Shown one piece after another: positions 1 through 64,000 of a stretch of DNA of 64,000 bases; the stretch's first letter is position 1; each line of letters starts with the position of its first letter. This DNA is from a virus: positions 1 to 64,000 of the IMG/VR virus record IMGVR_UViG_3300014050_000017, one strand, 5' to 3'. Both the position numbers and the translations under genes were made by a program. Below the pieces are notes generated by a model that was not told where the DNA came from, searched no databases, and saw nothing but the letters and a program-made list of their open reading frames with translations.

Positions 1-1562
1 GCAGCCTGAGCAGCCGCAGCAGCCTGAGCCTCCGCTTCAATACGAGAGCTCGTACTGGACACCTGAACAGCGATAGCATTTGCTTTTTCTACAGCTACAG
101 TTGCTAGCTGGTCAGCAGTGGTTATAGCCGCAGTAGCTGCAGTGGTAGCTGTATTAGCAGCAGTAGTAACCGTTTCTAAATTAGACTGTGCTGTTGTTAG
201 GTTTGTGTTGGCAGTTGTTAGATTTTCTTGAGCTGTTGTTAGGTTTTGCTGCTCAGCTGTAAGAGTTGTCTGAGCTGCAGTTAAAGCTACTTCTGCAGCA
301 GATTGCTGCCCTTGTGCAGTATTTAAATTTAGATTGGCAGTATTAAGAGCCTCTGCAGCAGCTTGAGCTGCAGCTAGCTGCTCTGGGGTTGCGCTGCTAC
401 GACTCAAGGCTGAAGCTGGAACTACCTGCCATCCCTGCCCTCTATTCCACTGTAGCTGAACGTTTGCTCCTCCGCCGTTCTCATAGAAATGAAGAGTAAG
501 CGCTTTAGGAGTATTGGCTGTAAAAGCAACAGGTTGAGAGACGCTCCCCCCGCCACCTTTGTCATACCAGTCATTAATAACTAGTTGACCATTAAGATAT
601 AGTTTTACTCCGTCATCTGCTGGTGCGTAGAACTGGATATTACCTGTTGTGTCAGAGGTAATCTGACCAGTGTATTTAACTTGGAAGTCATCTCTAAATG
701 TATTAGCAGGTGCTCCGCTACCCCAGTTTTGATTAATTTGAGAAACAGTAGTGGTAAGGGTAGTTGTTCCAATTTCAACAGGTGGCGCATTGTTATACCC
801 GATGTTCTGGGTAACTTTCATATCTAAACCAGGTTGGGTACTAGCAGCCACAGTAGCATCAGCCGCAGCTTTAGTAGTAACGGCCTCCGTTACTACTGCT
901 TGTTGTGTAGTAACTGCAGAGGTTGCAACATTTACATCTTCTTGTCTAGCAGCAACAGTTTCAGTTGCAGTTTGTACAACTGCAGTTTGAGTTGTAACAG
1001 CATTAGCTGCAGCAACAGCTGTGGTGGTAGCAGTTTCCACAGCTGCTGCGGCAGGTGCTACGAGAGCGGTTGCGCTCTCAGCTTGTTGCACCAAAACAGT
1101 TGCACTATCAACTGCTGTCTGTGCAGTTGTGATTGCGGTGTTGGCCTCAGCAACAGCGGTGACAACTGCTGTTTCTGATGCTACTGTTGGTGGAATAACT
1201 GTTGATGCCACAGTTGCCGTGGCAGTATCAATCTTTGCTTGTACGGAGGTAACTGTAGGTGTCTCGGACTGAGTTGTTGTTCCTGTTGTTGTGTTTTCCT
1301 GTGTCATGGAGTTTTGGTTGGACGATGGCTCGTTATTGGATGAGGTTACGGTGGGTTGTGCACTTGGAGCAGGTTGCGGCTCAGGCACGGGAGTTGAAGA
1401 GGGTGACGGCTCAGCTGGAGGCGTTGATGAAGGAGACTGAGAAGGAGCAGGAGTAACCACCTGCTCGTTTGTAGCAGGCTCGTCTGCAGTAGCCGATTGT
1501 TGACTAACTAAATGAAGAACTGTTGCAAGGAATAGTGCTGCGAGTATACGCAGTTTATTTAT
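1..1562 (-). CDS. Secreted-looking PA14-domain protein with Ala/Thr-rich coiled coils (partial, AUA start)
   Basis: The frame is open from 1562 to the left edge, about 520 residues, with no stop in the window. The N-terminus (NKLRILAALFLATVLHLVSQ, then SATADEP) looks like a signal peptide with an AxA-type cleavage site. A Pro/Ser/Thr-rich linker and Ala/Val/Thr heptad-like repeats follow. Residues about 248-388 form a PA14-type beta-barrel, seen in DDGVKLYLNGQLVINDWYDK. A second Ala/Thr coiled coil rich in LTTAQ-like repeats runs to the edge. PA14 domains usually bind carbohydrate. A Shine-Dalgarno AAGGAG lies 6 nt before an ATA codon, and no ATG, GTG or TTG is near. It could be a surface adhesin or a tail-associated protein. 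Coding is certain; start and role are not. Confidence 0.75.
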   Translation of the reverse strand, partial: MNKLRILAALFLATVLHLVSQQSATADEPATNEQVVTPAPSQSPSSTPPAEPSPSSTPVPEPQPAPSAQPTVTSSNNEPSSNQNSMTQENTTTGTTTQSETPTVTSVQAKIDTATATVASTVIPPTVASETAVVTAVAEANTAITTAQTAVDSATVLVQQAESATALVAPAAAAVETATTTAVAAANAVTTQTAVVQTATETVAARQEDVNVATSAVTTQQAVVTEAVTTKAAADATVAASTQPGLDMKVTQNIGYNNAPPVEIGTTTLTTTVSQINQNWGSGAPANTFRDDFQVKYTGQITSDTTGNIQFYAPADDGVKLYLNGQLVINDWYDKGGGGSVSQPVAFTANTPKALTLHFYENGGGANVQLQWNRGQGWQVVPASALSRSSATPEQLAAAQAAAEALNTANLNLNTAQGQQSAAEVALTAAQTTLTAEQQNLTTAQENLTTANTNLTTAQSNLETVTTAANTATTAATAAITTADQLATVAVEKANAIAVQVSSTSSRIEAEAQAAAAAQA

Positions 1563-1583
1563 TGGAGACTCCTTATTAGAAGT

Positions 1584-1781
1584 CTATTTTAACAGAGTAA
1601 GGTAGTTATCTGGGTCGTAAACTGATGCAGCTTTTTGTATTAAAGCTTCACGTTGTTCTCTTGCGTGATGACCGCAAAACATTAATTCACCATTAAGAAA
1701 TGTTGCAATTACACGAGCAGCAGCGCTACATTGGTCGCAGCGGTCGTTTGCTGTTAGCTCTCGTGCAGTTACAGTTTGCAT
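1584..1781 (-). CDS. DUF7455-type small zinc protein
   Basis: 65 aa. The pattern CDQCSAAA, then FLNGELMFCGHH, matches the small zinc-ribbon proteins of the DUF7455 type common in Actinobacteria and their phages. Two Cys near residue 15 plus Cys-His-His near residue 37 would bind one zinc. Its ATG overlaps the stop of the upstream gene (TAATG), so translation is coupled. Function unknown. Confidence 0.8.
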   Translation of the reverse strand: MQTVTARELTANDRCDQCSAAARVIATFLNGELMFCGHHAREQREALIQKAASVYDPDNYLTLLK

Positions 1782-1948
1782 TAGAATGGTGGCTTTCTCC
1801 AGGTTTTCTTATCTAACAAATTAGTATCAGACTTATCGTCTTTCATCTTTTTGTGCGCTTCTTCAGCGTACTTATCCATTTCAGCCCAGTCCTCATCGGT
1901 CATGGTTGTCCATGGGTCTGGGAAACCTTGCGAATCGTTATGCTTCAT
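1781..1948 (-). CDS. Small acidic hypothetical protein, 55 aa
   Basis: Reads MKHNDSQGFPDPWTTMTDED and ends in KTWRKPPF. It fills the gap between two genes, overlapping the upstream gene by 11 nt and sharing TAATG with the downstream one, which supports it as real. No family recognised. Confidence 0.6.
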   Translation of the reverse strand: MKHNDSQGFPDPWTTMTDEDWAEMDKYAEEAHKKMKDDKSDTNLLDKKTWRKPPF

Positions 1949-2189
1949 GAGTTACGATATCCCATTTATCTCCGTGACGTTCCCTCATCATCTTCAAACC
2001 TGCTGCTGTGTGAGAGCCTGTAAAAGAGACGTTAGGGTTTTTCTTACTAGTCATAGTAAATCCTGTAAAAAGACCTTTACCAGTATTAAGGTCAACCTTG
2101 CTTACGCCTTCATCATTCATAGCGTGAGCACCCTCAGGGCCTATATTGACAACAGTACCCTTAAACTGGTCTTCACTACGCTCTGTCAT
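1938..2189 (-). CDS. Hypothetical protein, 83 aa
   Basis: Soluble protein with no recognised family. The ATG overlaps the stop of the upstream HNH gene (ATGA), so it is translationally coupled to it. The central part (FTGFTMTSKKNPNVSF) looks like beta-strands. Confidence 0.6.
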   Translation of the reverse strand: MTERSEDQFKGTVVNIGPEGAHAMNDEGVSKVDLNTGKGLFTGFTMTSKKNPNVSFTGSHTAAGLKMMRERHGDKWDIVTHEA

Positions 2190-2479
2190 TTTTCATTCTC
2201 TTTCTTACCAGCACGGCGTTTGTTCTCTTTAGCAGTGTTTTTACTGCGAGAGATGGCTCTTAGGTTGCCCTTGGAGTCATTATTGTGGTTGTTGTCCTTA
2301 TGGTCCACAGTAATATCCTTAGACTTAAGTTTACCGTTCTTGGACTCATAGTCAGCACGAGCTTTATTCTTTGAAGTGGTAACCCACTTACCGCCGACCT
2401 TTTTCTTGTATACGTAGATAGGACGGCCGCCATTAGCATCAGAGCCCTTGTAAGGGCCAAACTTCTTTGTCTCTGCCAT
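2186..2479 (-). CDS. HNH endonuclease (HNH_3-like, homing type)
   Basis: 97 aa. The C-terminal half has TVDHKDNNHNNDSKGNLRAI followed by SRSKNTAKENKRR, the DH-x-N-x2-N-x3-NLR layout of HNH_3 homing endonucleases, including the trailing S-x-N-x2-N motif. The N-terminal half contains a YVYKKKVGGKWV stretch as in AP2/HNH phage proteins. Free-standing HNH genes in phages usually spread by cutting homologous alleles. The start at 2479 (MAETKKF) forms a TAATG overlap with the gene upstream; an ATG 15 nt earlier is possible. Confidence 0.75.
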   Translation of the reverse strand: MAETKKFGPYKGSDANGGRPIYVYKKKVGGKWVTTSKNKARADYESKNGKLKSKDITVDHKDNNHNNDSKGNLRAISRSKNTAKENKRRAGKKENEK

Positions 2480-2634
2480 TAGATACTCCACCATCCTTGT
2501 AGTGTGGCCTTACCACTGGCAATCCACTCTCTATGCTGTTCGTGCGTTAAATTCCAATCTATCTCATGGGTAGGCTTTTCACAAGAAGGACAAATATCCT
2601 TACCTGTGTACGCGTACACATGATGACAGAACAT
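2479..2634 (-). CDS. Small Cys/His protein, 51 aa
   Basis: Begins MFCHHVYAYTGKDICPSCEK. Cys and His pairs (CHH and CPSC) suggest one zinc site. Its ATG directly follows the TAA of the upstream gene and its TAA overlaps the next ATG. The phasing supports coding. Function unknown. Confidence 0.6.
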   Translation of the reverse strand: MFCHHVYAYTGKDICPSCEKPTHEIDWNLTHEQHREWIASGKATLQGWWSI

Positions 2635-2907
2635 TTAGCAATCCCATTTACGCAATGACTTATTAATACGGCTATTAGGGTCACGTGCAGTCTTAGCAGA
2701 GGTGTTAGCCTTCTTCATACCCTCCATGCGTGCACAGAAAGACTTACGACGTGCAGCGCTCTTAGGTGATTTTTTAGCCTGCTTAGCAGATACTGGTGGC
2801 TTTAAGTTAGAACCAGGGTTAGCACGTTCATAGGACTTACGTCCAGCTTCGTTAAGTCCACCCTTTTGGTTCTTACCTTCTTTACGTGTCCAAGCTGCAG
2901 ATGCCAT
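2635..2907 (-). CDS. DUF6321-type basic protein
   Basis: 90 aa. Starts MASAAWTRKEGKNQKGGLNE and contains RRKSFCARMEGMKKA and TARDPNSRINKSLRKWDC, the highly conserved blocks of the DUF6321 family found in many large phages. Very basic; role unknown. Confidence 0.8.
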   Translation of the reverse strand: MASAAWTRKEGKNQKGGLNEAGRKSYERANPGSNLKPPVSAKQAKKSPKSAARRKSFCARMEGMKKANTSAKTARDPNSRINKSLRKWDC

Positions 2908-3107
2908 TAGTGTGGGTTCTCCTTATGCCATTTACGGACAGCCTTGACGCCTTGCTTAATCGTCTTAGAGCCACCCTTTTTTGTTAAGTTAATCTTGTCG
3001 TACTTGCCAGCTTTGGCCTTAGCCTCATGGTCGACGATGACATCGCCGCTCTTATTCTTCTTAACGGTATGTTTAATACCTTGAACCTTAATTGTTTTTT
3101 TTGGCAC
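2907..3107 (-). CDS. Basic hypothetical protein, 66 aa (GTG start)
   Basis: Lys-rich protein with no family recognised. I chose the GTG at 3107 (reads MPKKTIKVQGIK), which has AGGAG 10 nt upstream and overlaps the previous gene by 20 nt. A longer ATG start at 3179 would overlap that gene by about 90 nt and is less likely. Confidence 0.6.
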   Translation of the reverse strand: MPKKTIKVQGIKHTVKKNKSGDVIVDHEAKAKAGKYDKINLTKKGGSKTIKQGVKAVRKWHKENPH

Positions 3108-3270
3108 GTTCACTACGCTCCTTATGCTCGGGGGCATTTGCACACCCATGTGCATCTTTATGAAACATCTGGTATTCACCCTTACGTCTGGTAGGTACTT
3201 TAAGAGCTTCTTCTCTTATCTCTCTACCGCAGTTATCGCAAGTAGGAAATTGCCCACCAGTTCTTTTCAT
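3088..3270 (-). CDS. Small zinc-ribbon protein, 60 aa
   Basis: Starts MKRTGGQFPTCDNCGREI; CxxC near residue 11 and HKDAHGC further on suggest a zinc site. The ATG at 3270 overlaps the TAA of the upstream gene (TAATG), which favours it over the upstream in-frame start at 3309. Confidence 0.65.
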   Translation of the reverse strand: MKRTGGQFPTCDNCGREIREEALKVPTRRKGEYQMFHKDAHGCANAPEHKERSERAKKNN

Positions 3271-3539
3271 TAGTACATAGTCCCATCGTTTCCCTGTCCT
3301 GGGAACCAATTATCAAATTCTTGATTACGGCTTGCACTCTGGCCGCCAGTCATCTTTCCTAGTCCGTAACCAATTGCACCTGCTCGAAGCGCAGGAGTCT
3401 TAGCAACCACACCTAATGCCTGCTTTCCAACAGCTGCTGCACCGCCGCGGCTAGCTACAAACTGTCCTGCACGACCTACTACAGCACGTCCAATTGTTGG
3501 ACCCGCCGCTCGTACTACCGCGCCAATTAATGGCCACAT
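3270..3539 (-). CDS. Gly/Ala-rich hydrophobic protein, 89 aa
   Basis: The first 65 residues are rich in Gly, Ala and Val with regularly spaced Arg/Lys (IGRAVVGRAGQFVASRGG), and resemble an amphipathic or membrane-associated segment. The C-terminus is polar. Could bind membranes or be a small virion protein; no homology recognised. Confidence 0.6.
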   Translation of the reverse strand: MWPLIGAVVRAAGPTIGRAVVGRAGQFVASRGGAAAVGKQALGVVAKTPALRAGAIGYGLGKMTGGQSASRNQEFDNWFPGQGNDGTMY

Positions 3540-3778
3540 TATCGGGTTCTCCTATTCAGTGAACGGTTAAGAACATCTTGAGCTTGTTCAGATACATTGT
3601 ATCTTCCGTATGACGGACGTGGACCATCAAACATCCCGTTGCTATTTCTGCGAGTATCGTTGGTTTTTCTGACAGCCTTTTTGGAGACGGATTTTTTAGT
3701 CTTTACACCTTTTTTCTTAGGGTATGCCTCGCCAAGTGCACGCTCTGCACGACTACGTCCTAGCGCTGGGTCTTTCAT
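3539..3778 (-). CDS. Basic hypothetical protein, 79 aa
   Basis: Lys-rich middle (KKKGVKTKKSVSKKAV) and a polar C-terminus. The ATG at 3778 overlaps the upstream TGA (ATGA). Unknown function; basic enough to bind nucleic acid. Confidence 0.6.
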   Translation of the reverse strand: MKDPALGRSRAERALGEAYPKKKGVKTKKSVSKKAVRKTNDTRRNSNGMFDGPRPSYGRYNVSEQAQDVLNRSLNRRTR

Positions 3779-3978
3779 CTCTTCCACCCTCTTGGTCGCT
3801 TACCGTACTGGTATCCACCTTGGTTATAGTAATCTTCAGTACTCATTGTTGTTGGTAGTTGATAACGTCGTGGAAGATGAACTGATAGCTCGCCACTCTC
3901 ACGGGTCCACTTAATAGGCTTTGGCTTCTCGTCGTTGGGAAGGCGGTACTCTTCTAATGGGTCTTCGTTAGGAATCAT
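3775..3978 (-). CDS. Hypothetical protein, 67 aa
   Basis: Starts MIPNEDPLEEYRLPNDEK. The ATG lies inside the stop of the 28-aa cysteine-rich gene upstream (ATGA), which decides this start over a longer one at 4008. C-terminus YYNQGGYQYGKRPRGWKR is Tyr/Gly-rich. No family recognised. Confidence 0.6.
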   Translation of the reverse strand: MIPNEDPLEEYRLPNDEKPKPIKWTRESGELSVHLPRRYQLPTTMSTEDYYNQGGYQYGKRPRGWKR

Positions 3979-4061
3979 GGTCGGTTCTTTTCGCATACAC
4001 AGGTGCAATCATCGACATCACATACCCCGTATCTAATCTCGTGGTCGCATTTGTAGCACAT
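3975..4061 (-). CDS. Cysteine-rich micro-protein, 28 aa
   Basis: MCYKCDHEIRYGVCDVDD, then CTCVCEKNRP: six cysteines in 28 residues, likely one or two zinc sites. It exactly bridges two genes by TAATG at its start and ATGA at its stop, which is strong phasing evidence for such a short gene. Confidence 0.6.
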   Translation of the reverse strand: MCYKCDHEIRYGVCDVDDCTCVCEKNRP

Positions 4062-4318
4062 TACTCAGTTAACCCTAACCATTGCATGCCCTTGTTTAAT
4101 CTCTCACCCATGGTTGGTTTTTTCCATGAGTTACCAAGTGCGATGGCTTCATCCTCATGCTTAGTCAATTCGGGAGAATCGTATGTCGCTCTCTTTTGGG
4201 ATGTAGGAGCGGAGAATCCTAGGGAACGATTATTGCGGTAGGACTCTAAATCAATAACACGGGATTTGTTATTGGCACGGTTAACGATGCCTTTTTGAAT
4301 AGGGCCGAAGGGTTCCAT
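4061..4318 (-). CDS. Hypothetical protein, 85 aa
   Basis: Polar protein with a C-terminal helix (MGERLNKGMQWLGLTE). Two nt separate its start from the upstream gene. No family recognised. Confidence 0.6.
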   Translation of the reverse strand: MEPFGPIQKGIVNRANNKSRVIDLESYRNNRSLGFSAPTSQKRATYDSPELTKHEDEAIALGNSWKKPTMGERLNKGMQWLGLTE

Positions 4319-4320
4319 AA

Positions 4321-4548
4321 CTAAAGTTTAGTGCGCTTTGTTTGATAATACTCAATAAAGGCTAGTAAGAGCATATCCACTAATTGAGGGGAATCTTTAT
4401 GTTTCTCTTCAAAATGGTGTTTCCAGGCAACGGCACCGAACTTATTCGAGCCGCATCCATTATCAATATCTGTGAATACAAGGCGTGCAAATTTAGCCGT
4501 GCGACCTTGAAAGTCCAGGCTCTCTTCGAGAAAGTCGTAAAAGCTCAC
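4321..4548 (-). CDS. YozE SAM-like protein (putative), 75 aa
   Basis: Starts (GTG) MSFYDFLEESLDFQGRTAKF. The SFYDFL opening, the central aromatic region and the C-terminal helix (LVDMLLLAFIEYY) recall the YozE SAM-like fold of about 70 residues. Similarity judged by eye only. Function of the family is unclear. Confidence 0.6.
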   Translation of the reverse strand: MSFYDFLEESLDFQGRTAKFARLVFTDIDNGCGSNKFGAVAWKHHFEEKHKDSPQLVDMLLLAFIEYYQTKRTKL

Positions 4549-4663
4549 GACTGTATTGTGAGGCTACTGCCTGGGTTTTAAACCCTAAACTCTCATAGGC
4601 ATCTATAGCATCATCCATTGAGTATGGGTGCTCTCTATAGCACTGACCACACTGCAAACACAT
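4493..4663 (-). CDS. Small protein with CLQCGQC motif, 56 aa
   Basis: MCLQCGQCYREHPYSMDDAI, then a polar helix. The ATG overlaps the stop of the upstream gene (TAATG). It overlaps the next gene by 56 nt, more than usual here, so the C-terminus is less certain. Confidence 0.5.
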   Translation of the reverse strand: MCLQCGQCYREHPYSMDDAIDAYESLGFKTQAVASQYSRELLRLSRREPGLSRSHG

Positions 4664-4899
4664 TAACGCTTTTTAGCTGTTTTCTTTACAGCCTTCTTAG
4701 CAGTCTTCTTTACCGCCTTCTTGGCAGCCTTCTTGACTGGCTTCTTAGCAGTTTTCTTAGATGCCTTCTTAGGCTTTAGGATTTCGTCTAGTTCTTCTTC
4801 CCAGACCTGTGGGCCAGTCTTGAGGAACTTATCATCACGAAGAGCCTTGCCAACAATGGCGACAATAACAGCGAATACAACAACAAATAAGATTTCCAT
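4663..4899 (-). CDS. Membrane-anchored histone H1-like Lys/Ala-repeat protein
   Basis: 78 aa. Residues 2-18 form one transmembrane segment (ILFVVVFAVIVAIVG). After a linker of about 25 residues, the tail is a run of KKTAKK/KKAVKK repeats like bacterial histone H1-like proteins that bind DNA. First gene of the leftward block. The ATG sits 6 nt after a TATAGT hexamer, suggesting a leaderless mRNA. It may tether phage or host DNA to the membrane; this is inference. Confidence 0.65.
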   Translation of the reverse strand: MEILFVVVFAVIVAIVGKALRDDKFLKTGPQVWEEELDEILKPKKASKKTAKKPVKKAAKKAVKKTAKKAVKKTAKKR

Positions 4900-4905
4900 A
4901 CCCAA

Positions 4906-4911
4906 ACTATA
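4906..4911 (-). promoter_or_regulatory. Leaderless promoter -10 box (TATAGT)
   Basis: TATAGT on the minus strand ends 6 nt before the ATG at 4899, the usual distance from -10 to the start of transcription, so the ATG would be the first nucleotides of the mRNA. No good -35 is visible at 17-18 nt. It would drive the whole leftward 4.9-0 kb block. It stands back-to-back with the rightward promoter at 5,044. Confidence 0.5.
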
Positions 4912-4999
4912 GCAGGCTACTGCCTCCCCAATCTATGTGTAGGTACTCATGTTACCTGCCACCCCCGCGCTCGGGCGTGTCGTCTAACCCCTACCCCCC

Positions 5000-5073
5000 T
5001 GTGGATAAGTAGATGAACAAAAGATGAACAATAATAGCCCTAGTTGATAGGTGTCGGGGCTATCCATTAGGCT
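5000..5073 (+). promoter_or_regulatory. Control module 1: DnaA box, two TGAAC repeats, promoter
   Basis: DnaA-box sequence TGTGGATAA at 5000-5008, then TGAAC repeats 11 bp apart, then 13 nt to a -35 TTGATA (5044-5049), an 18-nt spacer and -10 TAGGCT (5068-5073). Drives the genes at 5100 and 5385. First of eight such modules. Confidence 0.7.
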
Positions 5074-5099
5074 AGGGCTACCAACGAAAGGGGAACATT

Positions 5100-5384
5100 A
5101 TGGACATGACCATTAGCAAGTCGCTAGTTCATGGATTTATCCGTAATCTCAATGGCAAGTTCTTTACCATTGAGTTCGTCAAGCGCACTACGGGGGAATA
5201 CCGCGTTATGCGTGCCACTACCAACTATGACTCAAAGTTAGCGGGTGGCGACCTAGCCTACGACGCTAACGCCAAGCAACTTATCCCAGTATGGGACATG
5301 GATAAGAAAGCGTTTCGTAGTATCCCAACCGACGCGGTCAAGGTTATCCGCGCCCTCGGTAATACTTACAAGGTGGTTGAATAA
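5100..5384 (+). CDS. SH3-like beta-barrel phage protein (DUF2693-like)
   Basis: 94 aa. The blocks GKFFTIEFVKRTTGEYRVMR, KLAGGDLAYDANAKQLIPVW and KAFRSIPTDAVKVI follow the SH3-fold proteins annotated DUF2693 or WYL-like in many phages (a V-F-x-K-x-DG-x-R-x-M strand, then a D-x-x-x-K-x-L-x-V-W-D strand). Likely a small protein or nucleic-acid binding module. RBS AAAGGGG upstream. First gene after module 1. Confidence 0.65.
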   Translation: MDMTISKSLVHGFIRNLNGKFFTIEFVKRTTGEYRVMRATTNYDSKLAGGDLAYDANAKQLIPVWDMDKKAFRSIPTDAVKVIRALGNTYKVVE

Positions 5385-5738
5385 ATGAAGCACGCAATTC
5401 ACATGGAGGGGGGCAGGTCGCTAAGCGACCTGCTCGACACCGAGACATTCCGTAACGCCTCAGTAACGGACACGCTCAACGGCAACGGGGTTATGGTAGC
5501 CCTACACTCTGCCCGTCATGTAGTCGATACCATGACCCTAAGCGGTTATGACTCAGACACTATCGCCTACGCATTCGAGAAGCCATGGAAGTATCCAGAA
5601 TTCTGGCTCCCAGCCCTCTACATTCATGGAGTTCTCTACGGCATCGGCGGACGCCGACTCTACACCGCCTTTATCAGTGATGTGGAATACGACGATAACC
5701 ACACATTCACTATCAAGGAACTCGAACCAACGGAATAA
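5385..5738 (+). CDS. Hypothetical protein, 117 aa
   Basis: Starts directly after the previous stop (TAA ATG). Mixed alpha/beta composition with a Trp/Tyr/Pro-rich middle (KPWKYPEFWLPALYIHGVLY) that could be a short hydrophobic element. Ends just before a strong hairpin terminator. No family recognised. Confidence 0.65.
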   Translation: MKHAIHMEGGRSLSDLLDTETFRNASVTDTLNGNGVMVALHSARHVVDTMTLSGYDSDTIAYAFEKPWKYPEFWLPALYIHGVLYGIGGRRLYTAFISDVEYDDNHTFTIKELEPTE

Positions 5739-5742
5739 GGTT

Positions 5743-5770
5743 AGAGGCGCGGACTTCCCCCCGCGCCTCT
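5743..5770 (+). terminator. Hairpin terminator after first rightward unit
   Basis: Perfect 10-bp inverted repeat AGAGGCGCGG / CCGCGCCTCT with an 8-nt loop. No clear T tract, so termination may be incomplete. 5771-5867 holds a small CCCCGTAGGGG hairpin and one copy of the CAACACAAAC element (5805-5814), and no gene. Confidence 0.6.
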
Positions 5771-5867
5771 CTCGATTCCCCGTAGGGGTATGGGGAGGGT
5801 GGGTCAACACAAACATTAGAACGGCATAGGGACTGGCAAAGGAACCCCAGGAATAATAAAGAGAGCC

Positions 5868-5964
5868 TGTGGATAACTCGGTAAACAAGCCTGTGGATAA
5901 CTAAGTAAACAATAAGTGAACAAATTCAAACTGGCTTGCGTCTCATAAGGTTATCGAATAAGTT
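5868..5964 (+). promoter_or_regulatory. Control module 2 (two DnaA boxes)
   Basis: TGTGGATAA at 5868-5876 and 5892-5900 (24 bp apart), with TAAAC/TGAAC repeats 11 bp apart. After 13 nt comes -35 TTGCGT (5936-5941), 17 nt, then -10 TAAGTT (5959-5964). Transcription would begin near 5971, where a leader shared with module 3 starts. Confidence 0.65.
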
Positions 5965-6004
5965 TATCTCAGTGGGCAAGGGGCTCACAGAAAGTAGGTT
6001 AAAA

Positions 6005-6241
6005 GTGGATACATCCACTCAAGCGACACCAGTCGCTACCGATTACCTAAATAAGGTAATCACTCTCCGCAACGCCAAGTATTTTGGCACTGTTCAATCA
6101 GGTCGCTGTGAAGCGGTCACAATCACTGAACAAGGTGTTCAGTCAGTGAACATCGAGGGAATCGGCGACATCCGCGTCGCTGATGACTCTGATTACCAGC
6201 AGGGCTCACACTACTACTGGAACATCGAGTCAGTTCTCTGA
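6005..6241 (+). CDS. Hypothetical protein, 78 aa (GTG start)
   Basis: Reads MDTSTQATPVATDYLNKVIT from a GTG at 6005, inside the transcript predicted from module 2. The TTG at 5936 in the same frame is the promoter -35 and cannot be the start. C-terminal half is beta-rich. No family recognised. Confidence 0.6.
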   Translation: MDTSTQATPVATDYLNKVITLRNAKYFGTVQSGRCEAVTITEQGVQSVNIEGIGDIRVADDSDYQQGSHYYWNIESVL

Positions 6242-6251
6242 TAGTTTCTAT

Positions 6252-6277
6252 CGCCCCTAGTCGCAAGGCTAGGGGCG
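6252..6277 (+). terminator. Hairpin terminator
   Basis: Inverted repeat CGCCCCTAG / CTAGGGGCG with the loop TCGCAAGG, the same loop as in the next terminator. No T tract. It lies between two genes of one unit and may only attenuate. Confidence 0.55.
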
Positions 6278-6317
6278 GTGGTGATTATCATAGGATAATC
6301 AGAAAGGGGGGTGAGCC

Positions 6318-6461
6318 ATGGACCCACGTCTATGGATGGCTCAGGTCTATCGCCAGTTGCGCGGTAACGAGCTGCTTAAGCAGTTTGAAACCGATATCAA
6401 CAATTGCCAAGGACCTGACGACGCTATTGCAATCTGCAAGCGTTACCTAGCATTGGCATAG
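6318..6461 (+). CDS. Small hypothetical protein, 47 aa
   Basis: Reads MDPRLWMAQVYRQLRGNELL; helical. A strong GGGGGG-type RBS lies just upstream, and a terminator follows 6 nt after the stop. No family recognised. Confidence 0.6.
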   Translation: MDPRLWMAQVYRQLRGNELLKQFETDINNCQGPDDAIAICKRYLALA

Positions 6462-6467
6462 CAAGGA

Positions 6468-6500
6468 GCCCCGCGTCGCAAGGCGCGGGGCGCTTTGTTT
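6468..6500 (+). terminator. Rho-independent terminator
   Basis: GCCCCGCG / CGCGGGGC stem with loop TCGCAAGG, followed by GCTTTGTTT. The trailing sequence runs into a GTTTGTGTTGG element at 6497-6507 that begins the next control region. Confidence 0.7.
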
Positions 6501-6507
6501 GTGTTGG
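6497..6507 (+). repeat. Single GTTTGTGTTGG arm
   Basis: One copy of the 11-nt arm that flanks inverted repeats at 7222, 8525 and 11328. It is followed by CCCGCCCACCCC, as in the copies at 7222 and 11328. No matching downstream arm is found before module 3. The nearest inverse copy is upstream at 5805-5814. Confidence 0.6.
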
Positions 6508-6551
6508 CCCGCCCACCCCGTTTATTTAATTGGGAGTTTTGGGAGGAGAGC

Positions 6552-6624
6552 TGTGGATAACTTAGTGAACACCAGGTGAACAATCAAAAACCTAGTAGAC
6601 ATGCGGAAAGTGTTCAAATATAGT
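6552..6624 (+). promoter_or_regulatory. Control module 3
   Basis: TGTGGATAA at 6552-6560, TGAAC repeats 11 bp apart, 13 nt, -35 TAGACA (6596-6601), 17 nt, -10 TATAGT (6619-6624). Predicted transcript start about 6631 opens with the same leader as module 2. Confidence 0.7.
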
Positions 6625-6665
6625 TTAGGTAGTGGGCAAGGGGCTCACAGAATAGGGGTTAAATT

Positions 6666-6869
6666 GTGCAAGAAGTTATATTCTACAACGGTTTCAACTT
6701 ACTCGTTGACATCGTCCTATGTTCGATTGTTGGATTCTTATCCTACAGGGCAGGAAAGATATCAGGTTACTTCAAGGGTTACAGTGACGGTGAAAACGAT
6801 TACAAGGACCGAGCAGAACAAGAAGCCGAGTATTACTACAACAGCATGCGAGAGGATTCATGGTCATGA
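6666..6869 (+). CDS. Single-pass membrane protein, 67 aa (GTG start)
   Basis: Reads MQEVIFYNGFNLLVDIVLCS. Residues about 10-28 form one transmembrane segment (NLLVDIVLCSIVGFLSYRAG). The C-terminal part is acidic and Tyr-rich (YFKGYSDGENDYKDRAEQEA). The GTG follows AGGGG by 8 nt. An ORF in another frame from 6601 overlaps the promoter and is a shadow. Function unknown. Confidence 0.6.
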   Translation: MQEVIFYNGFNLLVDIVLCSIVGFLSYRAGKISGYFKGYSDGENDYKDRAEQEAEYYYNSMREDSWS

Positions 6870-7165
6870 AGTTACAGTGTAACCAAAAGGAAGCCATGGA
6901 CCGCATCGCGGCCCGTCAACCATTTGAGGCGTCAGCCTTGAGCGGTAAATATTGCAACTATACGCCTGGCGCAGGGCGCCTAGGCTCAGAGTATGACAGG
7001 CTTATTAGTGACTTTAAAACAGGCGCTTACGTAGTCTTCTCATATTCAACACCAATCGCCTGGTATGGGGCCAATGGTTGGTACGTAGTACAGGAGAAGT
7101 TCTCCCCTACTACATCCAAGCAACAGAATTACGTGCGACGAGCGGTTACCGTCATAGCCGCTTAG
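6860..7165 (+). CDS. Hypothetical protein, 101 aa
   Basis: Overlaps the previous gene by 10 nt at most; ATG codons at 6860 and 6866 are both possible, the second forming an ATGA overlap. Contains GAYVVFSYSTPIAWYGANGW, a beta-rich Trp/Tyr block. No family recognised. Confidence 0.6.
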   Translation: MVMKLQCNQKEAMDRIAARQPFEASALSGKYCNYTPGAGRLGSEYDRLISDFKTGAYVVFSYSTPIAWYGANGWYVVQEKFSPTTSKQQNYVRRAVTVIAA

Positions 7166-7177
7166 AAACCCCCTGGC

Positions 7178-7207
7178 AAAAGGCCCTCGAGAAATCGGGG
7201 GCCTTTT
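7178..7207 (+). terminator. Rho-independent terminator
   Basis: AAAAGGCCC / GGGCCTTTT stem with an 11-12 nt loop and a T-rich end (CCTTTTGTT). Closes the unit of module 3. Confidence 0.75.
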
Positions 7208-7221
7208 GTTATGCAGAGAAT

Positions 7222-7297
7222 GTTTGTGTTGACCACCCACCATCCCCACGCTAACACCATACATTGGCATTAAGCGAAGCTTAATGCCAACACAAAC
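7222..7297 (+). repeat. GTTTGTGTTG inverted-repeat element with inner hairpin
   Basis: Outer arms GTTTGTGTTG (7222-7231) and CAACACAAAC (7288-7297). Inside lies a perfect 12-bp hairpin, TTGGCATTAAGC / GCTTAATGCCAA with a GAA loop, whose 3' arm runs into the outer arm. Sits between a terminator and control module 4. Confidence 0.7.
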
Positions 7298-7307
7298 ACC
7301 TGCGGCC

Positions 7308-7405
7308 TGTGGATAACTTAGTGAACGGGGCTGTGGATAACTCCGTTAACGGAAGATGAACAATAATAATCCTATTTGAAAGATTGAGATTGCTCATAGT
7401 AGGCT
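7308..7405 (+). promoter_or_regulatory. Control module 4 (two DnaA boxes)
   Basis: TGTGGATAA at 7308-7316 and 7332-7340 (24 bp apart), a TTAAC/TGAAC repeat pair 11 bp apart, 13 nt, -35 TTGAAA (7376-7381), 18 nt, -10 TAGGCT (7400-7405). The predicted transcript starts with a GCGGGA-AAG-TCCCGT stem-loop. Confidence 0.7.
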
Positions 7406-7452
7406 AAGGACATGCGGGAAAGTCCCGTATACATAGTGAGAGGGGGCGCCAC

Positions 7453-8463
7453 ATGGCGCACGCACTAGAGGTTGAGAATGGCGAGGTAGCCTTTGCGCTA
7501 CGCGGTGCACCCGCGTGGCATGGCTTGGCTAATCGTACATTCTCCGCCGACGAGCATGTCTCAACCGCAGACATGCTATCCGCTGCTAAATTAGCAGACT
7601 GGAATGTCCGACTAGAGGACGTTCAATACCCAGCGGGTTACCGCTCAAAGTCCGACCTATTTATGGTCGTACGCACCAACCCATTCGACCAAGGCACCGA
7701 CGTGCTATCGGTCGTTGGTAAGCGCTACCGCGTATTCCAAAACGAGGAATTGTTCACATTCGGGGATAACATCCTCGACGGTGGCGCCTCATGGGAATCC
7801 GCAGGTTCAATCAAGGACGGCAAGGTCGTATTCGGCTCTCTCGTCGTACCTCGTGAGTTCATTCTCGACCCACAAGGTGCCAATGATAAGACTACTACTT
7901 ATCTGCTCGTTCACACATCACACGACGGTAGCGCCAGCGTTCAGGCGTCTATCACACCAGTGCGCGTCGTTTGCCAAAATACGCTACACGTTGCACTCAA
8001 TAACACTAAGTCCTCATTCAAGTTGCGCCACACTCTCAAGGTAGAGGGTCGCGTTGCAGAGGCTCGCCTCGCTCTTGGGCTCACATTCAATTACATGGAT
8101 GAGTTTGAGTCCATCGCTAAGTCTCTCTTTGAGACCTCAATGTCCAACGCTCAATGGGATAAGTTGGTCAATGCAATCTACCCAATGCCCGACGCTAATC
8201 AAGTCGCGCCACAAGTCATGACTAAGTGGCAAGCCAAGCGCGACCTACTGGATGATATCTATCACCAGTCACCAACCCAGACCAACATCAAGGGTAACTA
8301 CTGGGGCGCCCTTAACGCTCTCACCGAGCGTATCGACTACTTCCGCTCAGGTCGCACCGCCAATGGCGAGGCACTTATCGGAGCAGCCAGCGGGTTCGAC
8401 CCAGTGGTCAATGCGGAAAAGTCTCGCATCATGCGAGCAGTCCGCGAGTTGGCTAACGCTTAA
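7453..8463 (+). CDS. DUF932 / TIGR03299 phage-plasmid protein
   Basis: 336 aa. The opening (APAWHGLANRTF), the central SVVGKRYRVFQNEELFTFGD and ITPVRVVCQNTLHVALNN are hallmarks of the DUF932 (TIGR03299) family, widespread in phages and plasmids and often expressed early. Biochemical role not established. RBS GAGAGGGGG upstream. It is alone in its unit, with its own promoter module and terminator, which suggests strong independent expression. Confidence 0.85.
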   Translation: MAHALEVENGEVAFALRGAPAWHGLANRTFSADEHVSTADMLSAAKLADWNVRLEDVQYPAGYRSKSDLFMVVRTNPFDQGTDVLSVVGKRYRVFQNEELFTFGDNILDGGASWESAGSIKDGKVVFGSLVVPREFILDPQGANDKTTTYLLVHTSHDGSASVQASITPVRVVCQNTLHVALNNTKSSFKLRHTLKVEGRVAEARLALGLTFNYMDEFESIAKSLFETSMSNAQWDKLVNAIYPMPDANQVAPQVMTKWQAKRDLLDDIYHQSPTQTNIKGNYWGALNALTERIDYFRSGRTANGEALIGAASGFDPVVNAEKSRIMRAVRELANA

Positions 8464-8474
8464 GTAAGCCTACT

Positions 8475-8499
8475 AGCCCCCCGCACCCAGCGGGGGGCT
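8475..8499 (+). terminator. Hairpin terminator
   Basis: AGCCCCCCGC / GCGGGGGGCT, 10 bp with a 5-nt loop, 9 nt after the DUF932 stop. Followed by TT only. Confidence 0.7.
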
Positions 8500-8524
8500 T
8501 TGGCATGCCCGCATTTAGCTAAAA

Positions 8525-8611
8525 GTTTGTGTTGGGGCTTGCTGAACAGTAGCTATATATGTATAGGTAGTGTTCGAAAACAGCACCTATACAGCAAGCC
8601 CCAACACAAAC
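8525..8611 (+). repeat. 20-bp GTTTGTGTTG inverted repeat with nested hairpin
   Basis: Perfect 20-bp arms (8525-8544 and 8592-8611) starting GTTTGTGTTGGGGCTTGCTG. Inside, GTATAGGT / ACCTATAC forms a nested stem, leaving a one-sided bulge containing AGTAGCTAT. The element at 9735 repeats this architecture. Confidence 0.85.
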
Positions 8612-8628
8612 AAGCCTATCAGCAGGGC

Positions 8629-8703
8629 TGTGGATAACTAAATGAACAGGAGATGAACAATCACTACGCTGGCTTGCGTTATGTCGGGAGTCTAAATTAG
8701 ACT
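8629..8703 (+). promoter_or_regulatory. Control module 5
   Basis: TGTGGATAA at 8629-8637, TGAAC repeats 11 bp apart, 14 nt, -35 TTGCGT (8674-8679), 18 nt, -10 TAGACT (8698-8703). The transcript would begin at a GTGAG-AAATA-CTCAC stem-loop (8712-8726). Confidence 0.7.
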
Positions 8704-8749
8704 CGGCGTAGTGAGAAATACTCACACAAGTAGAGATAGGAGAAATCCA

Positions 8750-8782
8750 ATGCTACCTAGAGACTCTAGGGAACGACTCTAA
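8750..8782 (+). CDS. Ten-residue leader peptide
   Basis: MLPRDSRERL, with a good RBS (GATAGGAG) and a stop that overlaps the next ATG (TAATG). It has three Arg codons among ten. May couple or attenuate translation of the zinc-finger gene. Very short, so only the context supports it. Confidence 0.4.
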   Translation: MLPRDSRERL

Positions 8783-9216
8783 TGACGAAGGGGGGTGATA
8801 CTATCTTTACACGCAACAACGCTCAACTCATTGAGCAACAGCAAGTGCCAAATCCAATGGCGAAGGGGCACTTCTTTACCAACATGACCGAACTTCTTTG
8901 GTCTGATGGGACTATTACATTCGGTTGCCTCATCTGTGGCGACCAAATGGACTCACGCCCACAACTCTCAATCCACATTGGCAAGGCTCACAACCCTGCC
9001 AAACCTAAAAAGCCTACTAAGAAGGCTACCCGCAAATACACTAAGCGCAATACAGAGTATTGGGCTAATGGTGGAAACATCAACCAAAACCGACCAACAA
9101 CCGACCAAACGCTAACCGATAAGGAACTAGCGTTTTGGAAGGCGCAAGCGCACAAGGCAGAAGCGGAAAACCGCAAACTGCGAGCGCAACTCAAAGCCCT
9201 ACTAAACATAAAGTAG
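8782..9216 (+). CDS. C2H2-type zinc-finger protein with C-terminal coiled coil
   Basis: 144 aa. FGCLICGDQMDSRPQLSIHI then GKAH forms a Cys2-His2 finger near residues 49-69. A basic stretch (KPKKPTKKATRKYTKR) follows, then a charged coiled coil (AHKAEAENRKLRAQLKALL) for dimerisation. Likely DNA-binding regulator, placed early in the rightward arm. Confidence 0.65.
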   Translation: MTKGGDTIFTRNNAQLIEQQQVPNPMAKGHFFTNMTELLWSDGTITFGCLICGDQMDSRPQLSIHIGKAHNPAKPKKPTKKATRKYTKRNTEYWANGGNINQNRPTTDQTLTDKELAFWKAQAHKAEAENRKLRAQLKALLNIK

Positions 9217-9296
9217 GCAGGGTTTCTCACCCCCCGTGAGAATAGTCCTGAGCATGACTCCAAACTGCTCATCTAACAAAGCCTAAGGGGGCTAAA

Positions 9297-9692
9297 GTGG
9301 CAACAACCATAAAGGTAGATAGGCTAGTCCTATTACAAGCACTAACGGCTAAACTAGCCGAGCAAGACCAACTTCGTGCCGACTACAAGAAGGCAGAGGA
9401 AAAATACAAGAAGGCAACAGAAACCTTTGCTAATAAGATTATGACATTGGTAAAAGGTGGCAAGTTAGAAGTCGCAAACACTAACTATCGTTCTTGGCGT
9501 GATGAACTAGAAATCACTATCAAGATAGATAAAGGCGTTATGCCAACCGAGCCTGAACAACCTAAGCGTCCTGACGCATGGCTACACGATAGCGATTACG
9601 AGGAACTCCGTAAGACTATCAAGTTGCTAGGTATGACGGCAGACCCAAGCGTGCCTACAAGCGTGTATAAGTCTGTATCACAATGGCTCTAA
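9297..9692 (+). CDS. Coiled-coil hypothetical protein, 131 aa (GTG start)
   Basis: Residues 10-55 form a charged helix (QLRADYKKAEEKYKKATETF) likely to be a coiled coil; the rest is mixed. The start GTG follows GGGGG by 8 nt. 9217-9296 is a short spacer without a gene. No family recognised. Confidence 0.65.
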   Translation: MATTIKVDRLVLLQALTAKLAEQDQLRADYKKAEEKYKKATETFANKIMTLVKGGKLEVANTNYRSWRDELEITIKIDKGVMPTEPEQPKRPDAWLHDSDYEELRKTIKLLGMTADPSVPTSVYKSVSQWL

Positions 9693-9704
9693 AATAAGAC
9701 TACG

Positions 9705-9734
9705 AAGCCCCCGCAGAGATGCGGGGGCTTTCTT
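9705..9734 (+). terminator. Rho-independent terminator
   Basis: AAGCCCCCGC / GCGGGGGCTT, 10 bp, loop AGAGAT, then TCTTG. Directly abuts the inverted repeat at 9735. Confidence 0.8.
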
Positions 9735-9821
9735 GTTTGTGCTGGGCTTGCTGTAATAAGTAGCTATCTCGGTATAGGTACGGATTTCATCACTGCCTAT
9801 ACCAGCAAGCCCAGCACAAAC
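9735..9821 (+). repeat. 19-bp GTTTGTGCTG inverted repeat with nested hairpin
   Basis: Perfect 19-bp arms (9735-9753 and 9803-9821), GTTTGTGCTGGGCTTGCTG. The nested GGTATAGG / CCTATACC stem and a bulge containing AGTAGCTAT copy the layout of 8525-8611, with a compensated T-to-C change in the outer stem. Confidence 0.85.
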
Positions 9822-9843
9822 ATAATAGGGCTGAGAGATGGCC

Positions 9844-9952
9844 TGTGGATAACTAGGTGAACAACGTATGAACAACCCTGTGGATAACTAAGTGAACGAG
9901 AGATGAACAATTACAAATGTAATGGAGAAAAGAGAAAGAGTTATAGTAGATT
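9844..9952 (+). promoter_or_regulatory. Control module 6 (two DnaA boxes)
   Basis: TGTGGATAA at 9844-9852 and 9879-9887, each followed by two TGAAC repeats 11 bp apart: the only fully duplicated module. After 13 nt lies a weak -35 TGGAGA (9923-9928) and a -10 TAGATT (9947-9952), or TATAGT at 9943. Confidence 0.6.
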
Positions 9953-9978
9953 AGGCACACCTACCGAAGGGGGGGACT

Positions 9979-10506
9979 ATGAACAGTATTGAACGCAAGG
10001 AGCGTTTTACTGAACTAATGGCAACAATAGAGTTGTTGCCAAGTATAGAGGACGAAAACTACGAGCCTAAGTTTCCTAAGGGAACACTAGGCTTATCAGA
10101 CGGACGACTAAAGACCGCTATCATGGTTCAAGCCATGAAAAATGATGAGGAGTTTCAAGGCAACCTTATCAACGCACTAGCAAATACAGGTCTAGAAGCG
10201 TGCCAACAAAAGCACATGAACGGCGAAATGCCTAACGAGGACGACATAGCCTCGGTATGTATGGCTATCCATGTAGCGTGGGCGGCAGGTGCGTTATCGC
10301 CTATGCTAATAATCCTAGGTATCGCAAGTAAGATGTTCGCAGTATGCGACATTGAAATACCTGACGACCTCACACTTATCTTTCGTCCTAATCAGGGCAT
10401 GAAGGATAAAGCGCCACAGTTAGACCCGATAGCCCTATTAGAGTTAGATAAGGAAGGGCTATTTGACCTACTAAAGAAGGGTTATGAAAATGACTCTGAC
10501 GAGTGA
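9979..10506 (+). CDS. Hypothetical protein, 175 aa
   Basis: RBS AAGGGGGGG. Largely helical with a hydrophobic middle (AWAAGALSPMLIILGIASKM) and an acidic C-terminus. No family recognised. Its last 23 nt overlap the next gene. Confidence 0.65.
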   Translation: MNSIERKERFTELMATIELLPSIEDENYEPKFPKGTLGLSDGRLKTAIMVQAMKNDEEFQGNLINALANTGLEACQQKHMNGEMPNEDDIASVCMAIHVAWAAGALSPMLIILGIASKMFAVCDIEIPDDLTLIFRPNQGMKDKAPQLDPIALLELDKEGLFDLLKKGYENDSDE

Positions 10507-10735
10507 TAAAAAGACTCCCGACGGGCGCCGTATGGTAGCCCTACCATTCAAAATTGAGTTCGTTGCCTATGTAGAGGAGCATAAGTTCCTAGAACACATG
10601 ACCTTAGTAGGTGGCGAGTTAGATAGGCTTATCAACATGCACGAGGCATGTGCAGTAGATGTGCTAGACATAGACAAGCAGTTGGTTGATAAACAACGAG
10701 GCTGGAAGGAAGTCCTCGTAGAAAGGGTGCAATAA
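10484..10735 (+). CDS. Hypothetical protein, 83 aa
   Basis: Starts MKMTLTSDKKTPDGRRMVAL, overlapping the previous gene, and ends one nt before the next ATG. Mixed alpha/beta; no family recognised. Confidence 0.6.
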   Translation: MKMTLTSDKKTPDGRRMVALPFKIEFVAYVEEHKFLEHMTLVGGELDRLINMHEACAVDVLDIDKQLVDKQRGWKEVLVERVQ

Positions 10736-10736
10736 A

Positions 10737-11222
10737 ATGGGTATGGATGTGTATGGCAAAGCGCCGAAGTCCGAACGCGGGGAGTATTTCCGCAATAATA
10801 TATGGTGGTGGCGACCACTATGGGATTATTGCGAGGAAGTAGCCCCTGACCTCTGCTCCAATGTAGATGGACACTCCAATAGCGGAGATGGTCTTGACGA
10901 CAAGGGCGCAGAACAACTTAGCCAAATCCTCAAGATAAGGCTATCTGATGGGTCTGTAGATAAGTACGCTCAAGAACGGGAAGTCTATCTATCAGCCCTA
11001 CCAAAGGAAGTATGCGATTTCTGTGACGGAGTGGGTATCGTACAGGTGAAGGAAGGCTGGCCTGACTATGTAGAAGGGCAAGTAACCTTTAGAGACCCAT
11101 GTAACGCATGCAACGGCACTAAGGAGAAAGAACCATGGCAACGCCATTACCCATTCTCCAAGGAAAACGTAGAAGAGTTCGCAGAGTTCCTAGCAGATAG
11201 CGGTGGATTTGAAATCTGTTAG
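10737..11222 (+). CDS. Conserved phage protein with DnaJ-like zinc motifs
   Basis: 161 aa. Opens MGMDVYGKAPKSERGEYFRN then NIWWWRPLWDYC, a signature of a phage/bacterial family of unknown function. Two CxxCxG-type motifs (CDFCDGVG near residue 94 and CNACNGTK near 122) resemble the zinc centre of DnaJ. Ends before a terminator. Confidence 0.7.
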   Translation: MGMDVYGKAPKSERGEYFRNNIWWWRPLWDYCEEVAPDLCSNVDGHSNSGDGLDDKGAEQLSQILKIRLSDGSVDKYAQEREVYLSALPKEVCDFCDGVGIVQVKEGWPDYVEGQVTFRDPCNACNGTKEKEPWQRHYPFSKENVEEFAEFLADSGGFEIC

Positions 11223-11247
11223 GACGGAACCCCTTCCTATCCATCGC

Positions 11248-11285
11248 ATAGGGCTATCAGTTTCGGCTGGTAGCCCTATTTTATT
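11248..11285 (+). terminator. Rho-independent terminator
   Basis: ATAGGGCTA / TAGCCCTAT stem closed further by AG/CT, followed by TTTTATT. Confidence 0.75.
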
Positions 11286-11327
11286 GCCGCTAAGTTACTG
11301 GCCAGTAGCTCTCCAGGCCGCGGAGAT

Positions 11328-11470
11328 GTTTGTGTTGGCCCACCCTCTCGTATTTTGGTATTAAATTATACCAAAATACTCGTACCCACCCTGAATGACG
11401 CCTTTTTTAATATAAAAAAGGCGGTCATTGCTAATTGGGCTATGGCTTTAGCCATTAGCCCAACACAAAC
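11328..11470 (+). repeat. Cloverleaf-like inverted-repeat element
   Basis: Outer arms GTTTGTGTTGG (11328-11338) and CCAACACAAAC (11460-11470). Inside are three hairpins in a row: GTATTTTGGTAT (11350-11361) with 11368-11379; a GCCTTTTTT / AAAAAAGGC stem extended by AATGAC/GTCATT (11394-11429); and TTGGGCTA (11435-11442) with 11456-11463. The 142-nt element holds no gene. Confidence 0.8.
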
Positions 11471-11472
11471 CC

Positions 11473-11557
11473 TGTGGATAACTTGGTTAACAGGAGATGA
11501 ACATTGGCTGAGAGAGAGAGAATTGGCTTGACGGCAGAGAGAGCGAGAGAGTAGGCT
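11473..11557 (+). promoter_or_regulatory. Control module 7
   Basis: TGTGGATAA at 11473-11481, a TTAAC/TGAAC pair 11 bp apart, then 24 nt (13 plus 11) to -35 TTGACG (11528-11533), 18 nt, -10 TAGGCT (11552-11557). The extra 11 nt is one helical turn. Confidence 0.65.
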
Positions 11558-11563
11558 CGGAGA

Positions 11564-11669
11564 TTTTGCCCTCTCGGCTACTGCCACCCCGTCTAATAGG
11601 CTTGTTAAGCGCAAGGCCAGATTTAATAGCCTTATCGCCAAGTCCTATCAGCATGAGAGAGAAGGGGGT
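11564..11669 (+). other. Transcribed spacer between modules 7 and 8
   Basis: About 105 nt follow promoter 7 before module 8 begins. No ORF with an RBS and no terminator hairpin is evident. It is either a long leader for the ATPase gene or a small RNA. Confidence 0.3.
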
Positions 11670-11742
11670 TGTGGATAACTATATGAACGGCAGATGAACA
11701 AATGGGTGGAGAGTGTAGTTAAATGCGGAAATAGGTTAGAGT
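11670..11742 (+). promoter_or_regulatory. Control module 8
   Basis: TGTGGATAA at 11670-11678, TGAAC repeats 11 bp apart, 13 nt, -35 TGTAGT (11714-11719), 17 nt, -10 TAGAGT (11737-11742). The transcript would start just before a GTGGC-AACACC-GCCAC stem-loop. This rules out the ATG at 11694, which lies inside the TGAAC repeat. Confidence 0.65.
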
Positions 11743-11783
11743 GGGGGAGTGGCAACACCGCCACCTATATTGAAGGGGTCGTT

Positions 11784-13301
11784 ATGACTAATCACCTTGC
11801 GTTGCTCGTAGTGAGTGACGCCGTATTAGAGGGGGAACAGGCGCAAGCCCAAACCCTACTCATAGGAACGGATACCGAAGTCTTAGGGTATCACCGCGTA
11901 TCTAATGGCGCTAAGGGGAGAGGACAGGCGTGGCAACCCGTATCCGTCCTTCCTACTAGCCCTATCTCTCACGAACCCGTTGCCGTCGTACTTAGCGACC
12001 GCGACCTCGTAATGCTTCAACTCGGTCAGATTACTAATATCGGTATTAAGGCGCTATATGCGTTAGAGAGCGCCACCGCACCTAGTAACCCTATCGCTCA
12101 CGACCTTGCCGTAGAGGGGTTACGCGACCGCCTCACACAGGGCGATTCCACGCTATCTGAACATGTAACTGATAAGCGTCGTTCACAGGGTCTATCTATT
12201 AGCCCTATCGTAAGTACAACTTCGGCGACCGCGACCGCGCCCGTCGTGCCTATCAAGCCTATCGAGCCTACAAGTAATAAGGCTATGAGTGACGCCCTAG
12301 TAAATGCTATGGTGAGCGTGCCTGATAAGGCTTTCGCAAAGTCCTATATCAACCGCAAGGTCGTAGGCGGTCTTACCGACTTCGAGATTATGGACTTCGC
12401 TATGGCGTCTAAGAAAAATGTCCTTATCGAAGGTCACGCAGGGTCAGGTAAGACGGCTATGGTGCAAGCCTATGCGTCAGCGCGTGGACTTCGGTATTTT
12501 AACGTCGCATGCCATATTGGATTAGAGGCTTCACACCTCGTCGGTCGTTGGATTCCTACCCCCGACGGACACTTCCGTTGGCAGGACGGCGCAGTTACAG
12601 AGATAGTCCGTAATGGTGGCGTCCTACTATTCAACGAAATTAACTTCGCACCCGAGCGCTTTCTCACCTTTATCTTTAGCCTATTAGATTATCGTCGTGA
12701 GATTCAGTTAATGGAAAATGGTGGCGAAGTCGTCAAGGCTCACCCCGACCTACTTATCGTAGGCGACATGAACCCCGACTATCGTGGCACTCGCCCACTC
12801 AACCAAGCACTCGCCGACCGCTTCCCCGAGCGTCTAGTATTCCCATACGATAATGCTATCGAACAGAAGTTACTCGGTAGCAAAGCCCTATTAGATATGG
12901 CGAACCAACTCCGTACCGAGTTTGATAAGGGTACTATCAGCACCCCTATCTCCACCCGTAATCTAGTAGCCTTCGCAGATAACGCTAAGGCGCTAGGCAT
13001 GGACTTCGCCACCTATTGCTATATCAACTCTTTCGAGGGTGATGAGGAACGTAGTGCAGTAAGACTATTACTCACCACTCACCACGACAATATCGCGTCC
13101 GACTTCGGACTTGCTACTAAGGCTATTAAAGATGTATTCGGTAACTCAAATGTAGAAACCGCTATCTTAAATACAGAAGTAGGCGCTATCGTGGACGGCA
13201 TGGAAGTATCCGTAGCAGAAGCGACCCCCGAGATGAACGATATCCACGAAGCGGAAGCGTTTAACTCTCTCGTCGATATCCTTAACGGCGGTAACAACTA
13301 A
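11784..13301 (+). CDS. MoxR/CobS-like AAA+ ATPase
   Basis: 505 aa from the ATG at 11784 (MTNHLALLVV), preceded by GAAGGGG. The first 190 residues are a variable adaptor region. The ATPase core has Walker A EGHAGSGKTAM (about residue 215), Walker B-like NGGVLLFNEINFA and a GDMNPDYRGTRPLNQALADR sensor segment with an arginine-finger region, as in MoxR and cobaltochelatase CobS. The CobT-like VWA partner overlaps its stop (TAATG). Such pairs act as chaperone-like metal inserters; CobS with CobT inserts cobalt into the B12 ring. Cyanophages carry cobS, and this phage has a B12-dependent reductase, so that role is plausible but unproven. Confidence 0.75.
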   Translation: MTNHLALLVVSDAVLEGEQAQAQTLLIGTDTEVLGYHRVSNGAKGRGQAWQPVSVLPTSPISHEPVAVVLSDRDLVMLQLGQITNIGIKALYALESATAPSNPIAHDLAVEGLRDRLTQGDSTLSEHVTDKRRSQGLSISPIVSTTSATATAPVVPIKPIEPTSNKAMSDALVNAMVSVPDKAFAKSYINRKVVGGLTDFEIMDFAMASKKNVLIEGHAGSGKTAMVQAYASARGLRYFNVACHIGLEASHLVGRWIPTPDGHFRWQDGAVTEIVRNGGVLLFNEINFAPERFLTFIFSLLDYRREIQLMENGGEVVKAHPDLLIVGDMNPDYRGTRPLNQALADRFPERLVFPYDNAIEQKLLGSKALLDMANQLRTEFDKGTISTPISTRNLVAFADNAKALGMDFATYCYINSFEGDEERSAVRLLLTTHHDNIASDFGLATKAIKDVFGNSNVETAILNTEVGAIVDGMEVSVAEATPEMNDIHEAEAFNSLVDILNGGNN

Positions 13302-15163
13302 TGCCACGCGACAACCACAACGACCTACTAGATAGGCTTATCGAGGAAACTCGCATGGGCGCTTATAGCGGTGACGAAACCTTCGACGCCGAAGCCCTTG
13401 CAGAGGAATTAGAGGAACATATCAACAAGTTACAGGCGGTAGGTGCGGTCTATGGTCGCACCGACCGCATACTTACCGCCGAACCCGTAGAGGTACGCGT
13501 CGAGGATAATCCCGAGATGAATACCCAAGCCTACAACGACGGCAAGACTATCGTGTTCAACGCTAGGCTTATCGAGGACGTAGATGATAAGACTATTATC
13601 TCGCTCAACGGATTCAACTACCACGAAGTCGCTCACGTCCTATATTCCCCTAGAGGCGGTAGCGAGTTCGGTAAGGCTATCAAGCGCGAAGGGTTGAAGC
13701 ATGCGTACAACTGCCTAGAGGACGCCCGTATCGAGCGCCTACTAATCGCTAAGTATCCTGCCGTCGCACCCTTCCTAGAGGCTACCTGCCTAGAGTATCT
13801 ATTGAAGGGTCAGAGCAACGAGTTCGCTAGTTACTTCCCACTAATGACGGGTCGCAAGTATTTAGATATAGAATTGCGACAGGAAATTGCAGATAGATTT
13901 ATTAAGCACTTCGGCAAGGACTTAGCCATGTCGATATCAGTGCTAGTGCATGAGTACCGCACACTCGTATTCCCACGCGACTACGATAGAGGCTTAGAGA
14001 TAATAAGACTATTTGCAGATATCGTTGGTCGTGAGGATATCAACGAAGTTAATGGCGTACCTATGATTCCTAGTGGCGGTCATGGCGACCGCGACGTTCA
14101 GGATAAGGGTCGCATGAAAGGTATCCGCGAACAGGAAGCCCAACAAGATAAGGCTAACAAGGACGAGGCTAACGGCGCAGGACAGGGCGACGAGCGCATG
14201 GACGACCCTGCCGATTCTAATACAGAAATAGATACCGATAGCCGTAGTTTCGGTAGCGACGGCAAGGACGACGCAGACGACAACGTGCTTCGCAAAGATA
14301 TCAAAGAGCGACTAGATAACCTTAGCAAGGACGAGGAAGTAATGCGTGGCGCTAAGGAAGTCCGTAAGGCTATCAACGACAATAACCAACGTCGTAGTGC
14401 TATTAAACAGGGCGCTTACTCTCTCCAACAAGTAACGTCAAAGGTATCTGCGACCGCCAAGTCTTTTGGTGTAGCCCTAGAGCGCGTCCGTATAGATAAC
14501 GACCCTGCGTGGGAGTTAGAGCAACCTATGGGTCGCTTAAATATAGGACGTGCTATGCGTGCCGATATCAACGACATAGATAAAGTGTTCGATAGGTGGA
14601 GTGAGGGTAACTCCAATAATGATATCGACGCGATAATCCTAGTAGATACTTCGGGTAGCATGTCGTGGCAGATTCAGCGCACTATGGAAAGCGCATGGAT
14701 TATCAAGCGCGGTATCGAACGTATCAACGGGCGCGTATCCGTTTATAAGTTTAACCACGATAGTAGGCTTATCTACTCCGCAACTGATAAGGCTATGCCA
14801 ACCGAGTATCGCTACGTCAATACTTCGGGCGGTACTAACCCTTACAAAGCCCTATTAGAAGCACGCCGTCACCTAACGTCTAGCCGTCGTGGAGTACGCA
14901 TGCTATTTATCGTGACCGACGGGCATTGGGATATGACCGACGAGAACGATAAGATTATCGCCGACCTTAATACGGACGGCGTAGAAACTGCGATAGTCTA
15001 TCTCGGTGATATCAAGCGCTACTCTGATAGTCGTGAGGAATACGAGCGTTACTGCGCCATGTATCGTCATGGTGCAAAGCACTTCCGCGATATCGTAGAA
15101 CCAACCGACATGGTGCTACTCGCTAAGGACATAGTTAAAGCCACTATGACCGCAAGGCACTAG
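13301..15163 (+). CDS. CobT-like VWA-domain protein
   Basis: 620 aa. The N-terminal third has HEVAHVLYSPRGG, a metalloprotease-like HExxH variant, and an E-DARIER motif (CLEDARIERLLI) typical of CobT-like proteins. A low-complexity acidic/Asn-rich linker spans about 260-330. The C-terminus is a von Willebrand A domain with MIDAS: ILVDTSGSMSWQI (about 448), a Thr in SGGTNPYKALL, and IVTDGHWD. Translationally coupled to the ATPase. Confidence 0.75.
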   Translation: MPRDNHNDLLDRLIEETRMGAYSGDETFDAEALAEELEEHINKLQAVGAVYGRTDRILTAEPVEVRVEDNPEMNTQAYNDGKTIVFNARLIEDVDDKTIISLNGFNYHEVAHVLYSPRGGSEFGKAIKREGLKHAYNCLEDARIERLLIAKYPAVAPFLEATCLEYLLKGQSNEFASYFPLMTGRKYLDIELRQEIADRFIKHFGKDLAMSISVLVHEYRTLVFPRDYDRGLEIIRLFADIVGREDINEVNGVPMIPSGGHGDRDVQDKGRMKGIREQEAQQDKANKDEANGAGQGDERMDDPADSNTEIDTDSRSFGSDGKDDADDNVLRKDIKERLDNLSKDEEVMRGAKEVRKAINDNNQRRSAIKQGAYSLQQVTSKVSATAKSFGVALERVRIDNDPAWELEQPMGRLNIGRAMRADINDIDKVFDRWSEGNSNNDIDAIILVDTSGSMSWQIQRTMESAWIIKRGIERINGRVSVYKFNHDSRLIYSATDKAMPTEYRYVNTSGGTNPYKALLEARRHLTSSRRGVRMLFIVTDGHWDMTDENDKIIADLNTDGVETAIVYLGDIKRYSDSREEYERYCAMYRHGAKHFRDIVEPTDMVLLAKDIVKATMTARH

Positions 15164-15173
15164 AACAAGTGTT

Positions 15174-15208
15174 CGATACCTGCACCTGCACTTCGGGTGC
15201 AGGTATCG
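15174..15208 (+). terminator. Hairpin terminator
   Basis: 13-bp perfect stem CGATACCTGCACC / GGTGCAGGTATCG with a 9-nt loop. No T tract; may attenuate rather than stop transcription into the small genes downstream, since no promoter module is seen there. Confidence 0.6.
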
Positions 15209-15235
15209 GCTAACCCGACTAACAAATGAGGAAAC

Positions 15236-15397
15236 ATGGAAACAAATACAGAAATAGATTACAAAGAAGCCTTACGAAGTACGTTAATGCAAATGCGCGG
15301 TCATGTAGAAGCGCATAACGCAACCGACGAGTTTATGATAAACCTATTAGATACAGCAACCGACTATCTATTCTACCTAGAGGACAAAAGCAAATGA
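15236..15397 (+). CDS. Small acidic helical protein, 53 aa
   Basis: METNTEIDYKEALRSTLMQM and on to FYLEDKSK. RBS GAGGAAAC. Its TGA overlaps the next ATG. No family recognised. Confidence 0.6.
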   Translation: METNTEIDYKEALRSTLMQMRGHVEAHNATDEFMINLLDTATDYLFYLEDKSK

Positions 15398-15705
15398 CCA
15401 GCACAAACCTAGTACCGCAGACAGGTCAATATAACGACCTTGCACTTAAATATATAAATGGCGACCCAAGCGCTATTCACCTATTAGATACCGCTATCGG
15501 CGCTTCGCTTGACCTATGCGCCCTACGCAACGATACCGACGAGCGCTTAACCAACCTATTCGATTACCACGACGTACGCGGTGAGATAGATGAGGCTATC
15601 GACAGTATCGAAGCCGACATGGATAGACTAGGCTTACGAGCGCCTATCCTTGATGAAGCAGACCAGCGCGACCTAGAGAACGGCTATGGGTTAGACGGAA
15701 TCTAA
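15394..15705 (+). CDS. Acidic hypothetical protein, 103 aa
   Basis: Helical, acidic C-terminal half (GEIDEAIDSIEADMDRLGLR). ATGA overlap at the start and TAATG at the end. No family recognised. Confidence 0.6.
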   Translation: MTSTNLVPQTGQYNDLALKYINGDPSAIHLLDTAIGASLDLCALRNDTDERLTNLFDYHDVRGEIDEAIDSIEADMDRLGLRAPILDEADQRDLENGYGLDGI

Positions 15706-15854
15706 TGAGGTTATCAAAGACGAGAGAGCAACTACGGCGCTTGATAGAACTGCGCCGTAGTAATGCTTCCGTACCTATCCGCAATAAGAAGCGATACACT
15801 AGGCAAGTTAAACATAGAGATAAGGACATAAATGAGCAACGACGAGATTATTGA
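15705..15854 (+). CDS. Very basic small protein, 49 aa
   Basis: MRLSKTREQLRRLIELRRSN, Arg/Lys-rich throughout, likely to bind nucleic acid. TAATG overlap at the start; 23-nt overlap with the next gene. Confidence 0.5.
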   Translation: MRLSKTREQLRRLIELRRSNASVPIRNKKRYTRQVKHRDKDINEQRRDY

Positions 15855-16251
15855 CGCAGAGATTATTGACGAGGTAGAGGAAGCGGTCGAGGAAGTATCC
15901 GATACATGGAAACTCGTCGCCTATCACTTACAGAATAATCACTACCCACCTATCCCACTAAACATGGTCGATACGTGTCTTAGGGCTATTGAATACGCCA
16001 ACGAAGGCGACTTTAATACGATTATCACACTACCCGAAGGCACGCTATACAAAGGCGCAAACACCGCCAACGTAGAAACTATCGTGGAGAGCCACCACCT
16101 GCACCAGTTTATTACCAGCGACCGCGAAGTAATTACTATCAAAGACGCCGACGGACAGGTCGTATATCAAGGTTATGGAACAGAACTAAAATTAGAAACT
16201 AAAGAAATAAATGAGGAAGTAGATGAAAGTGAACCAGCAGGAGAGCAATAA
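15832..16251 (+). CDS. Acidic hypothetical protein, 139 aa
   Basis: Acidic at both ends (EIIDEVEEAVEEVSD and NEEVDESEPAGEQ). The middle is mixed alpha/beta. No family recognised. Confidence 0.6.
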   Translation: MSNDEIIDAEIIDEVEEAVEEVSDTWKLVAYHLQNNHYPPIPLNMVDTCLRAIEYANEGDFNTIITLPEGTLYKGANTANVETIVESHHLHQFITSDREVITIKDADGQVVYQGYGTELKLETKEINEEVDESEPAGEQ

Positions 16252-16354
16252 TCTTCACAACCCTGAAGACTTCGCCGCCAGCGAAGAACACCTATGCAAA
16301 GAGGGTGCAACTATGTGTGATAAATGCCTAGATAAATATGGAATAGAGAAATAA
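16223..16354 (+). CDS. Small protein with CDKC motif, 43 aa
   Basis: MKVNQQESNNLHNPEDFAAS then EEHLCKEGATMCDKC: His and three Cys could form one zinc site. Overlaps the previous gene by 29 nt. Confidence 0.45.
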   Translation: MKVNQQESNNLHNPEDFAASEEHLCKEGATMCDKCLDKYGIEK

Positions 16355-16370
16355 AAAGAAGGAGAAAGAA

Positions 16371-16469
16371 ATGGCACAGTGTAATTGGTGCGGAGATGCT
16401 TACGAGAGTAGCCTATGGACTAACCACCTATGTATTGAACCGAAGGAGAGCGACTATGAAGTGCGCTAA
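16371..16469 (+). CDS. Zinc-finger micro-protein, 32 aa
   Basis: MAQCNWCGDAYESSLWTNHL then CIE: C-x2-C and H-x-C form a compact finger. RBS AAGGAGAAAG 6 nt upstream, the strongest in this stretch. Confidence 0.55.
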   Translation: MAQCNWCGDAYESSLWTNHLCIEPKESDYEVR

Positions 16470-16602
16470 GTGCTTCATTGAATACGATAACGGCGAAGTT
16501 ATTGCCCCTATCGACGAAAGCGCTATTGACGAAGTTAGCGAGATAGGTCTAGGATTTTGCGTAATGTGCGTACCACCAGCAGGTACGCCAGCCCAAGTTT
16601 AA
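16456..16602 (+). CDS. Small two-CxxC protein, 48 aa
   Basis: MKCAKCFIEYDNGEVIAPID and GFCVMCVPPAG: two CxxC pairs make a zinc ribbon. RBS AAGGAG. Starts inside the previous gene. Confidence 0.55.
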   Translation: MKCAKCFIEYDNGEVIAPIDESAIDEVSEIGLGFCVMCVPPAGTPAQV

Positions 16603-16610
16603 GGAAACCT

Positions 16611-16787
16611 ATGAAAGAACACGTTAGGCACTACGGAAGCGGTAAAGCGCATACGTTGTGCGGAGAAAACTATCCTTTATATCTAAAACTATATAAACTT
16701 TCTGCCTTATTGGTAAAGTTAAATAAAGTGTGCGGAGAGTGTTACGCACGATTTATGATTAGAGAGTTAGGTTGCACCTGTAAATAA
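16611..16787 (+). CDS. Small zinc-binding protein, 58 aa
   Basis: MKEHVRHYGSGKAHTLCGEN, later KVCGECYARF and GCTCK. Similar short HxxCG...CxxC proteins occur in actinobacteria and phages. RBS AGGAAA. TAATG overlap with the next gene. Confidence 0.55.
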   Translation: MKEHVRHYGSGKAHTLCGENYPLYLKLYKLSALLVKLNKVCGECYARFMIRELGCTCK

Positions 16788-17215
16788 TGCAAACCTTCCT
16801 ACCATACGCAGACTTCACAGAGGTAGCACGCGTATTAGATTACAGACGCTTAGGTAAGCAACGCGTCGAAGCCTATCAAATAGTAAGAGTATTAGACGGA
16901 ACTCAACAAAGTAACGCATGGAGAAACCACCCTGCCGTACTCATGTGGAGAGATAATCTCGACGCCCTAAAGATGTACGGCACAGAGATATGCCTAGAGT
17001 GGATACGTCGCGGATATAACGATAATCTTATTAGCCACTTCCAACACAAACCCGCGCCCGACATGCCAGCGTGGCTAGGCGACGAGCGGATACATATATC
17101 GCACCAAGCAAACCTAGTGCGAAAATTGCCCGAGTATTATAGGATACACTTCCCAACAGTAGATGAAACCCTGCCGTACCATTGGCCTATCACAAAGGAG
17201 AACATACATGGCTAA
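16787..17215 (+). CDS. Pyrimidine-dimer DNA glycosylase family protein (MSMEG_6728-like)
   Basis: 142 aa. MQTFLPYADFTEVARVLDYR, RLGKQRVEAYQIVRVL and AWRNHPAVLMWRDN are diagnostic of the MSMEG_6728/Pyr_excise family, distant relatives of T4 DenV, which removes UV-induced pyrimidine dimers. The glycosylase role is inferred from the family. A repair enzyme would suit a phage of sunlit waters. Confidence 0.8.
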   Translation: MQTFLPYADFTEVARVLDYRRLGKQRVEAYQIVRVLDGTQQSNAWRNHPAVLMWRDNLDALKMYGTEICLEWIRRGYNDNLISHFQHKPAPDMPAWLGDERIHISHQANLVRKLPEYYRIHFPTVDETLPYHWPITKENIHG

Positions 17216-17513
17216 GAAAGTAGAGCGCACGTTTAAGGCAACACTTACCCGTAACACCGCAAAGGGCGGTGCGTGGAAAGTAAATTACACAATTACCGAA
17301 CTACGCCAAAATGGGTTAGGTAGTTATGACGACATTGAAATCGACAACATTACTACCGCATGGTCTAACGCCAGCGCAGGTAAGCGTTGGATTAAAGAGA
17401 GAGTCCAGCAGTTGACTCCACGCAAGAGCATTAAACTTGATATTACTTCCATCGACGAAAATGAGAAGCCAGTCAAGATTCAAGGCACTTTAATATATAA
17501 GCAGGAGAGTTAA
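17208..17513 (+). CDS. Hypothetical protein, 101 aa
   Basis: Starts MAKKVERTFKATLTRNTAKG at 17208 with RBS AAAGGAG, overlapping the previous gene by 8 nt. Beta-rich. No family recognised. Confidence 0.6.
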   Translation: MAKKVERTFKATLTRNTAKGGAWKVNYTITELRQNGLGSYDDIEIDNITTAWSNASAGKRWIKERVQQLTPRKSIKLDITSIDENEKPVKIQGTLIYKQES

Positions 17514-17514
17514 A

Positions 17515-17619
17515 ATGAGTAACCCTATTATCCCTGAACCAGAGTGGGGTCGTCCTAGCCCTAGCATTAGTGACGACGACGTATTTGAATTTGAAGACGA
17601 CGATGAAGATGACGAGTAA
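17515..17619 (+). CDS. Acidic micro-protein, 34 aa
   Basis: MSNPIIPEPEWGRPSPSISD then an Asp/Glu tail (DDDVFEFEDDDEDDE). RBS GCAGGAGAG. An acidic tail like this could mimic DNA. Role unknown. Confidence 0.5.
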   Translation: MSNPIIPEPEWGRPSPSISDDDVFEFEDDDEDDE

Positions 17620-17755
17620 ACTTAATTTAGAAGCCCTAGTTAAACTTTATAAGCGTAATAGCAAGATGAAGTGGGTAGCATGCCACCACTGCGGTCGCAT
17701 GTTTATCGTAGATAAGAGAAATATCAGGGTAGATACTAAATGTAGTTCATGCTAG
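17603..17755 (+). CDS. Zinc-ribbon micro-protein, 50 aa
   Basis: Reads MKMTSKLNLEALVKLYKRNS, then CHHCGRMF and CSSC. The start overlaps the acidic gene before it; an ATG two codons later is possible. Last gene of the rightward arm. Confidence 0.55.
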   Translation: MKMTSKLNLEALVKLYKRNSKMKWVACHHCGRMFIVDKRNIRVDTKCSSC

Positions 17756-17855
17756 GTTTTCACAGGCGTCAAAGCGGGTTCACTTACCTCTCCCGCCAAG
17801 GCTATCCATGAAGCCAACCCCTTCGGCTGAGATAGACCTGCGCCTTCATAACAAA

Positions 17856-17887
17856 GAAGCCCCCCTAGACGGCGCTAGGGGGGCTTC
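17856..17887. terminator. Bidirectional terminator at the convergent junction
   Basis: GAAGCCCCCCTAG / CTAGGGGGGCTTC, 13 bp, 6-nt loop, with T-rich flanks on the plus side (ATTATTTAATT) and a CTTTGTTAT on the minus side. It separates the rightward arm from the 46-kb leftward block. 17756-17855 contains a few weak hairpins but no gene. Confidence 0.85.
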
Positions 17888-17896
17888 ATTATTTAA

Positions 17897-19921
17897 TTAT
17901 TTAATTGGTACTTCACAGTAATCATTAGAGCAGTATTTCTCACCGATTGCATCAGCGGCCATCCCTGCATAGACGTCAGTAAAGTCAATAGGAAGCAATT
18001 TAAATGTATATTTATCGTATTCTTCCTTAGTTATTTGCGTATATGGCATTTGCGGATAGGTCTCGTTCCCCATTGGCAAGAAAGAAACGGTTTTGAGCTG
18101 TCCGTCAAACATGTGCAACACAGTTCCTACGGCGTCCTTTTCAGTATTTGAATTAAATGATACAGTCACAGATACCGAATTGTCCGACCAATGTCGTTGA
18201 GCGGTAGAGGCAAGAGACATCTTTTCAAAGATAGATACATCTTTCTCCGAACGTAGAGCGCTAGATTCAATAGGGAAGAAGACCACACTTGTAGTTTTAG
18301 GTGACTCCGACGCCTTTTCTACTTTATAACCCGACGCTTTAAACAAAGGTAGCATTGGGTCATCATTAGAAAAGCGGATTGCACGAAGGAAGTGCTTCCC
18401 ACCAGGAGTCCAGTGAACCCCAGGAGATTCTCCAGCAAGGATAGACACAGTTCCGCTTGGTTTTACAGTAGTAGTCTTAATAGATTCGCGGATACCTAAC
18501 CACTCGGAGTAGGTGCGGTCGTAATCTTGGATAACCTTGTAACCAGCGTCCATCCACTCACGAAGCACAGGCAAACCTTCGCGGTCAGCAAAGTTAGCCA
18601 CACCAGACATAGAGGTTCCGATACGGCGGTTACGTTGCATAATCGCATTTGTTTCTTCCCAGTGGGTAGGAAGCAAAGTAACAGTCTTAGCGTATAGATA
18701 CGCAAACTTTAGAGTACGAAGGTAATCTTCTTTAGAGTCATGGCGGTTCAGGTAAGTCTCCACCAAGGTACAGCACTCAAAAGATTCCAGCGATTGCTCG
18801 GCGCATGGGTTGTAACCCGCGGCTCGCCAGTCCTTGTTGTTGGGCGGGTCTATGAGTCGACCATATTGACGAGTAACGTCCATCCAGATAACGCCAGGCT
18901 CACCATTGAGAGCAATACCCTCAACGATATGTTCTAAATTAGAGCCAACAGATACTTCAACAGAGTTATTAGACATCCATGCCCAACCAGGGTTGGCAGG
19001 GTCATAGGAGTTGCGTTCAGGATATACGGCAGAGTTCTTTAAATTTAAAAAGTCCTTGTCGTCCAGTCTGCCCATGAGCAGCTCAGCAGAGCGGCGGACG
19101 TTACCCGAGACCACACAGACACCTATTAAATTACCGATATCCGCAATATCCTTGCGAGTTAACTTTTGAGTAGCCCTACCTTTAAATATATTACGAATAT
19201 AGTCATGTAATTTAATCAGTGGGTCTGGGCCCGCGGCCGTGCCTCCGAAGGTCTTGATAGGAACACCAGCAGGACGGATAAGTGAGTAGTCAAATATAGG
19301 CGACTTCTTATCAGGCATTAGATAGGAGTTGATGAGAAGGCTGACAGATTCAACCCAGCCCTCGCGGGTATCTGGGATGACGATTGGGTCTGTATCTGGA
19401 TGAGGCTCATAAATAGTAAAATCCTTGTCCGCACCCTTGTCGTCAAAGCCAACACCTACGCCCAACATTGATGCTTCCATTAGAAAAGCAAATGGTTTAG
19501 CAGGGTCTAATTTAGACATGCTAGAAGTAGACACGAAAGCACAGTTCTGCAAGGCCGCGGAGTTCTTGAGCTCATTGACCAGTGGGGTGCCCATAACCCA
19601 TAGCCCACGTCCAGGTGGAGTCCACTTTAAATTAAACAGGCGGTCAAACGCTTCCTTAGCAGAAGCCTGGGCCCTGGAATCATTCCAAGGTAGTCGTTGG
19701 GATTTGCAGTGGTCTTTCTGTAGGGAGTACATGCCCTCGATAACTCGTTGGCAAACATCTACCCAAGTCTCTTTGGTTCCGTCCTCTTTCAAACGTGAGT
19801 AGGTGCGTAAGAAGGTAATCTCACCAACCGAATTACCGCCCGCATCTTTATACCCCCAAGGCACTTTCTTGCTCTTGTAGTCCTTTAGGAAGTCCTCGGT
19901 TAGTCTGAAAGATAGTGGCAC
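17897..19921 (-). CDS. rtpR: Adenosylcobalamin-dependent ribonucleoside-triphosphate reductase (class II, RtpR type)
   Basis: About 674 aa; the monomeric Lactobacillus enzyme has 739. Reduces NTPs to dNTPs using a B12 radical. Visible marks: QNCAFVSTSS (first redox cysteine), the radical-site loop NPCAEQSLESFECC, TTTVKPSGTVSILAGESPGV (phosphate-binding loop), and a C-terminal CSNDYC pair that shuttles electrons. A GTG at 19921 with GGAG 6 nt upstream is preferred to the TTG at 19933, which overlaps that RBS. Last gene of the leftward block. No thioredoxin or glutaredoxin gene is in view. Confidence 0.9.
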   Translation of the reverse strand: MPLSFRLTEDFLKDYKSKKVPWGYKDAGGNSVGEITFLRTYSRLKEDGTKETWVDVCQRVIEGMYSLQKDHCKSQRLPWNDSRAQASAKEAFDRLFNLKWTPPGRGLWVMGTPLVNELKNSAALQNCAFVSTSSMSKLDPAKPFAFLMEASMLGVGVGFDDKGADKDFTIYEPHPDTDPIVIPDTREGWVESVSLLINSYLMPDKKSPIFDYSLIRPAGVPIKTFGGTAAGPDPLIKLHDYIRNIFKGRATQKLTRKDIADIGNLIGVCVVSGNVRRSAELLMGRLDDKDFLNLKNSAVYPERNSYDPANPGWAWMSNNSVEVSVGSNLEHIVEGIALNGEPGVIWMDVTRQYGRLIDPPNNKDWRAAGYNPCAEQSLESFECCTLVETYLNRHDSKEDYLRTLKFAYLYAKTVTLLPTHWEETNAIMQRNRRIGTSMSGVANFADREGLPVLREWMDAGYKVIQDYDRTYSEWLGIRESIKTTTVKPSGTVSILAGESPGVHWTPGGKHFLRAIRFSNDDPMLPLFKASGYKVEKASESPKTTSVVFFPIESSALRSEKDVSIFEKMSLASTAQRHWSDNSVSVTVSFNSNTEKDAVGTVLHMFDGQLKTVSFLPMGNETYPQMPYTQITKEEYDKYTFKLLPIDFTDVYAGMAADAIGEKYCSNDYCEVPIK

Positions 19922-20030
19922 TTGCGTCTCCAATTCTGCGAAAGATGTTAAGTTTAGTCATGAATTACAGCCTACTTCAGACTGTATAAATATCGGTGTT
20001 GTGCATGGTTACTATGCTGATAATAAAGTG

Positions 20031-21476
20031 CTACTTTTCTTCTATAGATTTGCGTATCACCTCTGTAGTTTCTGCCTCATTGAGGCCGCCTTCAGGCAAT
20101 TCTTTTAGCACTTGAGCCCTGTCTCCAAAGATAGAACTCAGTACTCCTGCGGAACCCTGACGCTCTACGGTCATCCTAATAAACTCGCGTGAGTCGTCCA
20201 ATTCTTTGACGGTCTTGATTAATTTAAACAGTCTATCTATCTCTTGGGATACGTTCGGGTCTGCGTATCCACCGTTCATTTCTTCAGAAAAACGCATAAA
20301 AGCAACCCTTTGCCCCTGCATTTCTATGATTGCATTAATCAAAGACTTGAGTTGGTCTTTGCTCTTTACCTCGATTGGTAACTTAAACGCACACATAGAT
20401 TGAGGCTTAAAAGCAGGGCAGTTGGCGGCTACAAAGCAGGTATCACACTGACGAAGGGTGCTTGCTTGTGAGGTCACATGGGTGTTATCTGATATAACTC
20501 CATCGGCATCTACATCGGTCTTAACCTCGTATCCAAACACTGGAAGATTGCGTATTTCATCCGAATTACGCGGTTGAAGTTTCCGCATTTCTACACCCTT
20601 ATTATCAGCATCTAGGGGTGCGATTTCCGCATTTGAATCACCTGGTTCATCCTGATAATAAGACTCGCCCACCTTGTTTATCCTCTCTTCAAAACGTTCA
20701 TAAGACCAAACTGCCAAACGGCAAACTTCTCGGTTGTCGTCCTCTGCGATAAGGTCGGCATCAAGTCCAGCCTTCTCATAGATATGGTTGTACCTTGTCC
20801 TAGCCTGTTCCTTCATCCTCTTGGGATATCTAACAAGCCTAGTGCCATCCCAAACGATTGTCTCCCCATGGGTCATCGGGGATATCCATGAAAGGGTGTG
20901 GGCAGTTTCGGCTTGGATTGAACGAAGGTTATCTGGCTTGGCACATCCTAGCGCATGGAAGCGAGTTCCGTTGCGCTTGGTGGCGGTTCTGGTGGTGGAG
21001 GCTAGGCGGGTCTCTGACTCTATGGCGGCTCCTGGAATACCCACATCTAAATAATTATTTATAACCCTGTTGAGGTTATCTAAACCTAAATCTGGGTTCC
21101 AGACTGGTAGAAACTTGCCAGGCGGCACCTGGGCCCAAGCTGTCTTCCTCTGTTGGTCTACGAAGGCTGGGTCTACAAATCCATAATTAAGTTCGGCAAA
21201 TAAAGTTAATCTATCTATGTTGATGGCTACAAAATGCTCATAAGCTGCGGCGAACTCCTCCAGCTCCAGGCGTCCTAGCTTGGCATTCATGGGTAGGCCA
21301 GGGTATAGATAAATATAGGAATCCTTAGGGAAGTAGTTATCTAATAGATACTCTTTAGTTTTGGGCATACCTCTGCGTACCAAGCCATGGAAACTGACTC
21401 CTAAGTGGTTGGCAGTGGTGGTTTCTAACAGGGTTCGATTGCTGGGGATTTCGCATCCCATGTATACGATTTTCAC
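20031..21476 (-). CDS. Possible TGT/DpdA-like base-exchange protein with C-terminal Cys cluster
   Basis: 481 aa. The N-terminal ~250 residues look like a TIM barrel; a FLPVWNPD strand and FHALGCAKPDNLR with HTLSWISPMTHGETIVWDG resemble the segment around the active site of phage tRNA-guanine-transglycosylase-like (DpdA) proteins, read by eye. The second half is separate: CDTCFVAANCPAFKPQSMC gives four cysteines (zinc or Fe-S), then a long helical tail. GTG start overlapping the upstream gene's stop. Alternative: an unknown actinophage family with a metal domain. Confidence 0.5.
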   Translation of the reverse strand: MKIVYMGCEIPSNRTLLETTTANHLGVSFHGLVRRGMPKTKEYLLDNYFPKDSYIYLYPGLPMNAKLGRLELEEFAAAYEHFVAINIDRLTLFAELNYGFVDPAFVDQQRKTAWAQVPPGKFLPVWNPDLGLDNLNRVINNYLDVGIPGAAIESETRLASTTRTATKRNGTRFHALGCAKPDNLRSIQAETAHTLSWISPMTHGETIVWDGTRLVRYPKRMKEQARTRYNHIYEKAGLDADLIAEDDNREVCRLAVWSYERFEERINKVGESYYQDEPGDSNAEIAPLDADNKGVEMRKLQPRNSDEIRNLPVFGYEVKTDVDADGVISDNTHVTSQASTLRQCDTCFVAANCPAFKPQSMCAFKLPIEVKSKDQLKSLINAIIEMQGQRVAFMRFSEEMNGGYADPNVSQEIDRLFKLIKTVKELDDSREFIRMTVERQGSAGVLSSIFGDRAQVLKELPEGGLNEAETTEVIRKSIEEK

Positions 21477-21946
21477 TATAAGCGCTCTCGTCGCTCGTCG
21501 TTATCGTATTCGTCCTGTTGTTTTATCAGTTCTTCTTGTATCTGCGCCCAAGGCTTGAATCCCCGTTTAAGGCTATCAGGTCTGAAATTCTCATTGGTAT
21601 AAATAGGGTGAAGGAACATGATTGCCGTTATGCCTCTGACCAGTAACTTAACGGCTAAGTCTGGGTCGGAAGTAACTACATACTCAACTGGCCCTTGTGA
21701 ACGAATCCACTCAACGTGTCGCAGTTTAGGGTCATCACCTGGGAACGGCACATCTTCTAGTGCAACTAGGTCATCAAAATTATTAATGCGTTGCTGACGT
21801 AGCCAATGGTCGGCTTTATCTTTGTCTTCACACAGAATAAGTACGCGGTGTTTTTCTTTAAGTGTTTTATAAAAAGATATGCCCTCTACGATAGGGTGCT
21901 TTTTATGGTTGCGTAAAACCTCATCCATAAATACAAGTATTGCCAC
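21476..21946 (-). CDS. HAD-fold-like protein, 156 aa (putative)
   Basis: The layout VFMDEVL, HRVLILCEDKD and YVVTSDPDLAVKLLVRGITA resembles haloacid-dehalogenase-like phage proteins, but the classical DxDxT nucleophile is not obvious (FMDEV), so it may be inactive or a different Rossmann fold. GTG start with AGGAG. Overlaps the TGT-like gene by 1 nt. Confidence 0.5.
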   Translation of the reverse strand: MAILVFMDEVLRNHKKHPIVEGISFYKTLKEKHRVLILCEDKDKADHWLRQQRINNFDDLVALEDVPFPGDDPKLRHVEWIRSQGPVEYVVTSDPDLAVKLLVRGITAIMFLHPIYTNENFRPDSLKRGFKPWAQIQEELIKQQDEYDNDERRERL

Positions 21947-21958
21947 GACTTAATTCTC

Positions 21959-22894
21959 CTAATTACGTTTATTGGATAACGCTCTCCTGACAAGCGTATC
22001 GGCAGACGGTAGTTCTTGTCCATAGGTTGCTGCCTCAAATACCTGTTTGGATTGTTTTTCAATTTCTTTTAATGCTTTTAGTGCCTGTACAGTTCCAGCA
22101 GATTTACCTGCCTGCCAACGATAATTGTGAATATCTAAGTACCCTTGACCACTAGGACTAAATGCGTATTTACGTCCTTTATGTATATCTTCAAATAAAG
22201 CAGCGCCTTGTTCTACTGCAAGTTTTAATGCAGCTTCAGCATTACGTCTTGCAACATCTGTTGTTGCTGCACCTATATTAGATAGTGCTTCTGCATATCT
22301 TGATAAAATTTCAGTGGCCATTGACGTATCTTGTGCCACCTTTCTTTCATACATTTTATTAACAGGAACACCGCGAACCTCTGGCTTAACTGTCCAATCA
22401 TCGTTGGTCAAGTTATACGCTGCATAAGGTTTGATAGTCCTGATGTCGGACTGTACATTAACATAAAAAGTTAATTCGTAGGCGTCCATGAAGTTTGTAT
22501 TTTGACTATTTAATTCAGCACTAAACCCCTCATTTAAGGTTTGAGCAATTTGCTTATCGCTGAGCCCTTTTAGTTCTGGGTTTGCCTGACGAAACAGCAG
22601 GTAGTTGATACCAACCAAACAATCTAAATCAGCAGGCTTTCTGGCCGCTGACCACTGGTAGCTCACAGCTGACCCAGCTAGCCAGACCTGTACGTAGGCC
22701 TCTGGGTTGTTGTACTTTAGTTTTAAATGGGTAAATAGGATTCTTAATATAGATGCCCTGATAGACGGGATAACTTTCCCATTTCTAATAAGTCTAGGGT
22801 CCAACCCAGCTGATGGGGTTGAGAAGTAGGATGTCTCTGAAGGCTCTACTGACACTGGCCGTGCCTGTTGCGCCAGCGCTTTGTAGTAGTCCAT
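21959..22894 (-). CDS. Nucleotidyltransferase-fold protein
   Basis: 311 aa. WLAGSAVSYQWSAARKPADL followed by DCLVG gives the GS-x(n)-D-x-D signature of the pol-beta-like nucleotidyltransferase superfamily near residues 72-95. The rest is helical. Substrate unknown. Stands next to the HAD-like and TGT-like genes, suggesting a joint nucleic-acid or nucleotide modification function (inference). Confidence 0.6.
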   Translation of the reverse strand: MDYYKALAQQARPVSVEPSETSYFSTPSAGLDPRLIRNGKVIPSIRASILRILFTHLKLKYNNPEAYVQVWLAGSAVSYQWSAARKPADLDCLVGINYLLFRQANPELKGLSDKQIAQTLNEGFSAELNSQNTNFMDAYELTFYVNVQSDIRTIKPYAAYNLTNDDWTVKPEVRGVPVNKMYERKVAQDTSMATEILSRYAEALSNIGAATTDVARRNAEAALKLAVEQGAALFEDIHKGRKYAFSPSGQGYLDIHNYRWQAGKSAGTVQALKALKEIEKQSKQVFEAATYGQELPSADTLVRRALSNKRN

Positions 22895-22898
22895 TTAC

Positions 22899-23156
22899 CT
22901 ATTCTATATCTTTTTTGTTGCTTTCTTTGTACTTAACGTCGGTATCCCAGTCGATAACACGATGGTTCTCTGGTTTATCTTTCTTGATACCGCTCATGAA
23001 GCCGCACTCTGCATGCGCTGATACAAATTGATTAGCCCACATGATAACGAGGCCTTCATTTGAATCCTCATTTAAATCGGCTTGGAAACTTGCCTCGCAC
23101 TTGCATGTCATCTCGATGAATGCCACGGTGCCACCTCTATCCCTAGTTCTGTACAT
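22899..23156 (-). CDS. Hypothetical protein with CKC motif, 85 aa
   Basis: Contains MTCKCEASFQADLNEDSNEG and a later HAECGF; Cys/His could bind zinc. The ATG at 23156 has AGGAG 8 nt upstream; a GTG at 23126 is an alternative. 23157-23221 is a short spacer without a gene. Confidence 0.6.
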   Translation of the reverse strand: MYRTRDRGGTVAFIEMTCKCEASFQADLNEDSNEGLVIMWANQFVSAHAECGFMSGIKKDKPENHRVIDWDTDVKYKESNKKDIE

Positions 23157-23221
23157 ACAGTATACTCCTGCTGTACGGTCTAATGTCTAGTGTACCGAGG
23201 CCAGTTTTGACCCAAATAGGG

Positions 23222-23785
23222 CTATTTGGTGTACAGCCCCTTGCTCTGGTTGTGTTTCATCATGTTGTAGGACTTGACGGGGCAGAAATCACACAGGTGC
23301 ATTTTAGGCATCTTGGAAGGGTCTAAGCCTGCCTCTCGGCGGTCTTTTGCTGTATCAGCCTTAAGAATCTTTTTATCAGTCTTGTAGTCTGAACACTGAC
23401 CTTGTGGACGGTTATGTTGTGCAAAACACTTCATTGCATCTGCGGAATAGTTGTCTTTGGTTTCGTAGAAGTTGGTACCAAATACATCTAGTCCAGGTGA
23501 GCCGCCCTTTTGGAACTGCTCAACAATCTGCTTTTTTCCGTCTGGATGTTGCCAAACAACAAGGTCTGCATCTGCAAGCATGCCGCGATGATTAGGGTGA
23601 CGCTCTACCATTGCATGTAGGAATGGGTTGCGGTTCTGGTCGTGACCAGGTTTATTATCAAAGGGGAAGCGGTCGTCGTAAGGGATTTCATCAACACTCT
23701 TGCAGTCGTAACAGGCAAGTAGTAATACCTTAGGACGGTCTTTAGGGTCCTCTTTGGGATTTAATTTAGAAAGGTCAAGTACCAT
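23222..23785 (-). CDS. Hypothetical zinc-binding protein, 187 aa
   Basis: CYDC near residue 25 and CDFCPVKSYNMMKH near 165 suggest metal binding at both ends. LLLACYDCKSVDEIPYDDRF and GTNFYETKDNYSADAMKC are distinctive. Family not recognised; possibly conserved in actinophages. Confidence 0.6.
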   Translation of the reverse strand: MVLDLSKLNPKEDPKDRPKVLLLACYDCKSVDEIPYDDRFPFDNKPGHDQNRNPFLHAMVERHPNHRGMLADADLVVWQHPDGKKQIVEQFQKGGSPGLDVFGTNFYETKDNYSADAMKCFAQHNRPQGQCSDYKTDKKILKADTAKDRREAGLDPSKMPKMHLCDFCPVKSYNMMKHNQSKGLYTK

Positions 23786-23804
23786 GTGGTAAGACTACCA
23801 CTAA

Positions 23805-24536
23805 TTAGGAGTATCTACTACCAAATGACGGTAAATCGTCATCCCCATCTTCAAGTAGGCGACGACGAGCCTCTGCTCTGCGAGCTTTATCTTCGGCTGC
23901 TCTGGCTTTTGCCTCTTCTTCAGCGCGTTTCTTTTCGGCTGCTCTATCCACAGTGGTGTTTGAGCCTGCAAACAAATCAGTCAAATCCTTCTTAACATTG
24001 GTTGGAGCAACGGGCTTTGTATATTTCTTAGTAGGCGCTGGCTCTGACGTAGTAGGGGCTGGCCTTGACGACGGTGCAGCCTTTTTGGTTGCAGGTTTTC
24101 TCTTTTTTACAGTTGTTGCCTGTGGTGTAAATGAAGGGTCTGGAGTATCAAAATCAATTAAACCACCTTCAGTGGTAGCCCCTATTGCCTTAAACTTAGC
24201 TTTATACGCCTCGCTTTCAGCAATCCTTTTTGGAACGCTTACTCCGCGTGAGCTAAGAACAAGGTCTCCATCATTTCCGTTGTTAACAAGCGTATCTAAC
24301 ATATTTTTATGAAGGGCATTGCGGCTATCAAATTTAAACCCAATATGCCCTTTAGTACTAGCAGGCTTAGACGTAAAAGGCGTAGTATCTACCCCTTGAT
24401 AACGTAAAGAATCTTGGTTTTCTTTTACTTTTTTATTAGTTACAGTATCAACCGTTGGTGTGGAATTAGCTGCCTCATTGAAAGCGTCCATGCGTTTTGC
24501 GTTTTCAACAATCTTGCCAATATCTTTTAGTCCCAT
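23805..24536 (-). CDS. Low-complexity Pro/Thr/Lys protein with C-terminal coiled coil
   Basis: 243 aa. Residues 140-190 are Pro/Thr/Lys/Ala-rich; 195-230 is a charged helix (KKRAEEEAKARAAEDKARRA). Looks like a scaffold or virion-associated protein. No family recognised. Confidence 0.6.
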   Translation of the reverse strand: MGLKDIGKIVENAKRMDAFNEAANSTPTVDTVTNKKVKENQDSLRYQGVDTTPFTSKPASTKGHIGFKFDSRNALHKNMLDTLVNNGNDGDLVLSSRGVSVPKRIAESEAYKAKFKAIGATTEGGLIDFDTPDPSFTPQATTVKKRKPATKKAAPSSRPAPTTSEPAPTKKYTKPVAPTNVKKDLTDLFAGSNTTVDRAAEKKRAEEEAKARAAEDKARRAEARRRLLEDGDDDLPSFGSRYS

Positions 24537-24908
24537 TTATTTTCCTTTTGCAGGGTCGGTATTAATCTTAATAACCTCACGCGGTTTACCAGCGTTACGG
24601 CGTTCTTCACGTTCCATTGCATCTTTTGCAGTTGCGCCAGACTTTGCGCGGTTAGTAATAGCAGTGCTGGCCTCATTGTAATCTGCTGGTGACTGAATCC
24701 AACGATAGGTGCTACGACGTTCACCTGGTTCTTGTGGTCGTGTTCTTACGCCGTTCTTTGCTGGGCCAACAAAACCATGGACATAATTAAGGTCTCTGTG
24801 ACTTTCACCAGTCATGTCTACGCCTCTAAGCGCAGCGCTACTAGATAAATGCTTTTCTATCTGAGGCACACGAGCAGGGTCGTAGGCGCGGTCGTATGCG
24901 TCTGACAT
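24537..24908 (-). CDS. Hypothetical protein, 123 aa
   Basis: Polar; TAATG overlap with the upstream gene. Belongs to a run of five Gly/Asn/Arg-rich genes (24.5-26.8 kb) that could be minor virion proteins. No family recognised. Confidence 0.6.
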   Translation of the reverse strand: MSDAYDRAYDPARVPQIEKHLSSSAALRGVDMTGESHRDLNYVHGFVGPAKNGVRTRPQEPGERRSTYRWIQSPADYNEASTAITNRAKSGATAKDAMEREERRNAGKPREVIKINTDPAKGK

Positions 24909-25117
24909 TAATTACCCGCTGGGTTTACTTTGCTTGGTTCCTCTGAATTAATAAAACCGTAGTTCATATATGGGTGAAGACCTGCGCGGTTAGCCTGCAC
25001 AGTCTGGTCTCCCATACCTGGTTGAACAACAGTATTTGGACGGCGCTTGCGGTACTTGCCGTCTGTTGCGCCCTCTGTCATGTCGCCATTGAGGGAACGT
25101 GATTGATTAACTGCCAT
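24908..25117 (-). CDS. Hypothetical protein, 69 aa
   Basis: Starts MAVNQSRSLNGDMTEGATDG; the ATG at 25117 overlaps the upstream TAA, which is why the longer start at 25165 is rejected. Polar, Asn/Gly/Pro-rich. Confidence 0.6.
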   Translation of the reverse strand: MAVNQSRSLNGDMTEGATDGKYRKRRPNTVVQPGMGDQTVQANRAGLHPYMNYGFINSEEPSKVNPAGN

Positions 25118-25350
25118 TATGCCATCCGTCCTTTGACTAGTCTTGAGGCCTTGATACGGTTGCACTTAGGGCACACGCTTTGGTCTCGTAACGATTCTAC
25201 AGGGTTCATAGCCCCACCACATGCCTTACAGGAACGAGTACCGTTATAAAGGGTGTTTTTTAGCTCTTTCTGGGTAGAAAGGCTGACATCCTCTGCACCA
25301 ACCATACCTTCTCCTGTGCTATCTGTAAATAGTCCTGGGTCTTTGCTCAT
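25117..25350 (-). CDS. Zinc-ribbon protein, 77 aa
   Basis: CKACGGAMNPVESLRDQSVC then PKC: CxxC pairs about 20 residues apart form a zinc ribbon in the C-terminal half. TAATG overlap with its neighbour. Confidence 0.65.
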   Translation of the reverse strand: MSKDPGLFTDSTGEGMVGAEDVSLSTQKELKNTLYNGTRSCKACGGAMNPVESLRDQSVCPKCNRIKASRLVKGRMA

Positions 25351-25664
25351 TAGTCTAGCTCTCTTTTACCAAATTTAGAATTAACATCATTTTCGTTAGC
25401 TTTTCGCATTTCAATGCGTTCTGTAGTCTGCTTTCTTGCATGTCCAGAACCTTTTACAGCAGAAATAGACTCTTCAGCAGCCTTATTTAAATTCATTTTT
25501 CCTGCTATACCTTTATTAAAACCATGTGCTGCAAATCGTTTTTGAGCGGCGGTATCAGTATCCCAGTTTACAAAAGAACCATCAGATAGGCTGTAACCTC
25601 CACCAAATTCGTGATTACCTGCAAAACGACGCTTTGGGTCATTTTCTCTACGTGGTGCTGCCAT
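25350..25664 (-). CDS. Hypothetical protein, 104 aa
   Basis: Starts MAAPRRENDPKRRFAGNHEF; this ATG has GGAG 6 nt upstream. Basic C-terminal half. No family recognised. Confidence 0.6.
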   Translation of the reverse strand: MAAPRRENDPKRRFAGNHEFGGGYSLSDGSFVNWDTDTAAQKRFAAHGFNKGIAGKMNLNKAAEESISAVKGSGHARKQTTERIEMRKANENDVNSKFGKRELD

Positions 25665-25665
25665 A

Positions 25666-26046
25666 TTAGACTCCATATCCTAATGAGTTGCGGCTAGTTG
25701 ACTGCTGGCTGTTAGGAGTGTTGGAGAAATCTGACTCCACACGTTGTTCTCTACCAGCAGGTAGTCGAACAATATCTTCAATAGTTAACTCATTCTCAGT
25801 ATATCCGTAACGGTCTGGGAATAGGTTAATCTGTGGCAAGTTTGGGCGAACATGCTCTTGGATTTCTTCGCTTGTCATTGTCCAAACGGCGAGCGCCTGG
25901 TTTAACAAACGGTCTTGATTAGATTGAAATGGCCCTAGGTATTCCTGTGGGGGAAACGCAGCCTCTTCAGGTGTGTGATATGGCTTGCGGCCATCATCAG
26001 TCCACGGCCTACGACCGTAGGTACCATCTGCATATTTACCTGGCAT
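25666..26046 (-). CDS. Hypothetical protein, 126 aa
   Basis: Pro/Gln/Asn-rich, with a helical middle (LLNQALAVWTMTSEEIQEHV) and an IEDIVRLPAGREQRV segment. TAATG overlap with the upstream 54-aa gene. No family recognised. Confidence 0.6.
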   Translation of the reverse strand: MPGKYADGTYGRRPWTDDGRKPYHTPEEAAFPPQEYLGPFQSNQDRLLNQALAVWTMTSEEIQEHVRPNLPQINLFPDRYGYTENELTIEDIVRLPAGREQRVESDFSNTPNSQQSTSRNSLGYGV

Positions 26047-26210
26047 TAGTTTTTCTTCTCTTCGCCTCTGTACTTAGCAATGTGTTCTTCAAACTCTTTG
26101 TGCCTAGACGCTCTGGCAGTGTTGTGAACCTCTAATGAATGGTCTTCATCGTTTGCAGTGTGGAAATTATTATCACCGCATGTTGGGCAGCTTACTTTGT
26201 AAAGAGGCAT
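26046..26210 (-). CDS. Small CxxC protein, 54 aa
   Basis: MPLYKVSCPTCGDNNFHTAN then a charged helix rich in Glu, Lys and His. One CxxC pair plus His residues may bind zinc. Overlap with the downstream ATG supports coding. Confidence 0.6.
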   Translation of the reverse strand: MPLYKVSCPTCGDNNFHTANDEDHSLEVHNTARASRHKEFEEHIAKYRGEEKKN

Positions 26211-26213
26211 AGT

Positions 26214-26753
26214 TTACTTCCACTGTGGACGCATACGCGCCATCTGGTCTTGACGTGCGTTATTTACATACATTGGTGAATCGCTCTTTACAGTTGGGCC
26301 AGCCTTACCATCATTTGGTAGATGTGGAGCTGGCGCAATATCTGCCATGAATACATGGCGAGGACTACGATACACGTTTCCATCTTTTACAGCCTGCGCT
26401 TGACGCAAAATGCCAGAGTGTGGCTCTAACCCAGCTGGATAGTAATAACCCTGCTGGTCGATGCGCTCGCCGCGGTGAACGCCGCGTTGGTAAGAGCGCT
26501 GACCTATTCTAACTTTAAGTGAGTCGAGTACATTTTCAGATTGGCTGTTTGGTCTTCCACGGTCATCGCGTCGTGTGCGAATGGTGCCTAAATAACCATC
26601 AGGATATTCTGCTTGTGGTGCACGACCCACGCCCAGGCGTAGCTCATCGAGTTCATTTCTCGCAACAGGAACACCACCGCCACCATAGTTGGCATACGTA
26701 CCGTATAAACCACTGGCGCCTAGGTTCTGTGTATTTTGGTGAGGGCTGGGCAT
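26214..26753 (-). CDS. Gly/Arg/Gln-rich hypothetical protein, 179 aa
   Basis: Tyr/Gly-rich N-terminus (GLYGTYANYGGGGVPVARN), then repeated R-x-D and G-x-Y motifs. Likely disordered; possibly a virion component. No family recognised. Confidence 0.6.
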   Translation of the reverse strand: MPSPHQNTQNLGASGLYGTYANYGGGGVPVARNELDELRLGVGRAPQAEYPDGYLGTIRTRRDDRGRPNSQSENVLDSLKVRIGQRSYQRGVHRGERIDQQGYYYPAGLEPHSGILRQAQAVKDGNVYRSPRHVFMADIAPAPHLPNDGKAGPTVKSDSPMYVNNARQDQMARMRPQWK

Positions 26754-26777
26754 ACCTTAAATGATACGCCCAGTACC

Positions 26778-27797
26778 CTACTTAGACGCGTTAAACTCCT
26801 GGCCCTCGTACAGTGCCCAGCCGTCCATAATGTGGATTGGTTGCAAAGTGAACGAATCATCTGGTCTGACCCACGCAATCATCACTCCCTGTTGCCAATC
26901 TTCCCAATGCTTTACTGGACGACCTTGGTCATTTAAACCAGAGCCGTATGAAGGAACCGCACCATCAATGCGGCATAGGCATCCTGGGCTTGCTGACACG
27001 CTACGAATTGGACCGTCCTGGTCATGGACTGTTTTATATTGCATCTCTTGTCTGTGGACATGGCCAAATACTGTTGAGATGTGCGGATTCTTATTGATAT
27101 AGGCACTGGCAGTTGAGCCGTTAGAACGTACGGTGGTTCCGTGAATAGCGCGAAGGTACTTGGTTACCCAGTACTCTCCTGCTGGATAGGACCCCACGTA
27201 GTCAACCTTAATATCATCTAAACGTAGAAGGTATGGGATGGACATTACAGGCCACTCATCTGGAGTTGCGTTAGCACGCTTAATTCCCTTTGATGCCATT
27301 GCGTTCATTACTACGTACTTCTGCATACGGCAATCGTGGTTTCCTTCTAACAAAACAATCTTTGAATCTGGGCAAGTGGCTCGCTGCTTTGCTAATAGGT
27401 TATGACCGTAATCTAGAGCTGGTTGCACTGTGTGGGCAAACATCTCTTCCTGTGCGTATTTGCCCATGGTTGGTAAATCTAAATAATCCCCCAAATGGAT
27501 AATTTCATCTACGCCATATTTTTCTTCAAGGTATGCAAGCAATTGGAAGTGAACTTCAATCGCTGCTTCATCGTGGAAGGGGTCTAATGTGCCATCTTCA
27601 TATTTTCTATACCCAATCTGTGGGTCTGGCACGAACATAATTAGGCGACCGTCTTTTTTGCCTTTACGTTCTTTATAAGTTGCTGGTTTAATTACTGTGG
27701 GTTTTGCTGGCTGCACAGGTGGCCATGCCCACTCATTATTAATATTAACTAAAACTCTATCAAATATATCTGATACAGATTCTTTTACTTCTGGCAT
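26778..27797 (-). CDS. Calcineurin-like metallophosphoesterase
   Basis: 339 aa. The metal-binding motifs appear in order: PDPQIGY (about 57), HLGDYLDLP (about 98), LEGNHDCRMQK (about 150), a His in RAIHGTT and FGHVHRQ (about 243). These bind two metal ions and cleave phosphoesters. Related phage enzymes act in DNA repair or nucleotide salvage; substrate unknown here. The ATG at 27797 has AAGGAG 8 nt upstream. Confidence 0.85.
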   Translation of the reverse strand: MPEVKESVSDIFDRVLVNINNEWAWPPVQPAKPTVIKPATYKERKGKKDGRLIMFVPDPQIGYRKYEDGTLDPFHDEAAIEVHFQLLAYLEEKYGVDEIIHLGDYLDLPTMGKYAQEEMFAHTVQPALDYGHNLLAKQRATCPDSKIVLLEGNHDCRMQKYVVMNAMASKGIKRANATPDEWPVMSIPYLLRLDDIKVDYVGSYPAGEYWVTKYLRAIHGTTVRSNGSTASAYINKNPHISTVFGHVHRQEMQYKTVHDQDGPIRSVSASPGCLCRIDGAVPSYGSGLNDQGRPVKHWEDWQQGVMIAWVRPDDSFTLQPIHIMDGWALYEGQEFNASK

Positions 27798-28042
27798 GTG
27801 CAATACTCCTTAAAGTGTGAGCGAAAGGCAGTTAGCTTTGCAGGAATATTGACGCCAGCTTTTACCAGTGCTTCATACAAGTTTTTAATATCTACTTTTC
27901 TATTTTCATTCTTTAGGCTGTTAAATTTATCCTGGTCTTCCTTAGGCAAAGTATTTAGCCACCTTTGTACTTTGCATTTCTTTGGCTGTTTTGCATCAGC
28001 AATAAAGCCGTCTAGGATAGAGCCCAGCGTGTCTTTCGCCAT
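27785..28042 (-). CDS. Small helical protein, 85 aa
   Basis: MAKDTLGSILDGFIADAKQP and on to VKAGVNIPAKLTAFRSHFKE. Helical layout could be a small DNA-binding domain, as in several actinophage genes placed before a phosphoesterase. Overlaps the next gene by 13 nt. Confidence 0.6.
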   Translation of the reverse strand: MAKDTLGSILDGFIADAKQPKKCKVQRWLNTLPKEDQDKFNSLKNENRKVDIKNLYEALVKAGVNIPAKLTAFRSHFKEYCTCQK

Positions 28043-28110
28043 ATGACCTCTCTCTGATTAAGGGGCGATTTCACACACAAGCCTACCAGAGAAAAAACGT
28101 TTGTACAGCA

Positions 28111-28140
28111 AAATACCCGCGATTTTGGTCGCGGGTATTT
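28111..28140 (-). terminator. Hairpin terminator after hsp20
   Basis: AAATACCCGCGA / TCGCGGGTATTT, 12 bp with a 6-nt loop; flanking AT-rich ends work as T tract on the minus strand (followed by TGCTGT). Confidence 0.75.
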
Positions 28141-28191
28141 GCCTGTTAATAAGGGTCTATCTTGCAATGGTGATAGCAAGATGTGTGGACT

Positions 28192-28713
28192 TCAGTGAAT
28201 TTTGATTTCCTTTTCCTTCTTCTCCTCAGGAACAATTCGCTCAAGGTCAATGGTCAATAGTCCATCAGCAATACGAGCGTCATTGACAACTACATCGTCA
28301 GCAATAGCAAACTTCTGTACAAAGTTGCGTGCTGCAATGCCTTTATAGGCGTAATCCGCGTAGTCTTCTCCGCGGTTGCCTTCAACAGTAATGATGTTTT
28401 CTTTATAGGTAATCCTAACATCATTCTTAGTAAAGCCCGCAATAGCCAGTTCAATCTGGGCTTTGTCATTAGGTAGGTGTTTAATGTTATACGGTGGGTA
28501 CGAGCTTTTGATACGAACATCTTCTAGTTCCTTGAACAGGTCTAGATGACGGTCAAACCCAACAGTCCATGGCGCTAGCATATTCTGCAGTGCAGAAAAT
28601 GGGTCTTGTACAGCAGGTTTTACTGATGGAAATTGTTGGATTGTTTTTGGCTTATCCCATGGTTCGTGAGGTGAACCTTTTGGGTAGCCGCCATTAATTG
28701 GAAATGTAGCCAT
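28192..28713 (-). CDS. Small heat-shock protein (Hsp20/alpha-crystallin)
   Basis: 173 aa from the ATG at 28713 (MATFPINGGYPKG; AGGAG upstream). The N-terminal arm contains FDRHLDLFKELEDV. The alpha-crystallin domain (about 80-165) has PPYNIKHLPNDKAQIELAIA, GFTKNDVRITYKENIITVEG, and ends in ADGLLTIDLERIVPEE, the usual A-x-x-x-G-L-x-I/V-x-L signature. ATP-independent holdase; T4-like cyanophages also carry hsp20. Has its own terminator and upstream spacer, so probably its own promoter. Confidence 0.9.
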   Translation of the reverse strand: MATFPINGGYPKGSPHEPWDKPKTIQQFPSVKPAVQDPFSALQNMLAPWTVGFDRHLDLFKELEDVRIKSSYPPYNIKHLPNDKAQIELAIAGFTKNDVRITYKENIITVEGNRGEDYADYAYKGIAARNFVQKFAIADDVVVNDARIADGLLTIDLERIVPEEKKEKEIKIH

Positions 28714-28836
28714 AATATATCTCCTTAGACGATATAACTTTTTGTGACCCTCCGAATGAGCGGTCAGCAATAGTATACAACAATCTAAATTAGAATATAT
28801 TCCCGTAACCTTAGAAAAGGTACATTTAGAAATGCC

Positions 28837-28861
28837 AAAGCCCCTCCTAGCGAGGGGCTTT
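28837..28861 (-). terminator. Rho-independent terminator
   Basis: AAAGCCCCTC / GAGGGGCTTT with a 5-nt loop. It ends the unit coming from 29,214. Confidence 0.8.
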
Positions 28862-28875
28862 GCGCTATTCAGTTG

Positions 28876-29214
28876 TTAATTGTGGTCGGCTTTACCATCA
28901 GAGAAGTTAGGCGCGACACGATTTACTGCTGCAGCAATTATACGCCCATTAGCCTGAGTTGCGCTAGCCTCTGGTGCTACAGACCTCTGGAACTTAACGC
29001 GAACACCGTAACGAGCACCGCCAGTGGCAGATACGTTGGTGCGAGATGGCTTTGCCTGACGATATGGGTCAGTGCCACCCTTTGCGTTTCCAGTCTTCTT
29101 CATGAGCTTGCCCTTAAGTGGGGCAGCTACTTTTGCTGGTTTTGCACCCGTAGCATTGCTCGCATCACTAGATGTCGGAGCTAATGGCTTCGAGTTCTTA
29201 GTTGAATCTTTCAT
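28876..29214 (-). CDS. Basic hypothetical protein, 112 aa
   Basis: Ser/Lys/Ala-rich N-terminus, then SVAPEASATQANGRIIAAAV and a polar end. RBS AAGGAAT. No family recognised. Confidence 0.6.
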   Translation of the reverse strand: MKDSTKNSKPLAPTSSDASNATGAKPAKVAAPLKGKLMKKTGNAKGGTDPYRQAKPSRTNVSATGGARYGVRVKFQRSVAPEASATQANGRIIAAAVNRVAPNFSDGKADHN

Positions 29215-29273
29215 TTATATTCCTTTGGCCGAAGGTATAAACAGAGTAGGGTATTTATTGGGGAAATACAGGG

Positions 29274-29555
29274 TTAACGTGCACTGACATCAAAGACGAT
29301 GGCTGATATCTGGCCGTCATGGCTCTCAATGCTGGTAAACCCTGGAATACAGATTAAATCCATACCTCTTGGGGCGGTATACCCACGGGCAATGGCAATG
29401 GCTTTTACAGCCTGGTTGATAGCTCCAGCCCCCACAGCGCGAATCTTGCAGGCGCGGGTCTCATAGATGCTATGAGCAATGGCTGATGCTACGGCTTGTG
29501 GGTTAGACCCAGCGCTTACACGCAGGACCTGGTCATCTTTCAGTTCTTCTGACAT
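29274..29555 (-). CDS. spoVS: SpoVS-family protein
   Basis: 93 aa. LRVSAGSNPQAVASAIAHSI, AVGAGAINQAVKAIAIARGY and IPGFTSIESHDGQISAIVFD match the stage V sporulation protein S family, an Alba-like fold. SpoVS affects sporulation in Bacillus and occurs in Deinococcus and Actinobacteria. As an Alba-like protein it may bind nucleic acid. RBS AGGAG. Unusual cargo for a phage; perhaps a developmental modulator. Confidence 0.85.
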   Translation of the reverse strand: MSEELKDDQVLRVSAGSNPQAVASAIAHSIYETRACKIRAVGAGAINQAVKAIAIARGYTAPRGMDLICIPGFTSIESHDGQISAIVFDVSAR

Positions 29556-29603
29556 TTGATACTCCTATTAGTGGTACTTATTACGGAGTAATCATTATCT
29601 ATT

Positions 29604-30029
29604 TTAATTTAAAATATCGCTGGCTAAAACCTCTTCAACCTTTTTAGCAAGGTTGGCCTTATCCAATCCAATATGGCAGGGATGACAGCGTGCAATATAG
29701 TGGTCATAATGCATGCAATATGGGTTTTTTCCAGCTCCTGGGCGGTTTTTATTAGCGGTTCCTAAAAGGACCTCATCGCACTCGCCTATCCAAGACCAGT
29801 CAATAGCTGGTTCCCCACAGTCGTAACAGGGGCTGTTTGAGGCTAGTCCTTTATCTCTCTTTAACCTGCTGTGCATTCCAAAGTAACTAACAACCTCTTT
29901 TTTAGGCCTACCAAAACCAGGACTGCGTAGGTCTCGTGGTCTTTCATACATCCACCAATGTTGGTAGTGGGTTGAGCACATCTGCCGTGCTTTTGCTTTT
30001 TTATCGCAATTTTCAATTGAACAATTCAT
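29604..30029 (-). CDS. HNH-endonuclease-like zinc protein
   Basis: 141 aa. Two zinc modules: CSIENCDKKAKARQMCSTHY at the N-terminus (typical of phage HNH proteins) and CYDCG later. The C-terminal CMHYDHYIARCHPCHIGLDK has the H-x-C-x2-C-H arrangement of an HNH site. The catalytic DH is YDHYI. Probably a free-standing nuclease or its inactive relative. Confidence 0.6.
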   Translation of the reverse strand: MNCSIENCDKKAKARQMCSTHYQHWWMYERPRDLRSPGFGRPKKEVVSYFGMHSRLKRDKGLASNSPCYDCGEPAIDWSWIGECDEVLLGTANKNRPGAGKNPYCMHYDHYIARCHPCHIGLDKANLAKKVEEVLASDILN

Positions 30030-30238
30030 GGTCTGTCTAGCGGCGTTGGGGCCTTAGCATAGGTCCCGCAAATACTGCACTCCATATCTAATAGGTATTG
30101 GGATATTTCATAATCTTGAAAACTAGCTTTAATGTTCCAAAGACTGGATTCACATACGGGACACTCATGTAGGACTTGGTTTTCATAATCCATAGACCCC
30201 GTATAGTCGGGTTTTAAAGCTCTAATGCTCTGTGTCAT
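30026..30238 (-). CDS. Zinc-ribbon protein, 70 aa
   Basis: HECPVCESSLW and MECSICGTYA: two CxxC pairs about 28 residues apart. ATGA overlap with the next gene. Function unknown. Confidence 0.65.
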   Translation of the reverse strand: MTQSIRALKPDYTGSMDYENQVLHECPVCESSLWNIKASFQDYEISQYLLDMECSICGTYAKAPTPLDRP

Positions 30239-30455
30239 GCCTGCAGTTTATAAAGTCGTTTGCTAAATGGCAGGCTATATCCATATAAATTGAAGCGGTT
30301 GTAAAAAGGTCTACAGGATGGTGAAGGTCATCAGCCCCTTTAAATCCCCAGTTACCCTTTAGGTATTCTTTTAAGCCTGGGGTTAACCTATCGATAAAAT
30401 CATCGATAGTCATCCATCCATCTTGGATTAAATCTTTATCCTTGTGGTTCTTCAT
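30222..30455 (-). CDS. Hypothetical protein, 77 aa
   Basis: Starts MKNHKDKDLIQDGWMTIDDF. Helical; overlaps both neighbours. No family recognised. Confidence 0.6.
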   Translation of the reverse strand: MKNHKDKDLIQDGWMTIDDFIDRLTPGLKEYLKGNWGFKGADDLHHPVDLFTTASIYMDIACHLANDFINCRHDTEH

Positions 30456-30687
30456 GGGCAAGACCGTGCTCCTTTTTAAAATCGTACAGAGCGTTTAAAA
30501 ACTTCTCCTTCTCTTGTTCTAAAAGAGCTACCTCATCCTCAGATAGCTTATCTTTATTTTCTTCGTAAAGCTCTACGCCACGTTTAAACTGCATTTCTAA
30601 TAGTTTTAACTGCTGTAGTCTGCGTTGTTTAATAAAAGCATCTTTCTCTGCTTGACGTTGCGCTATCTTTTCTTGTCGTTTACTCAC
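30436..30687 (-). CDS. Coiled-coil protein, 83 aa
   Basis: Almost wholly charged helix (KIAQRQAEKDAFIKQRRLQQ then LKLLEMQFKRGVELYEENKD), a likely coiled coil. No family recognised. Confidence 0.6.
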   Translation of the reverse strand: MSKRQEKIAQRQAEKDAFIKQRRLQQLKLLEMQFKRGVELYEENKDKLSEDEVALLEQEKEKFLNALYDFKKEHGLAHEEPQG

Positions 30688-30850
30688 CTTTAGCTCCTAT
30701 CACTCTAAGTCCTTCCATAATTCCACCGCAGAAAACGCAATCCTGCTCTTCCCAGCCACTTTGTACGGCGTACCCATAGCAACGGGCGTCGCATTTAGTA
30801 CAGAACAGTGCATACTGTCCAGGCTCTATTCCAAGTTTTCCTTCGCCCAT
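30680..30850 (-). CDS. Zinc-ribbon protein, 56 aa
   Basis: MGEGKLGIEPGQYALFCTKC and CVFCGG: two CxxC pairs. The start at 30850 is chosen because it limits overlap with the upstream gene. Confidence 0.6.
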   Translation of the reverse strand: MGEGKLGIEPGQYALFCTKCDARCYGYAVQSGWEEQDCVFCGGIMEGLRVIGAKGE

Positions 30851-31008
30851 GCCGACCACTCCTCCCACAGCTCTATTACTTCAAGGCTTTCATAACTTTG
30901 CTCTTCTAGATGTTCGGCAAAATCATCGTCTACAACAATTACAGGCAAACCGTTATATAGCATTCCTGTTTCTTTATCTTTAGCAAGTAGTTCTAGGTAG
31001 CTAGTCAT
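30826..31008 (-). CDS. Acidic small protein, 60 aa
   Basis: MTSYLELLAKDKETGMLYNG and an acidic C-terminal helix (YESLEVIELWEEWSAWAKEN). Start ATG at 31008 follows GAGG; a TTG three codons earlier is possible. Confidence 0.55.
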   Translation of the reverse strand: MTSYLELLAKDKETGMLYNGLPVIVVDDDFAEHLEEQSYESLEVIELWEEWSAWAKENLE

Positions 31009-31013
31009 TGTCC

Positions 31014-31559
31014 TCAAATTTCTCGATATTTAGGGTCTTGTACCTGTTGGTATACCGCTTTTTCATAAGCTAGCTTACCATCCCCTGAGCATAACCTGGC
31101 AAGACCATAAGCATCAGCAGCATTGTCATCTGTAAATGTCTGTCCCCACTTTTTGTAGGTATGTAGAAGTATTAAATTCTTTTGACCAGTACCCGCGCCT
31201 GTTACATATTTTTTTAGGGTATTAGGGGGAATTATCAATGGGTATATATCGTGCCTTGCTAAGGCCATCTTTGTTATGCCGCCAAGCTCGCCTAGATGAA
31301 ACACCTTGCCTTTAGCTCCCATGGCGTAACCTTCCATGGCTGCGTCAATAACGTTTTTATGCCCCATCCATTCATATACAAAATCTTCAATATCCATGAG
31401 GCGACGGATACCGCGGTTATCTGATTTAAATACTTCTATGTAGTACTTTTCTTGGTAATACGCACATATAGCAAATCCACTATAGGACTGGTCAATGCCC
31501 ATGTAAAACGGGCTACTGCCAGCGAGGTCAAGGCCTCCTTCAATTTTTTTAAGGGGCAT
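31014..31559 (-). CDS. RuvC-like Holliday-junction resolvase
   Basis: 181 aa. The RNase H-fold acids are visible: FYMGIDQSYSGFAI (Asp), DAAMEGYAMGAKGKVFHLGE (Glu), and DDNAADAYGLARL (Asp pair), with PPNTLKKYVTGAGTGQKN before the last motif, as in RuvC. Cuts four-way DNA junctions and would debranch recombined phage DNA before packaging. Sits in a recombination cluster with Cas4-like, Hjc-like and RecA genes. Confidence 0.8.
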   Translation of the reverse strand: MPLKKIEGGLDLAGSSPFYMGIDQSYSGFAICAYYQEKYYIEVFKSDNRGIRRLMDIEDFVYEWMGHKNVIDAAMEGYAMGAKGKVFHLGELGGITKMALARHDIYPLIIPPNTLKKYVTGAGTGQKNLILLHTYKKWGQTFTDDNAADAYGLARLCSGDGKLAYEKAVYQQVQDPKYREI

Positions 31560-32043
31560 ATCTATTAAACCCAGTGACACGACTACTAGATGTACGGCGA
31601 GTTAGTTCTCGGCTGGTCAATGAGTAATAGCGTTCAATGTTATCTAGGATAGTACGAATCATCTTGTGATAGGCGCGGGCATAGGCATACGCATCAGCCA
31701 GCTCACGCACTGCAGGCTCATTCTCAACCTGGGCACGTAATAACGTGGCTTTCTCTGATGCTTTGCCAGTGGTCTTAGACAGTAGTCCAGAACCAACCGC
31801 ATCGTTGTATAGGGTTTCGGACTCTAACTCTGCCAGTTCAGCACAGGCTGCCTGGGTGCGTAGAAAGTTCATGTTTTCAATGTACTTGCTAGCCATACTC
31901 ATTAACTCTGTGTCATCCACTAAAGTAATGTCGTTTGGAAAGTCTGGTAGTTCTAGGTTAAGGGAGCGTTTTAATGGCAACCCTTGTTCTTCTAATTGCC
32001 TTAGTACCTGTGCGCTTATTCCTGTGGCCACTAGTTCAGTCAT
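31549..32043 (-). CDS. Helical recombination-cluster protein (possible UvsY-like mediator)
   Basis: 164 aa from the ATG at 32043 (RBS GGAGG; 8-nt overlap with the upstream nuclease gene). Nearly all helix, with ELMSMASKYIENMNFLRTQA and IRTILDNIERYYSLTSRELT. Its size and position near the RecA/UvsX gene would suit a mediator like T4 UvsY, but no sequence motif proves it. Confidence 0.55.
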   Translation of the reverse strand: MTELVATGISAQVLRQLEEQGLPLKRSLNLELPDFPNDITLVDDTELMSMASKYIENMNFLRTQAACAELAELESETLYNDAVGSGLLSKTTGKASEKATLLRAQVENEPAVRELADAYAYARAYHKMIRTILDNIERYYSLTSRELTRRTSSSRVTGFNRYAP

Positions 32044-32893
32044 TGTATCCTCCGCATCGTTCGCAATTACCCCAACCATCAATGTTGCACGGTGGTGGTG
32101 TTTGATTTTTTACCGCTTCTACAATTTTAGCAGCAGCCTCAAACAAAGGCGCAACTGAGAAATCACTCTTAGGTATTACAAACTCTTTGGGTTCCTGTGA
32201 TGCTTTGTTTTCATAAATAAGAACAGCCTCTTGCGGTACAACATCAAGATTTAAAAGTTCAGCAAGCTTCATATATATCTGTACTTGATTAATATGGGAC
32301 TCAAATGGAGCTTTGATGGCAGCAAACGCCTTATCTAAATCACCGTTATGCTCCATAAATAAAGATGGGTCTTCCCAACGAATAGTGCCTGCACCAATTG
32401 ATTTAATCTCCAACATCAATGGCTCACCTAGGTTTACTAATATGCCATCAGAATGACCATAGATACGAAGTGGCTCGTAAAATAGCGGAACCTCTCTATA
32501 CTCTAACGGTCCATCATGGCAATCAGAACCGCCAAAAAACATCTCACCGCACTCTATGCAGTACCACTTACCGTATAGCGTTCCCATATCTTGAAACCAT
32601 CGTTGCCACTTAGCGTGAATAGCATGGCCTTCAGCAAATACCGATGCTGTACGTAGAGTCATAGAACGGTTGGCTACAGGAGCCTTACCCATCAAATGGT
32701 AATAAGAAGCTCTGTGGCACCACTCTTTTTTAACCATATCTGACGGATGCAGTACATCGGTACGACGGCTTAAATCTCGTGGCTTTGCAATTAGATGGCG
32801 CTCAAGTGAGCCTAATACACGTGTTTTCTTTCTAGACACGTCTACAAATGCTTTCAGTGCCCCTGTTACCTGTTGTGGCTTTTGTGCTTTCAT
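32036..32893 (-). CDS. Cas4/RecB-like PD-(D/E)XK exonuclease with Cys cluster
   Basis: 285 aa. Nuclease core: GHAIHAKWQRWF, IYGHSDGILVNLGEPLMLEI then KSIG (the D...ExK signature), and NQVQIYMKLAELL (QxxxY). One upstream Cys (KEWCHRASYY, about 59) and three C-terminal (CNIDGWGNCERC) match the four-cysteine Fe-S cluster of Cas4 and AddB. An additional CIEC...C motif lies mid-protein. Likely resects DNA ends for RecA-type recombination. Confidence 0.8.
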   Translation of the reverse strand: MKAQKPQQVTGALKAFVDVSRKKTRVLGSLERHLIAKPRDLSRRTDVLHPSDMVKKEWCHRASYYHLMGKAPVANRSMTLRTASVFAEGHAIHAKWQRWFQDMGTLYGKWYCIECGEMFFGGSDCHDGPLEYREVPLFYEPLRIYGHSDGILVNLGEPLMLEIKSIGAGTIRWEDPSLFMEHNGDLDKAFAAIKAPFESHINQVQIYMKLAELLNLDVVPQEAVLIYENKASQEPKEFVIPKSDFSVAPLFEAAAKIVEAVKNQTPPPCNIDGWGNCERCGGYND

Positions 32894-32895
32894 GT

Positions 32896-33213
32896 CTAGA
32901 CCTTATCATCAAATAGGTGCTCCTTTAAAGTCTTGCCTTCTTTTTTTAATTTACGCTTTAACGCGTTACGTTCTCGATGGCTAAGACCACCCCAGATACC
33001 ATGCTGTTCATCCATCTGGTCTGAGTACAACAAGCACTGCTTGCGTACTGGGCATTCTGGCAGGCCGTCACGGCCAAAGCAGACACCCTTAGATATTGTT
33101 GCTACTTTTCTATATTTAGTTTTATCACGTGGTGGAAACCAAAGTTCGGTGTCCATGCCGCGGCATTTGGCGTTATGTCGCCAACCCTCTACGTGACCTG
33201 CGTCGTCGTACAA
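32896..33213 (-). CDS. WhiB-family transcription factor
   Basis: 105 aa. Four cysteines for an iron-sulfur cluster: AKCRGMD (17), GVCFGRD (45), ECPVRKQC (54 and 60), then the beta-turn HGIWGGLSHRER (about 71-82) and a basic helix KRKLKKEGK for DNA contact. WhiB proteins are restricted to Actinobacteria and their phages and bind the housekeeping sigma factor. The gap between the second and third Cys is eight residues rather than the usual two. Probably redirects host transcription. Confidence 0.9.
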   Translation of the reverse strand: MYDDAGHVEGWRHNAKCRGMDTELWFPPRDKTKYRKVATISKGVCFGRDGLPECPVRKQCLLYSDQMDEQHGIWGGLSHRERNALKRKLKKEGKTLKEHLFDDKV

Positions 33214-33530
33214 TTATGCTCCTGAAGGTTCTGGCGCATTTCCAGAAAATCATCTTCAGTTAGCAATATGTAATTGTTATTGTTAAGACTGAAACCGAGG
33301 ACGGGTGTCCGACTATCAACGATGGCTTCGTTAACAATCTTTTCTAGTACTGCTGCCTTGACAGTTACCTGAGTTTTGCCAGTCCACTTGTGTTCTATTA
33401 ACAAGTCCTTAGACCTAACATCACCCTTACGACTCCAAAACGCGCCACTGGCAGCATTACGCTTACCACCAACAAGCTTTGCTAGTCGAGCCTCGTGCTT
33501 CTGAGATTCCTTTTGGCCTTTACTCCTCAT
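33189..33530 (-). CDS. Hjc-like PD-(D/E)XK Holliday-junction nuclease (putative)
   Basis: 113 aa. GKRNAASGAFWSRKGDVRSK with DLLIEHKWTGK gives the D...E-x-K catalytic layout of small archaeal-type resolvases and related phage nucleases. Overlaps the RecA gene upstream by 11 nt. A second junction nuclease beside the RuvC-like one. Confidence 0.65.
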   Translation of the reverse strand: MRSKGQKESQKHEARLAKLVGGKRNAASGAFWSRKGDVRSKDLLIEHKWTGKTQVTVKAAVLEKIVNEAIVDSRTPVLGFSLNNNNYILLTEDDFLEMRQNLQEHNCTTTQVT

Positions 33531-34569
33531 CAGCTACGAACTTTGAACCTGCCCGTAGGGCATCTAGTACGTCGCGCTCAAGGGTTTCCTTAAGGTCAAT
33601 CTCTTCCCGTATGGCTCCAAGCATACCATCTTGGCCCATCCACTTTCTATCGCCATAGTTGTAGTAGGCGCCTGTGCGCTTAATGACCTTATTAAGGATA
33701 CCCATGGCCATAATCTCTTTAGCAAAATCCACCTCGCCAGCAGGGATAAGACCGCCATCAGCAAAGTAGAAGTCAAAGGTAGCCACCTGAGAGGGGGCTG
33801 CTGACTTGTTCTTTAATACTCGAACCTTAATTGACTGGCCTACACGACGCTTTTCTTGCCCAGCTCCTACCTCAATCCACTCATCACGACGCACTTCACA
33901 ACGGGTAAAGAAGGCATAGTCCTTGCCTAATCCACCTGGGGTGGTACGTGGGTCTCCGTACATGACGCCAATCTTTGAACGCCACTGGTTAATAATGATG
34001 CCAATAAATGGGCGCTCTACCTCTACTAGGGAGCGCTTAGACGCCTTGCCAACCTTGCGGAAGAACTTGTTAGTAAGGAGGGCACCGCGACCTACAGTAG
34101 ATTCCTCCATCTCCTTATCGTCCTCTGCTGTAGGGACCAAGGCAGGTAGCGAATCAACAACAATACAATCCACCGCTCTACTTTCTGTAAGTTTGACAAC
34201 GGCTTCATACGCTTCCTCCATGATGTTAGTTGAAACTACATACACACGTGAGGTATCAACGCCACACATCTTGGCGTAACTATCTACCCATTGTTCAGCG
34301 GCTACCCACACAGTTGTAAACTCTGGGTCACGCTTTTGATTAGCTGCTACAGTCTTAAGTGCAATAGCGGTCTTTCCATTACTGGCTTCACCAATAAGTT
34401 CATGCCACTGGTTTGCAGGCCAGCCACCACCTAGTGCAACGTCTAACGCCAATGAACCCGATGTAAATCGAGCAGGCTGTTCAATAATTTCTGAACCTAA
34501 TACAATGGTTCCTTCGCCATACTTTTTGTTAATTCCTGTAATTGTTTTAATTAACTCTGCATTTTTCAT
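33520..34569 (-). CDS. RecA/UvsX-like recombinase
   Basis: 349 aa. RecA core with FTSGSLALDVALGGGWPANQ, Walker A GEASNGKTAIA (about 62), VWVAAEQ (catalytic Glu about 96), Walker B DCIVVDSLPALVPTAEDD, a GRGALLTNKFFRKV loop and IIINQWRSKIG (loop L2 region). The Walker A departs from the bacterial GPESSGKT, typical of phage versions. Strand exchange for repair and recombination-dependent replication. Confidence 0.9.
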   Translation of the reverse strand: MKNAELIKTITGINKKYGEGTIVLGSEIIEQPARFTSGSLALDVALGGGWPANQWHELIGEASNGKTAIALKTVAANQKRDPEFTTVWVAAEQWVDSYAKMCGVDTSRVYVVSTNIMEEAYEAVVKLTESRAVDCIVVDSLPALVPTAEDDKEMEESTVGRGALLTNKFFRKVGKASKRSLVEVERPFIGIIINQWRSKIGVMYGDPRTTPGGLGKDYAFFTRCEVRRDEWIEVGAGQEKRRVGQSIKVRVLKNKSAAPSQVATFDFYFADGGLIPAGEVDFAKEIMAMGILNKVIKRTGAYYNYGDRKWMGQDGMLGAIREEIDLKETLERDVLDALRAGSKFVADEE

Positions 34570-34937
34570 TATTCAATCTTTCCTATAATAGTTGTTGGAT
34601 TCCATCCGCCATTTGCCACTTGTCTTGCTGGCTGTGGTGCGCCTGCCGTTTGTTGTCCTGAGACAATGCCACGACCCATACCACTGCCTGATTGTACTAT
34701 TGGGTACCCACAGTCATAACATCTCTTACGAGACTCAGGTGTTGCGCCACCATAGTTGTTACTACCACAACCTGGGCAACGCTCTGCTTGTGGTGTTCTT
34801 TGTTGACTAGGTGGATATTGGGGTTGCTGTGGCTGTACATAGGTTGCTGGCTGGGGAGCAACATACGGAGGCTGTGCTGGCTGCTGTGGAGCAGACTGTC
34901 CAGCAAGTTTATTTGCCCACCATGATTGATTACTCAT
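34569..34937 (-). CDS. Pro/Gln-rich protein with zinc ribbon, 122 aa
   Basis: Residues 15-50 are Pro/Gln repeats (QPPYVAPQPATYVQPQQPQY); CPGCGSNN and CYDCG form a zinc ribbon; the tail ends in NGGWNPTTIIGKIE. Such proteins are common in actinophage replication clusters. Start at 34937 has GAGG 6 nt upstream. Confidence 0.6.
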   Translation of the reverse strand: MSNQSWWANKLAGQSAPQQPAQPPYVAPQPATYVQPQQPQYPPSQQRTPQAERCPGCGSNNYGGATPESRKRCYDCGYPIVQSGSGMGRGIVSGQQTAGAPQPARQVANGGWNPTTIIGKIE

Positions 34938-35400
34938 CGTCATCCTCTTTCGTATCGGTTAATTCTATCTCACCGTGACTGATAAGGCCTATCTCCATAG
35001 CAGCAGAAAAAGCACTCATCAAACTGGTCATAGCAATAACCTTGTACATGGTGCCCATAGTGGTGGTTTCACGTTTAATCTCTTCTATGTTCTCTGGTTC
35101 TTTTTCACTTATCTCTGCCACCTGTATACCAGTTATGGCGTTAGCAACAATGTCAGCCATTAACTCCATAAAGGGAACTAGGTAAGAAATCTCTTCCATG
35201 CGAATATCGCTGTCTTCTTCTTGTTTCTCCTGACCTTCTTCACTATCAGGATTTATACCAAGAATACTAGCCATCTCATTAGGGTCGCTTAGACCCGTGT
35301 CATAAATAAACCACCTGGCTATATCTGTTACAGGTATGTCTTTTCTTATGATTTCAAAATCTAAATCTATCTTTTTCTTTTTACGATTAAACCAATTCAC
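34930..35400 (-). CDS. Hypothetical acidic protein, 156 aa
   Basis: Basic first 12 residues, an acidic middle (SEEGQEKQEEDSDIRMEE) and helical rest. Overlaps the polymerase gene by 4 nt. No family recognised. Confidence 0.6.
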   Translation of the reverse strand: MNWFNRKKKKIDLDFEIIRKDIPVTDIARWFIYDTGLSDPNEMASILGINPDSEEGQEKQEEDSDIRMEEISYLVPFMELMADIVANAITGIQVAEISEKEPENIEEIKRETTTMGTMYKVIAMTSLMSAFSAAMEIGLISHGEIELTDTKEDDDE

Positions 35401-37364
35401 TTTGCCTCACCCCATCGCTGCACAACCGTGACGTCGGCAATAAGAGGGACATCTAACACGTTGATACCTTCCATAGATTCTCTGATTGCCTCTCTAGTCT
35501 CTTCGACCAAACTATCTGGGGTTATAGTTACTAATTCATCGTGGACGGTAAGAAGGAGGCTGGCCTCGTTAGGTACCATCTTATGAGCCCTAATCATAGC
35601 AAGCTTCATGATGTCTGCGGCAGACCCCTGGATACGGGTATTGAACGCCTGACGCTCAGCGCCCGCACGCTCACCTATATTCCTGCTGTTTATCTCTGGT
35701 AGGTAACGTTTACGACCAAATATGGTGGATACGTAACCAACCTTACGGGTAACCCCTACAACCTTGGCTCTGTAGGCACTTACGTTCTGGAACTTATCGC
35801 CAAAGTCTTGTAGTAGTTTCTTTGCCTCATTTACAGTGCAGCCAATAGAACGAGCAATCTTATCTGGTCCTACACCATAGGCCATGGAAAGAACAAGAAC
35901 CTTACCTGCCTGACGGTTAACGCCCATAACATCTCCTACAGTTGTATAGATGTCGCCACCCTCTTTGTAGTTCTTCATCATGATGGGGTCCATAGACATG
36001 GACGCAATGATGCGGGGCTCAATCTGTGAGTAGTCTGCTACAACTAGTTTGTAACCTTCTGGGGCATAGAACAGGTTTCTAATAGCTTTGCCATGGGCTG
36101 TGGCTGGGTTGGGAACATTCTGCAAGTTGGGGTTACGACTAGAGAAACGACCAGTCTCTGCACCGTGCTGAATGAAGTCAGCATGAATACGGCCATCAAC
36201 AAGTAGGCTTTCCCTATACTCTGTTTTAGATTTACCGCCCGTAGTCTTAGTAACCTCGCCACCAAGATACGGAATAACGTAGGTACTCAACAACTTATTT
36301 AAATCTGCATACTCTAATAAAGCCTTAACTAGGGGGTCGGACTCTCTGTAAGGTTCTAACGCCTCTGCGGAAACAGAGAAGTCATCAGTTGTTAAAGCAA
36401 GTCCTTCTGCTTCTTTTTTATTGCCTTTACCAGTTAGAAGTTTTGGCTTTAGACCACGTCCTTCTGGAACTGGTAGGTATAGCAACTGTTGCTTTTCTCT
36501 ATTGGAATTAATATTAAACACAGTACCTGCAGCACTATAAATCTCACCGCGAGCGCGTTCAATGTCTTCTTCTAGTTGAACATGCAGGCTAGACAAAGCA
36601 TCTTGGTCAATAGGTGCTCCAGCAAGTTTCATAGAGCATAAAACTCGTAATACGTCCATCTCCAAATCCATGATGTTGGAAACCCCAGCATCTTCAAGCT
36701 TTTGCTTTACTACCTTCCAGAGCATAAAGGTGTACTTAGCATCTAAATAGGCGTATTTAGCAACCACGCTGAAGGGGTGAATCTCCACCTGAGCGCCTAC
36801 GCCCTTCTCCATCTCATACCCAAGTTCGCGCTTCAAGCAATCATCAAGACCGCATTTGTTTTTATTACGGTTGTCATAAACAAAAGAGCCAACCATGGTG
36901 TCAAAGTAAGGGCCGTTAGGAATCTCGCCACCAAAATATTTAGCAATAGAACATAGGTCAAATACTAAGTTGTGACCTATCTTTGTAGCGTCATTGAAGA
37001 ACAGGGGACGTAGAGCAGCAAACACCTCTGCTGGGTATAGCTGAGCAGGTGGCTCTGTAAAAACATGTGTGTGAAGCTTTTTATTTTTAGAATAATCATC
37101 ATCAGTTATAGTTAGGCCTTTTTCAGCACGCTTTGCGCCCTGACCAGTAAGCGGCTTTATAACTTCAGCCAGTTCTCCATTTGGATGGCCTAAAGGGATT
37201 ACATCTCCTCTACCGTATGTAGACAAGCTAATCCACATAATTTCATTTACAACAGGAACGCCTCGACGTTCGCCAACGGTTTCAGTATCAAAGGCAAAAG
37301 CATCTTGTTTTAGATAGTACGCAACCATTTCATCTAGTTGCTCACGCGTAGTTATTATGTTCAT
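35397..37364 (-). CDS. polA: DNA polymerase I (family A) with 3'-5' exonuclease
   Basis: 655 aa, no 5'-nuclease domain. The exonuclease domain opens with AFAFDTETVG and has KIGHNLVFDLCSIAKYF and an FSVVAKYAYLDAKYTF Exo III region. The polymerase domain shows TGRFSSRNPNLQNVP, motif A VVADYSQIEPRIIA, motif B RQAGKVLVLSMAYGVG and motif C LLTVHDELV. Main phage replicase, with the DnaB-type helicase and primase downstream-coded at 42-44 kb. Confidence 0.95.
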   Translation of the reverse strand: MNIITTREQLDEMVAYYLKQDAFAFDTETVGERRGVPVVNEIMWISLSTYGRGDVIPLGHPNGELAEVIKPLTGQGAKRAEKGLTITDDDYSKNKKLHTHVFTEPPAQLYPAEVFAALRPLFFNDATKIGHNLVFDLCSIAKYFGGEIPNGPYFDTMVGSFVYDNRNKNKCGLDDCLKRELGYEMEKGVGAQVEIHPFSVVAKYAYLDAKYTFMLWKVVKQKLEDAGVSNIMDLEMDVLRVLCSMKLAGAPIDQDALSSLHVQLEEDIERARGEIYSAAGTVFNINSNREKQQLLYLPVPEGRGLKPKLLTGKGNKKEAEGLALTTDDFSVSAEALEPYRESDPLVKALLEYADLNKLLSTYVIPYLGGEVTKTTGGKSKTEYRESLLVDGRIHADFIQHGAETGRFSSRNPNLQNVPNPATAHGKAIRNLFYAPEGYKLVVADYSQIEPRIIASMSMDPIMMKNYKEGGDIYTTVGDVMGVNRQAGKVLVLSMAYGVGPDKIARSIGCTVNEAKKLLQDFGDKFQNVSAYRAKVVGVTRKVGYVSTIFGRKRYLPEINSRNIGERAGAERQAFNTRIQGSAADIMKLAMIRAHKMVPNEASLLLTVHDELVTITPDSLVEETREAIRESMEGINVLDVPLIADVTVVQRWGEAK

Positions 37365-37382
37365 ATCATCCTAAAAAAAGTA

Positions 37383-37418
37383 TAGGCTGGGGACAGAGCA
37401 CGTTCTACCCCCAGCCTA
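37383..37418 (-). terminator. Rho-independent terminator
   Basis: TAGGCTGGGG / CCCCAGCCTA, 10 bp, followed on the minus strand by TACTTTTTTTAGG. It ends the unit coming from 38-39 kb, 10 nt after the stop of the gene at 37429, and lies just upstream of polA. Confidence 0.85.
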
Positions 37419-37428
37419 ACACTATTGA

Positions 37429-38091
37429 TTAAAGAAGGGAATTAGCGATTTCTTCTAGCTCTTCCCATGTGTGTTCCTTAATAACGGAACGTGTGTAAGG
37501 CTCAATCTTTGCCACTTCTGCTTCTGTCTTATCAGGGTCAATACCCCAATCCTCCATAAGGTCACGTGACTTGATTGCTTGTAGGTGATAAACAGTCTGC
37601 TGCATCTTTCCAGTACGGCTGATTGCCCAATAGTTCTTGGTCAATGGACCCTGTGGTGAGAACTCTGCTGAGTGCAAGGTCTTATAAAGACGTGGGCTTG
37701 CAATTAGCATTTGGCGCTGAACACCAGATGGAGTAATAACTGCGATGGTAAAGGCACGCTTATCTTCAGGCTTGCTTCCAAGCTTGGTGCACAATGGGTC
37801 GTTAGGTCCGAGTGAGACGTAAGACTTTTTGCCAACAGTCTTCTGTTGTAGGAAGTGCTGCTTGTAGATAGCGAAAGGACCATTTTGGTCGATGAATTTA
37901 ACTACAGTGAACTCTCCGTCGTTAAATTTAAACTCAGTTGGGTAGTCACCTGATGCGGTTGTCAGCTGTTCTGCTGCTGCCCAACCTGATTGAACTGCAT
38001 TGCTTGATGGTACTGCTGGACGGTCATCAACACTTGTGGTTGCAAACGCGTCGGTTGTAGTCATGTACTCTTCGGTACGGTCGACTGCCAT
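37429..38091 (-). CDS. Probable ssDNA-binding protein, 220 aa
   Basis: Starts MAVDRTEEYMTTTDAF (AGGAG upstream). The core (FKFNDGEFTVVKFIDQNGPF, then FTIAVITPSGVQRQMLIA) is beta-rich, with an acidic C-terminal tail, as expected of a gp32/SSB-like protein. Position beside the polymerase supports this. Strong own terminator suggests high expression. Assignment by context. Confidence 0.55.
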   Translation of the reverse strand: MAVDRTEEYMTTTDAFATTSVDDRPAVPSSNAVQSGWAAAEQLTTASGDYPTEFKFNDGEFTVVKFIDQNGPFAIYKQHFLQQKTVGKKSYVSLGPNDPLCTKLGSKPEDKRAFTIAVITPSGVQRQMLIASPRLYKTLHSAEFSPQGPLTKNYWAISRTGKMQQTVYHLQAIKSRDLMEDWGIDPDKTEAEVAKIEPYTRSVIKEHTWEELEEIANSLL

Positions 38092-38117
38092 AGATTTTTC
38101 TCCTAGTTTCTGTTGTT

Positions 38118-38585
38118 TCATCTATTAAGCTCGGCACTCTTTATAGAGTCCCAAGCCTCAGCTATTGCGTTAGTCAATTGCTGGTTAGGCCATTGTATCC
38201 TAGTTTTATCTAGAAGTCCAGCCTTTCCAAACAACTCTACCGCCTTTTCAATCTGAGCCCGCGAGTATAACCTGCGGCCTCTTTGTGTTTCGCCGTTCTT
38301 TGTTTCTTTATCAGCCAAACGATATGGCGCCTGTGGGATATAGCCTTCTTTAATCCAGTAACGGATTGTTACAAGGGGTCTACCCAAAGCCTGCGCTAAT
38401 GCGCCTACCTGATAAAACTCGTGTAGTTCTCCTGATGGTAGTTTCCTGAATACAGCAGTAGTAGTCCAGTCAGAACCATCTTTATTTATTCTTTTATTTT
38501 TTTCTTTTGTCTCACGACGTTTCTTTTTGCTGCCTGGATAGTATGTATCCAAGTCAGAAAACATCGCATCAATTTCATCTGACAT
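38118..38585 (-). CDS. MerR-like helix-turn-helix protein
   Basis: 155 aa. YQVGALAQALGRPLVTIRYW, IKEGYIPQAP and GRRLYSRAQIEKAVELF form a MerR/excisionase-type winged helix around residues 60-125. Basic N-terminus. Likely DNA-binding regulator or replication accessory. Confidence 0.7.
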   Translation of the reverse strand: MSDEIDAMFSDLDTYYPGSKKKRRETKEKNKRINKDGSDWTTTAVFRKLPSGELHEFYQVGALAQALGRPLVTIRYWIKEGYIPQAPYRLADKETKNGETQRGRRLYSRAQIEKAVELFGKAGLLDKTRIQWPNQQLTNAIAEAWDSIKSAELNR

Positions 38586-38586
38586 A

Positions 38587-38979
38587 TTACTTCCCAACGA
38601 TAAACGCGTAACTCACCTTTGCTGGGAACATGGTATCAATATCTTCTTCAGATAGATGACCGTTATAAAAAGCAGCCATAATCGCTGCCTCATCTAATGT
38701 TGGAACCATTTTAATGCAGGTCTCACGGATACCTTTTTTGGTAAGAATGATTTCTGCTGCACTGATATCAAGACTCTTTGACACACGCTTTTGTTTCATG
38801 ATTTGTTCGTTCTCATCTACAGATAGAACGATGTGTCCTTTTTCATCCTCTGTACCAAACTGTTCAATGTTATCTGTCAGACGCTTTTTAATATCTGACT
38901 GACGTTTGGTTAGAAGGTCGACGTTATCTTTCAACGCCTTGAATTGGCGGATGTCTTCTTTGATTGCTTCAATGTCCAT
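38587..38979 (-). CDS. Coiled-coil protein, 130 aa
   Basis: N-terminal 45 residues form a coiled coil (QFKALKDNVDLLTKRQSDIK); the rest is mixed. Conserved position next to the putative SSB suggests a replication or recombination role. No family recognised. Confidence 0.6.
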   Translation of the reverse strand: MDIEAIKEDIRQFKALKDNVDLLTKRQSDIKKRLTDNIEQFGTEDEKGHIVLSVDENEQIMKQKRVSKSLDISAAEIILTKKGIRETCIKMVPTLDEAAIMAAFYNGHLSEEDIDTMFPAKVSYAFIVGK

Positions 38980-39039
38980 AAGTTTCCTAACGTTTAGCTT
39001 GTTAGGCAGAACTTAATGGATGACTATGACAGTGTCAAG

Positions 39040-39198
39040 TTACTTACTGACGATGCGTGCTGCTTCTTTTGCGGTGTAGCTGCGATAGCCAGTCTTCTTC
39101 TTGTTCATGCTGCCTGGCTTCTTAAACCCAGTGCCCTTAGGCATGTTGTCCTGTCGCCACTTTAGGGCGGCGGCTATCTTATCTTGGTGTTTCCCCAT
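39040..39198 (-). CDS. Basic small protein, 52 aa
   Basis: MGKHQDKIAAALKWRQDNMP, Lys-rich, ending in KEAARIVSK. The start is directly after the upstream RHH gene's stop. Longer upstream starts would overlap that gene and are rejected. Confidence 0.6.
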   Translation of the reverse strand: MGKHQDKIAAALKWRQDNMPKGTGFKKPGSMNKKKTGYRSYTAKEAARIVSK

Positions 39199-39199
39199 T

Positions 39200-39349
39200 T
39201 TATTTATCTTCTTTAATATAGTTTTGAAGAGCGCGGATAATAACGCTGGTAACCGTAACCTTCTCAGCTGCAGCTTTTCGTTGCACAGCCGTCCAAAGGT
39301 TATCGGACACACGAATAGTACGTGTGGGGGTCTTAGGCGAGTTAGGCAT
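39200..39349 (-). CDS. Ribbon-helix-helix DNA-binding protein, 49 aa
   Basis: MPNSPKTPTRTIRVSDNLWT then AVQRKAAAEKVTVTSVIIRA: the T-R-T-I-R-V strand, helix, turn and helix of an RHH (Arc/CopG-like) repressor. It would act as a dimer. First protein gene after the tRNA cluster. Confidence 0.75.
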   Translation of the reverse strand: MPNSPKTPTRTIRVSDNLWTAVQRKAAAEKVTVTSVIIRALQNYIKEDK

Positions 39350-39391
39350 TCTTATAGTGTAAGGGCACCCAACGATAAATGTTGGGTGTAC

Positions 39392-39465
39392 TGGCTCCCC
39401 CCCATGGATTCGAACCACAACTGGCGCATCCAGAGTGCGCTGTCCTACCGTTAGACGAGAGGGGA
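39392..39465 (-). tRNA. tRNA-Gln (CTG)
   Basis: 74 nt with CCA encoded. Acceptor TCCCCTC pairs with GGGGGGA; the anticodon stem-loop is GCGCA-CTCTGGA-TGCGC, anticodon CTG; T loop TTCGAAT. Confidence 0.9.
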
Positions 39466-39466
39466 A

Positions 39467-39542
39467 TGGAGCGGTTGACGGGGCTCAAACCCGCGACCTG
39501 TACCTTGGCAAGGTACCGCTCTATCAACTGAGCTACAACCGC
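39467..39542 (-). tRNA. tRNA-Gly (GCC)
   Basis: 76 nt with CCA encoded. Acceptor GCGGTTG/CAACCGC; anticodon stem-loop GTACC-TTGCCAA-GGTAC, anticodon GCC. A single nucleotide separates it from tRNA-Gln, so they must be processed from one transcript. Confidence 0.9.
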
Positions 39543-39623
39543 AAGCGGCTAGTAAGTCTACGAGCAGACTAACCTACCAGCCATGATACATGAGGATTTA
39601 CACAAGCTCGTTGTCCTCCAGCT

Positions 39624-39726
39624 GTCCTCGTCAGGAGTCGGTCTTACCGCAACGCAGCCTTAGTACCAAAAATGTCAGGTCGGTTTAAACCACGCCGTAA
39701 GGATTAACCGAGTCCCCTGACGAGAC
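39624..39726 (-). ncRNA. Candidate structured RNA between tRNA genes
   Basis: A 103-nt segment folds into one long interrupted stem: 39624-39635 pairs with 39716-39726 (11 bp, one bulge), 39638-39642 with 39707-39711 (5 bp), 39643-39647 with 39697-39701 (5 bp), and a palindrome GGTTTAAACC (39682-39691) near the top. No ORF or tRNA pattern. Strand taken from the tRNAs. The rest of the 262-nt gap between tRNA-Gly and tRNA-Asn holds no gene I can see. Confidence 0.5.
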
Positions 39727-39804
39727 CGTCTAAGCGGCTCTAGAAACCCTTAGATACTTGCGTAAACTTCCAACCAATGAGAAGCCATACAAAGTGTTAC
39801 TCTG

Positions 39805-39877
39805 CTGCCCCACCTGGACTCGAACCAGGGACACTCGCATTAACAGTGCGATGCTCTGCCAACTGAGCTATAGGGCA
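39805..39877 (-). tRNA. tRNA-Asn (GTT)
   Basis: 73 nt. Acceptor TGCCCTA/TGGGGCA, D arm GCTCAGTTGGCAGAGC, anticodon stem-loop TCGCA-CTGTTAA-TGCGA with anticodon GTT, T arm CCTGG-TTCGAGT-CCAGG. CCA is not encoded. Its first base directly follows the stop codon of the SNF2 helicase gene. Confidence 0.92.
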
Positions 39878-41464
39878 CTAAACGTTGCCGTTAGTCAGGT
39901 AGGACCTGAGGCTATCGACCGTCATGGAAAGTTTATCACCGTCTTCTATGCCATTGCCATCTATGATGGCGTTAGCCACAGAGGACTTCTGTTGAAGCAT
40001 ATCGTGCTGGCGTTCTTCAATAGAGCCAGCCATAATTAAATCTTGAATTACGATTGAGGGCCAAGTTGATGATGCTCTTTGTATGCGGCCATTCCTTTGC
40101 GTTGCACTGCCCGAAGACCAAGGGAGGTCGTAATTGATAAGGAGATTAGCAGCAGGAAGGTCCACACCGTAGCCCCCAGCGTCAGAACTAACCAGTACGC
40201 GTACAGCGGGATTAGTATTGAAGTCAGTTTTGTTAGATTCTTTAGTACGAGCATCCATCCTCCCAGAGTATTGGCGACAGATATCTGCCCCAAGTGCATC
40301 GGTAATCTTGTCTAGCATGTCAACGTAGGTAGCAAATATAACAACCTTATTCTCTTCGCTTTGTTCTAGAAACTCTTGAACATACCTAACTAGGTAATCT
40401 AATTTAGGTGAATCCTTGCAGCTATCTAAAACCCCATTATCGACAAGCTCAGCTATATATGCGGAACCCTCTCCGCCCATTTGTTTAAATTTAGTAGCGC
40501 TGCTGCGTAACAAGTCTGGATGAGAGCAGAGCATCTTAAGTGCTCCAATCTTAGACATAATCTTTCCACGCATCTCATCCTCTGGGCCACCACGTCGAGA
40601 TTCCATGCCGTAGTGAGCCATGATGTTAAAGTTAGAACCAAATAAATCCTGTGCCTCATCTAAGTCTGCAAGCAAGTCTTGAGCTATCTTGGTATAAACC
40701 TTTGATGATGCTCTATCAAATATGACAGTAATTGGGTCTTTGTGAATTGTGTCAGGCAAGAAAGGTGCAACATCTGGGTCTTTTTGTGCCTTACGCACAG
40801 AAGCTTCCTTCATCTTATTGTGAAGGGTAGACAAGTTGCGGTAATACTGGGGTGCGCCCCAAGAGTTTCTTACAATGAAAGCCGCGTCAAAGATATCAAA
40901 CCTACCAAGTACGCTGGCGTCAACGAATTGCATAATGCTATACAACTCTTCTGGACGACCATTCTCAATAGGGGTACCCGTGAGTGCAAACCTATATGGT
41001 GTGTTGATAAGTTTTTTGACGGCTTTGGAACGCTTTGATTTAAATGACTTGATGGCTGTGGCCTCGTCAAGGACGACAAATCCTCTTGGTAAGTCTTTGA
41101 CGGTATCCCAGTCGTTAACAACTTGCTCATAATTAAGGATGATGTAATCAACCCCTGTATTACGCCAGTCTTTCGCAAGGTCGTACTGCTCTGCTCTTTT
41201 CTTTGGCGTTCCGTCAACGACCAAAGCACGTGAAGTACCATCTGTAAATTTCTCTATCTGATTAGCCCACTGATATTTCAATGAGGATAGACAAATTATA
41301 AGACCTGGTTCTTTTACTTTCCGCTCATCCATCAAACGTTCTATAGCCGCAATGGTAAGGACGGTCTTACCTAGTCCGAGGTCATACGCCACTAGAACCT
41401 TGCCACGTTCGCACATCTTGTCGACCGCTTCAGGTTGATAGGGGAGTAGAGTTCCTTTAAACAT
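39878..41464 (-). CDS. SNF2-family DNA helicase
   Basis: 528 aa. Helicase motifs: LLPYQPEAVDKM (Q-like), Walker A YDLGLGKTVLTI, LSSLKYQW (Ia), LDEATAIKS (DEAx box), FALTGTPIENG (III), KVVIFATYVDML (IV), LVSSDAGGYGVDLPAANLLI (V) and QRNGRIQRAS (VI). SNF2 proteins in phages remodel protein-DNA complexes or assist fork repair, like T4 UvsW. The start at 41464 overlaps the kinase gene by 8 nt. Confidence 0.9.
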   Translation of the reverse strand: MFKGTLLPYQPEAVDKMCERGKVLVAYDLGLGKTVLTIAAIERLMDERKVKEPGLIICLSSLKYQWANQIEKFTDGTSRALVVDGTPKKRAEQYDLAKDWRNTGVDYIILNYEQVVNDWDTVKDLPRGFVVLDEATAIKSFKSKRSKAVKKLINTPYRFALTGTPIENGRPEELYSIMQFVDASVLGRFDIFDAAFIVRNSWGAPQYYRNLSTLHNKMKEASVRKAQKDPDVAPFLPDTIHKDPITVIFDRASSKVYTKIAQDLLADLDEAQDLFGSNFNIMAHYGMESRRGGPEDEMRGKIMSKIGALKMLCSHPDLLRSSATKFKQMGGEGSAYIAELVDNGVLDSCKDSPKLDYLVRYVQEFLEQSEENKVVIFATYVDMLDKITDALGADICRQYSGRMDARTKESNKTDFNTNPAVRVLVSSDAGGYGVDLPAANLLINYDLPWSSGSATQRNGRIQRASSTWPSIVIQDLIMAGSIEERQHDMLQQKSSVANAIIDGNGIEDGDKLSMTVDSLRSYLTNGNV

Positions 41465-41999
41465 ATGCCTGCATTCTAGTAACAATCAATAGCTCTAAGT
41501 CTTTAAGGCTGCTAGCGTTGACGATGATATGGTCAAAAGGGTAGTCGTCCATCTGAGTCTCTGATACATGGCCGTTAACAGCAGTTACCCCTGGGCGTTC
41601 AACTCTCCACACCTGACCACCAGGCAACTCCCAGATAGCTGTGGCTTCATTTTTAAACCTAACATCAGTGATAACCCACTTGCCGTATACATCTGTTTTA
41701 TTTATTGCTTGTTTAATCCAGAAGTCTTCTCCAAAAACCTTACGGGCAGATACCCCAACAGCTTGTAGGGTGTGGCGAACCTGTGGGTTTTTCTTTGCAG
41801 CCTCCCACCCATCACGGTCTACCACATTGCGTAAAAAGATAGGTTCGTTTGCAACATGGCCAACAATAGGATTGAAGTCATAGCAGAACTCCCTAATGGG
41901 GTCAGCAAAGGCTACGCGTTGAAAGCCAAATCTACGTACAAGAATCTCTGCAACAGTGTCTTTGCCAGACTGTGCGTATCCCGATAATCCGATAATCAT
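41457..41999 (-). CDS. Deoxynucleoside monophosphate kinase
   Basis: 180 aa. P-loop MIIGLSGYAQSGKDTVAEIL, then RVAFADPIREFCYDFNP and WVITDVRFKNEATAI, the pattern of phage dNMP kinases such as T4 gp1. Phosphorylates dNMPs for DNA synthesis, complementing the ribonucleotide reductase. Confidence 0.85.
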   Translation of the reverse strand: MIIGLSGYAQSGKDTVAEILVRRFGFQRVAFADPIREFCYDFNPIVGHVANEPIFLRNVVDRDGWEAAKKNPQVRHTLQAVGVSARKVFGEDFWIKQAINKTDVYGKWVITDVRFKNEATAIWELPGGQVWRVERPGVTAVNGHVSETQMDDYPFDHIIVNASSLKDLELLIVTRMQAYV

Positions 42000-42190
42000 T
42001 CATGCTCCTCTGGACAACACTCTTTACATGCTCTAATTAATGTAGCAGAACCTCGTAGGGCTTCCCAATGGTCTGCAGTTGGTTTGTCGCAAAAAGAACA
42101 ATACTTAGCTCTTTCTTTATTCTCTGCAGAAACCTTCTCTAGGTAATCGCGGAGAGGACCAGCTGCCATCCACCTTGTTGTGCCGCTCAT
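41996..42190 (-). CDS. Zinc-finger protein, 64 aa
   Basis: YCSFCDKPTADHWEALRGSA and ACKECC, a C4-type zinc site reminiscent of ClpX-type zinc fingers. Four-nt overlaps with both neighbours. Role unknown. Confidence 0.65.
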   Translation of the reverse strand: MSGTTRWMAAGPLRDYLEKVSAENKERAKYCSFCDKPTADHWEALRGSATLIRACKECCPEEHE

Positions 42191-43098
42191 GGTTGGTACC
42201 CTATTAGATGTTTAGCAAATTGCAAACCCCATTCTATTTCTTTTCTTGACATACCACCAACATCCTTTTGGTCGGTACTGTCGTAGTTAAAGAACCAACA
42301 AGGTAGCCCAATATCTAAAGCCATATCTTTAATAGCGTTAGTACAAGACTTGCCAGCGTCATCATTATCTAAAGCAAATATAGGTCGCGTAGCTCCGCGA
42401 ATAAGACTCCATTGCGTTCCTGATATAGCGCAGCCATAGGTAGCAACCGCCCCCTCTACACCAACGGAGGCTAGCCTTACTACATCTAGTGGTGACTCAA
42501 CAACAATCATGTCACCGCCCCTGTAGTGCTCATAACCAAAAAGGGCTTCGCTCTTCTTTACACCTGTTGAATTTCTAAAGAACCTGGTCTTGTGACCTTT
42601 TTCTTGCCAGCCAAGAAGCTTTCCTGACATAGGGTCACGTATTGGGATAATCCAATTACCCTGTAAAGCGTTCCACTTTATGCCGTACTTATCAACTAAG
42701 TTTGGAAGCAGTCCTCGGCTTTTACATACATCTTCAGGTACAGATTTAAACGCCAAAAGCATGGACTCATGGATAGGAACCATTTCTTCTTGCTCTGGCT
42801 TATCGCCTCTTACTAACTGTTTGATTCTTGCAGTTAAACGAGAAACTGTTCTATCAATATCATCAATCTCTATATCACCAGCACCAAGGTAGTTAACTAA
42901 AGTTTTTAAACCACCCTTCCAATCACAAGAGAAGCAGATAAATAAACCGCTATCTCCGTTAATCCAAAAAGAAGGGTTGTTATCTTCTTTACCAGTTCGC
43001 TCTTTGTGAGCGGGGCAGTGCAGTTGAATTTCATTGCCGCGAATAGATACTACCTTTAATCCTAAGGTTTCTAGTGTGTCTTCTACATTAGAGGTCAT
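42187..43098 (-). CDS. DNA primase (CHC2 zinc finger plus Toprim)
   Basis: 303 aa. LHCPAHKERTGKEDNNPSFW with FICFSCDWKGG is the CHC2 zinc finger (C-x2-H...C-x2-C). The Toprim domain has IVVESPLDVVRLASVG (Glu) and PIFALDNDDAGKSC (DxD). Shorter than DnaG: it lacks the C-terminal helicase-binding domain. Makes primers with the DnaB-type helicase encoded next to it. Confidence 0.88.
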   Translation of the reverse strand: MTSNVEDTLETLGLKVVSIRGNEIQLHCPAHKERTGKEDNNPSFWINGDSGLFICFSCDWKGGLKTLVNYLGAGDIEIDDIDRTVSRLTARIKQLVRGDKPEQEEMVPIHESMLLAFKSVPEDVCKSRGLLPNLVDKYGIKWNALQGNWIIPIRDPMSGKLLGWQEKGHKTRFFRNSTGVKKSEALFGYEHYRGGDMIVVESPLDVVRLASVGVEGAVATYGCAISGTQWSLIRGATRPIFALDNDDAGKSCTNAIKDMALDIGLPCWFFNYDSTDQKDVGGMSRKEIEWGLQFAKHLIGYQP

Positions 43099-44314
43099 TG
43101 ATGTCTATCTCCCTAAACGTACCTGTATCCCACGCCCAGATAAGCGATATCTCCATGCGACCAGAGTTACGGCTTTCAAGAACCTTTAGTACACGGGTGT
43201 CGTCTACGTTCTCGTCTTCTCTTTGTAAACCAAATACCACGTCAGCATCTTGTACGAAAGAAGATGAGTAACCAATAGAGTCTGCAGTAACCTGACCCTT
43301 ACGCATCTTCCAGTTAAGAACCTGGGTAGTAATAATTACTGGAACCTTAAACTTTTGTGCCATGCGCTTAAGCGAACGGGTGATGTTAGTGATGGCCTGT
43401 GGAGTGTTGGCTTCTCCAGTCTGCTCATCAATCATCAAGTAAACACCATCGATAAACACAATCTCTGGGTGAAGAACCTGTATCTTGCTAGCAATACCTG
43501 AAACCGTGGAGCCATTAGCAGAGTCAACCAACCAGAAAGGCTTACGCATTTGCTCCATAGAATTTAACTTTGCCTGATAACGAGACTCTTCTTCAGCATC
43601 CAAAACACCGTTAATTAATCTGGTATGAGATATACGTGCACGCATAGCATCGTAACGAGTTTGCTGTTCGTGGTTACTCATCTCAAAAGATTGGAACATA
43701 ACTGATTTATCTTGTAGGTGAACGTTCTGTGCAAACTGCAAAGCAAGAGTTGATTTACCAGTCTTGGGAGGCGCTACGACAACAATTAACTGACCAGGCT
43801 GTAGTCCTCCAGTAACCTTATCTACACTAGGAAACCCTGTTCCAGTGCCAAGAAGTCCTGGATTGTTCTTACGCCATAGATACTCTTCCCAACGTTTCTT
43901 TGGGTCTTCTATGAGGTTCATATCGCTGGTTTTGCTTAGCCCGTCTTCCTCTAGGCTAATAATTCCAGCTTGGAAAATACGTAATGCTTCTTCGTGGTCA
44001 CGGCTTTTATCTAGTGCAATAGCCGCTGCCTCTATCATCTTTATTACAGAGGCTGCTCTACGTGAGGCTACGACGTTATCTACTAGATAATCGATATTGT
44101 CCTGTGATTCATACTGCTTCCATGTAGGGAAGTTTTGATTGATTACCTCAAGGCTGGGGCACTCTGCGTACTTTGCAAAGTGTTCACGAACAAATACCCA
44201 AACACGTCGGACTTCGCTATCGACAAACCAACTATCTTTAATACCGCGTTCGTATAAGTATGGAAGGTCGCGGCTCTCTAATATCTTGCTTAGTAATTTA
44301 TATTCGTTGTTCAT
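43088..44314 (-). CDS. DnaB-type replicative helicase
   Basis: 408 aa. RecA-like domain with GTGTGFPSVDKVTGGLQPGQ, Walker A VAPPKTGKSTLALQFAQ (about 182), FQSFEMSNHEQQTRYDAMRA, Walker B-like IVFIDGVYLMIDE, IITTQVLNWKMRKG and a QDADVVFGLQRE segment. The N-terminal domain is present but short. Unwinds the fork 5' to 3'. Confidence 0.9.
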   Translation of the reverse strand: MNNEYKLLSKILESRDLPYLYERGIKDSWFVDSEVRRVWVFVREHFAKYAECPSLEVINQNFPTWKQYESQDNIDYLVDNVVASRRAASVIKMIEAAAIALDKSRDHEEALRIFQAGIISLEEDGLSKTSDMNLIEDPKKRWEEYLWRKNNPGLLGTGTGFPSVDKVTGGLQPGQLIVVVAPPKTGKSTLALQFAQNVHLQDKSVMFQSFEMSNHEQQTRYDAMRARISHTRLINGVLDAEEESRYQAKLNSMEQMRKPFWLVDSANGSTVSGIASKIQVLHPEIVFIDGVYLMIDEQTGEANTPQAITNITRSLKRMAQKFKVPVIITTQVLNWKMRKGQVTADSIGYSSSFVQDADVVFGLQREDENVDDTRVLKVLESRNSGRMEISLIWAWDTGTFREIDINDL

Positions 44315-44721
44315 TGTAAGTCAGCGAATGTCCTTCCCCAGTGTCCGTAACGTAGGAGGCGCGAGTCTACATCAACTACGCCAACTACTTCTGGTCTATA
44401 GGGAAGTTCGCTGAGCAAGTGTTTGTCCGATTCATACGCCGTGTAGTATCTAAATGGGTTAGTGCCCATATTGTCAAGCATGTCCATAACCTCTTGTAAA
44501 TCCTCATCCCGTAGGTCAAAGGAAACAAGTTCTAGGGTAAAGCCAGCTCTGGTTGTAAAAACGTAAAGGTACGACAAAGCGTCGCGTCTAAACTTCTTTT
44601 CTATCTTTACAGTCGGGATGATTAATAGTTTCTTTTTTATATTAATCTCCACGTCCATAATAATGTCGGTGGTAACTAGTATCCTTTTGGGGAGTTCGTT
44701 ACTGATATCCCCATGCTTCAT
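44311..44721 (-). CDS. Hypothetical protein, 136 aa
   Basis: Beta-rich core (ALSYLYVFTTRAGFTLELVS), ending GVVDVDSRLLRYGHWGRTF, which recalls a pattern in HAD-like phage proteins although no catalytic motif is complete. Lies between SWIM-protein and DnaB genes. Confidence 0.55.
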   Translation of the reverse strand: MKHGDISNELPKRILVTTDIIMDVEINIKKKLLIIPTVKIEKKFRRDALSYLYVFTTRAGFTLELVSFDLRDEDLQEVMDMLDNMGTNPFRYYTAYESDKHLLSELPYRPEVVGVVDVDSRLLRYGHWGRTFADLQ

Positions 44722-45029
44722 TAGAAGACTTCAATCTTACCGAACCTAATTACAAAATCTCGGAAGGCTTCTTTTGATGACCTAGCGGTTGCAATATCGT
44801 CAGCCTGAGCACGGCTAGAGAACTCTAGCGGGTAGGTGTCGCCGCCGTTTGCTTTAATGCGAGCGCTGACAAACTTAACATGCTTACAGGTGCTACGTCC
44901 TCTGTAGCCAGGGCAGGTGCAATACAACTTGTTGTTGTCGTCTACAGACACCTCGTAGATGCCAGGACCAGGCGACTGTGTTTGGCTGAGGAACACCTGA
45001 ACCAACTTTGTATCCATTATTGCACTCAT
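44721..45029 (-). CDS. SWIM zinc-finger protein, 102 aa
   Basis: YCTCPGYRGRSTCKHV fits the C-x-C...C-x-H SWIM signature, which binds DNA or protein and often occurs with Rad51/RecA paralogues. The start overlaps the stop of the helicase-loader gene (ATGA). Confidence 0.75.
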   Translation of the reverse strand: MSAIMDTKLVQVFLSQTQSPGPGIYEVSVDDNNKLYCTCPGYRGRSTCKHVKFVSARIKANGGDTYPLEFSSRAQADDIATARSSKEAFRDFVIRFGKIEVF

Positions 45030-45712
45030 TCTCGTAGGTCTCCTTTACTCGTAACCATCGGTAGATATGTAAACGCTTCCTTAGCAAAGCTTTCGGTTGC
45101 ATCGCCGTAAAGACTATTCCAATCTTCAAGCATCACGTTGGTGGTCACGATGGTTGGCAGGCCCTGGTTGTATCGCGTACGCAATACATGGTGGAGAACG
45201 TTTTTCTGCCATCCACTTAGGCTGGCGTGCTCCTTACCTACATCATCAATTACTAGAACCCTGATGTTATAGGGGTCGTGCGCTTCGCCTAGAATCCCAT
45301 AGTAGAGCACCTCCTCCCAGTCTGTCGGGCTATCCATCATGCGACCTTGCAGTGCTAGGACGTCATTAAATGTTATGAAATAACAAGGCCTGATTAATAC
45401 GGACTCTTCCGATACATCAAAGGCCTGTAGGGGTGAATTAAGCATGATAGTCTGGATAGTTGCTGCTGCAACTGTCGACTTTCCGCGACCAGGTAGCCCA
45501 GCCAACAAAAGACCTCGGCCACAATACCTGTTACCAGAGGCGCGAACTACTGAGCCTTCGTTAAAAATACTAAGCCAACCACTAATTTCAACGATGTCTT
45601 CAGGGTCTGAGTCATTGCAATCTTCAAGAGTCCAGCCAAGTTTAGATTTAGGTATGCCTGCAGCCTGTATCCATGTGCGACGTCGTACTTTTTGTTTTTC
45701 TAATACGTACAT
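45026..45712 (-). CDS. DnaC/IstB-like AAA+ helicase loader
   Basis: 228 aa. Walker A LLLAGLPGRGKSTVAAATI (about 70), Walker B VLVIDDVGKEHASL (about 150), and sensor TIVTTNVMLEDW, ending LRTRYNQG as in DnaC. Loads the DnaB-type helicase at the origin, together with the winged-helix protein upstream. Confidence 0.8.
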   Translation of the reverse strand: MYVLEKQKVRRRTWIQAAGIPKSKLGWTLEDCNDSDPEDIVEISGWLSIFNEGSVVRASGNRYCGRGLLLAGLPGRGKSTVAAATIQTIMLNSPLQAFDVSEESVLIRPCYFITFNDVLALQGRMMDSPTDWEEVLYYGILGEAHDPYNIRVLVIDDVGKEHASLSGWQKNVLHHVLRTRYNQGLPTIVTTNVMLEDWNSLYGDATESFAKEAFTYLPMVTSKGDLRE

Positions 45713-46659
45713 TACTTCCCACCGCTCCTTAAATATTCTTCACGTTCCGCACGTGCTTTGGCTCTTGCTGCGGATACTACATCTAAGTCCTCAGGTTTCA
45801 TAGCACGTCGTACTTCATCAATCTTAGTAGGCGCATAATTTAAGAAGGTCCAGAACAACTGTTCAGGGTTATATAACTTACGGTGTTCAAACTTGTAACT
45901 AGCAATAAACATGTCCAACAGACGCTTATCTAGCTCGCCGTTAGTGTCGTTGTCTACACGGAACTGATACATAGCTTTTACCAACCTAGGGCGTTGAGTC
46001 AGAGCAACCTGCTCTACCTGCCATAGGGTCTTGCACTGTTCCGCAAAATAATTAATGATGTCGGTAGGAGTCCAACGGTCTACAGTCTTCTTAGCCCTGG
46101 CAATCTGGCGCTTCTTAAAATGCTCCTGCGACTGCTCCTGGCGTTCGCGCTTCTTGCGCTCAGCCTCCTTCTTTAGTTCCTGCTCTAGGTCATCTGGGTC
46201 TATTGGCATTGAGCCTAAACTCATGGCTTCTCCTTCTGTTGTTTCTTCTTTCCGTGCGTGAAAATTCATTTTCACGCCTTGGTTAACTGAATTAGCATAT
46301 AAACCATACTGCTCTGTGCTATATGGAATATCTGCTATATAGGTATCAGCTATATTGCTATTCTGTGATATGGAGATGTAGGTTTCACCGTTCGGGAAAA
46401 CCTGCAACGGTGACCCAGTACTCCAGTCAAAAGCATAGGCCTTACCCTGGGTGGTCAGCTCTAGGGTATGCCAAAAGGTTCCCTTGGCGGTCTTACCGCT
46501 AGAACGGGCTACAAGGCCAATAGAGACCAGTTCAGTGATGGCTGACTCAGTCTCATACCTACCCCAGCCATTGGCCTCCATAAGGCCCTGTACGCCCCTT
46601 GGAGCCCCATATCTGGCTATGGTCAGGAATACACCTAGGGTCTTAGGGCTTAGGCTCAT
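45712..46659 (-). CDS. Winged-helix replication-initiation-like protein
   Basis: 315 aa. Residues 5-75 look like a winged helix (LGVFLTIARYGAPRGVQGLM then ETESAITELVSIGLVARSSG), followed by a polar linker, a long charged helix (about 155-195) and a helical C-terminal domain. Gene order (this, loader, helicase, primase) suggests an origin-binding initiator. Inference from context. Confidence 0.6.
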   Translation of the reverse strand: MSLSPKTLGVFLTIARYGAPRGVQGLMEANGWGRYETESAITELVSIGLVARSSGKTAKGTFWHTLELTTQGKAYAFDWSTGSPLQVFPNGETYISISQNSNIADTYIADIPYSTEQYGLYANSVNQGVKMNFHARKEETTEGEAMSLGSMPIDPDDLEQELKKEAERKKRERQEQSQEHFKKRQIARAKKTVDRWTPTDIINYFAEQCKTLWQVEQVALTQRPRLVKAMYQFRVDNDTNGELDKRLLDMFIASYKFEHRKLYNPEQLFWTFLNYAPTKIDEVRRAMKPEDLDVVSAARAKARAEREEYLRSGGK

Positions 46660-47305
46660 TCTGGGCTTTCCACTCGGCTATGAAGGCGCGAGCAAAGACA
46701 CGGGCTATTGCTTCGACTCCCGCGTAGATATCTTCAAAATCTTCGGCTTCTTCTTCGTCGTCTTCGTACTCTTCTTCGTCGTCTTCTTCCTCACCGACTT
46801 CTTCTTCCTCCTCATCGTCGTCTTCCTCGCTTTCTGAGACCATCTCTGCCTCTGGAAACTTAATCTGTTCGGGTTCTGCAATTGATGCTGATGGGGTGAT
46901 TTCTGATAGTCCGTTGAGTAGGTCGTAGCATTTGATGCCCGCTGTTGTACAAGCCGCTAGGGTAGCCAGTGATGAGTCGTCACCGTCATCCCACAATAAG
47001 AAAGCTGTTGTATCGGAGCCTGCCACTATCTCTACAGATTTTTTAATTGGGTCTGCATCGTAGACAATAGATGCCGCTGGCATGTTCGCAACATCTGCGT
47101 CTTCCTTAGCAATTAAAACAATCTCTTTGTTTTTATCCCTAGCAAACTGTGCAACAAAAACCTGTGACGGTGTTGCTTGTTTATCAATAGGAATAATAAG
47201 AGTTCCACCATCGCCTTTAGCGTAGTAGTGGTCTTCCATTAATGCTTCTACGTTTTGCCTACTGGTAGAGCCTTTGCCTGCTACCAAAACATAGTACTTG
47301 TTCAT
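46643..47305 (-). CDS. Rossmann-like protein with long acidic tract
   Basis: 220 aa. Residues 1-140 alternate strands and helices (YYVLVAGKGSTSRQNVEALM; KCYDLLNGL) like a nucleotide-binding Rossmann fold. Residues about 152-195 are almost all Asp/Glu, then a helix (AGVEAIARVFARAFIAEWKA). The acidic stretch could mimic DNA or serve as protein docking. Confidence 0.6.
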   Translation of the reverse strand: MNKYYVLVAGKGSTSRQNVEALMEDHYYAKGDGGTLIIPIDKQATPSQVFVAQFARDKNKEIVLIAKEDADVANMPAASIVYDADPIKKSVEIVAGSDTTAFLLWDDGDDSSLATLAACTTAGIKCYDLLNGLSEITPSASIAEPEQIKFPEAEMVSESEEDDDEEEEEVGEEEDDEEEYEDDEEEAEDFEDIYAGVEAIARVFARAFIAEWKAQNEPKP

Positions 47306-47336
47306 AGGACCTCCTTAGGTCCCTAGTACCCTACCA

Positions 47337-47615
47337 CTAATCTCGGGCAGTGTTAATAACGGCTGGCTTGTATACGGATACCCGTTCCACTATGGCAAGT
47401 AAAGATGCTCCTAGGAACGCCCCAGCTACTGTCCATAGGACATACTGTCGGGTAGTTGAAACTTCAACTAAATATACGGCTACAGCCGAGAATATAATTG
47501 AAAGTACAGCATTAATTACGGAAATAGGTATAAAGATACTTAGTACTTCTACCAGGTTACGAACTGTAGCCAGGAAGAACCCTGTAAAGCACCCCACTAA
47601 TATAAGCTCCAGCAT
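47337..47615 (-). CDS. Small multi-pass membrane protein, 92 aa (possible holin)
   Basis: Three hydrophobic segments (LILVGCFTGFFLATV; IFIPISVINAVLSIIFSAVA; VLWTVAGAFLGASLLAIV) and a short polar tail. Size and topology suit a holin, and it follows the tail genes, but no endolysin is adjacent. Confidence 0.5.
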   Translation of the reverse strand: MLELILVGCFTGFFLATVRNLVEVLSIFIPISVINAVLSIIFSAVAVYLVEVSTTRQYVLWTVAGAFLGASLLAIVERVSVYKPAVINTARD

Positions 47616-47627
47616 GGGAGCATCCTA

Positions 47628-50438
47628 CTACGTTTTTGGCTGTGCGAGGTATATAGCGTAGCTAGAGCCTGAGGTTAGCCATTCGTCCAACGCCCCTTTA
47701 GCAAGGCGGTCTGATATGGCTATATAGTTTTTATAGTAATGGCTTCGAGAGTTATTAGGTACCTGGCCTTCCCAGAACAACTCGGCGTTAGAACCAAAGC
47801 CTTGGTTGCCATCAAAGTACTGTAGGGCAAAAGGGCTGTTCTCAAATAACGCGTCGTCCACAACAATCTGGTCATTAGCCGCTCCGTTAGTCCAGATAAA
47901 GGATACGTTTGCATAAGCCGCATTTTCAGGAGCAATTGCAGAGGACGAAATTCTTTGCCATGACGTATTGCTATTTATAGTTACTAAAGGTTCAAGCGTG
48001 CTAGAGATAGCGGTCTTGGTGCTGTCATACCAGTAAATTACTGGGCGCACTGTTGGTGCAGTGGTTCCTGTAACACGTTTTACATACACACTAAATGTGT
48101 AATATGTAGATGGGTAATGGATATTTAAATAGTTAACAGACGTTGCTGCTGCTGCAACTTCTGTATTACCAGTAGCAGTTTTGTTAATAATACAAGCGCT
48201 TCCTGTTTTTGCTACAGACCCAGATGCTTGTGTAAATATTACAGATGCACTTGGGCTTACTGTGTAGTCAAAAGTAAAGTCTTGTACACCAGTTATAGTT
48301 TTTACCCCAGAGTATGGAGATGGCAAACCAGATACTAAAACTATGTCTCCAATTTTATAAGTATGAACTGTAGACAGGGTAACTGTTGCAGTCGTAGCTG
48401 ACTGTTGGTACCCCTGAATAGTAAATACGTCTGCTATAGGGTCAGACTCACTAGCGCTTGCGGTTGCTGTAGCGTTGGTAAATCCCCAAGGAGCAAAGCT
48501 ATTTGCGCTATTGAACGTTGGGTTTTTAATTTCATTGATTCTTGTTGCCTTCATAGTTATATGAACCTGGCGTGCTTCGTCAAAGTCGGTAACTACATTG
48601 GCTTTTTCAAATTGAGCAGCGTCAAAATAATGGCGCTCGCCGCTTGCCGCGTTTCCTACAGCCGATACAGCAATAGCTGGAGCTGCGTAATAACACTCTT
48701 GAACTCGCGCAATAGTTACAAGGAATCCAGAACCACCAGTGCTGCCAATAGATGCTTTATCAAAAGAGTAAACAGTTGTAGGGTCTGAACCCTTTCCTCC
48801 ATTAACAATAACGCAGCTTTGTACAACCCCTCCACTAATAGAGATGTTGGCTCTAGGTGCTATAGAGAAAGCTTTTCCACTTACGCGAGTTAAAGGCACG
48901 TTTGTATAAGCTCCGTCCGTATATCCAGAGCCAGCAGTACCAAAGAAAGGATTAAGAGTAATAGCGCAAGGCGCTGCGGCTGTTACGGTTGCTCTTGTTG
49001 ACAGAGAACCAGTTGCATTTGTAGCTGGGTTACCAGTGCTTGTAGACATAAATACGCCAAAACGGTCGTACCAGTTAATACCAGCAGTAAAACTTCTAGT
49101 AGTACTTAGAGCAGCACTGTACACACTAAATGTGTATGTATCACCAGAAGTTACTGGTATACCAAGCTGTACTGGGGAAGCGCTTCCACAGTTTATGGTT
49201 ACTACCTGTGCAGTTCCAGTTGCGTTTGCTAAAGAAAGAATTCCCTTTGCTTTATTTGGATATAACGCAGGTGCTGTAGGTTCTAAATAAGGAGCTGGGT
49301 AAGGTTTAACAATTGGATACGCTTGCGTGTCAATGTTTCTTGCATTAGTTAAAGGCTGTTCTGTTGTAGTAACAGATACTTCTATGTAACTAAGAGGGTC
49401 TGTTCCTATAATTGTAATAGGGCTTTTGTTCCACCCAGGGGTTCTAAAGCCACTGATTGTAATTTTGTCACCAATCTTGTAGCCGTGTGGGCCTACAATC
49501 ATGCGAAGAACATTGTTATTATTAGTTAGGAACTGAGTTACTTCTAGTGTTCCCAACTGGCTTATAGAACCTGTGCTATCTCCTGACACCCAATTTCCAA
49601 TGCCTTGTTCAAAGGAAGAATCGTTGTAACTAAGCATTAAGTTATGGCTTACCTGTAACCCTTCAAGCGTTGGATTAGGGGTGCTATCAACAGGAGATGG
49701 GCAAGACCATCCAGAAAAAGCTTTAATGTATTCTCTAATTCCTTGAGTAGAACCTTTTTCTTTTGTTAGCTGAACAGAGTCTCTTACTAGGATGCGAGAT
49801 TGCTGGTATCCGATTTCAGGCTCTGCAGCTATACCAATCTGATTAAGAATAAGTGGGATAGTAGTTCCCGTTACTTTTTCAAAGTTGTAACGGTCAGAGA
49901 TAAGGTCAATAAGACCACGTGTTTTATCAAACGCAAAACCAAATAAAGATAAGAAAGCCCTTAGGTCTTCATTGTCGGTTGGTTCAGAAGCTATATTAGG
50001 GGTTGTAATCTTGTGGATTAAAGGCATGTATTGATACAGCAGGTCACCAGTTCCGTAGTTCTTTACAGACAGTCCTGTGGCTCGCCCAGCCAATACCCAT
50101 GTAAGTTGAGTTACGTCAAGTACAAAAATTGAGTAGTAGTAGGTTTTAGTGTTCTTAGTATCAGGTAAAACGTCAGTAAATATTTGAGGGTCGTTTCGTC
50201 TTGTGGTTTCAAAAGCTAATTCACCATCAGTAAAATTAACAGGAAAACCATAAGGGCTACGTACAATCCTCATCTTAGCCCAGTTACCAATAGGGCTAAC
50301 CCACTTAACAGTTATTTGAGCATAACCTGAAGACAGGGTTGTTACAGGCTCCGCATCATAGTTAAGGGGGTTATCGCTACCGTAGTAACTAAGAGGGAAG
50401 TCGGAGGAGGAGTAGTAATCAAGACCGTAACGTGCCAT
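47628..50438 (-). CDS. Large tail protein with baseplate-type N-terminus and beta-sandwich repeats
   Basis: 936 aa. Residues 1-270 resemble a baseplate-attached tail protein (gpI-like), with DNEDLRAFLSLFGFAFDKTR and GSTQGIREYIKAFSGWSCP. The rest contains two repeated carbohydrate-binding-like beta modules built on YKIGDKITISGF / YKIGDIVLVSGLPSPY and YTFSVYSAAL / YTFSVYVKRVTG. Likely receptor-binding tail protein that touches host surface sugars. Follows the baseplate J gene with a 1-nt overlap. Confidence 0.7.
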   Translation of the reverse strand: MARYGLDYYSSSDFPLSYYGSDNPLNYDAEPVTTLSSGYAQITVKWVSPIGNWAKMRIVRSPYGFPVNFTDGELAFETTRRNDPQIFTDVLPDTKNTKTYYYSIFVLDVTQLTWVLAGRATGLSVKNYGTGDLLYQYMPLIHKITTPNIASEPTDNEDLRAFLSLFGFAFDKTRGLIDLISDRYNFEKVTGTTIPLILNQIGIAAEPEIGYQQSRILVRDSVQLTKEKGSTQGIREYIKAFSGWSCPSPVDSTPNPTLEGLQVSHNLMLSYNDSSFEQGIGNWVSGDSTGSISQLGTLEVTQFLTNNNNVLRMIVGPHGYKIGDKITISGFRTPGWNKSPITIIGTDPLSYIEVSVTTTEQPLTNARNIDTQAYPIVKPYPAPYLEPTAPALYPNKAKGILSLANATGTAQVVTINCGSASPVQLGIPVTSGDTYTFSVYSAALSTTRSFTAGINWYDRFGVFMSTSTGNPATNATGSLSTRATVTAAAPCAITLNPFFGTAGSGYTDGAYTNVPLTRVSGKAFSIAPRANISISGGVVQSCVIVNGGKGSDPTTVYSFDKASIGSTGGSGFLVTIARVQECYYAAPAIAVSAVGNAASGERHYFDAAQFEKANVVTDFDEARQVHITMKATRINEIKNPTFNSANSFAPWGFTNATATASASESDPIADVFTIQGYQQSATTATVTLSTVHTYKIGDIVLVSGLPSPYSGVKTITGVQDFTFDYTVSPSASVIFTQASGSVAKTGSACIINKTATGNTEVAAAATSVNYLNIHYPSTYYTFSVYVKRVTGTTAPTVRPVIYWYDSTKTAISSTLEPLVTINSNTSWQRISSSAIAPENAAYANVSFIWTNGAANDQIVVDDALFENSPFALQYFDGNQGFGSNAELFWEGQVPNNSRSHYYKNYIAISDRLAKGALDEWLTSGSSYAIYLAQPKT

Positions 50439-52201
50439 TAACTAATGCCTCCACTAGTTGTTAGGTCTAGGCCAATAACAGTAACAACTCCACCAGTTCT
50501 TGTTGTTTCTAGTTGAGGTAGCTCTCTCTTAGAACATAGGATGTCTTTTACAGTAACCAAAGACGCTTTACCTACAGGAGTTACTGCAGATGAGTTGACG
50601 TTGTCACTAACAAGCGCATAGGTAAAGGTATTAGTGGTTACCCCTGTTATTACAGATGTGCCATCAAATGGAGAACCAACACCCGAGATTAATACTGTTT
50701 CTCCAATCCTATAGTTGTGAGTTGCAGACGTGGTCAAGGTAGCAACGTTGCTAGTTAAAGCCTTATTGCTAATAGAAAAGACCTTGTCTTCATCTTTTCT
50801 TACCATCTTAATAAGGGTAGTTCTGCTGATACCTTCAATTTCCCCAAGGACTTTATATAGGTCAGCTGGGTAGATACTGTCATTAAACGATACGTTATCA
50901 AAAGCAAACAACTGATTTATAGCCGAAGTAATATTAGCTACTACTTGAGAGCTCTTATACTGTGAAAGAATAACGCAGTCTAATTTAATTCTTACATCTA
51001 CATAGGTAGGTGGCTGTAGAGTTAGTGAAACCCCAGGTGGAATTTTATCTGTGAAATAGTCAAACACTACTTCAGAAAGGTTGTTAAATACCACAGAAGA
51101 TGTGATGCCATCAGCTTGAAGGCCAGAGTCTCCGTATGGAGCTAAGAATAAAGTTACGCTACTAAATACACCAGCATCAGCAACAGCCTTTGCTACTCCT
51201 GGAACTTGGATAGCCAAAGCGGCATAGTCTGCTAACGACACTGCTCTATTAAGAGACCTTACGCTTTTAGGAGCGTTAACTCTGATTGAGTCCGTAGCTT
51301 CTGGGTCAGCTCCGCCAGAGCCTGCTCCAGAGGTCTCTCCAATATTTGGATTACCTACTGTTAAACCAGCAGTGAAGTTTGTCAATATGTATTTGATACT
51401 TCCAGCTGATACGTTTCCAATAGTACCGCCGCCAATTCTATAATATGCAAAAATCTCTGCACCATTGTTTGGAATACGTCCACTGATGTTATCTCCAAAC
51501 TGTACAAACGTTTCCCCGTCACTATTAGTGATAACAGAGAACACAGGGTCATATCCTTGATAATCAATTAGGTAAGGTACTTGAGTGTACTTAACGCCAG
51601 AAACATAAATTTCAACACTGTTATTTACAACAGGGCTTTCTGGAATCTGAAAGACTTGATATGGAGACCCATCTGAGTCTCCAATCTTTCCATTATCTTC
51701 ATCAACCCCATACCCTCTAGACTCTCCTTGAGTAGCGGTTACAGTTACAGAACCGTTTGTAGTACCTACCTTTGCAGGAACCGTAACTTGTGAATCTGTT
51801 TCAAAAACTACCTGTACCTGCTGTCCACTAGAGATTTGGCTGGTAGCAACCTGGGTTCTCTTTGGTACAACAATAGGGTTAGCGGTTGAGTTAGAAAAGG
51901 TGAGAATGACTGAAGCAGCTGTAGAATCAATAGGCTGATAGCCTAGCAATCTAGCTAGCTTTAATACGTTATCTCTTTGGCTTGCCGTTGTAATAAAAGA
52001 CTCATTAATAGAACGGTCAATATAATAATTAAGTTGGTCGCCAATATATGTAAACAGTTCTAGCATGGTCATGCCAAAGTCTGCTGGGTCACGAGTGGTC
52101 CACTTAGGGGCAAAGTATGGAATTAGGTCAATTAACTCTTGCCTCAAGGACTCGTAGTCTCTGGAGGTATAGTCAACCTGCGGGATGTAATTAGTTGCCA
52201 T
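50438..52201 (-). CDS. Baseplate wedge protein J-like (gpJ/gp6)
   Basis: 587 aa. PQVDYTSRDYESLRQELIDL and TMLELFTYIGDQLNYYIDRS are the classic N-terminus; ANPIVVPKRTQVATSQ, SVRSLNRAVSLADYAALAIQ (VSLADYE-type motif) and IYPADLYKVLGEIEGI follow. Assembles the baseplate ring. A C-terminal HNYRIGETVLISG module resembles the repeats in the next gene. Confidence 0.88.
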   Translation of the reverse strand: MATNYIPQVDYTSRDYESLRQELIDLIPYFAPKWTTRDPADFGMTMLELFTYIGDQLNYYIDRSINESFITTASQRDNVLKLARLLGYQPIDSTAASVILTFSNSTANPIVVPKRTQVATSQISSGQQVQVVFETDSQVTVPAKVGTTNGSVTVTATQGESRGYGVDEDNGKIGDSDGSPYQVFQIPESPVVNNSVEIYVSGVKYTQVPYLIDYQGYDPVFSVITNSDGETFVQFGDNISGRIPNNGAEIFAYYRIGGGTIGNVSAGSIKYILTNFTAGLTVGNPNIGETSGAGSGGADPEATDSIRVNAPKSVRSLNRAVSLADYAALAIQVPGVAKAVADAGVFSSVTLFLAPYGDSGLQADGITSSVVFNNLSEVVFDYFTDKIPPGVSLTLQPPTYVDVRIKLDCVILSQYKSSQVVANITSAINQLFAFDNVSFNDSIYPADLYKVLGEIEGISRTTLIKMVRKDEDKVFSISNKALTSNVATLTTSATHNYRIGETVLISGVGSPFDGTSVITGVTTNTFTYALVSDNVNSSAVTPVGKASLVTVKDILCSKRELPQLETTRTGGVVTVIGLDLTTSGGIS

Positions 52202-52203
52202 TG

Positions 52204-52605
52204 TTATGCCTTCCTGATTAACTCGCCAGACCTGCTGAAGAATCCGCTAGTCAACTGTAATGATTGAGTCAATGTGACAAGACCCTTTCTATATTCTATC
52301 TCAACTTCAATAAGACCATTATCTGTATCTACAATTGGGTTAACATTTAATAGCTCTAAACCTGGAAGCCAGGTAGCAAAACAAGTAGCTACTGAGCTTC
52401 TAATGGTCTCGGTGCTTTCTTCTATGTTCTCAAATAAAGACCTATTTACATCACTACCAAAGTTTGGACGCATAACTCTCTCGCCAAACTTAGTCATAAC
52501 AGTCAACAGTACTTGGTCTTGGATAATCTTTTTTTCATCAGTAGTGTAAGCAACTTCTCCAAGAGAGTTAAAAGAAAACGGCAGGGATATAGCACGCTCG
52601 CTCAT
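52204..52605 (-). CDS. gp25-like baseplate wedge protein
   Basis: 133 aa. ITVMTKFGERVMRPNFGSD-type segment (VLLTVMTKFGERVMRPNFGS) and EVEIEYRKGLVTLTQSLQL match the GPW/gp25 family, which nucleates sheath assembly at the baseplate. Confidence 0.85.
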   Translation of the reverse strand: MSERAISLPFSFNSLGEVAYTTDEKKIIQDQVLLTVMTKFGERVMRPNFGSDVNRSLFENIEESTETIRSSVATCFATWLPGLELLNVNPIVDTDNGLIEVEIEYRKGLVTLTQSLQLTSGFFSRSGELIRKA

Positions 52606-53162
52606 AGCTCAACTCCCATCCATACTGGAAAATTAGGGTCTCCGCCCTCAAACATAACCCACACTTTTTGACCTATCTTAGGTACTAGTCTATGCGGTGT
52701 ATGCTCAGGTGTCAGGTTTGTCTCCTGGTCATCGTTCCATTTGTTATCAGTATCAGCAGTTGTTTCATGTTCATGGTCTAGGTTCCATGTGGAGTCTGGG
52801 GTTTTACCTGTGTGGTTATTAGTGTGTGCGTCATGAGCGTCATGAGCAAGGCTAATTACAACAGGATGAGTATGCGCTGTTCCCGCTGATGCGGCGCCAC
52901 TGGTAATAGTGGTCGAATGAGAAGCGTGGGTAGCGTGTGTAGCGTGAGCCTGTAACAAAGCGGCTACCTCAGACGCTAGGTGCTTTTTGTGGTCTGGATG
53001 GTTGCTGTTTGACGTAACTGGCAAACAGCCTCTAGCCCACTCCGTTGGCTCTTCGCCAAGTACCTGGGGTACTTGCAATCTAATACGGTTATCTTTATCA
53101 GGGTCTTCAATATCAATAACAACACCCGAATAGATTCCGTAAAATCTCTTATCATCAATCAT
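52602..53162 (-). CDS. gp5/gpV-like baseplate spike protein with His-rich insert
   Basis: 186 aa. The OB-fold N-terminus (FYGIYSGVVIDIEDPDKDNR, IRLQVPQVLGEEPTEWARGC) and the end KIGQKVWVMFEGGDPNFPVW match gp5/VgrG-type OB domains. Between them (about 65-140) lies a stretch rich in His (THATHASHSTT, HTHPV, HDAHDAHTNNH). It may bind metal. No lysozyme domain or long spike follows. Confidence 0.8.
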   Translation of the reverse strand: MIDDKRFYGIYSGVVIDIEDPDKDNRIRLQVPQVLGEEPTEWARGCLPVTSNSNHPDHKKHLASEVAALLQAHATHATHASHSTTITSGAASAGTAHTHPVVISLAHDAHDAHTNNHTGKTPDSTWNLDHEHETTADTDNKWNDDQETNLTPEHTPHRLVPKIGQKVWVMFEGGDPNFPVWMGVEL

Positions 53163-54499
53163 CGAAGGGCCTTTGCTCTTAATCTGTCAGTAACTGCCTT
53201 GGGTTTATTAACCTTAGGAGGTGCTGGTATTTTAGGGGTAGGGCTAGCAGCTCGCCAAGTAGATGGGGTTCTTACTTTAGTTGTTGTTTTTTTTCTGTTA
53301 TCAATTTTACCAAAGCTGCCCTGTTTTCTATTACTGGTTCTACGGTTACTCTTAATCAGCTTACTGTTAGGGTTTCTTTTAGTTTGCGATACTCCTGGAG
53401 AAATAAATCTTGTAGGGGTATCTGGTGGGGATGTGATTAGAGTGCCATCAGCCCATCTAGTTGCTCCGCCAACAGCGTCAGAACCAACGTTTATATTAGT
53501 AGTATATGTGTAAACGTTTCTTTCAGTTTCTACAATTACATGCTCTGTGCCTAAGACGGTCCAATATCCAGAATAGGTATCGCCAACTCCCTGAAGATAT
53601 ACAGGAATGTTAGGTCTAATCGATGGGTCTCCCAAAACAGATGCGCTCCCACGGTATGGAAATGCGGTTCTTGCCTCAGCTGCTTGAGACTCAAACTTGG
53701 CAATCTCTGGGTTAGGGGTAACCGCTAAAGACTCAAACCTATCAAAAAACTCTTCTTGGCTTACGCTTCTTGTCTTAGCGTTTCTTTTTTGTACTGTTTG
53801 TTTAACAGGTACCTTAGAAAATCTATCAACACCAGTTACAGCAACTGCTGCTTTTGGGTTTCCATCCCAATCAATAGACTCACCAATTACTGGTCTGAAA
53901 GAGTATAGGGTTGAACCCTTAGGGTTTTGAGCATCTCGTAGTATGAACTTAGGGCATTGCGTACGGTATCTTTGGTAGTCTGTAAGTATAGGTTCAAAAT
54001 ACACTTCAGTGTTTTCAGCTCGTAGTGTGTATCCAACCTGCTTAGCAAGTCTTACAGCCATTTGCCAACCTGTGTAGCCAGCCTGTGATATTTGTTCAAA
54101 CACTCGTTTGTGAGGCACACCAATAAAGTTTAATTTATGCTGTAACGCAATAGCCTTAACCACTTGGTCAGCCGTGTGCTCTCGATACACTTTTTGAGAC
54201 GCCTGTTTCATAGGAAACGACCCGCCAATAACTACTACATCGGTATAGTTTTTACCAGGAGTAATGCTTGGTTGAATGTGATGTACGTATCCAGTAAAAT
54301 TTCTAGAAGTCTTATCTCCAGTTATAGAAGCTAGCACTGGAGTACCAGCTTTTATAGTGTTATAAGAGGGGTCCCAATCTCTGTAGGTAAGCACCAACAT
54401 TTCATGCTCGTATACTTTTTGGTACAAGACAGCTTTATAAATGAATTGTGGTTCATCAGCATTGCCATCAGGAAAGGTTACCTTTATTGGTTTAAACAT
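53159..54499 (-). CDS. Baseplate hub protein (gpD/gp27-like)
   Basis: 446 aa. TGYVHHIQPSITPGKNYTDV, VYREHTADQVVKAIALQHKL and SQAGYTGWQMAVRLAKQVGY are typical of late-control D/phage hub proteins. The C-terminal ~80 residues are basic and Pro-rich. Works with the OB-fold spike and the LysM protein. Confidence 0.8.
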   Translation of the reverse strand: MFKPIKVTFPDGNADEPQFIYKAVLYQKVYEHEMLVLTYRDWDPSYNTIKAGTPVLASITGDKTSRNFTGYVHHIQPSITPGKNYTDVVVIGGSFPMKQASQKVYREHTADQVVKAIALQHKLNFIGVPHKRVFEQISQAGYTGWQMAVRLAKQVGYTLRAENTEVYFEPILTDYQRYRTQCPKFILRDAQNPKGSTLYSFRPVIGESIDWDGNPKAAVAVTGVDRFSKVPVKQTVQKRNAKTRSVSQEEFFDRFESLAVTPNPEIAKFESQAAEARTAFPYRGSASVLGDPSIRPNIPVYLQGVGDTYSGYWTVLGTEHVIVETERNVYTYTTNINVGSDAVGGATRWADGTLITSPPDTPTRFISPGVSQTKRNPNSKLIKSNRRTSNRKQGSFGKIDNRKKTTTKVRTPSTWRAASPTPKIPAPPKVNKPKAVTDRLRAKALR

Positions 54500-54773
54500 T
54501 AGGTATCCTAAGTATTGTTCCAGGAGCTATGTTTAATGGGTCTGTAATCTCAGGGTTGTAATCTAATATGTACCACCACATTGAAGGACGTCGATAGTAT
54601 TTATGAGCTATTTGGTCTAGTCTTTCTCCGCTTGCATACGTGTGAGTAAAAAACGATAAAAAACCTATGTCTGGAAAATCGTAAAATACAGTTGGATTCT
54701 CTGGTCCATTAGGCGTTACAGAAAAAAAGTCTACGATAGAGTCGTCATATCTAGAGCCAATATAGATTGTCAT
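54492..54773 (-). CDS. LysM-domain baseplate protein (gp53-like)
   Basis: 93 aa. THTYASGERLDQIAHKYYRR with MWWYILDYNPEITDPLNIAP then GTILRIP is a LysM repeat as found in tail hub proteins. Links the hub to the tube. Confidence 0.85.
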   Translation of the reverse strand: MTIYIGSRYDDSIVDFFSVTPNGPENPTVFYDFPDIGFLSFFTHTYASGERLDQIAHKYYRRPSMWWYILDYNPEITDPLNIAPGTILRIPNV

Positions 54774-54780
54774 GTTTATC

Positions 54781-55992
54781 CTAAGCGATAGTAGAGCCTG
54801 CGAATGCAGCGCAAGAGAAGGATACAGTTGTTCTAAGAGGAATCATGGTTTCAGTAAACATAATATGATTTATGTTTAAGCTGGTAATCCAACCAACAAA
54901 CGACAAAGACTTTGTAGCATCTGGTCCAAGTCTAAAAGCCAATAAGGATGGTGAGAGGAATCCAATATTTGCTGTAGGCTTCTTTAACAATGTGGTCCAT
55001 GTTTTGTTTTTATCTTTAGGGTCAGAACCAATACCTGTTCCGTTCAACGCTTTAAACAAATACTCTAGGTCAGCCATAGTTCCATAAGCTGCAAGGTCTT
55101 TAAGTTTTTGCAGCTTTTTGGTTGCACTAGCCTCTCCATAACCATACTTATAGTAGTTGTCTATAAAGAACTGTAACTTTTCTGGGTTGTTTGCCCACTC
55201 TTTAATACAGGCAAAATCGTTTACTCTATCAAGGGTAATGGTAAAACTATAAGTCTCTTGACCAGGAAAGGCTCCAGCAACGCTTCTAAATCTATCGGCA
55301 GATGATGGCGTTACATCCATGTTTCTTTCAATGTTTTGTTGAATCGTCTCTGGGTTCCAAAGAAATTGAAAACCAAAAGCATAGTTGTTCTTGCCGCTTC
55401 GGTCTCCAACTTTACTTTTCTTTTCAGCATCTTTTTTTGCCTGCTCTGCAGAAGACGTAGTGATTTCTAAAGACTCACTGTCTACAGTAGACACAAGACC
55501 ACCATCATCCCAATGCCAAATAACTCCACGACGTTCTCTGTGGATACTATTTCCTAAAGGATTGTTGTTAACAAATATGCCGTCATCTGTCATGCCGTTT
55601 CTTAAAACCTCAACGGGTCTTACAGGCAAGCTCCAAGCATGAGGAGGTAGATTAAATTCATAGTCGTCTGGCGGAGTATTTCCAGGAAGCTTTGGTTCAG
55701 CTGGTCCTTTCTTTTTTCTCTTCTTATTTGTTGTTCCACCAGTGGTGCCTGTTCCATAGGTTTTTTTAATAGCGTCTACTTCTACTTGAGAATACACAGC
55801 GGATTGAGGTGGACGTGCTCCTCTTCCAACGGCAGGACCTACTGTATAGTTAGGGTTAGCAGCGGTCTGGGCAGCAATGGCTTCTGAAGACTGATATCTA
55901 ATATATCCTCTACCACCTGGGGCGTTTACAGTAGGAGGTATTAAAACACTTGCAGTCTTTTTGTTTAGCTCTGACGAACTTTTAGATGGCAT
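54781..55992 (-). CDS. Tail/baseplate protein (possible tube initiator)
   Basis: 403 aa. The N-terminal 110 residues are disordered (Gly/Thr/Lys linker). The folded part has NNYAFGFQFLWNPETIQQNI, FPGQETYSFTITLDRVNDFA and LGPDATKSLSFVGWITSLNI, which recall tube-baseplate connector proteins of contractile systems. Position between tape measure and LysM genes supports this. Confidence 0.65.
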   Translation of the reverse strand: MPSKSSSELNKKTASVLIPPTVNAPGGRGYIRYQSSEAIAAQTAANPNYTVGPAVGRGARPPQSAVYSQVEVDAIKKTYGTGTTGGTTNKKRKKKGPAEPKLPGNTPPDDYEFNLPPHAWSLPVRPVEVLRNGMTDDGIFVNNNPLGNSIHRERRGVIWHWDDGGLVSTVDSESLEITTSSAEQAKKDAEKKSKVGDRSGKNNYAFGFQFLWNPETIQQNIERNMDVTPSSADRFRSVAGAFPGQETYSFTITLDRVNDFACIKEWANNPEKLQFFIDNYYKYGYGEASATKKLQKLKDLAAYGTMADLEYLFKALNGTGIGSDPKDKNKTWTTLLKKPTANIGFLSPSLLAFRLGPDATKSLSFVGWITSLNINHIMFTETMIPLRTTVSFSCAAFAGSTIA

Positions 55993-58259
55993 TAGTTACC
56001 TGCTGCTTTCGCTATTGTTTCTTGGCTAGTAAGAGCCGCCTTGAGAGCAGCTACGTTTGCTTCTGGGTTACCGACACCGCTTAGGTTTACAGTAACTCCT
56101 CCGTAGTTATATGTAGTGCTATTAGGCGCCTGTACTGGACCAGCACCAATAAAGTCTTTTACAAAACCTGCTAAAAGATTTCTACTAGTATTGTCTCCAG
56201 ACTTTAAGAAATCTCCCATTGAGAACCTTGCAGACTTTTTATCTTCAGATTCTCCACTAGGTCCTCCTTTACCAGGACCTTCACCGTAACCCCCGCCGCT
56301 AGAACCAAGCATGCCTTTATAGGTTCCGTCGCCACCAGCCTTGCCTGTTCTCCAAGCAGAGTTGTTTACGGCAGTTAGGATTGCTTCTTTGTTACCCTTT
56401 TTAATAGCTTCAACAATTGCTGTGTAACCGCGTTCTTTTGCCTTGTTGCCAGTAAGGGTATCGATAGTTGCATCAAAACCTTGCTCCCAAGATGTATAAG
56501 CTTTAACACCTACTGGGTTCATAGACTTAGCGCCAGTTTTATTAAGTGTAGTGTTTAGTGGATTGAACTCTGCTGTGTTAACCCAGTGTCCTCCCTCAAA
56601 CCTCATCCAGGTCATCAACGCATCGATGGCCTCATTAGTGGGCTTCTTTGCGCCTAGTCTTTTTGCTAATTCTGTTGCCCATGATTTAGCGCTATAGCCA
56701 CCAGCGGTAACATCCCCGCCGTCTCCTCTAAATGGGTAGTTCTTTAATTCATGGTTAGGAACAATACGACCATCAACGTGAGGTACGAATAGCTCTGGTC
56801 CGCGCTCGCCGACAACGTATGGGGTTTTATTTTCTACACTACCGCCGTGCTCACGCTTTAATAGATAGCCTGCCCATGCCGCGTTCATAAATGCGCCAGC
56901 ACCGCCAGCAACTCCAGAGGATAAGGTTTCTCCACCGCTCTTGAAGAATCCAATGGTCTTTAATACTCCAGCAAACCTATCAATAAGGTTAAAGAACCCA
57001 TTCATGTAACCAAGAATTCGGTTAGCAAATGTAAATGCCGCAGCCATAGTTGGCGCTACCTGTTGTAAGGTAGTCATAGACTGAGCAGTTCTTTCGCTGA
57101 TAGAACTTACGGCAGCAGTGGTTGCTCCGTACTTTTCTCCTAGCTTCTTGAGGTCTCTGCCTGCAAATCGTTGACCACCACTTCGTGCCTTAAGCATAAG
57201 GCCATCTTCTATTTGCTTACGAAGAAGGGGGTCGTTTCCAAAATATTGGTCAAGCATAGATGCAAGAGCATTACCAGGCTGTAAAGATATCTGTACATCT
57301 TGTACAGTGATTGGTTCACTGCCCATTTTTTCTCTGTTTAACTTAGCCCAAATCTCATCAATAATCTGTGGCATAGGCTTAAGGCTGCCGTCCTCACCAC
57401 GGATACGAATACCGATACCACGTAGCATGTTGACGTTACGCGCTTGTTGAATAGAGCCATATGCACGTGCTGAACCTTCAACACCCATACCTGGAGTAAT
57501 GTTTGACATCTGTGCAGAACCCAAAGCAACGCCAAGCATGCTAGGACCACCAATACCAAACTGTCGGAAGGTCTCCATCATCTTTGCTGGGTCCATCTTT
57601 GAGGTTATGGTTCCCTGCTTTGCAATCTCTTGTAGAAGAACAGTTGCTTCTTTATACGCTTTATCTTGTGAATTTTTTGTAGCGTCAAGGAACCCAGCAA
57701 CAGGGTTATTGTTAAATGGCTGAACCTGTCCGTCAGGTCCGCGACGTCCTAAACCAGCTGCTGTTAAACCAGCCTGCTGTTGGTAAAACACCATACGAGA
57801 AGTTGCTAATTGCATTTCAACAGCTTCTTTGGTTCCTGGCATCATAGCCATGCTGCCAGCTCCTGCAGCAAATAGCGCGGTGCCTCGTGCAAAGGTGCGA
57901 CCGCTACCGTCTCTATCTATAGGTGTGGCATTTCCATACTGAACGTTAGATGACCTAACATCAACAGGGTATGGTGGTCTGAAAACTAAATTAGAATCTG
58001 GCCCTCCGCCAGGAGGAAATACATTACCTGAACCAGTTACAGTAAATACTGGATATGGGGCAACTTGGTTTGAGGCAGGGCCGCCACCATAACCGCCCCC
58101 GCTATCTCCAAAGCCTCTTAACTTTCCTAATGCAGAGGATAGGCTGTTACCCCAACTAGCTGTTGAAGAACCAATGGCTGAGAAGTCACGACGAATATCG
58201 GAGGCATAGCTCCGCAACTGTGACAGTAGGTTTAAAGACTTGATTGGGTCTTCAGCCAT
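55992..58259 (-). CDS. Tail tape measure protein with C-terminal muralytic-like domain
   Basis: 755 aa. Gly-rich N-terminus, long helical/Ala-rich centre, a hydrophobic block (about 430-470), then the tape-measure hallmark YVVGERGPELFVPHVDGRIV. Residues about 530-660 form a lysozyme/transglycosylase-like domain (LMTWMRFEGGHWVNTAEFNP, NPVGVKAYTSWEQGFDATID). Sets tail length and may help DNA entry by opening peptidoglycan. Shorter than many myovirus tape measures. Confidence 0.8.
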   Translation of the reverse strand: MAEDPIKSLNLLSQLRSYASDIRRDFSAIGSSTASWGNSLSSALGKLRGFGDSGGGYGGGPASNQVAPYPVFTVTGSGNVFPPGGGPDSNLVFRPPYPVDVRSSNVQYGNATPIDRDGSGRTFARGTALFAAGAGSMAMMPGTKEAVEMQLATSRMVFYQQQAGLTAAGLGRRGPDGQVQPFNNNPVAGFLDATKNSQDKAYKEATVLLQEIAKQGTITSKMDPAKMMETFRQFGIGGPSMLGVALGSAQMSNITPGMGVEGSARAYGSIQQARNVNMLRGIGIRIRGEDGSLKPMPQIIDEIWAKLNREKMGSEPITVQDVQISLQPGNALASMLDQYFGNDPLLRKQIEDGLMLKARSGGQRFAGRDLKKLGEKYGATTAAVSSISERTAQSMTTLQQVAPTMAAAFTFANRILGYMNGFFNLIDRFAGVLKTIGFFKSGGETLSSGVAGGAGAFMNAAWAGYLLKREHGGSVENKTPYVVGERGPELFVPHVDGRIVPNHELKNYPFRGDGGDVTAGGYSAKSWATELAKRLGAKKPTNEAIDALMTWMRFEGGHWVNTAEFNPLNTTLNKTGAKSMNPVGVKAYTSWEQGFDATIDTLTGNKAKERGYTAIVEAIKKGNKEAILTAVNNSAWRTGKAGGDGTYKGMLGSSGGGYGEGPGKGGPSGESEDKKSARFSMGDFLKSGDNTSRNLLAGFVKDFIGAGPVQAPNSTTYNYGGVTVNLSGVGNPEANVAALKAALTSQETIAKAAGN

Positions 58260-58420
58260 TATGTTCCTCTATATCGTTGTGAACGCTCCAACCAGTTCTT
58301 TCTTTCACGAACTGAAAGGTTGCGTATATCTGTTAGGGTCCAACCAGGAAAGGTTCTTGTTAGAACCTCATACTGGTCCAGAAGGTCTTCGTAATCGGTT
58401 TCGCTATATACGAAACAAAT
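58259..58420 (-). CDS. Frameshift extension of the tail assembly chaperone
   Basis: An open frame of about 53 codons, shifted +1 (or -2) from the upstream gene, reads VYSETDYEDLLDQYEVLTRT, then TFPGWTLTDIRNLS and VRERKNWLERSQRYRGT. It has no ATG, GTG or TTG start and begins right after a stop in its own frame at 58421-58423. Its TAA overlaps the tape-measure ATG. The overlap 58404-58420 contains GATTTGTTTCGTATATAG. This is the expected place for a chaperone frameshift product. Confidence 0.65.
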   Translation of the reverse strand: MCFVYSETDYEDLLDQYEVLTRTFPGWTLTDIRNLSVRERKNWLERSQRYRGT

Positions 58421-59198
58421 CTAGCAAGCTAAGTGGTAGGTCCATTAACTCACCACATGCCTTGCAAGCCTTCTTCACCTCCCCTAGGCGTGGGCCTGGG
58501 TTACGTGCGATAATCTCATCGATTATCTTTGTGCGGTCTGCCATGCCAAGTGCAAGTGCAGTTCCCGCGCCAACAGATGGTGCTCCATTTAGTGAAACAA
58601 TACAACCAGATAGTAATAGGGTATTAATTTCCGCTGGCGTCTTATCAACATTTTCCATAAGACGCTTTTGTGTTATTCCGTTAGGAAGTGCAACGACGGC
58701 TGTTCCCAGCTTAGTCTTTACCTCCCATTGCCTATCTTCAATTGGGTCTTCTAGAGCTTTCACTGGAACATCAGTAGCTAAATCAATAGATGCGGTGTGC
58801 TCATCGTTACAGGAGAAGCACCGAACCTTTAGGTCTACTGTTGGTCCAAATGTTACCTTTCTGATACCCAATAGAATCGCGTCGCGGTCTCCCGCTAGCA
58901 AGATATCTAGGTCAGTAGAGGTGGCATTTTTATTACCAAGCTTTACTAGACCTCTTTGTAGAAGAGCATTAAGGGCTTTGCCAGAAGAACCAGTCTTAGC
59001 AACTGCCTCTTCATCTGAGCCTGTAAGCTCTTTTACCTCTGCCGTAGTGTGTAGCACACCATCTAGGTCTACAAACCCACCAGGCAGTTGTACCTCAGAC
59101 TCTGAAGGGGCCAGCGTTTTAATCTGTTTCGCTGGCTCCTCCATAGCCTGTTCAGCAAACTTAGCTACAAGTTGTGCATCCGTAATAATTTCTGACAT
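58404..59198 (-). CDS. Tail assembly chaperone / T4-type baseplate-hub protein
   Basis: 264 aa. LNALLQRGLVKLGNKNATST, LLAGDRDAILLGIRKVTFGP, and a four-Cys zinc site (CFSC near 144, CKAC near 246). The layout resembles the T4-type 'baseplate hub' family (gp26-like), but its place between tube and tape measure and the overlapping downstream frame argue for a chaperone role. An ORF on the opposite strand (58240-59268) is a shadow. Confidence 0.6.
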   Translation of the reverse strand: MSEIITDAQLVAKFAEQAMEEPAKQIKTLAPSESEVQLPGGFVDLDGVLHTTAEVKELTGSDEEAVAKTGSSGKALNALLQRGLVKLGNKNATSTDLDILLAGDRDAILLGIRKVTFGPTVDLKVRCFSCNDEHTASIDLATDVPVKALEDPIEDRQWEVKTKLGTAVVALPNGITQKRLMENVDKTPAEINTLLLSGCIVSLNGAPSVGAGTALALGMADRTKIIDEIIARNPGPRLGEVKKACKACGELMDLPLSLLDLFRI

Positions 59199-59223
59199 CT
59201 TATACTCCTATTTCATATCGTTA

Positions 59224-59880
59224 TTAAACGATTGCTTTGCGGTCTTTATCCACGAAGGTGACCGATAGACCTTCATGTACAAGCGACATAGATTCAAATA
59301 GAATCGCGCCGTCCGCAGCATTTAGGTCTGTATAGTTTAGCGTAGTAATCCAAGCGTTGTGAATCTTGAACGCCATACGAGGAATGTTTGCGCCTTCTTC
59401 AGTGATGCCCTTTGTGTTTGGGTGGTCCATTACATAAAGGTTGATATCTACACGGAAGCTCTTAGATGTTGAAGTATCTGAGCGCATTGCGATACCTTCA
59501 CCAGATGCTGCGGCAAATAGACCACGCATCCATGTAATAGCTTGGTCATTGCCAAATAGCACGCCACGCTGGAAGGTAACAGGGGTAAAGGTAGTCATAC
59601 CAGGAATCTGGTGAACGGTAGTGTTATAGCCACCTTCACGATACTGGATAGACTGTGTGTTAATGCTTAGACCAGAAATCTGGCTGAAGCCACCAAGCCA
59701 ACCGTTGGACTTACCTTCTACGAAAGGGGTCTTCTTGTCGCTCTGGTTAATTTTTGTGCTAAAAAGATTCTCAGGCTTTCCACCCTCAGCTGCTGCTGGT
59801 GAAAACTCTGCAACGAACCGAAACGAGCGTAACGGGTCTGACGCTATTGTAGAGAATCTATTGATAATGCTTGTTGTCAT
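59224..59880 (-). CDS. Tail tube protein (gp19-like)
   Basis: 218 aa. SFRFVAEF, FSQISGLSINTQSIQYREGG and MTTFTPVTFQRGVLFGNDQA are hallmarks of the T4 gp19/Afp tube family (F-x-V-x-I, G-L-x-x-E/Q, Y-R-E-G, G-x-x-x-P-x-T-L-x-R-G). Stacks as hexameric rings inside the sheath. Confidence 0.9.
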   Translation of the reverse strand: MTTSIINRFSTIASDPLRSFRFVAEFSPAAAEGGKPENLFSTKINQSDKKTPFVEGKSNGWLGGFSQISGLSINTQSIQYREGGYNTTVHQIPGMTTFTPVTFQRGVLFGNDQAITWMRGLFAAASGEGIAMRSDTSTSKSFRVDINLYVMDHPNTKGITEEGANIPRMAFKIHNAWITTLNYTDLNAADGAILFESMSLVHEGLSVTFVDKDRKAIV

Positions 59881-59894
59881 TTACTGGCTCTCCT

Positions 59895-61397
59895 TTACGC
59901 CACAGTAACGGTGGTTCCACCGTCAAACTGACCAATTTTGATGACCACGAATTCGGCTGGACGCTGTAGAGCAACGCCAACTTCAATGTGTACCTCTCCG
60001 TTATCAATAAGGTACTGAGGGTTATTCTCAGCATCTACCTTAACGAAGAATGCTTCTGATGGAGTTCCTCCACGAAGACCTCCCTGACTCCAGAACTGGG
60101 TCAAGAAAGATGTGCAAGCAGTTTCCAAACGACGCCATAGAGCTGGGTCATTAGGCTCAAAGATTGCAAACTCTGTCAAGTCTGTTAGAGACTTGCGTAA
60201 GTAAATAAGGCTACGACGTACAGGTACGTACTTGTCTACATATCCACGCTTTAGTGTTCGTGCACCCATTACAACAAAGCCAGAACCTGGAATAAAACGA
60301 ATAGCGTTTACAGGAGCTGCTGCGGTGTTAAGGGCATCAAGGTTTGCGTTTGTAAGTAGGCGTGTTGATACAACACCTGCAAGACGTGCCTGAAGTCCCG
60401 CTGGTGCCTTGAATACTCCGCGAGATGTGTCAGTAGAGGCGATAAGACCAGCAACAGCTGCTCCTGCTCCTACAGTAAGTGTCTTACCTGAGACTGCACC
60501 TAGTTCAAGAGTTGGGTCTGAGATAACAAGTGGTGGATAGTAAACCGCAGCTAAAGAAGATGCAGTGTATGTTCCAGCCAGAGTTAACTGGTTAGCTGGG
60601 GTGTCGTTTACGCCATCAACAACAACAAATACGTCATCGCGTCCTTCAGCATAGCTGATAGCTGCATTAACTACGTTAGCTGATGTCTGACCAGGTAGGT
60701 TAAGAACCAAAGATTCTCTAACTGTATCGTGAGCTGAAAGGCCTGCTGAGTAATCAGTAAGACCTACAGCGTTCCCTGTAGTTCCACCTGATAGAGCTTG
60801 GTTAGTTACAACTGCTGGGTTTCTTGTGCTTCCAGTATTTCCAGAGTTAAGGTCTACAAGAGTGACATAATTAGAAACAGTGTTAACTGTATCTGGTGCA
60901 TAGCGAGAGTCGGTTGCAGTCATTGAAAGCTGAGTAAATGTCTCTACGATATCTGCGTCAGTTACTCCGCCGTTATAGATGGTTAGGTCAAAGTATCCAG
61001 TTTCAATAGAGTTAGAAACAGAGATGTTTAAATCGTTACCCCAACGACCAGCGTTCTTAGCAAGAACCTGTAGTGTTGCAGATGGGCTTACAGCACGGTC
61101 GTTCAGAGAGCGTGTAGCTGTCTGTGCGCTTGCTGCAATGCGGGTTACGTATAGTTGGCTTCCACCATTTGAGAAGAACATATAAACTGCAAGTGGTAGG
61201 TCATTGCTTGTGTAAGTATTCCATGAGCCAAACTTTGTTACATACTGGCTCCAAGATGTTACCAACGTTGGTGAGCTGATTGGGCCTCGGTCGCTCACGC
61301 CGACAAGAGCAGATACAAACTGTGATGCAGCTCCAGGAAGTGGTTGTACGGGATTTAACGTTTCTTGAACGTATACCCCAGGGCGTTGAAATGCCAT
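59895..61397 (-). CDS. Tail sheath protein
   Basis: 500 aa. Starts MAFQRPGVYVQETLNPVQPL with SQFVSALVGVSDRGPISSPT, the G-V-Y-x-x-E and F-V-G sheath opening, and has FFSNGGSQLYVTRI. The C-terminal half shows VNAIRFIPGSGFVVMGARTL, VDKYVPVRRSLIYLRKSL and PNDPALWRRLETACTSFLTQ, the conserved core of contractile sheath proteins. Contraction drives the tube into the cell. Confidence 0.95.
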   Translation of the reverse strand: MAFQRPGVYVQETLNPVQPLPGAASQFVSALVGVSDRGPISSPTLVTSWSQYVTKFGSWNTYTSNDLPLAVYMFFSNGGSQLYVTRIAASAQTATRSLNDRAVSPSATLQVLAKNAGRWGNDLNISVSNSIETGYFDLTIYNGGVTDADIVETFTQLSMTATDSRYAPDTVNTVSNYVTLVDLNSGNTGSTRNPAVVTNQALSGGTTGNAVGLTDYSAGLSAHDTVRESLVLNLPGQTSANVVNAAISYAEGRDDVFVVVDGVNDTPANQLTLAGTYTASSLAAVYYPPLVISDPTLELGAVSGKTLTVGAGAAVAGLIASTDTSRGVFKAPAGLQARLAGVVSTRLLTNANLDALNTAAAPVNAIRFIPGSGFVVMGARTLKRGYVDKYVPVRRSLIYLRKSLTDLTEFAIFEPNDPALWRRLETACTSFLTQFWSQGGLRGGTPSEAFFVKVDAENNPQYLIDNGEVHIEVGVALQRPAEFVVIKIGQFDGGTTVTVA

Positions 61398-61439
61398 TTA
61401 GATAATCTCCTTAGTTAGGTTATATATAAAGTCCATGTA

Positions 61440-62105
61440 TTAAACGATTGTTAGGTCAGAAGGTATAGACGTATTTTCTACTGGATTATTAATGAATACC
61501 TCTTCAACAGCCTGAACTCTTTGAGCGGCTACTGCTGGGGTAAGCTCACTAATTACTCTTACTGTAAAAACGTTACGTAGAAGTCTTCGGTTTCCACTTT
61601 CCGAATCCTCAAACGTATCCCTCTTTACATATCCATCTACAAACATAGAACGCCATCCAGTTTGAGTACCTAGTTGGTTACTTACTGGCAGCTTTCCATA
61701 TTTAGCTGGAAACTTATTCCACATCTGAAACAGGATTGCCCTGTCATGTCGTGGGTGTCTTGCGTGTGTGGTTATCTGGTAGATAATGTCAAAAGCAACT
61801 GGGATGTCATATTCGTATGTATATCCAGTTTCAGGCTGCTGGGTTCCCATAAAATCTGTATCAAATAGACGACCTTGATGTTGTCTATCGTTAGCATGAA
61901 TAATATCCACCAGGTCGATGGTTACAAATGGAAACTCTTGCGCTCTAACTTCTACATCTGGATATCCAAACCACACCTTTACTGGTCGGGTTTTGATGGT
62001 CCCTGTAGGTCCGTTAGCGGCAGCTGACTTCTCATCTGCAACGGTCATTCCTTGAACAAATGTCTTGAGGGCTTCATCCTCAGCGATAAGAAACGGATTA
62101 CCCAT
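61440..62105 (-). CDS. Tail terminator/completion-like protein
   Basis: 221 aa from the ATG at 62105 (MGNPFLIAEDEALK), overlapping the previous gene by 8 nt. VWFGYPDVEVRAQEFPFVTI and YDIPVAFDIIYQITTHARHP then RHDRAILFQMWNKFP look like the tail terminator (gpU/gp15-like) fold, and the gene precedes the sheath. Assigned by position and shape. Confidence 0.55.
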   Translation of the reverse strand: MGNPFLIAEDEALKTFVQGMTVADEKSAAANGPTGTIKTRPVKVWFGYPDVEVRAQEFPFVTIDLVDIIHANDRQHQGRLFDTDFMGTQQPETGYTYEYDIPVAFDIIYQITTHARHPRHDRAILFQMWNKFPAKYGKLPVSNQLGTQTGWRSMFVDGYVKRDTFEDSESGNRRLLRNVFTVRVISELTPAVAAQRVQAVEEVFINNPVENTSIPSDLTIV

Positions 62106-62427
62106 GGAAGGCTCTAGTCTCTTCAATGATGGCGTCAATAACAACGTCATCAATTATCTGGGCTAGGTACTTATCTAAATTGTATGAGAGGGGTCTGATA
62201 GCCGCCTTGTGGGGCTCAGACATGGAGCCATACTCCGAGTTATAAAACTCTTCTTCTTTGCTCTCTGGATACAGTACTTTGATGTCATCATTTTGATGAC
62301 CAACCTGCACAGAGTTAATAAGCTCTTCAGACCACCCAGATTTTTTGGCGCGGGAACGGAGGTCGTAAGTCATATCGTCTACGACCCTGCTAGCGTTATC
62401 TTTAATTAGATTTTCTACGCTTGACAC
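62098..62427 (-). CDS. Putative neck/tail-connector protein, 109 aa (GTG start)
   Basis: MSSVENLIKDNASRVVDDMT, helical N-terminus, SWSEELINSV-like segment (KKSGWSEELINSVQVGHQND) as in HK97 gp10-type neck proteins. Position between head-side genes and the tail terminator fits. Assignment tentative. Confidence 0.5.
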   Translation of the reverse strand: MSSVENLIKDNASRVVDDMTYDLRSRAKKSGWSEELINSVQVGHQNDDIKVLYPESKEEEFYNSEYGSMSEPHKAAIRPLSYNLDKYLAQIIDDVVIDAIIEETRAFHG

Positions 62428-62560
62428 GCTTAGTCTTCTTCCCTAATAGGTACCCAGTCACAGCTCCAGCCAACATTGCCGCAGTGTGGGCCTGAGGAAT
62501 AGCCTTGCCAATCTCTTCTCTGAAATCTGTATCAGAGGCTGAAGATATTTTTTCAGACAT
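62402..62560 (-). CDS. Small membrane protein, 52 aa
   Basis: MSEKISSASDTDFREEIGKA, one hydrophobic Gly-rich segment (AAMLAGAVTGYLLG) and a very basic tail (KKTKRVKRRKS). Overlaps the next gene by 26 nt. Possibly a holin-like or membrane-tethered peptide; unknown. Confidence 0.55.
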   Translation of the reverse strand: MSEKISSASDTDFREEIGKAIPQAHTAAMLAGAVTGYLLGKKTKRVKRRKSN

Positions 62561-62640
62561 GGACATCCTAGGTTTTCGCAGGGTACAACGCAGGGGTGAA
62601 GCTATGAATCCCGCATGGATTCACTACTAGGATAAAGCAA

Positions 62641-62660
62641 AGGGCCCCTTTCGGGGCCCT
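62641..62660 (-). terminator. Hairpin terminator
   Basis: AGGGCCCC-TTTC-GGGGCCCT, a compact 8-bp hairpin 7 nt after the stop at 62668, followed on the minus strand by TTTGCTTTATCC. It separates the small basic genes from the tail genes. 62561-62640 contains no gene. Confidence 0.7.
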
Positions 62661-62667
62661 AAGCGGA

Positions 62668-62871
62668 TTACTTCTTTTTTATCTTCTTGATAATAGCGGC
62701 ATCAATCTTCTTGTCTTCCGCCATAGTCTTTGGCTTCTTCTTTTTGCCATGGGCTTTATCAGCCTTTTCAAACTTTGCCTTCTGAGCAGGGGTCATACCC
62801 TTGGTCATCTGGGCATCTTTCTTCTTGTCTTTGGCTTCTGTGTACTTGCCACTCATAAAACCTTTAGCCAT
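62668..62871 (-). CDS. Lys-rich protein, 67 aa
   Basis: MAKGFMSGKYTEAKDKKKDA, nearly one third Lys. TAATG overlap with its upstream neighbour. One of five small basic genes in a row next to the head genes; may pack with DNA in the capsid. Confidence 0.6.
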   Translation of the reverse strand: MAKGFMSGKYTEAKDKKKDAQMTKGMTPAQKAKFEKADKAHGKKKKPKTMAEDKKIDAAIIKKIKKK

Positions 62872-63014
62872 TACATGCCCTTCTTTCTGACCATAGATGC
62901 TTTCTTAGCCTTTGCAGGTGCACCCTTCTTTGCAGCAAACTTCTTGTTCGCTGCCTGCAGGGTCTTCATTCCGTGCTTGTTCTTTGGTTGTCCACAGCCG
63001 CAAGTCGCGCACAT
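62871..63014 (-). CDS. MCATCGC protein A, 47 aa
   Basis: MCATCGCGQPKNKHGMKTLQ then a Lys/Ala tail. The three Cys at 2, 5 and 7 repeat exactly at the start of the gene next to it. TAATG overlap at both ends. Confidence 0.6.
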   Translation of the reverse strand: MCATCGCGQPKNKHGMKTLQAANKKFAAKKGAPAKAKKASMVRKKGM

Positions 63015-63190
63015 TACTTCCTCTTTCCCTTAGCACGGAGGGCAGCAAAGTCAGAACCTTCTAGCTTTCCATCCTTATCTACATCAAGCTTCTTCTGCTT
63101 AGGTGACATGCCCTTTGGAGCAGCCTTCTTAGCAGCCTTCTTTGCAGGGGCTTTCTTTTTCTTACCCATACATCCACATGTAGCGCACAT
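63014..63190 (-). CDS. MCATCGC protein B with EF-hand-like loop, 58 aa
   Basis: MCATCGCMGKKKKAPAKKAA, then KLDVDKDGKLEGSDFAALRA: D-x-D-x-D-G-x-L-x-x-x-D/F fits a calcium-binding EF-hand or dockerin loop. Basic at both ends. TAATG overlaps on both sides. Confidence 0.65.
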   Translation of the reverse strand: MCATCGCMGKKKKAPAKKAAKKAAPKGMSPKQKKLDVDKDGKLEGSDFAALRAKGKRK

Positions 63191-63360
63191 TACTTTTTCT
63201 TCTTTCTTGCAGCAGCCATGTTGTCTACGAGGTTAGGATAGGGACGGCCTGCTGCTTTCGCCCTAGCCTTTGCAGATGCTTTCTGCGACTTACTAAGTTT
63301 ACTGGATTTACCTGGGGTTGGGTCTTTCTTATCCCAGACTGGCTTATCTTTTTTTGCCAC
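63190..63360 (-). CDS. Basic protein, 56 aa (GTG start)
   Basis: MAKKDKPVWDKKDPTPGKSS, later SKSQKASAKARAKAAGRPYP. The GTG lies inside the end of the upstream gene, 6 nt after GGAGC. Possible DNA-condensing or head protein. Confidence 0.55.
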   Translation of the reverse strand: MAKKDKPVWDKKDPTPGKSSKLSKSQKASAKARAKAAGRPYPNLVDNMAAARKKKK

Positions 63361-63490
63361 TTGATGCTCCTTTTTTCTTAACTTTTTTAGGAAGAGCCTT
63401 ACCCTTAGGGGTTTTTTCCTCCCACTCCTTAGCCATCTCTGGGTGCTTGGCGTACATGAACTTACGCTGCTGTTGAGATTTGAATGGCAT
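63344..63490 (-). CDS. DUF3008-like basic protein, 48 aa
   Basis: MPFKSQQQRKFMYAKHPEMA then KEWEEKTPKGKALPKK: the P-F-K-S-x-x-Q-x-K-F-M opening is that of DUF3008-type small phage proteins. Overlaps the next gene by 17 nt. Confidence 0.7.
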   Translation of the reverse strand: MPFKSQQQRKFMYAKHPEMAKEWEEKTPKGKALPKKVKKKGASSGKKR

Positions 63491-63774
63491 TAGAATACTG
63501 TTGAGTAGACTACGGATACTGCGTTAGCACCCGTGGTGATAGCGGCTACTGCATATAGCTTGTCCCCAGCGTTAAGGTCAAATCTATAAGCAGAATCTTT
63601 CTTTACAGTAAGGCCTTTGTCTGCTCCAGAAGTAGCAACTTGAGCATCGCCAACATAGATAGAGTTATTATCGTCGTTAACGATTGTGACTGTAGTGGTA
63701 GGTTCTTTTGGTCCAAGGTGTACAAGTAGGACGGGAGTAGTTCCTACGGTAAACGCTTGATGATTTAAAGCCAT
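63490..63774 (-). CDS. Small beta-rich structural protein, 94 aa
   Basis: VGTTPVLLVHLGPKEPTTTV, TIVNDDNNSIYVGDAQVATS and LNAGDKLYAVAAITTGANAV look like a beta-sandwich of the capsid decoration or fibre type. RBS AGGAGG follows the stop of the upstream gene. Confidence 0.6.
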   Translation of the reverse strand: MALNHQAFTVGTTPVLLVHLGPKEPTTTVTIVNDDNNSIYVGDAQVATSGADKGLTVKKDSAYRFDLNAGDKLYAVAAITTGANAVSVVYSTVF

Positions 63775-63782
63775 ATGGCCTC

Positions 63783-64000
63783 CTATTTAATGTACCCAGC
63801 AAGAGCTAGGAACTGTGGGTCATTGACCATTTCGTCGGCCATAACCTGCATACATTCTACAATGATGAGGGTATATCTTTCAGCAACAATGCCTGCCTGT
63901 TGAATAAAATAAGGGCGATAAACCTGGCCCTTCCATAGGATACGACCACGAGCTTGAAGGTCTGGGTTGCCAATGACTCCTGGTACAACGCGCTCAACAT
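63783..64000 (-). CDS. Partial hypothetical protein (C-terminal 72 aa)
   Basis: The frame runs in from beyond 64000 and ends with TAG at 63783. It reads VERVVPGVIGNPDLQARGRI and ends LALAGYIK. LWKGQVYRPYFIQQAGIVAE with GRI suggests a head or neck structural protein; not recognised further. Confidence 0.65.
   Translation of the reverse strand, partial: VERVVPGVIGNPDLQARGRILWKGQVYRPYFIQQAGIVAERYTLIIVECMQVMADEMVNDPQFLALAGYIK

Follow-up and report, generated by a model that had tools for sequence, protein, structure and literature searches.

Helically phased DnaA boxes suggest host DnaA as an upstream activator of predicted early promoters in a group of phages

Why does a phage carry eleven perfect copies of a bacterial replication-initiator site, all in one orientation and all between genes? 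The virus record in question (IMGVR_UViG_3300014050_000017) is 80,133 bp long, and the window analysed here is its first 64 kb. The window encodes a PolA-type polymerase, a DnaB-like helicase, a primase, an IstB/DnaC-like protein, a ribonucleotide reductase and a WhiB regulator. WhiB points to an actinobacterial host (PMC10202952), and the phage is probably one of freshwater actinobacteria. Genes from ~5.1 to 17.7 kb run rightward, and nearly all the remaining ones leftward. The phage also has a SpoVS-domain gene (29277-29555, minus strand; 86-99% identity among relatives), and a small protein encoded at 4663-4905 (minus strand) has a lysine/alanine-rich tail specified by 12-nt repeats.

The motif TGTGGATAA, which reads TTATCCACA on the opposite strand, occurs 11 times in the window between 5000 and 11678, always on the plus strand and always intergenic, exactly at the coordinates given by the original prediction. 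That prediction had put the chance expectation at less than one copy per 64 kb, and dinucleotide shuffles of the window bear it out (mean 0.64, maximum 3). A count over the whole 80,133 bp again gives 11 copies on one strand, with 0 on the opposite one; since the total is still 11, the 16 kb beyond the window hold none. The boxes group into eight modules, each with a rightward gene downstream, and no copy lies elsewhere. This is not the distribution of a phage immunity operator/stoperator array, in which most sites lie away from promoters and block elongation. The small rightward genes start at 5100, 5385, ~6006, 6666, 6860, 7453, 8782, 9297, 9979, 10484 and 10737. The features of the region are as follows.

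5000-5031, plus strand: module 1, DnaA box (5000-5008) and two RTGAAC elements
5044-5073, plus strand: predicted module 1 promoter of weak consensus, -35 TTGATA (5044-5049), -10 TAGGCT (5068-5073; box +69)
5100-11222, plus strand: small genes, mostly unannotated, which the modules would drive in the reading proposed here
5868-5923, plus strand: module 2, DnaA boxes at 5868 and 5892 (24 nt apart) and RTNAAC elements
5936-5964, plus strand: predicted module 2 promoter, -35 TTGCGT, -10 TAAGTT (box 5892 +68)
6552-6583, plus strand: module 3, DnaA box (6552) and two RTGAAC elements
6596-6624, plus strand: predicted module 3 promoter, -35 TAGACA, -10 TATAGT (box +68)
7308-7363, plus strand: module 4, DnaA boxes at 7308 and 7332 (24 nt apart)
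7376-7405, plus strand: predicted module 4 promoter TTGAAA-18-TAGGCT (box 7332 +69), preceding the DUF932 gene
7453-8463, plus strand: DUF932 gene (PF06067), putatively early, with upstream DnaA boxes in 35 of 55 non-redundant relatives
8629-8660, plus strand: module 5, DnaA box (8629) and two RTGAAC elements; predicted -10 TAGACT at 8698 (box +70)
9844-9910, plus strand: module 6, DnaA boxes at 9844 and 9879 (35 nt apart), two RTGAAC elements each; predicted -10 TAGATT at 9947 (+69)
11473-11504, plus strand: module 7, DnaA box (11473) and RTNAAC elements; predicted -10 TAGGCT at 11552 (box +80)
11670-11701, plus strand: module 8, DnaA box (11670) and two RTGAAC elements, directly 5' of the AAA ATPase gene; promoter only tentatively assigned
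11784-13301, plus strand: AAA_5 ATPase gene (start 11784 or 11694), the query for finding relatives
13301-15163: VWA-domain gene, after the AAA_5 ATPase gene

The window modules share the consensus TGTGGATAAC-TNN-RTGAAC-NNNNN-RTGAACAA, and the double boxes, spaced by 24, 24 and 35 nt, are in register with the TGAAC elements. As a check not anchored on the box, RTNAAC-N5-RTGAACA pairs were searched genome-wide, and all nine pairs have an exact TGTGGATAA 13 nt upstream. TGAAC repeats had been described after every box. This mostly holds, except that a single TGAAC-like element separates each of the boxes at 5868 and 7308 from the box that follows, that GTAAAC or GTTAAC stands as the first element in several cases, and that the copy at 5000 has GGATAAG where GGATAAC had been given.

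The sequence of the box itself bears on its binder. TTATCCACA is a high-affinity R-type DnaA box, for which the consensus is TTWTNCACA (PMC5835720), and all 11 window copies are perfect. Relatives were fetched from IMG/VR with the AAA ATPase downstream of module 8; their gene order is conserved, and boxes recur at the orthologous promoters of many of them. Of all 9-mers, TTATCCACA is shared by the largest number of DUF932 upstream regions, with 44 perfect copies in 34 of the 55 non-redundant ones; for 300 permuted 9-mers in the same regions the mean is 0.16 and the highest value 3. There are also 24 single-mismatch variants: 16 are TTTTCCACA, 4 differ at position 5 and none at positions 4 and 7-9. 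Twenty of them fall at positions where E. coli DnaA tolerates change, a rule that may not be the host's. Because the variants obey TTWTNCACA (PMC5835720), we read them as DnaA's own tolerance. Distant relatives (DUF932 identity 58-68%) have overt multi-box elements at the orthologous promoters, namely tandem boxes 14 nt apart in L112 and L119, including TGTGGACAA, and inverted boxes with a 2-bp gap in L111, L124 and L127, where the partner boxes are TTATACACA, TTATGCACA and TTGTCCACA. Judged from these patterns, the TGTGGATAA/TTATCCACA motif very probably binds DnaA. The phage genome gave 0 matches to DnaA domain IV (PF08299) in a search that was positive for control genomes, which makes the host's DnaA the candidate binder.

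Beside the box, every phage has one uniform element, or dialect, at its orthologous promoters. The dialect of the window phage is the box with two RTGAAC; that of L021 and L085-L087 is the box with one RTGAAC, that of L013 the box with CTGWGAG, and that of L016-L020 and L088-L090 the box with AATCGTTATA and TGTAAYC. Up to 10 boxes each, nearly always in the same orientation, are found at the orthologous promoters of L013, L021, L085-L088 and L016-L020. Against 71 perfect boxes in 13 putative early regions, the plus strand has only about 9 intergenic boxes with a single mismatch. The 9-mer is thus nearly invariant while the neighbouring element changes between relatives, an invariance that is by construction in one alignment anchored on the 9-mer itself. 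Since other elements stand in their place in close relatives, the TGAAC repeats are not part of a universal motif; they are lineage-specific partner elements. The partner could consist of weak DnaA boxes in the RTGAAC dialects, or be a site for another protein. As weak boxes the TGAAC elements fit in their 11-12 bp register, in which strong boxes can take their place (at 24, 24 and 35 nt); NRTGAACAA reads TTGTTCAYN on the opposite strand, with two to three misfits as a DnaA box, and sister lineages have elements at this position that are not DnaA-like. Such an exchange between sister lineages speaks rather for a second regulator that can change. One candidate for it is a winged-helix protein (45712-46659, minus strand) encoded beside the IstB/DnaC-like helicase-loader gene, which has diverged far faster than its neighbours (identity 74 to 32%) and whose AlphaFold model, of low overall confidence, has a MarR/DnaD-like N-terminal fold. 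It was not retained as the partner-element binder, as its recognition helix does not track the dialect.

Further relatives have other repeats at these promoters: 11-bp CTGAGANATTN/RTGAACATTAN repeats in L091, CGTTATCWAAT in L023-L029, and TCCTGTGAGT...CGGCGTGTCG, with no repeated box and the gene order unchanged, in L011, L012, L014 and L015. On the ATPase tree the box label requires two changes, which we read as one gain and one loss, deep placement being unsure because the branches are long; the L014 clade appears to have replaced the DnaA box altogether. As this clade lost the box and 20 of the 55 relatives have none upstream of DUF932, DnaA is not essential to the gene set. Such turnover is what one would expect if a phage-encoded regulator bound TGTGGATAA and the match to the DnaA box were a coincidence within a fast-changing family of ~11-bp operator repeats. 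The same promoters do use CTGAGANATTN and RTGAACATTAN in L091, CGTTATCWAAT in L023 and TCCTGTGAGT with CGGGCGTGTCG in L014, some relatives' repeats resemble the box (CTGTGAATAAT), and the winged-helix protein evolves unusually fast. However, the 9-mer stays fixed while tandem and inverted box arrangements vary, the single-mismatch variants match the tolerance of DnaA, and the recognition helix of the winged-helix protein shows no co-variation with the motif dialect. We consider a phage regulator at the box unlikely, and DnaA the better candidate.

What bound DnaA would do is suggested by the distance from box to promoter. In the window group, where -10 sites were assigned by an unconstrained sigma-70 scan, the -10 lies at +68 to +70 from the box in six of the eight window modules and at +80 in module 7, about one helical turn longer. 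It is mostly at +48 to +50 and +59 to +61 in L013, L021 and L087, and mostly at +71/+72 in L017, L020 and L088, so that the distances of the group are quantised at ~49, 60, 70 and 80 bp. For 51 modules, the Rayleigh R at 10.5 bp is 0.571, against a maximum of 0.308 among 200 mononucleotide-shuffled sets. In an independent set, distant relatives whose promoters are close to consensus (TATAAT, TATACT), 47, 57-58, 79-81 or 90-91 bp separate the forward box from the -10, in steps of about one helical turn. In both sets of predicted promoters the box therefore lies upstream at activator-compatible, helically phased positions. Counts across these phages are not independent because the phages are related; the stronger argument is that different architectures land on the same phase. 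Sites kept on one face of the helix upstream of the -35 are the hallmark of an activator touching RNA polymerase, and the quantised distance would be the signature of such an activator. A strict scan recovered one of the eight window promoters, which are weak against the consensus. Individual -10 calls in the window are soft for this reason, and the weakness fits activator dependence.

The same geometry bears on whether DnaA might instead repress or shut off early promoters. DnaA does repress several promoters, its own included (PMC8203912), and from a site upstream of the -35 its binding could spread towards the -35. But the boxes stand in phase 47-91 bp upstream of the -10, off the core promoter in the sets examined, and the window promoters are weak, as expected of activator-dependent ones; repression is accordingly quite improbable. 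A datA-like sink, in which titration or promoted inactivation of DnaA stops host replication initiation, would need no promoter association, strand bias or 10.5-bp phasing, and many relatives have few boxes. Every box here is at a promoter in fixed phase, unlike a promoter-independent cluster. Eleven high-affinity boxes per genome, multiplied during infection, might still draw on the DnaA pool, given that box plasmids perturb initiation and that datA titrates DnaA in E. coli (PMC5835720). The titration included in the original prediction is thus a possible side effect that leaves the phasing unexplained, and we doubt that it is the main role of the boxes.

The diffuse origin also suggested there did not hold up. 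Dispersed replication origins, with host DnaA and a phage initiator on iterons, would account for DnaA boxes beside 11-12 bp direct repeats, as in iteron plasmid origins, in a phage that encodes a DnaB-type helicase, an IstB/DnaC-like protein and a winged-helix protein. Yet a GC-skew extremum at the array is absent in seven of seven genomes, both the number and the spacing of the boxes go with the promoters, and the L014/L011/L012/L015 clade has lost them though its genomes are otherwise similar. This makes origins very improbable.

Several other features were seen near the modules and in other phages. Long inverted repeats (6496-6507, 7221-7296, 8525-8611, 9734-9822 and 11327-11469) sit between one gene's terminator and the next DnaA module; their ends are invariant (TTTGTGTTGG...CCAACACAAA), their interiors variable yet complementary, and every dialect has repeats of a similar kind. 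Rfam gave only sub-threshold matches on 4800-12000, to these long hairpins. Just upstream of module 1, at 4972-4982, there is one copy of CGGGCGTGTCG, which takes the place of the DnaA box in the L014 clade. L014, otherwise without boxes, has a perfect inverted DnaA-box pair, TTATCCACAGCCTGTGGATAA, at 6616-6636 downstream of its DUF932 gene. The unrelated phages L036, L041, L042, L044-L047, L049-L051 and L054 have a compact DnaA-box cluster in both orientations, including TGTGGATAACTTTGTGAACAA, which adjoins a probable small terminase gene. In L057 (Actinomycetia phage DSL-LC01), a CTAAAGATGTTATAAT-like sequence, probably this phage's own promoter motif, occurs ~12 times in 24 kb. The cultured relatives Cantare, GMA6, DSL-LC01 and Angela show no DnaA-box arrays near the homologs, and the exact window-type module was not found in viral contigs. 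The tandem-box pattern alone was too common among the matches listed to inform as a search probe there. A scan of GTDB genome contigs for relatives gave just two archaeal MAG contigs with distant AAA homologs.

Taken together, host DnaA as an upstream activator of the phage's early operons is the best explanation, and one we hold to be likely though by no means certain. The transcription-factor role in the original prediction gains from the degeneracy pattern, the helical phasing to the -10 and the conservation upstream of orthologous, presumably early genes, all of them properties of sequence. Each module would activate an early promoter of sigma-70 type from upstream. The host's DnaA would occupy the perfect box, joined in many relatives by additional boxes in tandem or inverted arrangement, on the promoter's helical face 47 to ~91 bp upstream of the -10, and would help the host RNA polymerase to initiate transcription of the rightward early operons. 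The element next to the box, two RTGAAC here, may be the site of a second protein or of additional DnaA protomers sitting on weak boxes. This suggests that the phage would turn on its first genes by means of its host's replication initiator. More speculatively, the whole early programme of a widespread actinophage group might be wired to host DnaA, so that early expression reads DnaA level or nucleotide state (growth, cell-cycle status) and the genomes that enter the cell also pull DnaA away from the host origin. The partner element would be swapped between close relatives at every promoter together, as though in an arms race over a second regulator; this wider picture is possible but tentative. 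If true, DnaA would be a general early-transcription activator for a large aquatic phage group and infection would be linked to host replication control. The helical phasing would offer a clean DnaA-RNA polymerase activation system, and the promoters a set in which a host-protein site is fixed while the neighbouring regulator site is replaced at all of them together.

DnaA is well known both for activating and for repressing transcription, and the lambda origin is one of the cases (PMC8203912). At cellular DnaA promoters (E. coli dnaA and nrdAB; Caulobacter gcrA, ftsZ and mipZ; B. subtilis sda), DnaA boxes are likewise found at the promoter, a strong box beside weaker ones (PMC5835720, PMC8203912), whereas here the genes are a phage's, the architecture is uniform and repeated, and the partner element is lineage-specific. 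Cluster A mycobacteriophage stoperators and operators resemble the modules in being many one-orientation asymmetric sites per genome with a phage-specific consensus (PMC6550527). In contrast to these, every site here lies upstream of a promoter, and the core, which matches the site of a host protein, is constant, change being confined to the neighbouring element; the analysis turned up no repressor. datA and other DnaA titration loci share groups of high-affinity DnaA boxes, which here are spread over loci and phased to promoters. No description of a phage DnaA-box early regulon was found in the open-access literature searched, and helically phased early promoters with DnaA boxes, as a set spanning a phage family, appear to be new. 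The nearest known phage case of DnaA-stimulated transcription is the lambda origin: as cited in PMC8203912, Szalewska-Palasz et al. 1998 describe stimulation of lambda origin/pR transcription by DnaA, with RNA polymerase beta as the proposed contact. In lambda, host DnaA near a phage promoter promotes phage transcription, as is proposed here from sequence. However, the lambda case is a single region bound up with origin activation, whereas here eight promoters per genome have consensus boxes upstream, helically phased, across many phages.
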